DNA from: Owenia fusiformis
Lineage: Eukaryota > Annelida > Polychaeta > Sabellida > Oweniidae
Assembly (NCBI GenBank): GCA_903813345.2
Contig: CAIIXF020000005.1
Span: 35,467,375-35,531,374, forward strand
DNA: 64,000 nt
Direction: 5' to 3'
This document shows, one piece after another, positions 1 through 64,000 of the stretch. The notes beneath the pieces are model-generated. The model did no database searches, was not told where the DNA came from, and was given only the letters and a program-made list of their open reading frames with translations. Both the position numbers and the translations under genes were made by a program. How positions within the stretch are numbered: the stretch's first letter is position 1; the number at the start of each line of letters is the position of its first letter.

Positions 1-1045
1 CCGACTTTTTCATTTTTCATCAATGTTGACTTCCGGGGAGGCGTTGTAGTTATCACGAAATAACGCATTGATCCTTGAACTTTACTTTGTTGACGTGTCA
101 ACCAAGCATGTCTGGTGTGAAAATTAAAAGAATATTAAGCAATGTTCTACATCCGCCAAGCTAAGTGAAGTAGCCAATATTTAAAATTACCAATTTCAAG
201 TGAAGTACGCAACAAACGAAACTGCGTGATCTACACTCCCACTATTGGTCTGAAAGAAATGCTACGTAGAAATATGAGCCGTCTGCTGTATTAGTCGATT
301 AATAGAGTAAGACCTGTTAGTGATGCTTTATAATTTAGACCAAAACATTGAAGAACAAACGAACCTGTAAATCGTGAAAACAACGAACAAATATTCGGTT
401 TCCACATATGTTCGGTAATTTTTCGTATTGAAACTTCCGGAACTTACAAGGAAATCATTCATTTTCATGGTCCATGATTTACCTCTTGGATGTTGTGGCA
501 AATGCTCCATGGTTGACGGAACAAAGGTGATATGGTTTCATTAAGATTCGGGTTCTAACCTTTAGAAGGTAAGTCAGACTCCCAAACATCAGCTAACTCT
601 AATATTTAGCATTTTAGCGACGAACTCAGGTCATGAAAACAATTCTAGTAGTTATTTCTCCAATTTGACAAGAGACTAACTGCCGAGGAAAAAGCGGCTT
701 GTGCAACACAACAACAATTCCAGCAGGCGCGGTTTTGAATTTCATGCTGTGTTTTCATTAACTAATAGAGAGGGGATGAAGTGACTGAATCCCCATGTTC
801 ATTGTTATGTGATAAACTGATGTTGTGAAGAAATGTAAGCTTGGAATTGGAAAAATAAGAAAATAGGCGATGCTGATAGATGATTCAGTAGTGGCAAAAA
901 AACTTTTCAGTATGAGGAAAAATTGAAGAATAGACAAATGAGAAAATAAAAAGATTATCCTAGTAAAGAGTCATAGAGGCTCATGCTGTGAAAACAAAAA
1001 AAAACAAACAAAAAAATTGACACTTATCCAAAGGTCTTTTATTAC
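1..1045 (-). other. Part of DENND6 intron 1
   Basis: This stretch lies downstream of the DENND6 first-exon donor on the minus strand. I searched it for the expected continuation of the DENN domain and found no matching exon, so the next exon is probably off the left edge. The open frames here are short, and I see no clear repeat or RNA gene. Confidence 0.6.
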
Positions 1046-1207
1046 CTCCATCGCCTGTCCCAATTCCAAATCAAATGTTACAACACATGCGCAGTGTAAC
1101 CAGTTAGAGAATCGATCCCATGGAAGCATCGAATTAGACTTGATCCCTTCATCCGACAGCATTTTCTCAAAAGATTTTCTCCTCTTTGAAAAGATCTCAT
1201 TCGCCAT
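1046..1207 (-). CDS. DENND6: DENND6 (FAM116) first coding exon, gene continues off left edge
   Basis: This 54-codon exon starts with ATG at 1207-1205 and ends at a GTAATA donor (1045-1040), phase 0. After a short basic start, the peptide contains [15 protein letters not shown] and [10 protein letters not shown], which match the opening of the DENN domain of vertebrate DENND6A/B as I remember it (human [25 protein letters not shown]). DENND6 proteins are guanine nucleotide exchange factors, reported to act on Rab14 in endosomal recycling and cadherin trafficking. Only the N terminus is visible. The N-terminal region before the DENN motif is shorter than in the human protein. The strong motif match makes the family call secure. 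Whether it corresponds to DENND6A or B cannot be said, because invertebrates usually have one gene. Confidence 0.85.
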
Positions 1208-1314
1208 TTTTAAAGTTTACATCTGCCATCTATCGGTGATTTTCGTTCAGTGCAATATCGTGCAGACTGTTATTCATACCCGGGAACAAAGAGCATAATT
1301 ATTTCTAAAGGATT

Positions 1315-2030
1315 GGTATCGATATGGAGAACTGAATTCAACAATGTTTTTCTATTAAACCAATCATTGAAAACTGTCTGTAAAAACATGGTATTTTATG
1401 TAATGTTGACTGATTGACAACAATTTAATGTGAGAATTATTTTATATAATTATTATAAAATTATATTTTATATAACTGTTTCTGTTAACAATTTTTGTTT
1501 TTTAGTGCAATTGTTTTTGCTCCTTTCAACCAATTCTTGAGAATGAAATAAAATGTTTTTCCGAAACCTGTTGGAACAAAATAGCATATACAACATGTTT
1601 TTAGACCTCTCAATATTATAGTTATACAAAGGAATTTTTGGTTGATTTTAAAAAGGTATTTAAAAAATCAAAACAAAATCCCCCCAAAATAGATAAAAAT
1701 CAGAATAAACCTTTTATTTCATTAACAAGATACTTTTTTGAAATCAACCAAAATTTCCTTTGTACAATTACAATATTGAGAGACCTAAACATGTAGTGTT
1801 TATGTCGTTTTGTTCCAATGAGGCTCGGAAAGATGTTTCATTTCACTCTGGAAACATGATACCAAGAACAAAACAAGTGTTTGATGTGTTTTCTAAAACA
1901 ATATAGATGAAAGTATATATTTATTTTTCAAATTATATTGTTACCATTAAAAAGACGACCATTAAATTGACGATGTTTCTGGTTTAAGAAAAACATGTGT
2001 TCAAACATATGTGTTCTCCATATCGATACC
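1315..2030. mobile_element. 717-bp near-palindromic foldback element, copy 1
   Basis: The element starts with GGTATCGATATGGAGA and ends with its complement TCTCCATATCGATACC. The match continues inward for most of the length: the segment around 1600-1650 (acctctcaatatta, aaggaatttttggttgattt) reappears inverted around 1745-1795. A second copy lies at 15195-15912. It has no coding capacity. It sits just upstream of the DENND6 start and could affect its promoter. Superfamily not assigned; I could not define a target-site duplication. Confidence 0.75.
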
Positions 2031-4702
2031 ACTCCTTTGTTTTTTATTGCTGTTCATATTATTTTGTTCCTTTATATATCTGAGATTTGTCACTGCCCAG
2101 TGCCCAGCCTAGTGTATCAAAACTCTGGGTCAAAGTCATTAGGGGCTGTGCAAACTCATCTAGATGACCATGTACTCAGGAACTTGTAAATCTACTGTTA
2201 ATTTCAAGTTGGTAAGTTTTTCCAGAGATAGAGAGAAATAATCGATGACAAAATAAAAATTTCAATTTTCGTTCTTTGATAGAATATTTAAGAAAACAAG
2301 TTGGGATTTACCAGTCCAAAAATATTCTGAGAGAGAGAGAGTCCACACCCTGAAGTTGAACTAATAATGGGAAAAATAGCAATGGTAAGTTTTATCACTA
2401 CTTTATTCATCATATTCAACATTTAAGTTTTACAAACATATTACATTTTAAACATTCACAGATTAATAAATATCTTTTTACATAATATACAATATTTATA
2501 AAAAATGTTTCAACCATATGAGGGGTCATTCATAAGCAGTATTTACTTCATCATTTAAAAAACTTAACTATCTATAATAATTCTTTAGAATAACCCTTTA
2601 TAAACAGATATGGTTCAATTTTGTAGAAGATTCTCCATATCTTCCAATACAGACAATATCGATAAAAACACATATGAGACCATGTCATACAAGCCAACCT
2701 ACATTTCTATGATGTCCTGGCTTCTATATTATATTCCTTCCATCCATACTGTGAAAAACTACAGAAAATCAGCCAGAATTTTTTTCAACATTTGTTGGCA
2801 GGTATGCATATTATAGTTTAGTAAATATTACATAAAAAAATCAGAAGTTTAACATATTAGTAAGTACATACTAAGTACAATGTATATCTAATTCCATTCA
2901 ATTTCACTTGGCATATTACATACTTAACCAGTGATACAAATATATGATTGCACAAATTCTCATGTTGACATATTGTTATAGCGACCATTTTCTGAGACTG
3001 ACATTCAGAGTCTGCCTTTGGCATTTGTCACAATTGCTACACTTGGTAATTGCAGCCAGATGTGACATTTTGTGATATCAATGCAATGCTTTTTGAGATT
3101 TCCTCTATTCGGTCTCATTAGGACCGATCACATTGTATTGTAACAAAAACTATATAATACACAATGCATTATTTCACATTCAAATATGAGAGAAATAATT
3201 ACTCATCTTACTAATAGTCTGACATAGATTCTATGATTTATTGTGATATATGACCAATTATTTTTTCTGATCATAAAAACCACAGAGCAATTGAGGTCTT
3301 TTGGCATTGGGCAGAATAAAATCTGAGGTCATATATTTAAAAGTAATTATAAGTGCATTTTCATTTTATTCATGTTGAATGTGATCAATTCACTCTTTTG
3401 CACTTCAGTTCAAAACAATATCAAAGGCAATTATTGAAATATTAGACAAGGCATACTATACAAACATAAAACAAACAACATTTCACAATTAACAATTACT
3501 TCACAAATCGAATCACAAAATGACCAAAAAATCCAATAAGGGGCCATCTCATACACATATGTTTCAATCTAAATTTTACAAGTAATAACTTTCATTTCAT
3601 GTTTTATTAAAATATATGGCACATCCAAACAGTCTGTTTCAGGTATTAGTGAAATGCTCTTTGTAGAATTTAGTTCAAGAGTTTTGAGATGACCCCCACT
3701 TACAGTGAACCTGGACAAAAAATTCTGGAATGGTTCCAACATAATGAAAATTAACATTTGTGACATTTTCAATGCTGGCATTTCAAGAAGATGGTATGTG
3801 TCATACTTAGAATGAGAGACAAGGCTTGTGTTATAAAAAACAACATAAATGCCCTGGTAATGTTAAGCTACACTTATTAAAGCACTCTTGTTATGTTTAA
3901 TGCTGAATTAGACCTTTAATTTTCATACATGTAACCTCAAAATTTGGTTTTAATTCATGAACTTTAGAGCCACTCGGGGCTAAAATCAAGTGAAAACTAC
4001 TCCCTTGTGAACCCATGTACATTACAACAATTATGCCACAATGCAATAACATCCTAGTTTATTAGTTGAGATTTCTCCTACTCTTGTATACCCAACCAGG
4101 GCAAACCCAAACATTGTTCTTAAGGATGCATTCACATTAGGCTTATTCAGCATACAGTACATCATTTCACAAGTGTTTCACAATAAATTGTTGATATGAA
4201 AGCTGTTCATTTTTGCCTAATAAAAAAGCAAGTTATCAAAGGACTGAATTAATCAGATAACAATTTCAGGATGAGAATTTCTCTATGATCATTCAGGCTT
4301 TCAATGAGGGACTAGTCATTCTGTCTTTAGCCAAGACACTAGTCATTGTTGAGCTGAGACACTGGTCATTCTGTCTTTTAATAAGGGACTAGTCATTCTG
4401 TCATTAAACAAGATAATGGTCATTCTATGTTGAGCTGAGACACTAGTCATTCTGTCTTTAAATGAGGGACTAGTCATTCTGTGTTTAGCTGAGACACAGG
4501 TCATACCATCTTTAGTCATTCTGTAACACTGGTCATTCTGCCTCAAAATGAGACACAGATTATTTTGTCTCTTAATGAACCACTGGACGTCCTGGCTTGA
4601 GACGAGGCACTAATCATTCAACTTGGGGGAGCGACTAATAGTTCTGTTTTCCGGAGGGTCTGATCATGGGAAATGAGCTTCAATATTTCTGACTGGGATG
4701 GA
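2031..4702 (-). other. Intergenic region and probable TMX3 3' UTR
   Basis: This AT-rich stretch lies between the DENND6 5' end and the TMX3 stop codon. TMX3 is transcribed leftward, so its 3' UTR must fall here. Minus-strand AATAAA-like signals (seen as ttta tt on the plus strand, for example near 2400) are too common to pick a cleavage site. No convincing coding exon was found. The right part holds the minisatellite at 4270-4640. Confidence 0.5.
4270..4640. repeat. Imperfect minisatellite (GAGACACTAGTCATTCTGTCTTT type)
   Basis: Repeated motifs of the form gagacactagtcattctgtc and gagggactagtcattctg recur about every 30-36 bp, with much divergence. About ten units are recognisable, immediately downstream of the TMX3 stop and so probably transcribed in its 3' UTR. 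Confidence 0.7.
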
Positions 4703-7700
4703 TCATTCTTTCTTGAGATGTCCATCATCAGGCACTTCTTGCTCCTCTTCCTCAGCTCCATTTTGTATTGCTACAAGTAGAACAATTTACTCAATTACAT
4801 ATCTCATAAACCCATTGCATGTTAATATACATACAGACATTGATGCACAAATGTAGTGAGTTACACAAGTAAGCTAATGTTCTACAATAAAATCTATCTA
4901 ATCCAGATGCCACTGAGACTGGTGGAAAGTGTTTGAATTGGCAGGTGTTCACAGTTCAAGGTTTTTAAACATAGAAGTCTATGGCAGATTGTAATAGTGT
5001 TCACATTGAGAGGTGTTTGGATAATAGAGTTGCTCAGATAAACATGTTTTACTGAATAATTATAGAATATTACTATTGAGTTATTCTCCTCTGAACTTAC
5101 ACTTAAAATCTGAAATTCAATCAATAAAAATATACAGTAAAACCTCCACCTATTGGAGCCACAAAAAGTGTTCACTGTAGGTAGGTGTTCACTTTAGAGC
5201 TTTTTTTTTATACATGAGTCAATGTAAAAAATGCCTTGAAGTGTTGTTCAATAAACACAGGTGTTCACCATGGAAAGGTGTTCACTAAGACAGGTTTTAC
5301 TGTACACTGCAAATGACTTACATGCTCCACCAGAATACACATCATCATCATCATCATCTTCATCTTTCTCCATCTCATTCTCATCCATGGGTTCCATACA
5401 GCAAAGGGCATAGCATACTACTGATATTATCAATGAAGGCAGGCCAAACACCAATAGACCAAGCCAAATGGATGTCGCCCATACACTCTGTAATACAAGA
5501 GGGCATAGCATACAACTGATATGATCAATGAAGGCAGGCCAAACACCAATAGACCAAGCCAAATAGATGTCGCCCATACACTCTGTAATACAAGAGGGCA
5601 TAGCATACAACTGATATGATCAATGAAGGCAGGCCAAACACCAATAGACCAAGCCAAATGGATGTCGCCCATACACTCTGTAATACAAGAGGGCATAGCA
5701 TACAACTGATATGATCAATGAAGGCAGGCCAAACACCAATAGACCGAGCCAAATAGATGTCGCCCATACATTCTGTAATACAAGAGGGCATAGCATACAA
5801 CTGATATGATCAATGAAGGCAGGCCAAACACCAATAGACCAAGCCAAATAGATGTCGCCCATACATTCTGTAATACAAGAGGGCATATCATACAACTAAT
5901 ATGATCAATGAAGGCAGGCCAAACACCAATAGACCCAACCAAATAGATGTCGCACATTCACTCTGTAATACAAGAGGGCATAGCATACAACTGATATAAT
6001 CAATGAAGGCAGGCCAAACACCAATAGACCAAGCCAAATAGATGTCGCCCATACACTCTGTAATACAAGAGGGCATAGCATACAACTGATATGATCAATG
6101 AAGGCAGGCCAAACACCAATAGACCAAGCCAAATAGATGTTGCCCATACACTCTGTAATACAAGAGGGCATAGCATACAACTGATATGATCAATGAAGGC
6201 AGGCCAAACACCAGGGCATGTAGACCAAGCCAAATAGATGTCGCCCATACACTCTGTAATACAAGAGGGCATAGCATACAACTGATATGATCAATGAAGG
6301 CAGGCCAAACACCAATAGACCAAGCCAAATAGATGTTGCCCATACACTCTGTAATACAAGAGGGCATAGCATACAACTGATATGATCAATGAAGGCAGGC
6401 CAAACACCAATAGACCAAGCCAAATAGATGTCGCCCATACACTCTGTAATACAAGAGGGCATAGCATACAACTGATATGATCAATGAAGGCAGGCCAAAC
6501 AACAATAGACCAAGCCAAATAGATGTCGCCCATACACTCTGTCAGACAAGAGGGTATAGCATACAACTGATATGATCAATGAAGGCAGGCCAAACACCAA
6601 TAGACCAAGCCAAATAGATGTCGCCCATACACTCTGTAATACAAGAGGGCATAGCATACAACTGATATGATCAATGAAGGCAGGCCAAACACCAATAGAC
6701 CAAGCCAAATAGATATTGCCCATATACTCTGTAATACAAGAGGGCATAGCATACAACTGATATGATCAATGAAGGCAGGCCAAACACCAATAGACCAAGC
6801 CAAATAGATGTCGCCCATACACTCTGTAACACAAAAGGGTATAGCTTATAGTGTTTACCATCCTTACTAGGTTTGTTTATTTCATGGTATGAGGAAAATA
6901 GTTCTATTTAAAACCTGTTTGGGGACTTCAATGGTATACTACAGCACCATCTTTGGATAGAATACTCTAATTTGCAGACATATAGTGTACAGAATAACTG
7001 GAAACATGTGATCATAACAGGGAACTTTAAAATATTTGGGATTATTTTCTGCGGATGGATGTGTTTGGTAGTGGTAAATTGGTCAATGTACATAAATACG
7101 ATGATGGTCTGACACCCCAACTATGTAAGAGAGCAGAACTTTTGATTTTCGTGGGATATTTTTGTTGACATTTTTTTTACATGAAGGTGAGATGTTTTGC
7201 TGTATTTCTCTGAAATTCTTGGAAAATTTATGGGCTGCGATTTGAGAAAATCTAATATAAACTTTGTCAATTTAACATGCATCTTAAATGGTACAAAAAG
7301 TAAGGAGAGTTGTACTATAACTGATGTACTCAAACTCCAGCAGACCCTTTTAGTTGTATAGATGTCACTCAAAAATGAGAATAAATTGCTTGAACAAGAT
7401 TTTACTTTGGATTATTGAGTCGTTAACATTTCTCTCAAATGCTTCACTCATATCAATATGAAGAAATTTCTTATTATGGAATAAATTTGGAGGTTTGTGC
7501 AATTTTGTGCCAAAAATCTCAATTCATTGATTTATAGTTAATCTTATCTAGTCAGGTTGATCTTGATTTTAACTGATCAATATTGATCTATTTTCTTTCC
7601 TTAATCTAATTCTTTAAACAAAATAAATAGATTTGAACTCATGGTAAAGAGGTAAACATTACGGAAATGTATTTTACTTACGTATATTGCCATAAACAGC

Positions 7701-10700
7701 TCATAGAATGCACGCTTCAGCCTTTGGAAGAAACTGTTGCCTCCAAACGCCTTTAAAAAACACATAAGAAAATGATGAATTTTATAATCATAATTATAAT
7801 TTTAAATATTTCTAATATAATTTTAAATATTTCTAATACCTCAAGATATTTGATTAACAATACATGTACAGAGTAAAATAGAATGTGCCCTTCAAAAAAC
7901 ATCAATAGGAAAACCATTCATTGAATGCTCATTGACATTTATTTATTATTTATGACATCATAGAGGTAGTGGCTTAAAAATGATGATTTTGGTTCAAATA
8001 TTTGAATGATTGATGATTTATAAATGAACATGGTTAATACATAAGTGTTAAAATGAGCAACAAACATATACTGTATTCTCTCTTATTAGCACCCAGGAAG
8101 TTTAGAAAATTCAAAATACCACTTTCAGACAATTAAATAGCTTTTCTGATGTATTCATTTATACTTGGTTACTTTGTGAAGCGGGTTGGGTGCTCATTAG
8201 GGGGTGGGCACTAAATATGGCAATTGTGGAGTTCCTTTCTTTAATATCAACATGATACATGAAATTCTGTCTACCCAAGTACAGTATGAAATATTCCATA
8301 TACCTGTATTTTGCCATCTCTACATCCCTCTATAAATGTTTTCATATCTTCTATACACATTTTATCCACTCGTCCCTCAGGTGTGTAGTAGTACATAGTC
8401 TCCGTGTCATACACCAACATACCTGTTTAAATGTTTAAGATCATAGAAATAATATGACCATGGCTGCTGAGTAATTCCTATATATTTCTAATCAAATCAT
8501 TTTGGGTTCATTTTTTACATGAACAAATAAAAAGATATCAAACAATCAATTTAAGAAGTGTTTTCTCATGACTTCTTGATGAATTTGGACTACTATCAAT
8601 AAAATCAAAAGGAAACCATAGAAACTAAAATACCTGGCATTGGAATGGTTGTCATGGTTATGCTATTCACTGCTTCATTGTCAGACATCCAGACGAATTG
8701 GAAATCTCTGAAATCGAATGAGTACTATGCATGATGCTTGTGATTTATGGCTAATAGAGAGCTGTCTTACAATTGTGTAAACTCAGAGGTTTCCTTCTAT
8801 GTTCGGATTTTAGCAAATTTAACTGAAAAAGCATATTGACAAAAGTGATAAAGATTTTTCAAATTGACAAAGCTACATTTTTTAAAATTACAAAATATTT
8901 GAAGAATTTAGAGTATGTTAGGGTAACACTCTAACAGCCCTATTCAGACAGTCTGCACTTTGTGTTTTGGGTGGAATCATCAATCAACATGCATATTTCA
9001 ATGCACTCATACATACTGTGAGCACATTTGCTTTCAATTATTTGAATGTTTACCGCATGTAGATGTTCTACATTAAAGAAAAAAGTACATGAAAGCCAAA
9101 AATATTTTTCAACCAACACAGAAAATATGAACTTCCAGACAAAGTAATATTCTGTAAGAACAGGCCCATATCAAGCTTTTGCCAAGGGGGGGGGGTTGTT
9201 TTAAAATAAATCCCCCCTCCCTCCCCACCTGGGTATGGGGCTGAAGAGTATGACCCACAAAAGTTTAAATGGTAATGATAAATTGTGCCTCCAAAGCAAT
9301 CAACTTCAGATACCACCATCAATACAAACAATACAAATGAGAAGCCCTCTATGAAAAGTTCCCAGATGGTACAGATCATTTTTTCATTAGGCCAGGTTTA
9401 GTACCATTAACAAAGTGATGTCTAAATACATGAATAACTATATTACTCACTTGTGGTATTTGCTTCTCTGGTTAACCGCCATCATTCTTACTTGTTCTTT
9501 CACTCTGGAAATTAAATATAGATTTTTTTTTTCAATCTACAAGTAGATCCAATTGTGGGATCCCCATTTCTATCCCTTGGATGGATCTCTCACAAACTTC
9601 AGATACAGAGAGACTCTGATAAATCAGAATGTTTGATCCAACTTTTAATTTTCTTTTCATATAGTGTCTTCATTTTCAATATAAGGCAATTCAAAGTTAA
9701 TTCTACTTTTAACATACTGACAAAGGGCCATATTTTTGGAGGGTGGAATGTGAAAAGACAAACAATTGTCTATTAGGATCTTATATTATTCAATAGTAAA
9801 ATTTCTCAATTTTAAAGTTTCTGTTGTGATTTGAATAGATAACAAGTACATAAATGGACACCTGTTTGTTTGTTTGTTTCATTTATGAGCCTGAATCATT
9901 GAAGGGATGTGATGTTAAACATATATTAAACTTTGAATGGCCTTAATCAAAAATTTCAAAATGTCACTTCTTCTTTAAATTCCACGTTGGCATTTAGACC
10001 ATTAGTTGCTATTTTATTAGTGTCTAGAACATATATATCATATGCGAAATTACGCAGACTTGTTACAATTCTCATAACTTTCCATAGAACATAAAATATA
10101 TACAGTACATGTATATGAAAACAAAAACAAAAATATTTTGTAAAAATAGAATGGATTTTAGTGCATCTATAGTATCATATCACACTATTTATCAAACATT
10201 CTGTGGTCCTTTGAAGAGTCTTTTTTGACAGTGATCAAGTCTAAATTCTCTTCATCATCAGCAATGAACATACGTACTGAGAGAAGGAACTGATTTGTTT
10301 ACATTCTTTAAGAAACTGTTTCATTTATGAGCCTGAATCATTGAAGGGATGTGATGTTAAACATATATTAAACTTTGAATGGCCTTAATCAAAAATTTCA
10401 AAATGTCACTTCTTATGTAGCATTACCATCATGAAAAATAAGTTGATCTCAAACAGCTTCATCTACTATTATTACTATTTGCCTCTAGGCATCAAGGTGG
10501 ATCCTGTAGGTTTGTGTTTTGCATCTGCAGGACTGGTTAATGTTATTTATAGGTTGTTATTGCACGCCTACACATGCATTTTTGGATGCCTACATAAATT
10601 TTCATGGGTACATGTTGATTGCATCTGCCAATCTGTGATTTTATTGAGAAAAATTAAAACGTGTATTATTCATTTATTCCATTTATCTATATGTTTACTG

Positions 10701-13700
10701 AAGTATGTTATAAGTACAAAGCAAATTCTGCAGTTATTTAGCTAAAGGTTGTATGAAAAGATATGAAAAGGTACAGAGCAGATTTTGCAATTTTTTATAG
10801 TTAAAGGTTGTATGTGAAGAAGTGAAAATGTTAAAAAATTATATTCTGGTAAAGTGAAAAGCCGGTTGTTGGTGAATATTTATGTTTTATATTGCATAGA
10901 TATCATGACACTGCTGCTATACTGTCCTCTCTAACTGCCAATGATTGTTTTTGATGATGCATATATATTGGTGTAGGGTTGTAAACAAAATATTACATAG
11001 CAAATACAAGTGTATTCAAGTTGTTACATTTTTACGTATGATCTGTAAAATGAAGCCCTCTGATTGGTCAGATCTTTTGCTGTACCAATCTGTATTGCTA
11101 CTGAGATTGTCCCCATTGATCATCTCCATCGCAAAACAGAAACTATTGGTATGGAGGGGACTCTCGATATTCTGTATTGGCACTCGACTTTGTCCCGTTC
11201 TAATACAGAATTTCTTGAGCAGAATATATCCTGTATTGCACTTCAAATCATTCAATAACTTATAATATTTCAAATTGTTTAATTCAAGGGCGACCGCAAT
11301 ACAAGAAACATCACAAAATGAAAGCCACTTCTTATGAAATTGTGAATATTTTCTATGAAATTATTGTTGTATCTTGAATTAATTTAAAGTTCAGAAAAGT
11401 TAAGTGTTTAAGAGTTAGATTTCTGTCAATGTCAGTATATATGGAACAGTTTCTTAAAGAATGTAAACAAATCAGTTCCTTCTGTCAGTATGTTCGTTGC
11501 TGATGATGAAGAGAATTTAGACTTGATGACTGTCAAAAAAGACTCTTTAAAGGACCACGGAATGTTTGATAAATAGTGTGATATAATGCTATGGATGCAC
11601 TAAAATCCATATTCTATTTTTATAAAATATTTTTGTTTTTGTTTTCATATACGTGTACTCTACATATTTTATGTTCTATGGAAAGTTATGAGAATTGTAA
11701 CAAGTCTGGGTAATTGCCCATATGATATATATGTTCTAGACACTAATAAAACAGCAACTAATGGTCTAAATGCCAACGTGGAATTCAAAGAGCAGACAAA
11801 AAACATTTAATGCCATTTGAAACTCAAAACATTCAAACATTACTCTTCATTCAGCTAATTTGAAATGAGGAATAAAATTAGCAACCATGATGTATAGGAC
11901 CATTTACACACCAACACACAAAATGTATCTCTTGAACCAAACACAGCATACCATGCTACTCACCAGCTAAATGCAGAGGTGCTGCAACATGGATAAGAAA
12001 GATTACTTTAGACAGAATGAACTTTACTCAATGACTGGAGATACATGATAACATCTGAATGTTCAAGATTTATACATTTTGTTGTACGTAATTGAAAATA
12101 TTAGAAAACTGTTAACGCCCACATATATCACCACATGAAGGCCGAAGGGAGGCGCATGTCAAATTTCAAAAACAGATCCAAGACATATGAAACTCTTAAC
12201 ACATGTTAAGGGCCTCATAGGAATCTACAGAAAATCGAAATGTATTCAGGGCAAAACTTGCACCACTTTTGTTCATGTTTATCAAGCCAGCAGTACATAT
12301 TAATAATAACACCCAGACCTTCATCCTCATAGATATATCATCATTAGTTACAGAAAACTTGAGTAAATTCCTTGGAAATATCATGGAAGCTACCTGTGAA
12401 AGGCTAATGGACATTTGTTCAGTGATATACTTCAGAAATTGAACTCAACATCACATTCCTTTAAGCATGGAACAGTGAATGCATGATCAGCTGTTTTCAA
12501 ATAATCTACCAGTTCCAACTCACGGATGTATTGGATATATTTATAAAAAAAAGATTTTAGAGAATCGAGGACTTCTTGACCTAGTAGCTGGTACTACTTA
12601 GAAATTTTAGACAGTCTCTAGGAAATATCACCTATCAACACTCAGAAACAGAAGCAACAGGCATTCTCAGACGAACTAGTAACAATCAAAAATAACATTA
12701 AAAAAATTAAATATATACAAGAAGTAATGGCACTAGATGTAAAGAAATCATAAACGAGATAAAACAAATATCTAGGGGAGGACAGATAATATAGAGAGAA
12801 ACGACCTGTTGAATTGATTCAAAACCACTTTAGGATCAATCTTATCAGCAAAATGAAAGTGCCAAACTATTGGATATTTTGTTTATGGGGGACACTTGTG
12901 ATATACAATGCCACCGCTAGAATGGGTGACCAACAAATGAAGCCAACCATCCATAATGAGGAACAACCATCACAAGCTGAAACACTACCAGTAAAGCAAG
13001 GAAAACCTCAAATGAGAGCTGGTCAGAAGTTAAAACATATGAGAACAACAGAAGCACCAACCCTGAAGCCAACGAGACCCCCTCAGACACCAAAACAGAA
13101 AAACAAACCTGCAAACGCAAGAGGGAAATCAAAACAGGCGTCAATGAAATCAAAATTCCAAACTCCAGAAAGAACACATGATACGAATCCTGCTCATAAT
13201 TACAATCAAGAAAATATTGTCAGATCGAATCAAGAAAAGTCTGGTCCCACAAAATGTGAATATGCTATCGTTGTTAATGAAATTGACAGTAGGAAATGTC
13301 CAACCCTTTTACAAGGAGCTGTTGATGCTCAACAAGACCCAACACCCAACAAGGTACCTACGCATCAACCTAATGTTGATGCACTAAAAGATAAAGTCCA
13401 GGAGGTGGAGAAAACAGTGTTATTAGAAACACTAAAAACTGACGATCTCTCAAAATCTATTTCAACATTCGATACCTTGCTCAAGCAAACTCAAAATGCA
13501 ATAGAGAATAATGAAGCCAATATAACCCATGTACAAAAACAGATGGCCAAAATTGAGAAACTATTGCGGATACAGAAACTCTATTATAAAAACATTGACA
13601 GCAAAATTGGCGGCCTTATGCTGGATTTTCAAGAGGTATAATCTTTAGTCTTTATTCTTAGATACTGTGTACAGTCAAGTCCACAGATGCAGCAATTCAT

Positions 13701-16700
13701 GGTTATTTAAGTGCATGCATGGGGGAAGTTGAGGTATTACCTCAGACTATGCATTTGATTGTACATGTTACAATTACACCCAAATATTGCCCCCAAATAA
13801 AAAGTAAAAATAAACATGTCTCTAGTTTAAAAAAATGGATTTTTTCAACGAGAGTTCATTTAAATTTCTTTACACCAAGATTATTTTATCCCTCTGGAAT
13901 GTTTATTTTAGAAACATCAAGGTTAGGGAAACATCTGTCTAAATAGTAAAATATTTAGCTTAGGAAATTCCTCCCAAATAGACTTAAAAGTTGTTTCTGA
14001 CATGTTCCTTATCAATCACCATTTAGTGGCCTTAACCAGGTCAGACTTTGGCTGAGTGGAGTTTAAAGATCAGAGTGATAAGGCATAGAAGAGCTCAAAA
14101 ATTAAGTAAAATTATTGAAGCCTAAAAACAAAGACGATTTAATTTTCAAATTGTCAAATCAAATGATGAAATGATGAGATATGAGTGATATCACAAGATG
14201 TGAAGGTTATGAGAAATCCAAACCCAAAAACATGAGATATATGAAATATCACAACATGTAAAGGTTATGAGAAATCCAAACCCCAAAACATGAGATATAT
14301 GAAATATCACAACATGTAAAGGTTATGAGAAATCCAAACCCAAAAACATGAGATATATGAAATATCACAACATTTAAAGGTTATACATAAGACATCCAAA
14401 CCCCAAAAAAACATGAGATATATGAAATATCACAACATGAACAGGATATAAGGTAACACCAGGACATTGGTAGATTACCCCCAGTGAAGACATTGCTACA
14501 CACTTCATTATTTAGTAACTGAAAACCAACATAGCAACGCTATCTTGTTTCTTAAAATATATGCACTCAACACAAGTAGCAATTCATCAGAAGTTATGTT
14601 TATGTAAATGTTCAATCACTTTCATCACTGTAATGTTTAATTACTTTAATATAGAATTACATTTCATTACTATAATGTTCAATTGCGTTTCATTACTATA
14701 ATGTTCAATTGCGTTTCATTACTATAATGTTCAATTGCGTTTCATTACTATAATGTTCAATTGCGTTTCATTACTATAATGTTCAATTGCATTTCATTAC
14801 TATAATGTTCAATTGCGTTTCATTACTATAATGTTCAATTGCGTTTCGTTTCATTACTATAATGTTCAATTGCGTTTCATTACTATAATGTTCAATTGCG
14901 TTTCATTACTATAATGTTCAATTGCGTTTCGTTTCATTACTATAATGTTCAATTGCGTTTCATTACGGTTGAATTTCTTGCTTTAAGCACCAGTTGGAAT
15001 TTATTGATACTGTATTTTATTTTATCATATCTTACTATGTTCTATTTCTAATAATACTTTCAATACTGGAGAAATGCACCAACAAACCCAAGATATTAGA
15101 CAATGTAACTCCTCTAATAAGACCTATATGCCATTTTCCAGTGGGTCTAAATGATCTTGTTCACTTGAGATTCCACTTTATCTTCAAAAGGATAGGTATC
15201 GATATGGAGAACTGAATTCAACAATGTTTTTCTCTTAAACTAATCAGTGAAAACATTCTGTAAAAAAACATGGTATTTTATGTAATGTTGACTGATTTAC
15301 GACAATTTAATGCGAAAATTATTTAGAAATATTTTATATAACTGTTTTTGTTAACATTTTTTTTTAGTGCAATTGTTTTTGCTCCTTTCTACCAATTCTT
15401 GAGAATGAAATAAAATGTCTTTCCGAACCTTGTTGGAACAAAATAGCATATACAACATGTTTTTAGACCTCTCAATATTAAAGTTATCCAAAGGAATTTT
15501 TGGTTGATTTTAAAAAAGTATTCAAAAAATAAAAACAAAATCCCCCCAAAATAGATAAAAATCAAGAAAAAAACGTTTATCTAATTAACAAGATTTTTTT
15601 TTTAAATCAACCAAAATTTCCTTTGTACAATTACAAAATTGAGAGACCTAAACATGTTGTGTTTATGTCGTTTTGTTCCAATGATGTTCGGAAAGATATT
15701 TCATTTCACTCTGGAAACATGATACCAAGAACAAAACAAGTGTTTGATGGGTTTTTTAAAACAATATAGATGAAAGTATGTATATCTATTTCAAATTATA
15801 TTGTTACCATTCAAAAGATAGCCATTAAATTGACAATTTGTGAGATTTTCAGAAATTTTTGATGACTGGTTTAAGAGAAACGTGTGTTCAAAAAGTTTGC
15901 CATATCGATACCCATTCTTTCTAAAAACAAACATGATAAACTTCAATCTAAATCATAGCCTTGGCAAAAATTCAATGGAAGTTTCAAAATGTAAAATATC
16001 ATGTATCTCTAGGTGACGAACACTCTGGAAAAGCACCAACTGCTACTGCCAACCCCTTCCACAGAAAACAAGACAATAGCTGTAGAGAGTGTACAAAAGA
16101 CACAAGCGTGTGGAATCACCAACAAAAATGTCACACGATACAGAGGTAGGAAGTCAAATCAGCATTTCTATTCTTGGTGAGGAAATAACAGGCTTGAGGC
16201 TTTAGGTTTTTGCCAAAATATGCAATATATTTTGTAAACTGTACATTTATGAAACATCAGTATCTCATGTCACAAAAAACTCACAAGTTAAAACTCACCA
16301 GTTAATTTTTCACTCAATATTGACTTTCTAAATAGATGCCCATGGGCTTCAGAAGGGATGTGATCATACTACCTGCTCCTCTGAGTTCACTACTTAGTAT
16401 AACTTTAATGATCATACATCTAGTACAGGTAGTTTATTTCATACTCTACCCTTTAAAATTATTTTAAAAATTCATATATCTTCAGTCATATGAGTATATC
16501 AAACATTTCTGCTTCCAGACTGTGTGTCTGTGCTGCTTGATGGATTTTACAAGAGTGGTATCTATTACATCACACCTATCTATGCAGCGGGTGCGATACC
16601 TGTGTGGTGTGACATGGATACGCCCCCTGGGGGCTGGATGGTGATTCAAAGACGTATAGATGACACACAAAGCTTCAATAAAGGGTGGAAGGAGTATCGA

Positions 16701-19700
16701 GAAGGATTTGGTGATGTCAGCAAAAATTTCTGGCTTGGTCTTGACAACATGTTTCTTTTAACCAATCAGAAGCATTATTCACTCCGAGTTGACTTGTGGG
16801 ATTTTTTTGATAGTCGCGTGTATGCTGAATATAAACATTTCTACATCGATGGCCAAAGAGACCGATACAAGCTCCACGTGGCTAATCACACTGGCTCCTG
16901 CCCCGATGGTCTCAGCCATCATAATGGCGTTGCATTTTCAACCCCCGACCAGGACAATGATGCCTGGGCAGACTACCATTGCGGCCAGGAGTGGGTATCA
17001 GGATGGTGGTTCAACAACTGCTGGTTTGTCATCCTCAACGGACAATATTATAACAGCTCCGAGGTGAAGTATCGGGGAATATCATGGAACGAATGGAAAC
17101 AAGAGCAACTGCAGAAAGTGGAAATGAAAATCAGACCTACTTATTAATAAACTTAAGTTACTGATAATAGGGGAAATGAATGAATGACTTGAGTAGGGAA
17201 ATGTGGATGAGACACTAGCTTATTCCTGATCAATGTAATTATTGTACCTACTTTACATGTTTATCAATTGTATTTGAAAGTAAACACTGAATCATTGGAA
17301 TGTATTATAAATCTGTATGACTATAAATGGCATTTCTGAGAAATTACTGCATTTACCAAATACATGTTGTACACATGCCTGCAGTGTCAAAAATGGCATT
17401 ATGGACCAATGTTATTTTCCTATACCTAGTGAAAAAATCAACTGGTCCGTATCAAAAGTAAGTAGACTAATGTCCAGTGGACCGGACCTTGGGGCCTACA
17501 CTGCATGCCGAGTATACATGGACTTATTTTACTACGTACTTGAGCATTAATCTAAACATAAAATGAAAATATTTGTTTCATTTCATAATGGCAAAATGTT
17601 AGTTTAATCAGCATAGTGTTGCAGTGTAGCAATTGAATAGAATACCTTGCTAAAATGTGAAAACATGCTGATAATAAAAAACTTCACTTTTGTATTGACC
17701 AATGACATATTGTCACTATATATTCTTTTTTTCAATACTTATGCAGTAATAAATAGAGTATAAGCCTACTCAAACCAATATGTAAAAAAATATCTGTTAC
17801 TCAGGAACTAATATAACAAGGCATTAACATGCAAAAGTGTCACCACCTGCCATTTACTGCAGACACTGACCACCAAACACTGTCTACGATAAAGTTGGAG
17901 ACTATAGCAATATGTCACCAATTCTGGTGGTGGTGACATAAAAACCTGTAAATGTGAATGCCTTTCTAGGGAAACATTTTTTTATCCTACTTTATCTGTC
18001 TAATTGCTACCCATGCTACTGAAGCCAGTCCTAACAGCATTCACTTGACAAATGTTTAACTGAACAGTGATCTCCCCAGCATTGAGAGTTCGTGGTTAGT
18101 GTGGGTGCTGCCCTTACTTAAGATTTTGAAAATGGGTTTGCACTCTTTTGAAAATCATTTTGCACTCACTCAAAAATGAGAACGAAACACAAAGTGTTGC
18201 AAATCACACTTAAAAACCAAAATGGCCACCATGTAATTTACCCAACATGATAAAAACTTAAAACATAGCTTGTATATATAGGAATTTCAAGTTGAACTGA
18301 TCAATGGTTTTCATAGAATTTTGGTAACAAGATTTATGTGGGACCTGGTTCTTCAAAGTGCGATAAAACATGAAAAGTGGCATATGGGCTTTACCTGTCA
18401 TGCTTAGCTTTGTTCTGGGTATCCGTTTTATCAACCACAAGTATGACGACAAGTTTGCCGAGGGTGCTCATCTCATTGAGGGCACCACCAGTCACCTGAG
18501 GAAATGCGTGAAATCTCTCAGCATTTATCCAAGCCGTCAGTTCAGACTTGGTCGCCACATTTTCCTCAGCTGAAATACAATGACACATCAGTATTATGTA
18601 TGTCACCATGATTATGTTATGCGTATCAATACTCACACCGGAATAGCCTGACAATGGTAAAGTCAGATACCATTGTCACAAATGGCGGACATAACCGTTG
18701 CTTCAACTGTTTAATCACTTGGTCCTCATTTCATCGTCGCTAATTCTGTGCATGTATTAGCTCTTGTGATAATGTATCATATGAAATCCCATTTTTGATC
18801 AAATTGGGTAGTGAATCGCCACAATATAGCGTCTTCGATATCGTCAATTAGTAATTTAGAAAGACAATGGCATATGGTAATTACAGTACAGCGTCCGTTG
18901 TTCCGTATCTCATTTTGATCGGTTAAATTTAAGACTTTATTTCGATGGTAGAACATTATTAACTGTACAATGAGTATTAAGACACTTTGATTGATTGTTG
19001 TTCCAAAGGAATTTAGTCTAGGTGCTCTATTAAATATTAGGGGTACCAAGATACGATAAATTTAATATCGATACGTATCTACGATACTGACCTCGCGATA
19101 CGATACGAACGATACAATGATACAGCGTAAATTGAAGTAAAACTTAACTTCATTCTAATTTTTCAAACTAGTAAAGCCGGAAGTATTTCAGCCAGATTAC
19201 GTTTATTTCACATCACGACAAAGAAAGTTGTAAAATATGCTAACATCGATTAAAACATCTAAACGACGTGTGGTATTCGGGAACTATCGGGGCAAAGGAA
19301 GGTGGCAAGCAAGATACGTAACTATGACTGTCTGTCATCTCTAAGGGCTGAGTTTTTCCCTCCCTTTGGGTAAGTAAGAAGGGACTTCCGGTCAAAAAAC
19401 GATACACCGATATTCATTTTATGTATCGATACAGCTCGTATCGGAGGTGAAATGCTCGAGCACTCGAGCGCTCGCGGTACCCCTATTAAATATACAGTTC
19501 ATGAATTTGCATAAAATCTAATTGAAGTGACGGTTATGTCTGCCATTTGTGACAACGGTATCTGACTTGTCCGTTGTCAGGCTATTCCCGGGTGAATACT
19601 ACTTAATTTCTGTTTGTCAATATTTCTGTTTAATATTGTCCATTATTTCTATTTATTTGGTGATTCAGGGTCACAAGATTGGGAGGAAATAGAGTCTCCT

Positions 19701-22700
19701 TTCTGTTGAAACAAAATACCAAACACACAAATAAAGCATGAATAATGACTCTCTTACTCTTTTAACAAATACACTGTACAGTAAAAATCTAGTGGAACAC
19801 ATCTGCAAGTGGAACACCACCACAAGTGGAACACTTTTCAATGTGACCCATTGACTTAATATAAACTTAACTTCTGACAGTGGAACACTTCCATAACTGG
19901 AATACTTTTCAATCACTTTCCACTTTCACTTTCCACTTATAGAGGTGTTCCTATTTAATGTCGGGGAACATATTCTTCATTGGTTCATATTTCACTTGAC
20001 TAATGACATAAATTAAAGATATCCCTCTTAGGTCCAAAGCCTTCTCTATATTCCGGCTTTGAGTGATTGTTTACAGCCGCCCTGATATTTAATATTTGTA
20101 AATCATGGTGACACATGCACAGTTGTTATGACACAATTATATGAAATATACCTTTATGTACACATTTGCAGAATATCTAATCGATTGTTATATATATTTT
20201 AATTTAGCTAAGTGGAATTTCATTTCAAAATGGCCTCCATTTTTCTGCTGAGTGAGCTGTATAAATGGCAGATCTGTTGAGTTCGAGGTTCTTTCAGAAA
20301 AGAAATTTTGAAATATCTTGATCCAGACAAGCAACGCTTCAACTTATATATGATTAATATTCTTATAAATATTTATAAGAATTATTAAACAGGAGTTCTA
20401 GGTGTGTGTGACACTTTTTCTAGATTACAGACGAAATCAATGAAGTTACATCTAACTGTAAGCTAGAGACTGGAGTAAATCCCTCTACTTTATTCGTACA
20501 AATAACATCATTACTTTTTGATCACTACTTCTATTGAAAATGTATTGACAACTTACGTTTGAATTGATAATGTGTATGATCTTTGAAAACAAGTACTGTT
20601 GGCATTTCCTTGATTGTCCTCTTTACATCCTAAATAAAACAAAATGGAATCACAAACTTATTTTATCTACTTTTCTAAAGATCCACAAGTGCATCTTCAA
20701 TAAATATATGTACATGAATATGTAAAATACAGGGTGGTGCAAAAAATTGGAACATTTGTAAATTGTACAAAAACCTTTATTTTTTCTCTAAATACACCAA
20801 TACATTACATACATGTATATCATAGAAAGTGTTATTAATACAATAAGGTACAATAAGAGGTAATGTATCTCACCTCAGGCAAAACATTGGCACTTCCTAT
20901 GTAAAAGTAGCTTTGAACAGCTAATTCTTCAGCTATTTCAGCATATTTTTTCTGAAAATGCAAAGAAAAATGCAATTTACGAAAACCTAAAATTTAAAGG
21001 ATAGTTTTACTCAGCTGAATGTCGTGGAAGGTAAACCAAATTTAAAGAATGTCACCCCTAAAATATAAATTAAAATTATCAATTGAAGTTATCATTTAAA
21101 ATTGTAATTACAATTACAACAGTTTTCTAGAATTAACTTTTATTTGATTTACTAGACCACTAACCACCCTTGGTAATGAAAAAGGTATGCTGTTTTGCAC
21201 TTTAAGTGAACAAAACAAATCATCTTTTACCAAATACATGATATGAAAGGAATTGAAATTGTAGAATATAATGTTAAGTATAAAAGACAGTGCCTTATGA
21301 CAACATACTTACATAGAGATCGTCATGGGGATCAGAGGTATCTCCTATATACATGAAGAAAACACTGTTGCCACGGAGACCAACCTCCTCCTTATATTTG
21401 CCAACACTGGCCACTGGACGCAGAATTGGTCTGAAAGAACCAAATTCATTAATATGTTTAAATGGACACAATCACTTTTTAAAAGATTTATAAAACATTA
21501 ACATGGGGTCTGTTTGATAAAGAAACAAATCTTGTTGTTGAAACTATTAGCACTTTGTGGTACTGATCCCCATGCTACTACAACAGCCATATCTCAAACC
21601 GTTTGGAATTTGGCAATAACATTCTGGATGTGTAACTAAAATATTACTAAATATATAGGAATTCAATTTGTGAACCTGGTATTGGTGAATCTGCATGGAA
21701 TTTTCCACTCTTAAAATAGGCCTAACGCTGTCAATGATCCTACATCCTAAATGAATAATTGTTCTCAAACTATTAATCCAAATCCAAACTTTAGAGATAT
21801 TGATATGAAAATAAAGGTTTTAGATCAAGAGATTTGTTTTGCATTCGGTTCCATGCTAATTAGATCTAGAGTGCCATATTAATTGAATATAGAGGCTATT
21901 ATATAGATTTTTGTTTCTCCAATTTGAAGAGCATTTAATTCCATTGCATGTTATTTTGAGCTGATACGCTACACAATTTTGAATATGTTGTGAGAATAGT
22001 TGGAAGGGAAGTTTAAATAAAATGAAACCAATTGAATTCATACTGAAGGACAAGCAAATCCATAGATTCACAATGTGAGCCAAAATATGCATGAGGTGCA
22101 TGTACCTAATGAACTGATGGGACGAGTTGGAAAAAATACTGTTCACAAGTTGAGAATTATTTTCTTTGTTCACAAACATAGGTTTTACTGCAAATATTTA
22201 ACATACCCTCTCGCTCTGTGAGCAAACTCGACCAGTGCTTCCTTTGATCTTTCTCCATTATGTGTGTATACTTTGTCACCAGTGATACTGCAACATAATC
22301 ATATTAACAATAAATGATGTGTTAATTTCATAAATAGGATTAAATCCTATGCTAAGGGCTAATGTGAAAAAGTCACTCAACTCTGGTAGAAGTACCTATT
22401 TCAAAAATCAACTTTCACACCTAATAAATCACAAACCATTTTGAAATGAGAAGTCATTTGTCAGACAGACACATCCATAAAACATGGTATTTTCAGGTTA
22501 TAGGAAAATATTCCATTTCAAAACTAATTCCAGCATTTTGAAATGACATTGTTCACTAGTTTTATCTACAAAAAATAAATGCCTTATTCATTAAGTGTCA
22601 TCCTCTGTAGCTGTATAATGCAGAAATGATTTCTAGGATACAATAAATTGTACAAACAAAACTCACAATTTTATAGTTGGAAAGCCCCGAACTCCAAACT

Positions 22701-25700
22701 CTGATGAAACTCCAGTAAAACGAGTGGCATCAATCTTTGCAACGTGTATCCCAGCATTCCTGAGTGCTAGTGCAACTTCCTTGTAGGTAGGCTCTAGTTT
22801 CTTACAGTGCCCGCACCATGGGGCGTAGAACTGAAGCAAAGTATTTATTATTGTACAACATTGTATTCAAATTATTTGTCTCTGCTTTCGAGTCACAGTG
22901 GAGGTATCCAAATTGAATTGAATATATTATGGTTGCTTATACATCCATGAATTGAATACGTAACCAAGCTTATTTCCACATCATTGGTCAGTGGTTACCC
23001 TGCGTGCAGAGTCTAGTTAAACTACACTCTGCCTAGTAGAGACCATATTACAGTTTAGTAGCCCTGCCCCTACGACGGGTACCGGTGACAGTTTGGGTAA
23101 ATCACTTTTGACCTACGCGCTGACCTTCCACCAATCAGTGAGCTTGAAGAAACATGCGCCAAATGCGTTTGAATTAAATCTTTTCACAGATTTCATTGCA
23201 CATGTAGATCCAATGTATAATAGTGTGACTGTCTTTAGCCAATGAGAATATATTGAATGCAGATATTTACCTCTATGAGCCAATCACCTTGCTTCCTTAA
23301 CTCCAGAAATCTGTAAATCATACAAACTAGTAGTTATCATTTAAACAAGAAAAAACATAGTCAGCATTATCTATCTGCAAGTCATCAGGCCAGAACATCT
23401 ATCCTTGAAAAAATATTGGGCTCGGCTATTACGCCTCACCTAATATTTGTTTCTCAAAGAGGTATTCTGCCATATCCAGCTCCTGATCATCCAGTATTTG
23501 TATAATATCGCCTTAGCAAAATGCATTAACGTTATTTCTCCTTATTTTCCAATTATTCAGTGGTACTTTTATTGGTGGTGGGATAATTAGTGATTTAAGT
23601 TTTTAATTGCAGTCTCTTGTGTAGTATGTATCCAACAGACCAAATGTAATATTCGGTCTAAATTTATTCAGACGAAGGATACAGATTACAGTCTAGTCTC
23701 TTGTGCATCTTGTCATAATTGGAAAACTCACAAATACTTGCTAATAGCCTTAGCCCTAGACTGTATCCTTCGTCTGAATAAATATTCAGACTGTAAGTCA
23801 CCTATTGTAAAATGTGGTGTTGTATAAATGTTACAAATAAGTTTGTTAATGATAAAATGATTATAGTGCTGTCTCCAGCTCCGATTTCGGTGATCGGCTA
23901 GTATAAAAGGTTTGAGGGTATCATTTTGTTCCAGACACTCGCTAGAGTAAATTATCCTAACTTGAGTAAAAATGTGTGGTAAGTAAATTCGCTATGGGCA
24001 GTTAAAGAGGCCCCATCTATTCATTTTCAAACAGGGGGTAGGGGTATAAAATAATTTTTAACACATTTTAATAGTAAAATGACATTGAAATACTAATAAA
24101 ATCTTATCAAAAACATTATTTACAATCAGTATGAATTTTCTTGTGTGGATTAGGGTGAAAATATGGGCATATCTTGAAATTCACTACAGGGGCGCCACCT
24201 ATTTTCATACTTCTACCACGTGTAATAACTTATTTTAGATTCGTTAAGGTACGACATGTACTGAAAAAATTCATTCTGAAGGACCTAAATATGTTCATAT
24301 CACATACTTAAAATTGGATCAATAGCTTTTGTACTGGCGGAGAAAAAAATTATTGAAATTTAAAATTGTGGCATCATGCAGGATAGGGGTGACCATATCT
24401 CACATTATTAACTTCCAAAATATGGAGCATATGTATCTCAAATGTACTCAAAATGGTGTATGTACTCTTGCTTTGTCATAATATTACTAATAAGAAGTAG
24501 AAAAATGATTGTACAATTTCAAAAAATATTAATTCTCATTTTGGCTTCTGACGTCCCAGGGGTGACCATATCTCACCTTGATAACTTCCAAAATATGGAG
24601 CATATGTATCTCAAATGTGCTCAAAATGGTGTATGCACTCTTGCTTTGTCATAATATTACTAATAAGAAGTAAAAAAAATGATTGTACATTTTAAAAAAT
24701 ATTAATTCTCATTTTGGCTTCTGACGTTCCAGGGGTGACCATATCTCACCTTAATAACTTCCAAAATATGGAGCATTTGTATCTCAAATATGCACAAAAT
24801 GGTGTATATAGTCTTGTCCTGTCATAATATTACTAATAAGATGTAGAAAAATGATTGCTCATTTTTAAAAATATTAATTCTCATTTTGGCTTCTGACGTC
24901 TCAGGGGTGACCATATCTCACCTTAATAACTTCCAAAATATAGAGCATATATATCTCAGATGTACTCAAAATGGTGTATGTACTCTTGCTTTGTAATAAT
25001 ATTATACTAATAAGAAGTAGGAAAATGATTATATATTTAAAAAATTTTAATTTTAGCTTCTGACGTACCTGAATAACTTCTAAAATTATGTAACATATAC
25101 AACTCAAATATACCAAAAATGGGGCATTTAGTCTTGCTTTGTCATAATGCTATTCATGAGATGTAAAAAAATTAATACACCTTTTTTTAATTGAAATTTT
25201 CATTTTAGCTTCCGAATCTGACATCCCAGGGGCAATTATATCTCACTTTGATATAACTCTCACGATATGCAACATATGCATCTCAAATGCATGCCCAAAA
25301 TGGTATAAATATAGTCTTGTTTTGTCATATTTATTGGATTTATGAAATCAGAAGTTCAGAATTTATGGATTTGACTGTCTCCCCTGAAGGGTGCAGCTAC
25401 ATATAGCCCAGAGACAATAAGATCTACTTTCAAATATTTGCATCTTCTCCCCAAACACTCCTTATATTACAGGAACAATGGACGATAAGTCTTTTGCATG
25501 CCTTGGATGCAACATCTTTTGTATACTGGTAGCCTATCAGTAGTGTGAGTGCTTAGCCTCATTTACAAAAATTGGCCCCTTAACCCCAAATCTGACCCGA
25601 AATTTTGAAAACATCCTGAAAAATTAGGCCTAAAAGGCGCATTTATGCCCAAACATACACCAAACTGTCCCACTGCTAAATTACAAGGGCGATAAGTCAC

Positions 25701-28700
25701 TTCTAATCCTGATTGACATTCTCTAGTTTGCATGGTTTGTCATGTGCTATATTGTTATTGCCCAATCCCAACAATTGTATTCACTGTATGGCCTACCGTG
25801 CCAAGAATAATGCAATTGTTCCAAAAGCTAATCTCTTCTTTGGGACCCTAGAAGTGTGGGACATCACAATCATAGATTAATATCTCATTACAATCAATGT
25901 ATGTTATGACAAACATGCAAACTAGAGAATGTTAATGTGGCTAGAAAGATTTATCATTACAAAGAGCTCCTTTTCCCATATTTTACATACTCAAAATCCC
26001 TTAATTCAGTGTATAATCCAAGGTGCATATATTGCAGGCCACAGGATAACATATTAACACCTTACATTAGCAGTTGCCATTACTTCATAAATGGAGTAAA
26101 GTACTCCCACTATTGAAAGGCTAAAAGGATTCCTGTATGGATTACAAAAGAATGTTGGGTCCAATGTATGCAAGGGAATAATCTCATCCATTGTACTTGT
26201 AAAGGGTGTTTGGGGAACAGATGCAAATATTTGAAAGCAGATATTATTTGCCCTGAATTATATGTAGCTGTAGAGGAGACAGTCAAAATCCATTGATTCT
26301 GAACTGTTGATTTCATGATTCTCAATAAATATGACAAAACAAGACCATTTTGAGCACACATTTGAGATGCATATGTTGCATATCGTGAGAGTTATCAAGG
26401 TGAGATAGCCCCTGGGACACCAGAGGCTAAAATTAAAATTTAAAAAAAAAATGTAATCATTTTTCTACATTTCATTAGTAATATGAAAAAGAGAATATTT
26501 GAGGATTATATTTTACGTATCTTAGAAGTTATTATTATTATTATATGGTGCGATATGATTACCCAGGAACGTAAGAAGCTAAAATTAAAATTTTTGAAAT
26601 GTATAATCATTTTTCTACTTCTTATTAGTAATATTATGACAAAGCAAGAGTGCATACACCTTTTTGAGTACATTTGAGATACATATGCTCCATATTTTGG
26701 AAGTTATTAAGGTGAGATATGGTCGACCCTGGGATGTCAGAAGCCAAAATGAGAATCAATATTATTTTAAATGTACAATTATTTTTTTACTTCTTATTAG
26801 TAATATTATGACAAAGCAAGAGTACATACACCATTTTGAGCACATTTGAGATACATATGCTCCATATTTTGGAAATTATTATATTAAGGTGAGATATGGT
26901 CACCCCTGGGACGTCTAAGCCAAAATGAGAATTAATATTATTTCAAATGTACAATCATTTTTTTATTACTTCTTATTAGTAATATTATGACAAAGCAAGA
27001 GTACATACACCATTTTGAGCACATTTGAGATATATATGCTCCATATTTTGGAAGTTATTAAGGTGAGATATGGTCACCCCTAGGACGTCAGAAGCCAAAA
27101 TGAGAATCAATATTTTTAAAAATGCACAATCATTTTTCTACTTCTTATTAGTAATATTATGACAAGGCAAGAGTACATACACCATTTTGAGTACATTTGA
27201 GATACATATGTTCCATATTTTGGAAGTTATTAAGGTGAGATATGGTCACGCCTGGGACGTCAGAAGCCAGAATGAGAATCAATATTTTTTAAAATGTACA
27301 ATCCTTTTTCTACTTCTTATTAGTAATATTATGACAAAGCAAGAGTACATACACCATTTTGAGTACATTTGAGATACATATGCTCCATATTTTGGAAGTC
27401 ATTAAGGTGAGATATGGTCACCCCTGGGACGTCAGAAGCCAAAATGAGAATTAATATTTTTTAAAATGTACAATCATTTTGCTACTTCTTATTAGTAATA
27501 TTATGACAAAGCAAGAGTACATACACCATTTTGAGTACATTTGAGATACATATGCTCCATATTTTGGAAGTTAATAATGTGAGATATGGTCACCCCTATC
27601 CTGCATGATGCCACAATTTTAAATTTCAATAATTTTTTTCTCCGCCAGTACAAAAGCTATTGATCCAATTTTAAGTATGTGATATGAACATATTTAGGTC
27701 CTTCAGAATGAATTTTTTCAGTACATGTCGTACCTTAACGAATCTAAAATAAGTTATTACACGTGGTAGAAGTATGAAAATAGGTGGCGCCCCTGTAGTG
27801 AATTTCAAGATATGCCCTTATTTTCACCCTAATCCACACAAGAAAATTCATACTGATTGTAAATAATGTTTTTGATAAGATTTTTTTTACTATTAAAATG
27901 TGTTAAAAATTATTTTATACCCCTACCCCCTGTTTGAAAATGAATAGATGGCGCCTCTTTAACTGCCCATAGCGAATTTACTTACCACACATTTTTACTC
28001 AAGTTAGGATAATTTACTCTAGAGAGTGTCTGGAACAAAATGATACCTTCAAACCTTTTATACTAGCCGATCACCGAAATTGGAGCTGGGGACAGCATCA
28101 TTACCTTATAAAGAACTTACAATATTATTTTTTCGTATATTGTCCTCTTACTGAAGATATTCATAAAATGTACAGACGCTTCTTGTAGCGAAGCCATTGA
28201 TTAGGTCAAGCCATTTTGGCAATGCCAATTCTCACGATAAACGAGATTTAGCCAGTGACGTCAGTCTATTTGTAAACAAATAACACGTGGAGCGGACGGA
28301 GCAACATTACGGAAGCGTATTGATAAATTCCATTTGTGCGGGAATTTATTAGATCTAGTCATTTATTATCATTATCCCGATTAATTTTCTTCATTTATAG
28401 TAAATAGAGCGGAAATATTCATGAAGAAGGCCGAGGTAATCAAGTGGTCATGTGTTGTCAAAGTTCAAAAATTTGCATATCTCGTTTGGATCTCGTGAAC
28501 TCAAACGTCCTTGACATTGATTTCGCGATCTACTTATGAACACATCCTGAAGTTTTGGTGAGTCTGAACATTTCATTATTTTATATCAACTTGTACCCGC
28601 CTTATACAAATATTTTTGCTTCTAGTTTAAGATGAACATCTCTTCAACATATTCACCAATTTTCGAGGTGAACATTCTTGTAATAAACGAAAAATTTATG

Positions 28701-29241
28701 TGCAAAAAATATCACCGCGATTTCCACAGGAAATATATCAAGCATAACAGACCGAATATTATATTCGGTCTGTTGGATACATACTAGCCTTAGCCCCCAA
28801 TCACCTGTATAATCTGTATCCAACAGTCTGACAAGAAGTCAATCTGTATATTTTCATTCCAAACAGAAATGTCAGACGAGAGGAATATAGTCTACCCCCC
28901 CCCCCCATGGTAATAATAGAACAATGAATGTGATGAGAAAATAATTATTTCTTACCGCTCATCAAGCTCCAAGACTTGGCCATATACCGCAGAGAAAATA
29001 CAACCTATGAAAAGAAATATCATATTTATTCATATAATACCTTTGCTTTCCGAATCAATATTCTGCATAGGACATAAATTGATAATTTACCTACCAAAAA
29101 TAAAAATTGAAATGGACCGGAAGTTTTCCATACTGCTGACTCACCCCAAATAGTTTTAGGTCTGATATCATTAAAGCAGTTTTTCATATACTTACTCCAA
29201 ACCTTGATGTAATTGAGATATTTTATATAATGAAAATGCAT
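4703..29241 (-). CDS. TMX3: TMX3-like protein disulfide isomerase, 15 exons, complete (457 aa)
   Basis: Type I ER membrane thioredoxin-family oxidoreductase that forms or rearranges disulfides in the ER lumen. Exons in transcript order: 29241-29196, 29004-28956, 23310-23271, 22830-22667, 22287-22207, 21430-21313, 20951-20874, 20629-20557, 18569-18395, 9504-9451, 8707-8634, 8422-8304, 7750-7682, 5487-5322, 4770-4703. All phases join. The product has a hydrophobic N terminus, the active site FYAPWCGHCKKLEP (CGHC at about residues 51-54), a cis-proline in GVRGFPTIK (Pro96), further thioredoxin-fold segments (KEMPTVLVFKD, TAWINAERF), a transmembrane helix near 387-408, an Asp-rich cytosolic tail and the C terminus HLKKE. 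Human TMX3 is 454 aa and ends in a lysine-rich ER-retention signal; here lysines are at -2 and -3. The first exon (15 codons) is the least certain. The long intron at 9505-18394 hosts a nested plus-strand gene. Confidence 0.93.
5132..5304. mobile_element. Short MITE-like element with ACAGTAAAACCT ends
   Basis: About 170 bp begins acagtaaaacct and ends aggttttactgta, giving inverted ends. Inside are repeated ggtgttcac motifs. Its right end is 17 bp from the TMX3 exon 14 border, inside the last intron. Related degraded copies with gtgttcac or gtgttccact motifs appear near 4900-5075, 19778-19975, 34000-34070, 37595-37700, 48560-48740 and 50530-50690. Confidence 0.6.
5322..5487 (-). CDS. TMX3: TMX3 exon 14: transmembrane helix and acidic tail
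   Basis: The 166-nt exon (phase 0 in, phase 1 out) follows the acceptor TTGTATTACAG and ends at a GTAAGT donor. It encodes the membrane helix LGLLVFGLPSLIISVVCYAL and then an acidic cytosolic stretch with six consecutive Asp. The first part of this exon, with its splice acceptor, is the last unit of the 95-bp tandem array. The acceptor at 5488-5489 is the only one of the 15 that gives the full tail. The six Asp codons are all GAT, a possible slippage site. Confidence 0.9.
5403..6845 (-). repeat. 95-bp tandem array (15 copies) of TMX3 3' splice site plus TM-coding sequence
   Basis: Fifteen highly similar 95-bp units cover the exon 14 acceptor region. Read on the minus strand, each unit has a pyrimidine-rich tract, nearly always TTGTATTACAG, then the code for the membrane helix. 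The unit nearest the donor is the functional exon start. The most distant acceptor is at 6824-6825, preceded by a diverged tract CTTTTGTGTTACAG that may be the original intron end. One unit (6190-6290) has a 6-bp insert. Because 95 is not a multiple of 3, reading from any upstream acceptor goes out of frame in the next unit and soon reaches a stop. Confidence 0.95.
9877..11790. mobile_element. Composite element with ~345-bp inverted arms and a 95-bp direct repeat
   Basis: Arms at about 9973-10320 and 11444-11790 are inverted copies (for example ccacgttggcatttagacc against ggtctaaatgccaacgtgg). A separate ~95-bp sequence starting tttcatttatgagcctg occurs directly repeated at 9877-9972 and 10319-10414, on both sides of the left arm. 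The roughly 1-kb interior has no recognisable transposase, only short open frames, so this looks non-autonomous. It lies in the long TMX3 intron, upstream of the nested gene. Confidence 0.65.
12853..17147 (+). CDS. Secreted coiled-coil/fibrinogen-related (FReD) protein, 3 exons, ~514 aa
   Basis: Exons 12853-13635, 16013-16145 and 16519-17147 join in phase (0, then 1). The start is chosen at 12853 because MKVPNYWIFCLWGTLVIY makes a signal peptide. Exon 1 continues with a low-complexity Pro/Lys/Gln-rich region (about residues 30-120) and then a heptad-rich coiled coil (about 185-255, around KDKVQEVEKTVLLE and VQKQMAKIEKLLRIQ). Exon 3 encodes a fibrinogen C-terminal domain: WCDMDTPPGGWMVIQRR, FWLGLDN, the calcium-site-like DQDNDAW and WWFNNCWFVILNGQYY. 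Such proteins (ficolin, angiopoietin and FREP types) are secreted oligomeric lectins or ligands. In molluscs many act in innate recognition; function here is inferred only. The gene is nested in a TMX3 intron on the opposite strand. Exon 2 is supported by phase and splice sites rather than by a known domain. Confidence 0.85.
14173..14445. repeat. 58-bp minisatellite, about 4.5 copies
   Basis: Units beginning catgagatatatgaaatatc recur at about 14173, 14231, 14289, 14347 and 14411, a 58-bp spacing with a 64-bp last step. The array lies in intron 1 of the fibrinogen-domain gene. Confidence 0.85.
14645..14967. repeat. 26-bp tandem repeat, 11 copies
   Basis: The unit cattactataatgttcaatt plus gcgttt repeats eleven times with almost no divergence. 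Two copies have an extra gtttc. The low divergence points to recent expansion. It lies in intron 1 of the fibrinogen-domain gene. Confidence 0.92.
15195..15912. mobile_element. 717-bp near-palindromic foldback element, copy 2
   Basis: Same element as at 1315-2030, starting ggtatcgatatggaga and ending catatcgatacc, with the same internal inverted structure. The two copies differ by scattered substitutions and small indels, so they are independent insertions of one family. This copy ends about 100 bp upstream of exon 2 of the fibrinogen-domain gene. Confidence 0.75.
17673..17678 (+). terminator. Candidate polyadenylation signal of the FReD gene
   Basis: AATAAA lies about 525 bp downstream of the stop. 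Another AATAAA (17146-17151) overlaps the stop codon itself, which is possible but unusually close. Confidence 0.4.
17818..17950. repeat. Dispersed repeat (aggcattaacatgc...ggtggtgacat)
   Basis: The sequence includes gacactgaccaccaaacac and gttggagactatagcaata, ending ggtggtggtgacat. Related copies lie at about 34090-34215 (reverse orientation) and 40630-40770. The ends gtgtcaccacc and ggtggtgaca form a short inverted pair. This looks like a MITE family with diverged members. Confidence 0.55.
18060..18240. repeat. Dispersed repeat (GTGATCTC...GTGGGTGC family)
   Basis: The segment gtgatctccccag followed by gtgggtgc and tttgcactc motifs resembles the last ~180 bases of the window (63828-64000), where gtgatctctccag precedes several ggtgggtgca motifs. 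Both share runs of cattttgcactc or caaaattctcat type. The full consensus cannot be defined from two partial copies. Confidence 0.4.
18632..19596. mobile_element. Inverted-repeat transposon remnant with possible TA target site
   Basis: Left end ctcacaccggaatagcctga and right end ggctattcccgggtgaa are inverted. The inverted match extends about 70 bp (tcagataccattgtcacaaa against tttgtgacaacggtatctga). Both ends are flanked by TA, as in Tc1/mariner-like insertions. No transposase is visible. It begins about 60 bp upstream of TMX3 exon 9 (18395-18569) and has itself been hit by the element at 19038-19485. Confidence 0.6.
19038..19485. mobile_element. hAT-like MITE with 8-bp target duplication
   Basis: The 448-bp element begins TAGGGGTACC and ends GGTACCCCTA. 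The 8 bases on each side (19030-19037 and 19486-19493) are both ttaaatat, a perfect 8-bp duplication as made by hAT transposases. The interior is rich in atacgatac and gtatcgatac motifs and has no open frame of note. It is inserted inside the element at 18632-19596. Confidence 0.8.
19778..19975. repeat. GTGGAACAC/GTGTTCC dispersed repeat
   Basis: Starting acagtaaaaatctagtggaac, it holds several tggaacac motifs and ends near gaggtgttcc. It matches the family described at 5132-5304, with related copies in other introns. Confidence 0.5.
23626..23815. repeat. Short palindromic repeat flanking the giant foldback
   Basis: It contains tttattcagacgaaggatac and its inverse gtatccttcgtctgaataaa. Its outer part, agtatgtatccaacagacc, is matched inverted at 28747-28788, on the other side of the 4.2-kb foldback. 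Related atagtctg and tcagac motifs occur at 28840-28890 and 31495-31550. Confidence 0.5.
23902..23984 (+). promoter_or_regulatory. Promoter-like block with TATA box, ATG and 5' splice site in foldback arm
   Basis: TATAAAA at 23902-23908 is followed about 64 bp later by ATGTGTG directly joined to GTAAGT (23972-23984). This resembles a core promoter with a first exon that ends after Met-Cys plus one base. The same block is conserved on the minus strand of the right arm (TATA at 28062-28056, ATG at 27992-27990). Met-Cys-Gly starts are typical of class II glutamine amidotransferases such as GFPT and ASNS, but no further part of such a gene is seen. Confidence 0.3.
24388..25350. repeat. ~173-bp tandem repeats, left arm
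   Basis: Units begin ggtgaccatatctcacctt and carry aacttccaaaatatggagca and tcataatattactaataag. Clear starts are at about 24388, 24561, 24734 and 24905, then two degraded units toward 25350. Units become more diverged toward the centre of the foldback. Confidence 0.9.
26345..27600. repeat. ~173-bp tandem repeats, right arm (inverted)
   Basis: Inverted copies of the left-arm unit (gagatatggtcacccctggg, tgctccatattttggaagtt). About eight units are recognisable, against six in the left arm. The outer copies are the most alike and the inner ones degraded, mirroring the left arm. Confidence 0.9.
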
Positions 29242-29346
29242 TATAATATCATTTTATCTTCTAATTTGCTTACTTAATCAATTCATGAACCAATAACTAA
29301 TTGGATTCTAAAACAAACTTTGGGCGTTCATTACCCAGTTAGAAAC
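29242..29346. promoter_or_regulatory. Divergent promoter between TMX3 and PFDN4
   Basis: Only about 105 bp separates the proposed TMX3 ATG (minus, 29241) from the PFDN4 ATG (plus, 29347). The interval has CCAAT at 29290-29294 and an inverted ATTGG at 29300-29304, the paired arrangement often bound by NF-Y in bidirectional promoters, and no obvious TATA box. The role is inferred from spacing and motifs. It depends on the TMX3 first exon being right. Confidence 0.5.
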
Positions 29347-32300
29347 ATGGCGGCCGTGAAAAAGGTGAGTTAAAAATGTCAATACATTTTGAAAGTTTAT
29401 CTGAGTTATCAATAGATTTGGTCTGTTATATAACCCTACATTATTTTGATTATCATTTGCGTATCCAAAGATATCAGAAATAACATAATCAATTAATTAT
29501 ACTTTACATAGCGCGTGCTTGACAACCAAATTTGACATTCATGGGCATCAATCTTACCTTTTTGTCAAGGCTGCTCTACATTGGGGATCATAAAGAATTG
29601 CAAAAGCTATGAAAATTACATGCTGTCGCACATGTAATAAATTCTTACCTCAGTGTATTCAGTGCTCTATTTTCTCCGTCTGAGTAAGTCCAAATATAGT
29701 GGAATTTGTGTCCATAATGACAAATAAGAACTTCAAAAGTTGAAGTGGATATTCACATGTTATGCCGACTCTTCAAATGTTGAGGTGATTTTGTCGCCCG
29801 ATTGCGCCGGAACGGAGGATTGGCTCCCAGAATGCAACATGACATGTGCCAGCTTTCAAAATACTGTTCCGCCATTTTGAAACCTGTCATGAGTAAATAC
29901 GGTAACTGATGTTGCATTCTGGGAGTCAAACTTCCTTGGATAACAAACATGGCGATTCATGAAAACATTCATTCGATTTGGTAGGGATTTATCCATTATT
30001 TGCAGGTATGAAGCTTTGTATTCATTTATTGTGCTACTTTAGTGAACGGGAATTATTTTTCTACCGCTTGGGAGAGTTTGAGACACGAAACTTGGAAATT
30101 AGCTCATTGTAACAACTTGTGAACGTTGAGTTTTATTTTTGTCCCCCACTGTAGTCTATATCCAATAGACTGCATTTCCTGAGAATTCAGTCTATTGATC
30201 ATTATGTCCCTCCTGTGGGAAAAAACAGGAAATTTCAGGCACACAATTATCAATTTTAGGTAACTTCCCTTCCCAAAAATAAGCATTATAACAATTCAAT
30301 TAAGAAGTAAGGTATAATTACATATGTAAATGCTATGAAAAGTAACACAGCATATTGTCAAACGGAAATAAAGCTAGGGGAAGTAACAAGTATGCAAATT
30401 AATTTACCCAGTCGGCCATTTTGAATGGCACTTCCTATGTAAACAAATATTTTTCAATCCCAAATTTTAAGGCGACGCTATATTAAATAATAAGTACAAA
30501 AAATGACTGCCATATTTTTTTGATAAGACACATGTTTTTAAAATCTGTTTACCTTGTATATGAATTGTGTATCTTGACTAATGAAACATATGTCAAAGTT
30601 AACATCACACATAAACACATTTTTCCAAACTATGAATTGGAGGTGCATGGATCCCCAAAGCTAGCATGAAGAGTGCGAAGTGAGGCTAATTTTTGAAAGT
30701 TTCAAGGAGTAGCCTTGCAACAGTCACACATTTGCAAGAGTCTAAAATTTCCACAAATCATCTTACCTTTCCCAGGAACAACGAAGGAGCATGAAAATGT
30801 GCACTTCTTGCATTGTTAGAGTATAATAAACCTCAAACCATTGTAAATTCCAAATATTTCATGTCCACATTTTGTTTGCCGGAACTACTTCTAGACTTCC
30901 TGATTAATCCTCATGCAAGTTTTGTGACTACACCAAGTGGCATGGATTATCACTTGTATGTTTTATCTATTACAGTGTAATTATCATGATAGATACATGA
31001 TAGAGGCTTTATGAATGATAAACAATGGAAACATGAATGAAGATAACTCTGGACTAAAAAATAGTTCCCGGAAACAAAATGGTGGACATGAAATATTTAG
31101 AATTCACAATGGTTTGAGCTTTATTATACTCTAACAATGCAAGAAGTACACATTTTCGTGCTCCTTCATTGTTCCTTGGTAAGGTAAGATGATTTGTGGA
31201 AATTTTAGACTCTTGCAAATGTGTGACTGTTGCAAGGCTACTCCTTGAAACTTTCAAAAATTAGCCTCACTTCGCACTCTTCATGCTAGCTTTGGGGATC
31301 CATGCACCTCCAATTCATAGTTTGGAAAAATGCGTTTATGTGTGATGTTAACTTTGACATGTTTCATTAGTCAAGATACACAATTCATATACAAGGTAAA
31401 CAAATTTTAAAAACATGTGTCTTTATCAAAAAAATATGGCAGTCATTTTTTGTACTTATTATTTAATATAGCGTCGCCTTAACATATGTGGGCTATAGTC
31501 TGAATATTTTCATTCCGAATTTCAGACTAGAGGATATAGTCTAAAGGCTGCTCCAGGGGGCGATTTCCTAAAGATGACCTTTGGTATTGCCACGTTCAAT
31601 AACCAATTTTATAAACAGATCCCATTTGCCATTGAAATCAAATCCTATGATCACATCCTGCAAATTGATTGGACATCATATACTGAGGAATCCCCGAATA
31701 TGATAGAATATGATAGAATTATGGGAGCTACTCACTCCTTCTGAGGCTGCTTTGTGTCTATATGTCATTTGACTGACTGATTTTGATAGACAGCCTTTAC
31801 ATGCATACAATAATCTGATATATAATCTTCACGCCTGAAACTCAAATACTGAATTCAGTTGCTAAGAATGTTCCTAACATCAGTGGCTGTTGCTTGTGAA
31901 ATTACAGAAAGTTTCAGGTGCCTTTGTGCCAATCAATATGAAAAACCGGAAATGCAGCCATTCTTTATGTGCATTTGGAAATCTCCAGACAATGTGCCAT
32001 TTTAATTTCTCATAAAAAGCACTCTTAGTCAGCACTGAGGCATCTGAAACTTTCCATAGTTTCACAGGCAATGGCCACTGATGAACATTTAGAGATATAA
32101 AGTAAGCAGCTGAATTCAATATTTCTGTTTCCGAATTTGATGGCAGTCATTCTGAAAAACTGGCCAATTTGGGTCTTGGGATAGTTATCAGAAATTTACA
32201 CCTAACAGGATATGAAAAACCCATGTGACTTTTAGAATTTTTGAAATAAGATAACAGAGTTCTGCTTTGACATTCAGTCAGTTTTACTATTTCCATTAGA

Positions 32301-34524
32301 TATCGATTCTTGTAACTGAACCTAAAAGTTAAGATACAAGATCATCCATGTTATTATTTTCAAAATAGTTTTATGTAGTTCCTACTTCAAAATTGTGTTT
32401 ATTAGGGTGAATAAGTATAAAACACCAGGTACTGTATACCTGCATACCATGTCCATAAGTATGTTTATCTTCATCCAATACCCTTCTATCTGGTTGTTGT
32501 TTTATGTTCTTTTCATTCTCATGTAATTTTCGCTCACTTCCTGCAATATTTCCCATGATGCATTATTGTCGCAGTTGTATAAAAGTCACGTGATAAAATT
32601 GAATACTCCCAACTGACAAATGAAAGAAACGGTCACACACACACACACATCAATAGTCGGCGGAGTAAGGATAACTATTCTAGATAATCTTTACTTTATA
32701 AGAAAATTTAAGCTTTGAAATATATTAAATCTAAACAATTATTTTGGGAAATATTGGTGCAGTAGTTCTAAGGAAGAAAATCATTAGCAAAACTTACAGA
32801 GAAATTTTTTAATAAACAACATGGCGCATCTTGTATCTTTTCCAGGATAGTGAAGTTCATATTACATATGAGGACCAGCAGCAAATCAACAAATTTGCAA
32901 GATTCAATGCAAAACTACAAGACGTCAAGGATGAATTAAATGCAAAGAAAGTAAGTTTACAAATCAACAAATTCAACAACTTGTGTCGAAAATCTTGAAC
33001 ACCTTTTTCTAAATCAAAATCTACAAAAAATGCTAGTACAGACCCATCCACCCTTGTTAAAAAACAATTCACAATTTAAGTCATCCAAACTTTCACCCAT
33101 AAAAATGTGATTATTGTGTAGAATTTAGTGTAAAACGTGAAACTATCATGGGTCACATTATTGATGTGTATTGATTCACTCTTTTATATATATAGCAATA
33201 TAACTATTGTTATTTGAGATATCAAACATATTTATTTAGTCAGATAGTGACACATTATTATCATCATAAGCAGGTGTCCAGAATCCGTACCTCCTTCTTT
33301 CCCCCTGCAATAACCAATTCGGAAGCGCCCGATAAAACTGAATCATGTAATCTAATTATGCGCCGATGACGTATACATGATTGCTGTCGCAATGTTGCGA
33401 CAGCGAATCAAATTGCGAGTTCTTGATCGGGGAAATGCAAACTGCTTATCGCAGGGGGTAAAAAGAAATATTCTGGATTTTGAACCCCTGTGATTGGATG
33501 ATGATTATTATGGTCATCATTTTTTGCTGTCACCAGCATTCATCATTATATCACGTAGATATCTTGTCTGTTTTTGAGTATTATGCAATGTTCTGTTTCA
33601 GAAAGAGTTGGTAAACCTGGAAGATGCTGGGGATGAGTTGATGATGCTTGATGATGACAGTGCTCTCATTCCGTATCCTTGGCAATAGCAAATAACTGGT
33701 TTTTGAGTAAAATGGTTAGACTGAAAAAAAGACAGAAATGATAATTCATGTTCTTTCAGTAAAACCGAGCACCTAGATATAATCCTTTCCACCTTTTAAT
33801 GTTGACATTTTTTCAGTCCTAGTTTTGTTATCTCCTGCTAATCTGAACACTTCATCACTTCTGGTGGTGGACAATATTTTCGAATATCAGTTCTACGCAA
33901 CATCTCCAGACATATTATATCACCAATTTATTAACTTCAATAATTAGATGCTTAATATACTCTTCTATTTTGGTTAGCCAAAGCTCGAAACCCTCTCTAT
34001 ATGGAACGTCTGTCTACAAGGAACAGTTTTGACCAGTCCGGAGAGCGTTCCATGTTTACAGGTTTTACTGTAGTTCCTTTTTTATGCCATCATCACTTGT
34101 CATATTGTTATAATCTCCAATCGTTTTGTGATGGCATCCATCAGTTAGCATTTGGAGTTTGGTGTCTGTAAAAAATGGCAGGTGGTGACATTTTGCATGT
34201 TATTGTCTTGCTTCAGCTATTGAACTACTACTGTACACTGTATATTGAGTTTTGACAATTTGACATCATATCATTACTTGTTCTGTGTTCTGGTTTAATG
34301 ATCCTTGACCTGTGTCCAGCTATCAGATAGGTGAAGTATTTGTTGAATCCTCATTAGACGACACCAATCAGATGCTCGAAGATGCCAAGGCGAAGACCAA
34401 TCAAGCCATCAGTGATCTTGATAAGAAAGGGGACTCTTATAGGAAAGTCTTGTCAGACTTGAAAGTCCAACTTTACGCAAAGTTTGGAAATAACATTAAT
34501 CTTGAACAGGATGAAGAGTCCTAG
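29347..34524 (+). CDS. PFDN4: Prefoldin subunit 4, 4 exons, complete (132 aa)
   Basis: Exons 29347-29364, 32846-32950, 33602-33672 and 34320-34524 join in phase (0, 0, 2). Prefoldin is a cytosolic hexameric chaperone that hands nascent actin and tubulin to the CCT chaperonin; subunit 4 is one of the four beta-type subunits. The product starts MAAVKK, continues with ITYEDQQQINKFARFNAKL (first helix of the coiled coil) and LMMLDDDSALIPYQIGEVFV (beta hairpins), and ends DLKVQLYAKFGNNINLEQDE, nearly the same as human PFDN4 (134 aa). The second coiled-coil helix lies between. Intron 1 (3.5 kb) carries a TTAA-flanked foldback; intron 2 carries a small hairpin element. Confidence 0.95.
30471..31478. 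mobile_element. 1-kb foldback element flanked by TTAA
   Basis: It begins GGCGACGCTATATTAAATAA and ends with the exact inverse. Both sides have TTAA (30467-30470 and 31479-31482). Arms of about 420 bp match inverted, with about 165 bp between them. TTAA target sites are typical of piggyBac-type transposases, although the end sequence is not the usual CCY...GGG. There is no coding content. It lies in PFDN4 intron 1. Confidence 0.8.
33262..33510. mobile_element. Small foldback MITE with perfect central hairpin
   Basis: Outer parts are inverted (catcataagcaggtgtccaga with tgatgattattatgg beyond; ccccctgcaataa against ttatcgcaggggg). At the centre, GCTGTCGCAA and TTGCGACAGC (33383-33404) form a perfect hairpin with a 2-base loop. 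GC content here is higher than in the surroundings. It lies in PFDN4 intron 2. Confidence 0.6.
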
Positions 34525-36957
34525 TACTGTAACATGCAGCTTTTGGGAGACTTCAGTATTTATACTTGAAATACACAAGAAATGATTCAGTGTATGTGTG
34601 GAACTTGGGATCTCGTAAAATCTGGATTACTCAATTTAGTAATTATCGATTCCACCTTGTGAGTTATCACTTGAGTTTATTTAGTGGACATGTCCACTTC
34701 TGGATCTAGGATTCTAATTGATATCTGATCTTCATCTAAGTAATTAAAAACAGGCTTGACATCTGACATTTTCACATTGAAAACTTTTGTATGGTACTAT
34801 ACATTGCTTCAATTTGCTTGTGAAAATGTCCAATGTTCAACTGTAAAAAATACTCTCAATATCTCAAGTTAACAGTTCCTTTTGCTACCATGGTGATTTC
34901 AACTTTCCAGAGAAATCACTATTCACCAAGGATTCTTAAAGCTTTTATCAAATACTAGTACATGAACTGTATTAAGATTTCTCAGTTTGTATTCATTTTG
35001 TACTTTTGTGATATGGAAATCTATTGCATGATAATTTTTTTGTACATGTCATATGTATTGACTAAATATATGAAATAAAAAGAAAATAAATGTGTGTATT
35101 GTTTTATCCTCAAACTTGAACTGACAGGACTGAAGGCGCTGTGTTAAATTTATACTGTAGCCCGAGGAATCTTTGTACATGTATATTGAAATATGTTTGC
35201 AAATCAGTGTTTAGGAACTAATGACTGACCTGTTAACTCCAAAAATTCATTAAAAACAGTTTCTTTAAAAATTGTCTTAAATCATTGAGATATAGCTACC
35301 ATGAGAAAAACAGAATATTCCTGTTGCTAGAGTTTTCATGATTTATTTTAATATAGGGAAATATAATTTCATGAATTTCCAGGTTTCAGGAATTTTACGC
35401 TTATATATATATATACATAGTCACAATTGAAATTTTAAAGCTTTTGTAAAAATAGATCCTTCATTCATTCATTCAAGCTTAATCCAATCCTAAAATCTTG
35501 AATGTCTCTGCACATTTTGGACTTAACATCTTATACACCCTATGTATTAGTCTTACACCTAACAGCTAGGTTTCAAAATACTTTCTTGAAGTTTAAACGA
35601 TCTTATACCTTCTGTTTTGGAAACTCCCCATATTATGTAAATATAGTAGTTTGCAAGTGCAATATTTTACCTCAGGTAGGTTGACTCAAGGTAGCTATTA
35701 TAAGATATCCTATGATTTTGAGGAATAAATTATTTTTATCTACGAGGTGATATTGATATCTGCATGAGATAGCGAAGCAAACAAGTGCAGATATCAATTA
35801 CACCAAGTTTATTAGAATGATATTCTTAAAATATTGTAGGATGTTCTTATCATCCTACACTTAGTGTAATAAATGTATAAAATATATAAAATCAACAAGT
35901 AGAGTATATCATCACAATATCCTCCCCATATTGCTTTCCTGGAGTATATTGTGAAATCCTCCGCATATTGGATTTCCAGAGTATATCGTGTCGATATCCT
36001 CCAGTTATTCATTTTGCCAAAAGATATCAAATTTACTTTTTTAATGTTATTATACATTTGGTACACAAAGTGAAGGATAATATGAAGTATCGACCCAAAA
36101 GGACAAAATCCTGGTTCGATTTACTGGTTACTGGTCATAAGGGACAACATCCTGAGAAGAGCCTAAATTATATTGAAGTTTCTTTTTTGGGGGAGGGGGC
36201 AGGCTGTCCCCAAATACATTGAGTACAGGTAGTTTTGAATGTAAACTATTCCATTTCAACTTTTGTCCCTCTTGTATAAACAAAAATCACTATTGTTCAA
36301 GCCCCTCGTGGGATCAATAATGTGACTCCACCAAAAGAATATGTATTTACTATTCCAGTTCATTCTGTAACTATTCTATGCTTCAAGCAGTTCAAGAAAT
36401 GTACTAGTTTCTACAGTAGTTGGAACTGGAGAAAACATCACTTTTAAATTATATACATGAACTCCCATTCTTTCACTCTACCTAAAGACTTGATACAAGG
36501 CATAAATTAGATTCACCATCTACATGTAAGTATTTATGCTTTATGCTGAAAAACTTGAAAAACCTTCAACTTCAAACTTCATTTACTACGAAATTAAGGA
36601 GGATAAAGCTCAGATTGGACTTGAATATTATATTGACACATATAAATATTTATTCAATTGATCAAATAAGTTGATTTAACCTTGCATTGTTTAACAAACA
36701 ATATTTGAAATAAGTGCATTTCGTGACAGTTTTGCATCTAATGTAAACAATATTCACACCTCCAGTTTGAAGAGCTCCTGCCAATTACTATCAATGTGGG
36801 TCAAAGGTCATCACTATAGCAAAACATAAATAGACTAGCACAAGAGAAGGATAACTCATGTTTTATGCACATTATATCATTGATTAATTAGATTAGGATA
36901 TCAGAACTTGTAAAACATTAATACTATTACTTGGAATGAGAGTAATCTGGAAATAAG
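34525..36957 (+). other. PFDN4 3' UTR and intergenic region
   Basis: The PFDN4 3' UTR probably runs to just past the AATAAA at 35074-35079. From there to the CIMIP7-like ATG the sequence is AT-rich and I see no convincing exon, RNA gene or structured repeat, apart from short AT runs such as the TA tract near 35405. Confidence 0.5.
35074..35079 (+). terminator. Candidate PFDN4 polyadenylation signal
   Basis: AATAAA about 550 bp after the stop, followed closely by a second AATAAA-type motif (agaaaataaatg) and a TG-rich stretch, the usual layout of a metazoan cleavage site. Confidence 0.6.
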
Positions 36958-38683
36958 ATGTCTACAGCAGCCACTGGGACTTGGGTATGTTGATTTATGT
37001 ATCAATATTGAGTTTATCAATCCAGACTGATTTCATATCAGCTTATGAACATGGCCTATCATAAACCTGTACTAATGTTATTCTTGAGAGGTATTATTGA
37101 TATCAAGGTTAGGATATGTATCAAATAGAATACACAAAGTTCAATCCTTACGCCTATAGTCTAGTGGCCCTTATGCTCCATATCATATTTTACAATTGGA
37201 AAGATTATGAATTTCAAAGTACTGGAATTAATCCCTGAGTTGTTAATATCAGGAACTTTAAATGTTAGAATTTACTTTTTTAGTGAGAAAGGTCATGATC
37301 TTTCTGATTCTCAACTGAGTTGTAAACTGTACTGAACTTTATTACTTTGTTTATAACTTATGTCACCCTGTACTGAACTTTATTTCTTATAACTTTTGTC
37401 ACCCTATACTTTATTTCAGTTTTCTTCTGGGTACCATGGTCACTTCAGGAGTAAGTCGAGAAATGATTTTGTGAATGAATACAGACAGAAAGCCAAACCC
37501 AAGCCACCTGGCAAGTTCACAGTCAGAGTAAAGGTAAGAACATTAACTTTAGATGTTTCTCCTTAGGGAGATAAAGTCACATCTCTGTATGTAGAACACT
37601 TCAGAGTCCCAAGACAACTTGACTTAATGTTAAATGAACCTCCATAAGAACACTTGTTAGAGGTACCAATAGTGTTCCATTGAGACAGATTTTACTCACT
37701 GTATAAACAAATATACATATTGTACAATTACATACTATGATTTTTATTGTTTTTTCAGAGTGGTCACAGAGAACACAAGTTTTCTAAACATGACAATCGA
37801 CACTCATTCTTACAAGATGCACTCTACTTTGAGGAGGTAAGATGACAGTGCTGTATTATTTGCGATAAATTATAGTAGCCTAGATAACCCATCAATCTAT
37901 AGAATCTATAGGCTAATCTGATTGATTCACAACAGGCTTTAGTTGCATTATTCAGACTGAGGATTTCTGTAAAACATCAGTGCTCTAAATACATGTAATG
38001 AAGTAATACATTTAATCCAATTACCTAAACCTTATCGAGGTCCACAACTTGTAAGTAGTGGACCTCGATAAACCTAAACCCATACATATAAACATAAATA
38101 GTTTTCTCACTTTGGTTTCAATAATTTTAATCCAATTTCAGATGTTCACTTGAATAAACAGGATACTTTATTTGATTTATTTCAGGGACTTGGAAAGAAA
38201 AAGCTGAAAAACAAAACCTTTGGATACAAACCTGACTTCATCATGTGGACCCCCCAAAGACAGGACTTCCAAAATGCTGGTCCCTTATTGTCCACATACA
38301 GAAAGGACTTCCACACAAAGCAAGAGCCAATGAAACAAGTATATGTAGAATCGAGACCTAAGACTGCCTTCGGGGAAAAGATGACGACCAGTTATCGGTA
38401 TTCCCACTCCCATAATAAACCTGATAGGGAAACGATTAGTGCAATGAACAATGAAGGACTATTACCAATTGGAATTAAGAAAAATCAGGGTAGAATTCAG
38501 TCTGCGACTGGTTACAGAGACAGTGTGTCATCATGTATGACGTGGCACCCCCACAATTCCACCACGCAGTCCAGCCTGCGTCCACAGGTGCCCTACTCCA
38601 CACAGACAGCCCCAGCCCAGTTAGAAACTTTTGCCCCACCCCCACAAACACAAGTCCAGCCACAGCCAGCACTTGTAGAATAG
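36958..38683 (+). CDS. CIMIP7: CIMIP7/C3orf84-like ciliary microtubule inner protein, 4 exons (238 aa)
   Basis: Exons 36958-36984, 37420-37533, 37759-37836 and 38186-38683, all phase 0. The start gives MSTAATGTW, followed by FSSGYHGHFRSKSRNDF, AKPKPPG and KFSKHDNRHSF. These match the order of motifs I remember in human C3orf84/CIMIP7 (GSWHNNGFYGHYRS, AKPQPP, FFSKHDNRTSF), and exon 4 continues with GLGKKK, IMWTPQRQDFQNAGPLLSTY and YRKDF. TEX36 shares the HDNRHS block and is a possible alternative, but the GHFRS and AKPKPP motifs favour CIMIP7. Such small proteins line the inside of axonemal doublet microtubules or are expressed in ciliated and sperm cells; the role is inferred from family. The C terminus is Pro/Gln-rich and probably disordered. 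Human protein about 203 aa. Confidence 0.75.
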
Positions 38684-40391
38684 CCCACAAAATCATTTTT
38701 AAAGTGGTGCATCATAAAACTTCTATGTACATTGTATGTTTGAAATGCGTAAAATGATTGTTACATACAGCATGGGCTTTCAATAGATTATATTGAATGC
38801 CCATGCATACAGTTAGTCGTGCCCATTGTTTATTGTAAACATTAGTTGTTTATGTGCAGTGTATGTTTGAACAGGGAGTTATAGGAGAAATACCCTAAAA
38901 TATGTAACAGCTATTAACAAACCAGATCTCAGGCTGTGGAAAATTTAATCCTATAATATCAGGGTATTTGTTGCATTTAGGCAGGGGTATTTCCGAAGGG
39001 TTTTAAGCAAACAATAAAATCAGGCATATACAGGGTGAATGGTACATTGTGAAAAAATATCAAATAAACTGAAAGTAAGGGTCTTTAAGCATACATACAT
39101 ATCCTTCAGGAAGAATATTCTTCCCAGGGAAGATATCATACACAGAGATATTGTATGAATTTTATTCAAACTTTACAAGCCAAAATTCAGGGTTTTACAA
39201 CTTGGGTACAAAGAAAAGATATTAAATCTTGCCATTAATAGCTTTGTTTAGTTTAGCTTATGACAATCATGATACCATATCATCATTTTTAAATAGTTTA
39301 ATTAGAAAGAGAATATTTTAAGTAGGCCTTTTTCTGTAAATAAATATTTCATATTTCTTCCAAAACCTGCTTAGATAATTTGTGCCTATTAACCCAGCAT
39401 TATATTTTGAAATGGACATTTTCCACAGAACATGTACCATAGTATCTGAATATGTGTCCCATAATATTTCAACTATGCATATGTTGTAAACCTGATATTT
39501 TGTTTTTATTCATTTATACTAATCCAGAATAGTGTAACTTAAATGATTTCCAATTTAAATGATAAATGCTTAGTTTAATAAAGTTATATTAGTATTAACT
39601 AAAGATTCATTTGAGTTCTGAGTTGTTTATTTCATTAACCTGAGTTTGTAAAACTACATGAAGGTGCAATGGGACACTGCCTCATATGAGATGTTCCAAA
39701 ACATCGAGGAAACATAGTGCCAAAGATGAACACATGTATAGATTAAATTTAATATGGATGTATCCTTTTTAATATATTTGAAAGTTTTAGTTCATTGTTA
39801 GGCACTATTCATAGGTTTGTGTGAGACACCCATGGGAGTAATAACAGCTGGTCAAATATGAGTCAAGGGCAAGATTCCTACTACAGGGAATATACATTTC
39901 AAAAGTCCATACTCCCAGAATGAAGTCAAGTCAAGGTCCCACCTGCTTGGATAATACAAGTGCACTGCTTCCTAACCCTCCCCGCATTGGGTGATCTCAT
40001 GCAAACATTTGAATGGTGCATTATCAATACATGACTTTTGATTCAACTAATTTTGAAAACTTTATTTTATTTATCACAATTACATAAAAGATCGGCTTTA
40101 CTACTTCCTTTATCTTCCTTTATTCTGTACTGAATAAAATGAATTTATTTCAATGGTGACTTGGGACGCCATAATTTTCTATATTTACTTTGCTCTATAT
40201 CTAATAGTTATTTTATCATTAGTTGCAATGATTGTTGATCAACTCTTCAAAATCTTAAATAAACTGAATGGTCCAGTGGCGCAGTTCATTGTTATTGATT
40301 CCAAAGAGTCTGCCTGCATATATCTTATCCTATTGTGTTCTCTAATTCAGCAGTGCTTCTTAGATGAAATCCTTCTTAATAGCTCTTATTG
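38684..40391. other. Convergent intergenic region with polyadenylation signals
   Basis: The CIMIP7-like gene and MRPL42 point toward each other here. Plus-strand AATAAA occurs at 39013-39018 and 39577-39582. A minus-strand signal for MRPL42 (tttatt on plus, 40119-40124) lies about 270 bp past its stop. No coding exon was recognised. Confidence 0.5.
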
Positions 40392-43300
40392 CTATATTCC
40401 TTCACGTTCCTTTGGTGGATCTACTTTTCGTCTTGCCTTCTGATTCCTGAAATTTAGAGAATAAAATCTTAAGTATTTAACTGTCAACTGAAACATGTTT
40501 ATCAATGCAGTTCACTCTGCATGAGCCAGATGTCATGAGAAGATAGGAATAAGGCTTGTAGCTAGTTTTACCAAGAGGGGGTTCTAACTTTTTAGAGGAC
40601 AGAGCTCCAATTTTTCAGAGGGACCTTAATTTTCAACAAGGCATTAGCATGCCGTTTGTTTCAGACACCAAACACCAACTGCCAAACAGCAACCACCAAG
40701 AACCAACCATTATACACCATATTCAAATAATTGGAGACTATGTCTCCACTTCTGGTGGTAACAACAAACTCAAAATATTTCCTCAAAATTTTGACTGATA
40801 TTTGGCTTCACTAGAATTTCTCAACAACAGGCTAAATAAATGAAAACAACAGGCAAAATTAATGGAAATGATTTTAACATGGAAAAGTTGATAAGTCCCT
40901 AAAAACAACATGCGATTTTGTGAAAACAACCTGAAAATCGCCTGTTGCATGCTGCTAATGAAACCCCTGAATGAGATGTTGGGACTTACTGTGGAAACCA
41001 TTTATGTTTGGTAGTGAAGAATATCTGTTGCAGTTGTTCATCAGATGGTCCCGCTGAGTGATACTTATTCTGTTCATCTAAGATATGTTGCACTTTCAGT
41101 GCAGAATCACCCTAAAAAATAAAACAGAAGTAGGTATCATATTTTAATAATAACATATGATTTCCATGAAGTGCTGGGCAATGTGTTTTTGAAAATAATA
41201 GATCAAGTTTGTTTCAGTAAACTTGTATTCTGGTTAAAGATGTGCTCATATCTAGTTGAACTGTTCTTTAATTGATCATATATGCAGTTGAATTCTGGGT
41301 AAATATGTGATCTTATACCATGGTCAGAGCAATTTCAGGTATATAATAGTGACTGGTAAATCACATATTTAGGATAGAGATGATATCAGGGATGAGAAAT
41401 TTCAAATGATATTAATATTTCCCTCTGTCACTGCATTCCTCCAGGAAATATTGATATCATCATTGTGATATACCCCATACATCAAATACCTCCTGGTGAA
41501 TAACTTCTTTATATCTACAACTTACCTGGCTCATATGTTGTTGATTTCTGGGTATAGGTTTAGTGTGTTCATAAGGAAATTGCTGCTCAGGATGCCATGC
41601 TACAATCAGGTCTTCATTGACAACCACAACAGCAGGATCACTAAAAGTAAAAAACAAAATAATTTTACACTATTATATGTCAATAAGACCTGTATATAAG
41701 ACTAAATAGAATATAGTCCGGGGTAGGGATACTAGTGGTTACTGTTAGTGATGCGGTTTTAGCACAAATAAAACACTTTTCCCTTTCCTGCACTGGCGGA
41801 GCCCAGCACAGGGCCAGTTTGCATTTGGTCTGTGAAAAGAGGATCAGTTTTATAGGACAGGTACTGATTTATTTAAAAACATTTCCAAGATGAGTGAATG
41901 ATATATTTTAGCAGAGCGATTTGAGGAACTACTTATAGAATGCTATTTTCATATTGTTTTTCTACAACAGGCAGTTTGAAGGGGTGGTTGTCTTCAAATT
42001 TATTTATCTCAAAATCATTAAAGGGCTGCATGTGAGCTAAACAACGGTACCAAATGGTGCCATTATTTTAGCAACTCAATTTTTTGGGGGGCGAGACCAC
42101 TGTGCCAAGTACCCTGAATTCAACTCTTCAGTTCTTCCGTTTCATTCAATTGTTCTTCAATTTTGAATGTATCTTTACTTATTTCTACCATTGTGATGTC
42201 ATAACATGCAATCAAACACCTTGGCATTGATATCACTTTAGAGATAGTTAAAATGGTTTTCCAATGATAGCCCATATGACCAATAAGTGATGCAACATGA
42301 TTCATGTGTCAGGTCGGTGTACCCCTACCCAAAAGAAATCTCCAAATTTTGCTGAGAGCACCTGTGTCAGATTGATTCTTTCGCTGTTCATTATCTCAAA
42401 TAAAGCATTAATACCATTGTGATAGATTTCTTGTGAATAGACATGAAGATTATATACTTACGACATTTTGTTTCTATGATCCTTCCATTTTGTATTACTT
42501 ATATGTATTCGGTTTTGTATTTCTGAAAAATAATTTTTTTCATTAAATTCAGTGAAGTGTATTGGACAAAAACAGAAAGCCAGTTTCTTTCATGCTATTC
42601 AACATATTCAATGTTTATATTCTGTTTGATAAGCATTTTACCAACTACCAGATTTCAAAGCACCCTGCAATCCCCTTGCACTGTGAGGAAAATTCTAAAA
42701 AAGTAAATAATTTGATAAAAATGAGTATTACCCCAACATTTAAGGGCAGTTTTAAGGTGAAGATAAAGTTCTAGAGATGGAACCACATGTTTTTAGTATA
42801 TTTTCTCCACCATTCTGTCTTCCAATCAAATATCATAAGTGAACGAGCAACAAATTTTAAAAATCGCCTCAAACAAAAGTGGCAGCCAAAAGAAAGAAAA
42901 AGTGCACATCAAAGAACAGTTTTTTCTATTTTTACAATTCTTATATCCTGTTTCTTCAGTATCTGAGTAGATTATTGAAATGAGATAACATCTGGTTTCT
43001 TGTATATGCTATGTTTTCAATAACGCTGTCCCAACATTACAAAAACACAAAATAAAAATTTTGATGGACTTGGAAATAAAATAAAATCAGTGCAAGTCAT
43101 ATGCAAAAATCAACTTTGGATGAATGTATTAATAAGATCTTATCTTCAGTCCCTTCATTTGGTCAAAATCCGCTAAATAATTGAAGGACATTCTACTTCT
43201 AAAAAAAGAAATAAAATTTTCTTTCGAAGTTTCCTTCCCATCAAAATAGTACGAGGCATGTGATAGGACAATTAGCAGCTACAGAACATATCTGAGTGGT

Positions 43301-44690
43301 AATCAAGATGATCGAGTCCTATGATTGGCCCAGCTGATTTAAACCATTTTCTAATGGTGAAGCACGATCACATGAACATTTAATTTAAGACGATTTTTCG
43401 GATTATCAAAATAAATAGCAAATTGCTTCAAAATATGCATGAAAAGGCGTATTTAATCATTGAATATTAACATTTCTAACAAGTGATGGTATCTGTATCA
43501 TTCAATGACCTACTAGGTGTGTTTAAAAAGCTGATTTAGACCAATCGATAACAAAAACGATTTAATTTCATTCGTCAATTTTATTTCTTCCAGTGTAAAA
43601 AAGTGACTTTTTTCATGGGACGCACTTTTTTGAGGGGGACACACTTTTGGAAAATCAGCACGTCCCAGGGACGCACTCTTAGGGACAAACATACTGAAAA
43701 CACTGATATGAATATACCATATATAATCTCACTCGGTAGTGCTCATAATTTATTCGGAAATAATTCCCAAAGTTGATAGCAGACATAGAGTAGACTACTC
43801 AAAACAGTAGACGACAAAAAAAATTGAGACCCTATCTGTTGCAAGACTTATGCCTGGCACAACCGTCAAAAAGTTTATTATGTGTTTATTATGTGTTTTT
43901 AAGTTGCGCAAGGATCCTGCCATGACCGTGGTAGTGTTATCGTGAAAGCCTGGTATAACCGTTACAATGCTGTATTATATTGTAATACCTGTCATGACCG
44001 TGGTAATGTTAAAGCCTGGTATGACTGTGACAATGGTTGAAAGCTTGTCATAATCGTGCTAATGTTAAAGCCTGATATGACCGTGACAAGGGTTGCAAGG
44101 GCTGTCATGAACTTGGTAATGTTCAAGCCTGATAATGTAAAGCCTAATGTTAAAGCCTGATATGACTGTGACAAGGGTTGCAAGGCCTGTCATGACCTTG
44201 CTAATGTCAAGCCAAATATGACTGTGACAATGGTTGCAAGGCCTGTCATGACCGTGGTATTGTTAATCTACCATGGTCATGACAGGCCTTACAACCATTG
44301 CCACATAAGGCTTTACATTACCACGGTCATGACAGGACTTGCAATATGATATATAGCATTGTCACAGTTATACCAGGCTTTCACGATAACACTACCATTA
44401 ATAACATGGTGACGGTTGTACCAGGCATATAGAGTCTTGCAATAGATAGCATGTGAAAAAATTATGCATAAGTAGCCTAGAGATACTGAATGTAGAATTT
44501 TTTTAAATATTTAGAAAAATTTCTATTGATTTAATTTATGCACTTCTTTGACATTCTAATGTGCGATATTACATTTCAAAAGTTAGATCCATTTATATGG
44601 TATACATATATAATACTTACGAGGACAAATACATGTGTAACGCGCTGATATTATACTTTTAGTCAGAGATTTTAGTAAATTTGAAGACAT
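40392..44690 (-). CDS. MRPL42: Mitochondrial ribosomal protein L42, 5 exons, complete (140 aa)
   Basis: Exons in transcript order: 44690-44621, 42522-42462, 41640-41526, 41111-40990, 40446-40392. Phases join throughout (1, 2, 0, 2). MRPL42 (mL42) is a metazoan-specific protein of the mitochondrial large ribosomal subunit. The product has a basic, Ser-rich N terminus suited to mitochondrial import (MSSNLLKSLTKSIISARY), then FPYEHTKPIPR and IFFTTKHKWFP, both nearly identical to human MRPL42, and ends VDPPKEREGI. Human length 142 aa. Intron 1 (2.1 kb) contains a foldback element. The gene is divergent from APEH, about 3.5 kb away, and convergent with the CIMIP7-like gene. Confidence 0.95.
40780..40985. 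repeat. Dispersed repeat (ACAACAGGCAAAATTA family), copy 1
   Basis: This segment, with atgaaaacaacaggcaaaat and tgctgctaatgaaacccctg, matches 52203-52383 in the same orientation at high similarity over about 180 bp. It ends just before MRPL42 exon 4 on the plus strand. No inverted ends were recognised; it may be a SINE fragment. Confidence 0.7.
43832..44448. mobile_element. Foldback element with inner GACCGTG tandem repeats
   Basis: Ends ctatctgttgcaagac and gtcttgcaatagatag are inverted, followed inward by tgcctggcacaaccgtca and its inverse. The interior has six or more imperfect ~57-bp units with aaagcctgatatgaccgtga and ggcctgtcatgaccgtgg. Part of the right side repeats the unit in reverse. 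It lies in MRPL42 intron 1. Confidence 0.75.
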
Positions 44691-45422
44691 GGTGATCTTT
44701 TCACTAGATGGCGCTGTCAGAGCCGGTAGATGGCAAACTTTTAAAATTTTTATTGATACTTAACATTTATGTAGAGTTATCAGCTCTTTTTTGTTACCTC
44801 GAAATATAAAATAATATGAATCAAACAATTTATTATTTTTAAGTTCTAATTATTTGGAAATAACATAAATATTAGCAAAACTATAATACAAATTATGTTT
44901 TCGTTTAGTAGTAAGTTAGGCATTTAGATTAAGTGGGGTGTTCATGCTACAGGAGGAGATACATGTACATGTACTCTTCTATACCTTTACCTTCATAACC
45001 AGGAGTAAAGTACCAGTGGAAAACAAGTACAACTGTACCAGCAGCAGACCAACAGCAAGGGAGGAATTTGAAAATGGAAACTGACAAGGTAGACTAGCTG
45101 CGAAATCTCATGTTTTGTGGGTTTGAATTTCTTGTTCAAATCAAAGATGATGACGGTCAGCAAAACAGCAACAGCTTTTGAAAACCCATAATGTATTAGT
45201 ATTTGAAGTTCCGCTAAGTGTCTCTATTTCACATCTTTTTGATGGACACCCAGTTTTTGAAATCCAGACTGCGTGAATTGAAAATATAAGCAAATGTTAA
45301 AATAGACCCATGTGTGAAATTGCCCAAAACAAAGAAATCACACACTTCGAAATTCAGTGGATAACACTTATGTATAATTATGCAAGACAGTGAAAATATA
45401 TGTCTTTCAAACATAAAAAATA

Positions 45423-47279
45423 GGCTTTGTATAAAAAACCTCCTACCTCATACCCACCTACCCACGTACGTGGGACATGATACAGTCTTTGAAGGGTTCA
45501 ATTTTAAAGATCTTAGTTTATTAAATCTTACTCTTAGTTTATGATGAATTATAGATGCATTTGTAACGACCCTTGATAGCAAGTTATTACTACATCCAAG
45601 CTGGGTTCAATTCCCACTCGGGACATCGAATTTAGCACACTTTCTTTCAATTTCTTTAACTGGCTTGTTGGACCTATGCTCATGGTTGTGAGCTATTTAT
45701 TCCCCTGGGGCGCCCTTGGGTCAGGCTAAACCTCCTACCCACGTACCCTCGTACCCACGTACGTGGGTCCTGACCCAGTCTTTAAAGAGTTAAATCTTTA
45801 ACATTTTTTAAACATTATTCTATCTCAATGTATGCTTAATTATGGATGAATTTATGTACCCATATGCCTCTATTTCTAGATCGGACATCTGTCTCGTCAT
45901 AAAATAAAGCCGGCATTGCATAATGTTCATTTGAGCTATTTTAGTGTTGTTTTTGATATATCGAAGCGATTTTTTGTTGATCGGGCAGTCTTACAGTGTA
46001 CAACCAATCTATTGCTTGGCGCAAATTGGCCACATGGGGCATGTGTTGTAAAGTGCTGTAGTTTTTGACTCCATGAGCAGAATATGGTCAAACTTTCACA
46101 ACAAAATTCACATTGAATGACCTGAATGATTCTGGATTGACGAAGTTATTCAACTTTTCATCGGTCCTGTTTTTTAACACCCTGTAGTTTCGATTTTTAT
46201 CACATATACTTTTTATTCTTTCAAACGATATTACAAGTATTCATTGTTTGCACGACAGATTTGAACTATACGTGTAATTTGTCTTATGTCTTTTATTTAA
46301 TTTAACATCATATTGGAGATACAAAGTGATAGAGTGATCAATTCACACGATCTCAAGGAATAATAAAGGCTGCATTTCTGTTTAACCGTGGCGCAATTGA
46401 ATAACAAAATATTTGAAAAAGTAGAAGGATTCGCTATATTCGTTTTTAATCGCCTTTTGGCACAATTTAAGGATAATTGTGCGCACTAGTTCAGTGAATC
46501 ATTTAGATGGAATTAAAAGTTAGAGTTGCCAAACTTATGCAGGGGAGTGTAAGTTTGGTTTTGTAAACTTCGACATTATTCAAGGCCGTTTGATCCATAA
46601 TTAGGTAATATGAAGAGTAGAGTTTTATTTTGACAATGATTTGATGTAAAACTGGTTTGAATGATAAAGGTTCAGCTTTGTAGTTTCTAGCTTTTTGCGC
46701 GTAAAACGTGAATACAATGGACAACAACGACACCAAATCTTTGACTAACATACGTTAATAACGTATAATATTCGTAAGAATGAATTCTAATAACATTTGA
46801 AATAAACATCTAATAAAATGTGGTGAATTTAATTGGTTGGAAACTCTAAGAAATATATTTTTAAAAAGATGTCAACTTTTGGACAAGGGTAAACTTCCCG
46901 GGAAATTTACAATCTGAATGAGGTAACAGGAGGCACGGATTGCACTGAACGAAGGCTAGGAGATTGCTAATCAGCACTGATGTGTTATACAGGTAAGACT
47001 GCCCGATCAACAAAAAAACATTTCGACATATCAAAAACATAAATCAAATAGCTCAAAAATAATGAACATTTATGCAATTCCGGCTTTATTTTATTTTACT
47101 AGAGAGATGTCAGACCTATAAATAAAGGCATATGGATGCATAAATTCATCTATAATTCAGGATAAACTGAGATTGAATAATGTTTTAAACATTTAAAAAT
47201 TTAACTCTTTAAAGACTGGGTCAGGACCCACGTACGTGGGTACGAGGGTACGTGGGTAGGAGGTTTTTTATACAAAGCC
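45423..47279. mobile_element. Inverted-repeat element with CCTCCTACCCACGTACG ends
   Basis: The right end (47205-47279) is the inverse of the left end starting ggctttgtataaaaaacctc at 45423, and again of a second copy of the terminal motif at 45728. The inverted arms are about 280 bp (45728-45992 against 46992-47267), holding palindromic cccacgtacgtggg cores. The ~1-kb interior has no recognised transposase. The extra segment 45480-45727 suggests an insertion inside the left arm. It contains gggttcaattcccactcggg, which resembles a tRNA B box, so a SINE is possible. Confidence 0.65.
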
Positions 47280-47289
47280 CTTGGGTCAT

Positions 47290-47905
47290 TACACATTAAA
47301 ATTTTAAGATGGCCGCCGCTTTAAAAATGACGGGACTTTTTCGCAAAAATCATAAATTTTTCATTCTAAACCAAAGTAATTAATATTATTGTTTGAAATT
47401 TTGGTAGTATATTCGCAACATCTATCTATTTCACATATATTCTGTGTTTTTCATCCTGACCCCCAGGGGCCGTGTATGGGGGGTCAGGAAAACAGAAATT
47501 TTCGCTAATTTTTAGATCTTTCTGAAGTATAGCTTTATTATACTCAAATGAAAGGCAATTAAGAGTAGATTTAAAATATTGTATCTTTTTTCTGATTCGA
47601 GCCTCGTAAAATTCAAAATGGCCGTCTAATGTACGATTTCACAATCATTTTTCGATCCCTTCAAAGTATGGCTATATTATACTCAAATTGAAGAAACTTT
47701 GGAGTAGATCACAATTATGCTATTATTTTTCAGATTTGTACCTCAGAAAATTCAAAATGGCTGCTTTGCAGGAATTCGCAATTCTAAAATCTAAATTTTT
47801 CAATTTTAACCAAAGTAATGAGTATAATTGATTGGAATTCGGTAATTGATATTTTGTTCGTTGGGATTTGCTACTCCGCAGAGTTGCCATTATCTAGTTT
47901 TTATA
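47290..47905. repeat. Diverged CAAAATGGCCGCC-type dispersed repeat
   Basis: It has several attcaaaatggc motifs spaced about 120-150 bp and ends tgggatttgctactccgcag followed by agttgcc. The same ending is seen at about 56620-56645 and 58115-58140. It therefore belongs to the family described at 56878-58150. Confidence 0.55.
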
Positions 47906-48171
47906 TTATAAGTATCAGGATAGATGGTGCTGACTGTGGAAAGTTATGAAATCAAAGACCAAGACCATTTTGAGAACAATCACATGATTGTATAGTAATG
48001 ATTGTTGCACTAAGACATCAACGTTACATCTGGAATATACATGTACCTCAGCTTGTTAAGTCCCACCTGCGTTTTTGTCATGTAAACAAAGGCTTCAAAA
48101 GAAATGTAGCTATGGAATATACATTTCGTAAACAATCTACATGTAAACATACTGGAAGAAAGGAATCGAAT

Positions 48172-51100
48172 ATGAGCAAGGTAATTAGTGAGACAGAAAC
48201 ACGTTTTGCATTCTAAAAAGTTACAAATCGATAACACCTACTGAAGCTATGTACTTGTACATGTATATGTATTACCGTAATTGCTTTATTGTTTCAGATA
48301 GAAGAAGCTACAAGTAATGCTGTGGATATCTATAAAGGCCTAGCATGCTCCCCGAGTGTCACACGTGGAGAGATCAGTTTTGGAGACAACACATCATTAA
48401 CTACAGTGACATCTATCTGGTCACAACGGGATATTGAGAGAAGTGAAAATGTGAAATTTTCTCGAAGCCACTATATCAGCCAGGAAAACCATATAGAGGT
48501 GCTTGCCAGATCTGCACCAACTGAACTAAAATCAGAGTAGGTTATACATTATTATGCATACAGAAAAACTGTTTATATTGACCATTTTTTTCTGGGAAAC
48601 AATGTTCAGTGTAAGTAGGTGTTCACTACATAGAGAGTAATTCATACAGAAGTCAATAGAGTATGTGCTGAGGAAAGGTGTCTACTAGAGACAGGTGTTC
48701 ACTAGAGAGAGGTGTTCACTTAAACAGGTTTTACTTTGTGTATACAGGTACATGTACATTATCTTTACTTGTAATAAGTAAAAGATAATATTCTCATTCA
48801 TGTATATCAATCTCATGTTGTATTTTTCTAGGATTATCATATTGCAAAATTCAATTACGCTAAATGCTGGTGTCTGCTTCTAATTATAGTTTTATTCAAA
48901 ATAAATCCTGTATTCATTCTTCCAAAATATATTGGTATGGATTAAATTGTGGCTCCCATGTTTTAACCAACATGTAACCTGGATTTGTATGAGAAATGAT
49001 TCAAATCACTATATTGAATACATATTTTCTTTCTGGACTTTCAAAATTATTTTAGAAACAATACAGTGAGTCAATTCCAATTCTATTCCTCCTTCCTCAA
49101 ATAGTTAAAGAAATGTATTTCATGCGGGATAAACACTGTATCTACAGTAAGACCCCCAGTACATAACCCTTTCACAGTATCAACCTTACTTTATTACAGA
49201 GTATGGAATGTCCAGTCTCCCAGTGGAAAGCTCAGGGTAATTATCAGATCTGTCAAGTCTGATAAACAAGATGAGAAGCAATATATTGAGGTATGTAAAG
49301 TCTGCATATATTAAAAATTATGTTAGTCAATAGAGCTTAAAAGTATGTAAATCTACAGAACTTAAAAAGTATTAAAAAGTCTACAGAGCTTGGAATACAT
49401 GAACATAGCAAGATAGACTTATTGGCAAATCTTTTAAGTTTTTCTGACTATTTGTTCTGATATTTGAAAGTTCTAATATTTCATTATATAAAAGTCACAA
49501 TATTTTACAATGTTTAAATGAATATGTTTACCCACTGTATCCATCTTTCAACTAAGACAAAGAAGGGGGAGGGTTGTTATTCATATCCTCTATGAAGCCA
49601 TTGTATTCACATACTTATTAACTTTCAGATTTGGAATACACAAAACAAGGAAAAGAATATTGATGTAAAATCTTTAGACATCCATGGAAAGATTTATGAC
49701 CAAGATGGTATGTACTTTTACTAAAATCAAATCCTCAACCTCTCAAAAGTACCACCTGATTCTCATAATTTTATACAATATATTTTGAAAAATAATGATT
49801 TAAGTGATAATGAGAAACTAGGGAAAATAGAAAAAGACAAAGAGACTTAATATAAGGCACTGGTTGTAAAGAAAACCATTTACGATTTGCAAAAGGAATG
49901 AAAAATATTGAAGAAACGTTGAAAAATAGTTTCTGTAATCATAACTTTATTTTGAAACATGTGAATGAATGAAATAAGAATAAAAAAAAAACCGCATAAT
50001 TTTATACCTAAAATGGTTTAAAACTAAAATACTAAATACCCTACAATATTACATAGATTTCTGTCATATTAATTAAATGTCTTACATGTCAATTGTTTTA
50101 GGTCACTTTGGAACTCTGCAATGGTCAAAATCAGAGAAATTCCTACTCTACGTGGCAGAGAAAAAACAGCCTAAAACAGAATCATTTTTTGAGAAGAAAC
50201 CCGAATCTAATAGCGACTCATCAAAAGATCCTCCTCTGCGCGGTGAGGAGCATGTGTTTAGGGAGATGTGGGGGGAACAGTTTGTAGACAAATGCCACCC
50301 AGTTCTATGTGTGTTTGACATAGAAGCAGCCACTACAAGGGTATTGGATACAACAAAGGTTTTGAACACTGAAATGGATATGTCTGCTGGTCAGGTAATG
50401 AATAAGTCTTTTTATGAATATATTGCCATACAGGATTAATCAAACCAAAATCAGTGTTTTTATAATTACACTTTTTCAACTCTACTTAATTTACAAAAAA
50501 GCCAAATGTTATGGTATATTCCGAGTCCAAATTACAGTATAAAACCTGTGAAAGTGGAACACCTTCTGGAGCTCTAAAAATGTTCAACTTGGGAGGTGTT
50601 CCACTTATCGAGGTTTATTTAACATTAAGTCGATTGGTCATGGAACTCTGAAAAGTCTTCTACTTACAGATGTGTCCTAATCACAGAGGTTTTCATATTG
50701 CATGTTTTACTATAATTACCACTCATACAGTATTGTTAGTACATATAATGAAATCTCATATTGTTATTTTTCTCTTGCAGGCAATCTGGACCCCAGGTGA
50801 CTCCGGTGTTGTGTTTGTAGGCTGGACCAATGAACCTTTCAAATTGGGTCTTATATATTGTCCACAGAGGAGGTAAGCATCAGTGATGCATGCTGGGTTA
50901 AGGTGTTGTTTGTCAGCTGATGAATGGAGATTTAGACTTGGTTTTATATACTGTCCATAGTAATCATTAGTGAGACATTCTGGGTTCAAGAGTTGCTTGT
51001 GGTACATTTAAGACTGGGTCTTATTTACTGTCCACAGGCTGGTTCCATATGGCATTTAAGACTGGATCTTATTTACTGTCCATTGGCTGGTTCCATATGG

Positions 51101-54100
51101 CATTTTAGACTGGGTCTTATTTACTGTCCACAGGCTGGTTCCATATGGCATTTAAGACTGGGTCTTGTTTACTGTCCATAAATGTGGTAAGCACCAGTGA
51201 TGATTCATGATTGCTGGGTAAAGTGTTGTTTATGGGCTTGTTCTGTGGGAATTTAAGACAGGGTCTGATATACTGCCCATAGAGGAGGCAAGTGGCAGAG
51301 ATGCATGCTTGGTAAATGACTCTGGGCAGGCTGCATGAACCTTTTCCAAGGAGGATTGGCAACTTTACCATGTTATTAGCTACTCAAACACAGAAAAACA
51401 TGGAAATTGCAACCTTCCCATGTTATAAGCTACTCAAACACAGAAACACTCGGAAATTGCAACCTTCCCATGTTATTGGCTACTCAAACACAGAAACACA
51501 TGGAAATTGTAAGATGTTATTATATATTTTGTAAATTGTTCAGTATTACTGATACTCTTTGCAGGAATGCTCTTTACCACATTGACCTGGAGTCAACAAC
51601 TTGTACGCAGCTTAGTGAAAAGGACAAATCAGTACGCTCCCCACGATTCACTCCTGATGGCAAAAAACTAGTGTACTTACAAAATGCCACATATGGACCT
51701 CATATGACTTGTGCCAACTTGATTGAGGTAAATCAATTTTGTTTCATATCATATCCTGTGAATTTGTCTTTCGACAAGGTAAATTTAAATTGATCAATGA
51801 TTTTTGGATGTATCTTCTTTGAATGGCAATATAAATGTAATAATTAACAAAGAAACATTGTTCAAAATACAGTGTGTATGTAGTTTACATGTATTTTGAG
51901 ATGGTGTACTTAAAAGTCAAGCGGATGAAGATTATGGCTTTACTTCTAAGTTGTTCTTTTGATATTACAGTGTGACTGGGCTTCAAAAAATTTGACTACC
52001 ATTGTTGGTGATTGTTTCCAAGGTGAAGGTATGTGTTTTTTACTAAGAACATTTTGACTAGTTAATCATTCATTTTGCTGGCTACTAATAGTAATCAAAA
52101 GATTAGATTAGATAATGACAGCCAATTCACAAATAAATTTGGTTTTAATGTGTGTTTACAAAATTCAATGGTAATTGCTGATTCTGATACTCAGCTCATC
52201 AATCCAGAGGTTTTACTAGAATTTCTCACAAAAGGCCAAATAAATGAAAACAACAGGCAAAATTAGTGGAAATCATCAATTTAACATGGAAAAGTGGAAA
52301 AGTCCATAAAAACAACAGGCGTTTTTGTGAAAACAACCAGTGAAAATTGCATGTTGCCTGCTGTTAATGAAACCCCTGAATTCTGTTTCAAAAGCTACAG
52401 ATCTGAAAAGAACAAAGGTGACATGTTTAATCATAAAGGTGACATGTTTAATCATAAATGTGACTTGTTTAATCATAAAGGTGACATGTTTAATCATAAT
52501 TCAGAACACCTAACAGATCAACTTTGCAGATTTGTTTGCAGATTTGATTTATTTTCAGATGGAATTTCAAAATTCCCAGGCATTTATTCCTTGGAATTTC
52601 CAACCCGTTGCTGGGCAACAGACAACAAGACTCTATTCATGAGTTCCACCTGGGGTAGCAAAGTTGTAAGTATAAATTTATTACTTATAAATATTCTATC
52701 AAATGTACTCGAAAAATTGGAATTTCTCTATCTTCTTGTCTGATGAATATTCTCATCTAAAAGACATGCTAGCAGAGACGCACAGCATAAAGATAGCAAA
52801 CAAGTTCAGATTAAGTAAAATAGTCCCGATGTCATTTTATCAATTGCAGATTATCAGGAACACCATTCTATATTCATATTCAGGCCTGTAGCCAGGGAGG
52901 GTGGTTCGGGTTTCCCTTCCTCCTGGCCAAAATTTCTTTCAAAATCATGCAGTTTTTCACCATTTTGAGCACTTTTCAAGTGATTTTAGACATCTTTGAG
53001 CCAAAGTTTTCAAAAGTGAACCTCCCTGGAATTAAAAAAAAGTGAACCCCTCTTGACAATCCTGGCTACGGGCCTGTTCAGTACACACGTGGAACAGCTT
53101 TGATACCTCAAAATGGTGTTCCACTGTGGAGTGAACATTACAACATAACAAAATGTAACATTCACTGTACAATATCTCTTTTTATGTAAATTAGGACAAC
53201 AATATACAGTGCACAGATTCAATCCGTTACATAGTCTGCTGGTTTGAATGGATAAATCTCTATTTCTTTTACAGGATATTATAAGCATAAACATAGAAAC
53301 CAAGACAGTCGCTAAATTGAATGAGGGTAAGATATAAGTTTATTACAATAACATGTATATAATATATAACATGCATATGACACTGATACATCTTAGGATT
53401 GGAATAAGCAGGTCCAAATACTATGACTTCAAAATGACCAGTTCATCTGACCTCACACCCTTTACATGCAATTAATAGAAAACACAAAATAGCAAATCCT
53501 AATGAACTGGATGCTTTCCCATATCAAACCCCAATTCATTATTTGCACTGATGCTGAGGATATATTTTTACTGACTTAATTTCTGATCATCCATTTCGGA
53601 TATAAATCTGTGTCAAGTGTCACTGTTAGGTGTCATGTGTCTCTGTTAGGGGTCACGTGTCTCTGTCAAGTGTCAAATGTCGCGATTTGAAATGTCACAT
53701 CTCACGAATCCGTTGATCATTCATTGGTTCCATTTACATCCTAATACTCTTTTATATGCTTGTCTGAATTTTTGATTTTTCCAACCATAAATAAATGGGT
53801 TCAACAGAGAATTTGCAGCTGCCATCAATCCTGTAATATCAAAGAAAATTGTAGGTATGTTTTTGTTGGTCCCAGCATAGGCAGTTTTCAATGTGATGCA
53901 GATAAAATATGGAAACCAACACAAAATGAAAAGTCCAACTACTATCGCTAAAACTTTTGCAGATTTTATATTTGCTTTGTTTTTCTGTGATTGGGCTTCT
54001 TGAGCTGCACTCTCCAGTACTTTAATGATGCGGTATTGCTTTTGTGCTTCCCAGAATATTATGCTATAGAGCACAGTGATCGTGATCATTATGAAGTTAA

Positions 54101-57100
54101 AGGGTAGGCCGGTTACAAGTGTCATGTAATACAGGGGGATGATCTTATGCCAGTAACAATTCATTTCCTCCAATGGATTATGCCAGAGTATTAGAACACA
54201 TCCGGATAATATACTCAACGCCCAGTTGAATATGACACCTTTGACGACCCTGGATCTTGTAACTATACTGTTGTACCGTAGGGGATGGAGTATAGCAATG
54301 TATCTGTCAATCCCAATACAAAGGAGGCTCAGACATGATGCCTGTCCAGAAGTTGCGTATAGAATATACTTGGTCAAACAGATATAACATGCCTGCTGTG
54401 TTCATGAAGTATTCGACGCTACCCATTAACATTGTGATGCCCATCACGAAATCTGCAGACGATAAACTTACGATAAAGTGCGCTGTTTCAGTTTGTAGAT
54501 GCTGGAATTTCCAGATTATGAAAATCGTCAGTCCATTTCCGAACCACATAATGGCCACGAATATGAGACTCAGCATGCCGTATATAATATCAGAATTAAC
54601 GTCCATATTTTCTGCAGCTGTTTGGTTGGTCATGTTGGACTCCATTCTTATTTTTATCTCTTGCAATATTCAATTCAACTATAGGATATTCAGTAACTAT
54701 TTCAAAATCAAATGAGACAAAAATAGAAATCTGCTTGTCGCTTTTCTACATGTGTCCCTCACTGATACAGTTGTTAAGTTCCTTTCTTAATACGTATTAA
54801 TCTACTCTCGTCAGTTGTTATGTTCACGAGATGTACAAGGAATATCTTTTATATTTCCATTAGATTTATTAGATACAGAATTAACAAATGAATGTAATCT
54901 AATACAAACACCTACCACCTTTTAGAGATATTAAAATATGAGTGAAATAACAGAATAATGGTTGTTTGATTTCTGGATAATTAGTCTAAGTATGGTATGT
55001 ATATCTCATGGTTTTAGCCCATGTCGTAATTGAGGCTTTGACCCAGGGTGTCAGGCCATCCATCTTAATATGTCGATCATGCAACATTTTAAATCTCTAA
55101 TTCTTGATTTCATCATTATGTACAGGGTGACCCCAAAAAATGGAATAACTTTGTCGATAAAAAAAGGATTTAATTTTGTGTTTTCATTAAACATTGGTTA
55201 ACAATTTTTTTCTAAATATATGCTGATGTCTTTTGGAATATCACTTCTGTTATAAAGTAGGCTGTTGTTTTCCAATATGGTTGCTCAATTCAAAATGGCC
55301 ACCATTTTCCCCTAAAAAATCTTTGATAACTCCAATATAATAAGACTACAGATTTTTTATCACACCATCGGTGGGATATAGTCGTCATACTGGTCGTGGT
55401 CGTGATCGTGGTCGAATGGCCGCCATTTTCCCCTAAAAAATCTTTGATAACTCCAATATAATAAGACTACAGATTTTTTATCACACCATCAGTGGGATAT
55501 AGTCGTCATACTGGTCGTGGTCGTGATCGTGGTCGTGATCGTGATCGTCCCGCTTTTTGTCATCGCTGTTCAAGGAAAACTGCTCATCAGATTTTCTCCA
55601 AATTCGAAGAGATTACAGAGCATATGAAGTACTAGAGCTGATTAACTTTTGGCTGACCATCTTGTTTTCTGGCGGCCATTTTGAAGGTTTTTCGAAAAAT
55701 CTTGTCATTGCCATTTCAGGAAAACCGCTCATCAGATTTCCTTCAAATTTACACACATGATAGAGGATATCAAGTACTAGAGCTGATTAACTTTTGGGCG
55801 GCCATCTTGTTTTCTGGTGGCCGTTTTGAAGGTTTTTCAAAAAATCTTGTCATCGCCATTTCAGGAAAACCGCTCATGGGATTTCCTTCAAATTTACACA
55901 AATGATAGGGGATATCAAGTACTAGAGCTGATTAACTTTTGGGCGGCCATCTTGTTTTCTTGTTCTTGAAATTTGTAAACATAATAGGAGAACAGTTTTC
56001 CTGGTTCATAGTGTGTGCCTATTTGATGGTGTGATCTCGTTCACGTCCTGTGCCTGGTTTAACTCAAAGACCACTTATCAGATTTTGTCTATATTTTATA
56101 AGCTAATGTGTTACGGAAATAGGACCTTCCTTGAGAAGGAATTCCCAGTATGGCTGCTCAATTCAATATGGCTGTCATTTTTTATTCTTTGATGACTCAT
56201 ATACCAGGTGTTAAATTTGGTTCAAATATAAAGGATCATGTCTTATGACATAGAATATATGTTCAAGAAGGAATTTTCAAGATGGCTGCTGAGTTAAGAA
56301 ATATTACCTCCATAAAAATATAATCTTTTGATGACTGAAAAACCAGTCATCATATTTGCTTTAGATAGGTATAAGACTCTGCTCCAGAAGAGATTTCAAA
56401 GATGGCTGCTAATTCAAAATGGCTGCCAGGAGAATTATATTTCAAAATGAGTCAAACACCAATTATCAGATTTGATGCCTTATGGGTATGGGGCGTCATG
56501 TCATGTCATGTCATGTCATGTCATGGATGTAGATTTTGTCAACAGGAGACAATACTACTGCCTTGATATTTCTTTTATGAAATATTAAAAATAATATTTG
56601 ATAAAATGTTTTGTTCAGTGGGATTTGCTACTCCAGGGAGTTGCTGTTTTTTAAATTAGATTTCAAGTTTAATGTTTGAAACTTTGCCATTCAAAAGCTA
56701 TAGACTTGGGTTCACTCAGGTCTTTCATGTAGTAGGTTTTTCAATGTGAATAAAAGTTTTTGCATTTTTTATTCATGGGTTTCATCTTTTTAGGCCACTT
56801 TGTAGATTAATATCTTAAGAGGGGAGAAGCACTCTTCTTCTAACTAATATACCTACCACTTTAACAATCGCAAACCTTGTCTCTTAATTATTATCCCATC
56901 GAACGAAGTTCGGAGGGATATAGGGAACACCTCCGTCCGTCCGTCCGTACGTACGTCCGTACGTCCGTCCGTCCGTCCGTCCGTCCGTCTGTCCGTCTGT
57001 CCGTCCGTCCGTCCGTTCGGGCAATAACTCAAATACCGTTGGCCCGATTTTGTTCATATTTTGTACACATATACCCTATGGGGGTAGAAGTTCTGCTCGA

Positions 57101-60100
57101 AAGCCGATTTCAAATAGCAATATGTTTTGAATTTAAAAAATTATAAAGGACATTAATAATGCTACAAATGTAGATATTAAAGAAGCACATTGCAGCCATC
57201 TTGAAAAATGGCGGCCTTTACTCGTCATTTTACGATTTTTGCTGTAACTCAAAAAATAGTGGAGCGATTTTGTTCATATTTGGTATGTGAATATTATAAG
57301 CATTACACACTGTCTAAAGACACTTTTGGTAGAAGGCGGCCATTTTGAAAAAAAATTGAAAAATGGCCGCCATTTTAACGTATTTTGCTATAACTCGAAA
57401 AGTAGTGGAGCGATTTTGTTCATATTTGGTATGTGAATACTATAAGCATGGCACACTGTCCTATGACACTTTGGGTAGTAGGTGGCCATTTTGAAAAAAA
57501 ATTGAAAAATGGCCGCCATTTTAACATATTTTACTATAACTAGAAAAGTAGTGGAGCGATTTTGTTCATATTTGGTATGTGAATACTATAAGCATGGCAC
57601 ACTGTCCTATGACACTTTTGGTAGAAGGCGGCCATTTTGAAAATTTTTTTGAAAAATGGCCGCCATTCTAACGTATTTTACTATAACTCAAAAAGTAGTA
57701 GAGCGATTTTGTTCATATTTGGTATGTGAATACAATAAGCATGTCACACTGTCTATTTCTAATGACACTTTTGGTAGAAGGTGGCCATTTTAACGTATTT
57801 TACTATAACTCGAAAAGTAGTGGAGCGATTTTGTTCATATTTGATATGTGAATGCTTTAAGCATGGCACATTGTCTAATTAAACTTTGGGGAGTAGTCGG
57901 CCATTTCGAAAAATGGCCACCATTTTTATGTGTGTTATTTTACAAGTACGTGTATGATTTTTCAAAAATTTTAGAGGTGGCTACTTAAAAGCATATTATT
58001 TCTTCTGATGACAACTTGGCTAGTGAGCAACCATTTTGAAAATGGTGGCCTTTCTGGTGTGTTGTTTTATGATATTTGCTATTCGTTTGTAAAAATGCCA
58101 GCCATTTCTGTTCGATGGGATTCGCTACGCTTTGGCGTTGCCTTTGTTCTGGTTTATTGATGGGTGTTGTATTACTTATTAATATCATTGTTATTTCTGA
58201 ATAAACAGATTCGATGTGATAATCCCACTTTATTTAATGAAATTTCAGAGAATAATCAATAACATTAGTAGTAAATAAAATCATATCTCCTTTCTTACCA
58301 TGGAACTGCTCTGTCAAAAGGTCAATAGTGGGGCTATTAGTAGATACTGTTGCTCAGTTAAATATAGCAACATTTCTAACAAGTCCATCAATAATATAAG
58401 CAATTATAGTTCATTGATGAGTCTTTTTGCAAAATACATATATTAAAGAAGAATTTGCTTTCATATACTCATTCAATATATCTAAAGTAGGGGTGTGAAC
58501 TTTTTACCTATCATCGATCATTACCTGACACACCACGTGTTTCACTGATTCTTAATTCACGATTAACTGCAATCACAAAAGGTTAATCTTCAACATCCCT
58601 CCACGTCATTTAGAGCTGAAAGTTAGGTTGACATGTTAAGCTGGTAAAAAACTGCTGACGCTTACCTTTGTTGTTTGTGTGTTTTGCCAATCCACCACAT
58701 TTCATTAGCTTATTCAATAGAAGTAAGCATTTAAATCCAAGGTGAATGTTGGTGTATTTGAATTTAATCGTCCCGATTTTATTCAGTTGAGAAAAAGTCT
58801 AGAAATGGCAGTGATCTGAAGGGGGTCAGCCCCTCCCCGGAAAAAAATTATGTTGGAAATTTTAATCATGAACAGGAGGGGTATGTAAAATATGCAATGT
58901 GATAAATTCCCGTCAGTACCACAAGCATGATCTATCACTTATTTGGACTTAATTTTTTTTTACGCCTTCTATAAACTGTGAACAAAGTCAATATTTCACA
59001 TGGTATTTATTCGTCGATACAATACCTGGTCTGTACTAATTGTTTCATTCAGTGCTAAATGCTAAACAGGAAGTAGGAAATGAAGCGATGATTTTGTCGA
59101 CGAAGCGACACCAATTATTGTGGTAATGAAAAGGGCAGATCAAACAACATGTCTTTGTTTGTTTGTTTGTTTGTTTATATCCAATAGTTTGAGGTGCTTT
59201 AATGTCACCTTTATTTAGTCTCTGGTGCCCATTGTCACTTTGTGCTCTTACTTGTGTGTTTTACTCTAATGTTTTGTAGAAATCTCTTTTTTCTTTTTTT
59301 TCTTTTAATCCTAATCTAATATAGCTAATGTTTATATTAAAATAATACTTATATCTTTTTCCAGATGCTGAAGTGGGAGTTTGGACAGTGTTAGATGTCA
59401 CAAGAGATATGATACTTGCCTCCTATGCCAACCCATCTACCCCACCATACTTGGTAATATACTTATTCTTATACACTGACTTCTGGTGAATGAAACAAAA
59501 TATTTCAATGGATCTGGATTTTTCTTGCTTCGGTTTCCGTTGTTTTGGGTAAAGTCACACATTTCTGGAAATAAAAACCCTATTCACTTCACATGATATA
59601 ACTTCTATCCATCATAAAGTAGTTCCATAAATGATTTGTTTTTTGTTTTATTTCAGAGATTAGGTGTGCTCAATTTGAAAGAAGATGCCACTTACAGTAT
59701 AACATGGACTCAGCTAGACACCCCTTCACGAATATCTGGTATCAAATACAAAATAAATACACACACACCTACAGGAGAAAAAGCTAAGGACCACTTTTCC
59801 AATTTAAAGTATGAGTCGATACTTGTAACTCCTACCTCTGAAAGCAATGTTAAACCACCCTTGGTGGTGTATCCCCATGGGGGGCCCCACTCTGCGATTG
59901 TGTGTGATTTTATGCTGTACATTGCTGGACTTTGCAAATGTGGCTATGCTGTGTTATTGGTGAACTATAGGGGGTCCACTGGTGCAGGGAAAGATAGCAT
60001 TGATTCATTACCTGGCAATGTAGGCACCCAAGATGTCAATGATGTACAGGTATCTCAATTTCAGTTGATTAGAAATTTGCTAGTTATTTCAGGATGCATA

Positions 60101-61967
60101 GCATAAGAAGTGGCAACTTCTATGAATAAAAATAGAATGTTTACATGTATACATGTATGCCTTGAGTTTAATGAATTCATGTCCAATATAAAGATTGATA
60201 CAATATTTTAAAGCAAAAATGGAATGATCTATGATCTAAGAATAGAACTGAAGTTTTCTGTATCATTTACTTTAGATAATATGTTAACTATCTCTCCTTC
60301 TAAACAAGGGAGCTTATTATCCTACTGAACAAAGTAAGAACATGTGTGCTTTTTTCAGGGCGCTGCAGAAGAAATTATCAAGGATGGCAATTTTGATAAA
60401 AATAGGGTGGTTGTTATGGGAGGCTCCCATGGGGGTTTCCTGACAGGTCACCTTATAGGACAACATCCTGTAAGTACACTAACTCAGACCCTGAAAATCT
60501 GGCATATAATATTATAAATCCACACACTAAATTGTTAAGAATTGAAAGTGACAAAGGTTCAGGTAGATCCTTCTTTTAGATATTTTTTTAGACTTTATTC
60601 TAATACAGAGGGGGAGAAACACCAGGGTTCAAAGATGACATACGCTTATAATGTAAATCTGAATTGAGATGACATCGTCGCTGATTGGTCAAAAATCGAC
60701 AAACAAATGACGTCATTTATGGCGGTTTCAAAATTTTCGAAATACGCTTCGAATAATATTATGTTCATTTCTGGCGTGTTAACCAATATCATAGTTTCTC
60801 ATTTCACATCAAGATAGGGAAAGGTGTACAGAATATGCCTTTGTCAATTAAAACATCCCATCGAAGTGTAATATTTGATAACTAGCCGATGAAAATTCGA
60901 ACGAACGAAGGTGGTAAGCAAGAGAGGTAATTATGTCTGTCATCTTAAAACTCTGGGGCTTTCCCTCCTCTTATTCTAATAATACACATTCAAACTTTTA
61001 ATACTGAACAGTTTACTTACTTTAGACTTCAGTCATGCTGCATTTAACTATTACCTTATATAGAACTACATGTACCTTGTTGTTGGGAGTTGTCAAAGTG
61101 ATTTGCTTTTACTTTATAGAAATTCTACAGAGCAGCTGTCATGCGAAATCCTGCAATAAATGTTGCCAGTACGTATATCAATGTATCATCAATAGACAAA
61201 CAACAGCCATTTTTCTCTGTGCATTAATGACTTTAAGCGATCCATATGCTGGATGTTGTTCAATCAAAAACATAATTTTTATGGCCCAGGAGTATTTATT
61301 GGAAGTAGTTTCAAAATAAGCCCATGGGCAAGGGGCTTTTAATGTTTCCAGAGAAAACATCAAAATTTAGCCTTGCTTTCCTCCATGGCCTTATTATTAG
61401 AAAATCTGGTACAGTTGATAAAAATTTGATGGTTCAGAAAAACAAATCAGCATTATTCGTAGTGTTTTATACATTTTCTTTTCTTTTGATTCTGTTTTCT
61501 AATGATTGATGAACCTTATATTTAAAATATTTTATTTATTTCATATGCTGCCAATTTTGCATTCATTTCATGTGTTACTTTGGTTTTCAGGTATGCTCGG
61601 ATCTACAGACATCCCTGATTGGTAAGTATAGGCTGAAGGGAGGGGGGGGGGTACAGATTAGGGGTGGTACAGATCAGAAAAAATGAAATATTCCATCAAA
61701 TAAGATTTTGTTATACAGTTTTTGAAGTACATGTACTGTAGTTTGAAGTGTAAAATTAAAAAAAATCCAGTTTTAATACACATATAGTGATTTATTGTAT
61801 TGGAAGAATCTGTCAAATTAAATTCAGTATCACATTCACATTAAGACTTCCTTCTTCCCCACAGGTGTTTTGTAGAGGCAGGGATCGAATACAATCAAAG
61901 TATACTAGCAGGTGTCGAAGATTACAAAAAAATGTGGGAGAGATCACCTATCAAGTATGTTAAAGAT
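48172..61967 (+). CDS. APEH: Acylaminoacyl-peptide hydrolase (APEH), 16 exons seen, 3' end beyond window
   Basis: S9-family serine peptidase that removes N-acylated residues from peptides in the cytosol. Exons: 48172-48180, 48298-48536, 49200-49290, 49629-49707, 50102-50394, 50781-50872, 51565-51727, 51971-52028, 52559-52665, 53275-53326, 59365-59453, 59657-60049, 60359-60469, 61121-61169, 61591-61621, 61865-61967. All phases join (653 aa). The N-terminal half is the beta-propeller ([19 protein letters not shown]). The hydrolase domain has [23 protein letters not shown], the nucleophile elbow GGSHGGF (Ser about 578) and [10 protein letters not shown]. Human APEH is 732 aa; the last ~80 residues with the catalytic Asp and His must lie right of the window. 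The first exon (MSK) is tentative: the frame is open upstream and an earlier Met is possible. Intron 10 (6 kb) holds a GPCR on the other strand. Confidence 0.93.
48560..48740. repeat. GTGTTCAC dispersed repeat in APEH intron 2
   Basis: Contains aggtgttcactacatagaga and aggtgttcacttaaacaggt, ending ggttttact. Same family as 5132-5304. A copy with gtggaacac motifs lies at 50530-50690. Confidence 0.5.
50840..51320 (+). repeat. Tandem copies of the APEH exon 6 end and 5' splice site
   Basis: The true exon end (ttgggtcttatatattgtcc then acagaggaggtaagc) is followed by about six imperfect copies: gacttggttttatatactgt near 50937, four of gactgggtcttatttactgt type between 51009 and 51180, and gacagggtctgatatactgc near 51257. 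Translated, they give LGLIYCP-like peptides as in the exon. The copy at ~51150 keeps a gtggtaagca splice motif and the last has a GC version (aggaggcaagtgg); the middle ones lost it. Intron sequence after the donor (agtgatgcatgctgggtaaa) is also copied. Confidence 0.85.
51363..51510. repeat. ~48-bp tandem repeat, 3 copies
   Basis: Units contain ccatgttattagctactcaa and cacagaaacacatggaaatt. Three copies lie directly after the exon-derived array in the same APEH intron. Confidence 0.85.
52203..52383. repeat. Dispersed repeat (ACAACAGGCAAAATTA family), copy 2
   Basis: High-similarity match to 40780-40985, same orientation. It lies in APEH intron 8, about 175 bp before exon 9. Confidence 0.7.
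52421..52500. repeat. 21-bp tandem repeat, 4 copies, frame-preserving
   Basis: The unit aaaggtgacatgtttaatca+t is repeated four times. At 21 bp it keeps frame and encodes HKGDMFN in the same frame as APEH exon 9, which starts 58 bp later with no stop between. Confidence 0.85.
52882..53078. mobile_element. ~195-bp MITE with CAGGCCTGTAGCCAGG ends
   Basis: Left end caggcctgtagccaggg and right end cctggctacgggcctg are inverted, with short AT-rich interior. It lies in APEH intron 9. The target site is not clear. Confidence 0.65.
53721..54666 (-). pseudogene. Intronless class A GPCR with one frameshift
   Basis: A rhodopsin-family receptor on the minus strand inside APEH intron 10. The first part (from Met at 54666 or 54645) has N-glycosylation sites NMT and NQT, TM1 with [10 protein letters not shown] and TM2 with SSADFVMG (Asp2.50). 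Between 54404 and 54392 the frame changes by one base; the second frame carries TM3 with Cys3.25 (ICLTKY), DRY then [11 protein letters not shown]6 CWFPYF and TM7 [17 protein letters not shown]. All class A hallmarks are present, so only one indel breaks it. It could be a young pseudogene or an assembly error. Intronless and on the opposite strand to its host, it may be a retrocopy. Subfamily not assigned; the ICL2 and TM7 motifs resemble adenosine and trace-amine type receptors. Confidence 0.8.
55122..56660. repeat. Composite CAAAATGGCCGCC-type repeat with inner tandem duplications
   Basis: It starts near acagggtgaccccaaaaaat and ends with gtgggatttgctactccagg. It includes a ~115-bp duplication (ctttgataactccaatataa; tcgtcatactggtcgtggtc) at 55310-55545, then three ~125-bp units (aaaaccgctcatcagatttc; cggccatcttgttttctgg) at 55560-55965, then further diverged units. 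A catgt pentamer run lies at 56499-56525. Confidence 0.7.
56878..58150. mobile_element. Dispersed element with TCCCATCGAAC ends and ~150-bp inner repeats
   Basis: It opens with tcccatcgaacgaagttcgg, then a CCGT microsatellite, then about five ~150-bp units with gtggagcgattttgttcata and ggcggccattttgaaaa. It closes near gttcgatgggattcgctacg, so tcccatcgaac is inverted at the two ends. The same opening and closing motifs occur at 62385-62640, 47855-47885 and 56610-56645, showing a dispersed family. No protein is encoded. Class not assigned. Confidence 0.7.
56934..57018. repeat. CCGT/ACGT tetranucleotide microsatellite
   Basis: A run of ccgt units with some acgt and ctgt variants, at a fixed place near the start of the element at 56878-58150. 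A short version, ctgtctgtccgtctg, is at the matching place in the copy at 62420. Confidence 0.9.
60605..60985. mobile_element. MITE-like element in APEH intron 13
   Basis: Starts near ctaatacagagggggagaaa and ends near tttccctcctcttattctaa, which are roughly inverted. The inner part aaggtggtaagcaagagagg followed by tgtctgtcatctt resembles 19300-19345 inside the hAT-like MITE (aaggtggcaagcaagatacg; actgtctgtcatctctaagg). The two may share a segment. Confidence 0.45.
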
Positions 61968-64000
61968 GTGAGTACTGTTATGTACAGTAGATTGTTAAAG
62001 AGGTAATGTCTCAGTAATTCAATTTAAGATCATAAAGATTGTAAATTACAGAGCTTGTAACAGTCATTGGAATTAGGAACTTACAAAGTGTTACATCTTT
62101 GATTCAAAGGGTAATATTGACAAACTCATTTATTCATATCTAGAGGCATAAAATCTCATGTGTCACAAACTACAATGACCTAATCATGAGTAACTGCCTC
62201 ACTGCGTATAGTTCAAATGAAAGTCTAAGCATACTGTACATTGGTATAATAGGACAAATATCTCAAGATACATATCAAATATGGCATAGCTGCAATAAAC
62301 ATGCAACAGTGGCCTCATTGTATCTCTGGGAATAACTTAAATCAACATGTTATTGTTCATGTTGATTATGCTGGACTAATTATCCAACCAAACAAAGTTC
62401 AAATGGGATAGAGAGAAGCCATCTGTCTGTCCGTCTGACAGATTTGATTCAAATTGTATAGGCATATGCCTTATGGGTGTAGGACATCTACTCAAAAAGG
62501 AATTTTCAATATGGCTGCTCAATTCAAAATGGCCACCATTTTTCATAAAAAACTTAATCTTTGATAACTCCAATACTAGTCGACCGATTTGGTTCAAATT
62601 TCATATGCTGATGCCATTTTGTTGATACATACATTTAACCAAGCCTCAAAAAAGTAAGTAGATGGTTGTATAATTTTATAAATATTATGAGCATTCTTCA
62701 TTTAGGTTTAAATAGATGGCATACAAATATGCTAGCTAGGCTTTTACTTATTGGAATTATTGATATTTTATAAGGTATTCTCTCATATTTGTGCAATCAA
62801 GAAGTAAACACATAACACTTTTTATTTTAAAATTTGAAATAAAATAAAATGTTTACTTTTAAAGAAAAAGTTTTCTATGGACTTATCAAGGACGTCTTTG
62901 GACTTATCAAGTAACTGATATTTGAGTTTATAAATATAGTCCTGTATAAGATAATGCTACGAAAGTTAGGTAAGTATTCCAATGAAACCAAGTGGCAGGA
63001 GAGGTATAATATTAAGTTGCATATAAAAGTGTGAATTGCTTTGCTATATATCGGGCGAGAGCCCAGCACTCTACACTACACTAAGTACCAATACTGCGTA
63101 AAAGCACCATAATCGATACCTTAATTGTGTATCTGTAGTTTCTCTGTTGCTTTGGAGATGTACTTTGGGGTGCGTACATCTTCATAGAGGGTCATGGCAC
63201 AGGGCCATTCAAATGACCCTGGTCATTCATGGGTATGTTGTACATGTAGCAGGACATTGCGAGCCTGTCTGCATGGGGCGCCCCAACATCAAATCCAGTG
63301 TGAATGATTCTGCAGGGATGTACTTTTTCTCATGTCACTTTTCCATTTATGATAATAATACTTTCATTCAATTTACACTTCAATTGTTTCATGTTGTGTG
63401 TTACACAATTACAACATGCCACAATCAAAGGCATAAAAATCAATCACAAACAATCCGAACAATCGAAAACTCTGTACAGTAGTTTCTCTGTAACTGTGAG
63501 GATATACTTGTTTTCCGTTTATTGATTAAATAATTCTCTCATTCAGTATACACTTTCATGACAAAGTTACACAGGAAGGTGGCTCATTAATCAATTTTAT
63601 ATACTGATTTTTTTAAGAAAGATTCTTTTATGTCATCCGGCATGAAATTGCCTGTTGTTGTTATTTTTTTTAATTTTACTTATTAGGCTTCATTGTGCTG
63701 ATATTTTCAATGCATGGACATAGCCAGGATGAGGTAGAAAAATACACAAGTTTTACAATATGAAAATTTTAAAATGAAGTCATATGGTTGTGTTATTTTG
63801 CTTTTAGTTCAAATTTGGAAATAAAATTTCAGTGATCTCTCCAGGGCTTTTTTTAGGTGGGTGCAAAATTCTCATTTTCACAATTCAGACCAAAATTGGT
63901 CAAAATATGGCAATTTTTCATGTTTTTTTCTCATTTTCAAGTGGGTGCAAATGGATTTTCAGGTGGGTGCAAGCCCAATTTCAAAATCTCAGGTGGGTGC
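61968..64000 (+). other. APEH intron 16 to window edge
   Basis: After the exon 16 donor (GTGAGT) I looked for the conserved catalytic-Asp and His exons of S9 peptidases and found none, so they lie to the right. The stretch holds a TCCCATCGAAC-family repeat (62370-62640), AT-rich sequence and the GTGGGTGC repeat at 63828-64000. Confidence 0.55.
62370..62640. repeat. Truncated copy of the GAACGAAGTTCGG-type element
   Basis: Begins near aaccaaacaaagttcaaatg with ctgtctgtccgtctg, then gattcaaattgtataggcat and attcaaaatggccaccattt. It is a shorter, diverged member of the family at 56878-58150. Confidence 0.6.

Follow-up and report, generated by a model that had tools for sequence, protein, structure and literature searches.

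An array of 15 intron/exon-border units in a TMX3-type gene of the annelid Owenia fusiformis, probably a passive boundary minisatellite

A TMX3-type gene on the minus strand of a 64-kb stretch of Owenia fusiformis DNA (the window) carries, between its exons 13 and 14, a tandem array in which the end of the intron and the start of exon 14 are repeated as 15 units of about 95 bp, each with a 3′ splice site and the code for the membrane helix. We consider it probable that the array is a passive boundary minisatellite of the kind called `mirage' in lancelets, which would be nearly invisible at the protein level because mRNAs spliced at its upstream acceptors should be degraded. The border would first have been duplicated in tandem through a short direct repeat shared by the intron end and exon 14, and unequal exchange or slippage would later have raised the array to its present length. 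The majority of transcripts would join exon 13 to the acceptor at 5487 and encode normal TMX3, whereas those spliced at one of the 14 acceptors further upstream would carry an early stop and be sent to nonsense-mediated decay. Exon 14 itself, 166 nt from 5487 to its own donor (GTAAGT) after 5322, stays intact because the array lies on the intron side of its last copy.

The TMX3-type gene

The encoded protein combines a CGHC-containing thioredoxin domain with a thioredoxin-like region, and has a membrane helix with an acidic tail behind it. Pfam matches on the 412-residue model include PF00085 (E = 2e-22) and PF13848 (E = 1.2e-20), and the CGHC motif occurs once; the protein thus shows a single thioredoxin domain of the CGHC type beside thioredoxin-like domains that are inactive, and a C-terminal membrane helix, the last recognized by eye. 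The sequence-only reading had called the gene TMX3, an assignment to type that the domain plan supports, and we take the name to be probably correct on the basis of this plan and of the general features of the family. The same plan is described for TMX3 in PMC7563315. A sequence search of the PDB with the model led to PDI relatives, with TXNDC5 as the top match (2.2e-45), and an entry named TMX3 was absent from the best 60 of the 153 matches. Twelve exons with consistent phases and AG/GT borders were placed from FYAPWCGHC onward. The least certain of them is a 54-nt exon at 9504–9451, which we assume to belong to the gene because its phases fit and its peptide suits the family. A search for the first coding exon yielded no candidate, and the exon numbers used here therefore follow those of the sequence-only reading, whose coordinates for exon 13 were reproduced. 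An open frame that resembles a fibrinogen-related domain by eye lies on the plus strand at 16494–17144, within a TMX3 intron and opposite to the gene.

The features of the border region are as follows (window coordinates; a slash marks a splice border).

7682–7750, minus strand: TMX3 exon 13, ending in FYELFMAIY, with a phase 0 donor TAC/gtaagt
6834–6845, minus strand: intron-side edge of the array, GCTATACCCTTT
5405–6845, minus strand: tandem array, 15.1 copies of a 95-bp unit (TRF and cutting at acceptors)
6165–6253, minus strand: exonic part of unit 7, with a 6-bp in-frame insertion that changes the helix to ...GLHALVF...
5880–5962, minus strand: exonic part of unit 10, the most diverged (6 changes), with an in-frame stop within the helix copy
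5403–5414, minus strand: exon-side edge of the array, GCTATGCCCTTT, partner of 6834–6845
5322–5487, minus strand: TMX3 exon 14 as normally read, encoding the helix SVWATSIWLGLLVFGLPSLIISVVCYAL and then the acidic tail, with donor CAT/gtaagt
4703–4770, minus strand: coding part of TMX3 exon 15 with the normal stop, ending in PDDGHLKKE

The 95-bp array

The array is placed between exon 13 (7750–7682) and the remainder of exon 14 (5487–5322), and TRF describes it by a period of 95, 15.1 copies, 95% matches and a score of 2646. Each unit consists of 12 nt of intron end and the first 83 nt of exon 14, comprising the acceptor and the membrane helix. Cutting at the acceptors gave 15 units, whose exonic parts start at 6823, 6728, 6633, 6538, 6443, 6348, 6253 and 6152 (units 1–8) and at 6057, 5962, 5867, 5772, 5677, 5582 and 5487 (units 9–15). 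The AG is intact in every one of them, at a border that reads AG/AG or AG/AA. The 15 copies counted in the sequence-only reading, each with a splice acceptor followed by a TMX3-type helix, were thus recovered; the unit length of 95 bp given there holds for 14 units, unit 7 being of 101 bp with six additional bases in frame. When the complete assembly was searched at the DNA level, with very common words skipped, the array was found at this one place only, and in view of its length and identity a chance origin of the resemblance is not an issue. Units, acceptors, frames, stop positions and, beyond its first exon, the structure of the gene are all read directly from the DNA.

The two edges of the array, GCTATACCCTTT and GCTATGCCCTTT, are alike at 11 of 12 bases. 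A match of this kind is what would be expected to remain if a short direct repeat had primed the duplication, from which we infer that it is likely to be the microhomology behind the first duplication.

Comparison with the lancelet arrays

Lancelet mirages have been reported in Adh3, the globins BflGb6 and BflGb9, TnC and PGBD5 (PMC3087553, PMC3902484), with Adh, TnC and PGBD5 given as further cases in PMC3902484. Like these, the units of the TMX3 array span the intron/exon border of a real gene and keep the splice signals (AG in 15 of 15 units), and the frame continues on both sides. The closest counterpart is BflGb6, in which an intron 3′ end and the 5′ part of the following exon are likewise repeated and for which two haplotypes with 6 and 3 units are described (PMC3087553), as against 15 units here. 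Because these haplotypes differ in unit number, variation in copy number between individuals appears likely by analogy in O. fusiformis. Further differences are that the hosts there are lancelets, whereas the present array belongs to an annelid and is known from genomic DNA alone, and that its unit carries a membrane helix in a TMX3-like gene. Among the matches listed in the literature search, boundary arrays named mirage were lancelet cases only, although others may be in print.

Predicted outcome of splicing at each acceptor

Splicing at 5487 would give the 166-nt exon 14, followed by exon 15 and the C-terminus PDDGHLKKE. From the other 14 acceptors the exon would be 261–1502 nt long, with a frameshift in the following unit, and in all 14 cases the reading meets a stop that precedes the junction of exons 14 and 15 by 108–1349 nt. 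That a single acceptor leads into the acidic tail and that the remainder shift frame and stop early had both been claimed from the sequence, and both claims stand. The productive acceptor had also been described as the one nearest to the donor, which is correct for the donor of exon 14 itself but not for that of exon 13, from which it is the farthest. Of the 14 upstream acceptors, 13 leave the helix in frame. An added tail of about 22 residues starting LYYRVYGRH had been proposed; the length of 22 applies to 12 of the 14 and the exact start to seven, whereas acceptor 6 (6348) adds 24 residues and acceptor 10 (5962) none, its stop lying within its own helix copy.

By the standard decay rule, an mRNA is degraded if its stop lies more than about 50–55 nt before the last junction; we assume the strength of this rule in annelids. 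Since all 14 upstream stops lie far before the exon 14/15 junction, nonsense-mediated decay is predicted for these mRNAs rather than the production of a short-tailed protein. The sequence-only reading had instead proposed that splice choice could switch between an ER-retained form and a short-tailed form; in such a protein switch, the upstream acceptors would yield a stable short-tailed TMX3 that exits the ER. The in-frame helix after 13 of the upstream acceptors (that of acceptor 10 being cut short) is what such a switch would need, but exon 15, which that account left unused, lies downstream and exposes all 14 mRNAs to decay, so that the switch is not supported. The tails also vary among the units, with no sign of constraint. 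The retention signal expected of the normal form is doubtful as well: the canonical di-lysine rule (KKXX/KXKXX) places lysines at −3 and at −4 or −5, and the C-terminus here, GHLKKE, has them at −2 and −3 only. The lysine-containing tail, which had been read as the mark of the ER-retained form, is therefore noncanonical, and switching of retention through it finds no support. The C-terminus of human TMX3 is given as KKKD in two reviews (PMC7563315; PMC3500226). Overall, the protein switch is unlikely, and we give it very little credence.

The passive-array reading is in keeping with an argument made in PMC2809761, by which new introns that splice badly are shielded from selection through decay.

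Two further uses of the repeated splice sites were considered and dropped. In human polyubiquitin UBC, the units are in frame and their AGGT sites act as donor and acceptor (PMC10809524), which resembles the TMX3 array in the presence of a splice site in every unit. A dual-specific array of this type was rejected here because the TMX3 units lack AGGT and shift the frame (95 is not a multiple of 3); their borders read AG/AG or AG/AA and their internal donors are only weak or moderate. Cassette exons inside the array that end at the donors at 5864 or 5769 were likewise rejected, as those that begin at an acceptor at least one unit upstream include a frameshift or an early stop (by hand) and those that run from the donors' own acceptors would be just 3 nt long. 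These two sites, AAT/GTATGG, are the best internal donors, with a score of 6.7 against a native median of 7.5, and lie 3 nt past their own acceptors. They occur in units 11 and 12, where a common G to A change makes the exon start (minus strand) a moderately good donor.

Strength of the acceptors

Splice sites were scored with crude, weak matrices built from the window, using 14 acceptors and 15 donors of TMX3 and of a second gene, APEH; the APEH sites 52560 and 52666, which had been entered one base off, were left out of the matrices and kept in the junction scan described below. Native acceptors score from −3.7 to 13.3 with a median of 5.9 (leave-one-out). Within the array, 13 of the 15 acceptors, 5487 included, score 4.8, the acceptor at 6538 scores 1.3 and the most upstream, intron-proximal one at 6823 reaches 9.0 and so outscores the productive site, as far as the crude matrix can be trusted. 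Between 7661 and 5322, a total of 98 AGs received a score, and those at 6823, 7611, 6997 and 5990 exceed 5487. The matrix thus gives no ground for preferring 5487, leaky use of 6823 is possible, and some level of upstream, decay-bound splicing is quite possible.

A preference for 5487 would need the donor after 5322 to define the exon, an expectation based on published precedents. In the lancelet, Adh3 data and RT-PCR of the globins suggest undisturbed regular splicing, although the authors allow that cryptic use of extra sites could occur (PMC3087553). A one-step analogue is human CBS 844ins68, in which an intron-end/exon-start border is duplicated and two sites compete; the more distal duplicated site is strongly preferred and the mRNA is normal (PMC2630376). 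That paper words the sites as `donor' sites, and the work that it cites for them is titled as a study of 3′ splice site selection. The 844ins68 duplication differs from the present case in being a single extra copy, polymorphic in humans, and not an array. CBS also has a 31-bp VNTR, c.1444_1467+7(16_21), with alleles of 16, 17, 18, 19 and 21 units (PMC2630376, Table 1), which forms an array across an exon/intron border, from the exon into +7 of the intron, although on the donor side and with a short unit.

These results bear on an unproductive-splicing rheostat, in which the 15 acceptors compete, 14 of them lead to decay and the length of the array sets the amount of productive TMX3 mRNA. It would be in keeping with the single productive acceptor and the position of the other stops far before the last junction, with the top score at the most upstream acceptor (9.0 against 4.8), and with a probable change in array length as in BflGb6 (PMC3087553). 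Splicing is, however, undisturbed in the published boundary arrays according to their reports (PMC3087553, PMC3902484), exon definition by the donor after 5322 would favor a 166-nt exon over one of 261–1502 nt, and the changes in the units carry no signal of selection (see below). We regard the rheostat as a minority possibility, though not a negligible one; a dose effect via decay is possible. In its more specific form, the 14 upstream acceptors, strongest first, would act as a length-dependent brake that diverts transcripts to decay, and the number of units would tune the dose of the ER oxidase between individuals and perhaps between the cells of one individual, which we hold to be rather improbable.

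Divergence of the units

Thirteen of the 15 units differ from the array consensus, units 5 and 14 being identical to it. Some changes are common to several units (one to units 2, 6 and 8, another to units 11 and 12 and a third to units 13 and 15), as is expected from exchange within the array. Units 1–14 carry 16 distinct exonic changes from the consensus, ten of them nonsynonymous, where the expected fraction is 0.716 (p = 0.41); joint scoring of the two changes that fall in the same codon of unit 10 gives 9 of 16 (p = 0.18). The six extra bases of unit 7 were not counted as substitutions, and one synonymous change in this unit depends on the placement of the gap. Two changes are confined to unit 15; both are synonymous, and they are too few for a test. 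The conservation of the AG in all 15 units is no evidence of constraint, because only 0.55 changes would be expected in these 30 bases given 26 changes in 1425 bases. The changes in units 1–14 thus look neutral, with no signal of coding constraint or selection found, and nothing indicates that the upstream copies are maintained for protein function.

The same differences are relevant to the quality of the assembly. Long near-identical arrays are prone to misassembly, so that the true copy number might be different or the array mis-joined, and a mirage in the B. floridae draft seemed aberrantly assembled to its authors (PMC3087553). The divergence of 13 units from the consensus, one of them with a 6-bp insertion, and the clean frame and splice sites at both edges argue otherwise. 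We thus consider an artefact most improbable; the copy number may be wrong, but the existence of the array is hardly in doubt.

The APEH array and genomic context

The window contains a second boundary array, in a gene identified as APEH from two matches to acylamino-acid-releasing enzyme: one of the exon at 50781–50872 combined with the following exon (E = 5e-24) and one of an open frame further on (E = 7.4e-31).

50781–51316, plus strand: APEH exon (50781–50872) and donor, with degenerate tandem copies of the exon end and donor region behind them (within 50940–51316); best copy 52.7 bits

Decayed copies of the exon end with its donor lie at 50940–51000, 51151–51231 and 51261–51316 (73–80% identity), and copies of the exon end alone at 51004–51037 and 51103–51133. 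None of 200 random 101-mers from the window reached the score of the best copy on the same 500-bp stretch (maximum 24.7 bits). Splicing from any of the three donor-like sites of the copies (two GT and one GC) would bring a stop right at the exon end. This arrangement resembles that of BflGb9, in which a 3′ exon border is duplicated (PMC3087553). When 32 splice junctions from the two genes, TMX3 and APEH, were scanned for copies nearby, two had copies that span the junction, 5487 and the APEH donor at 50872. Two open frames at 53724–54669 on the minus strand, opposite to APEH, resemble a rhodopsin-type receptor by eye.

The assembly comprises 498 Mb, of which 477 Mb is in 12 chromosome-size contigs (C1–C12, 32–62 Mb each); C13 and C14 have 0.66 and 0.19 Mb. 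Tandem arrays are abundant in this genome: in 20 sampled 10-kb pieces (200 kb), TRF arrays of period at least 10 cover 9.4% of the bases, and seven arrays have a period of at least 50, at least five copies and a length of at least 400 bp, i.e. 35 per Mb. At this density, chance would be roughly expected to place some of the arrays across splice sites. The corresponding values for the window, which has a G+C content of 34%, are 10.6% and two arrays. In one sampled piece, an 88-bp unit recurs in approximately 29 copies (positions 7208–9704 of the piece). Two arrays of the window with units of ∼172 bp, at 24385–25052 and 26591–27597, lie on the upstream side of the placed TMX3 exons; their TRF consensuses are mutual reverse complements, and they form an inverted pair. 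The erythrocruorin linker family PF16915 is known as annelid-specific; it gave three matches above the cut-off on one contig of the assembly, one with an internal stop, and none in 14 control genomes, which may or may not include animals.

Significance

As far as the literature search reached, the 15-unit annelid case and the degenerate donor-side array of APEH are new and add a new phylum. They extend the lancelet mirage phenomenon to an annelid, in which the number of units is high and a single 64-kb window has two affected genes. If the length-dependent brake were true, boundary arrays would frequently underlie differences in gene dose in this annelid. The TMX3 array offers a naturally occurring test of the choice that the spliceosome makes between near-identical acceptors in series, and of the way in which nonsense-mediated decay may conceal repeats from selection and thereby allow introns to change.
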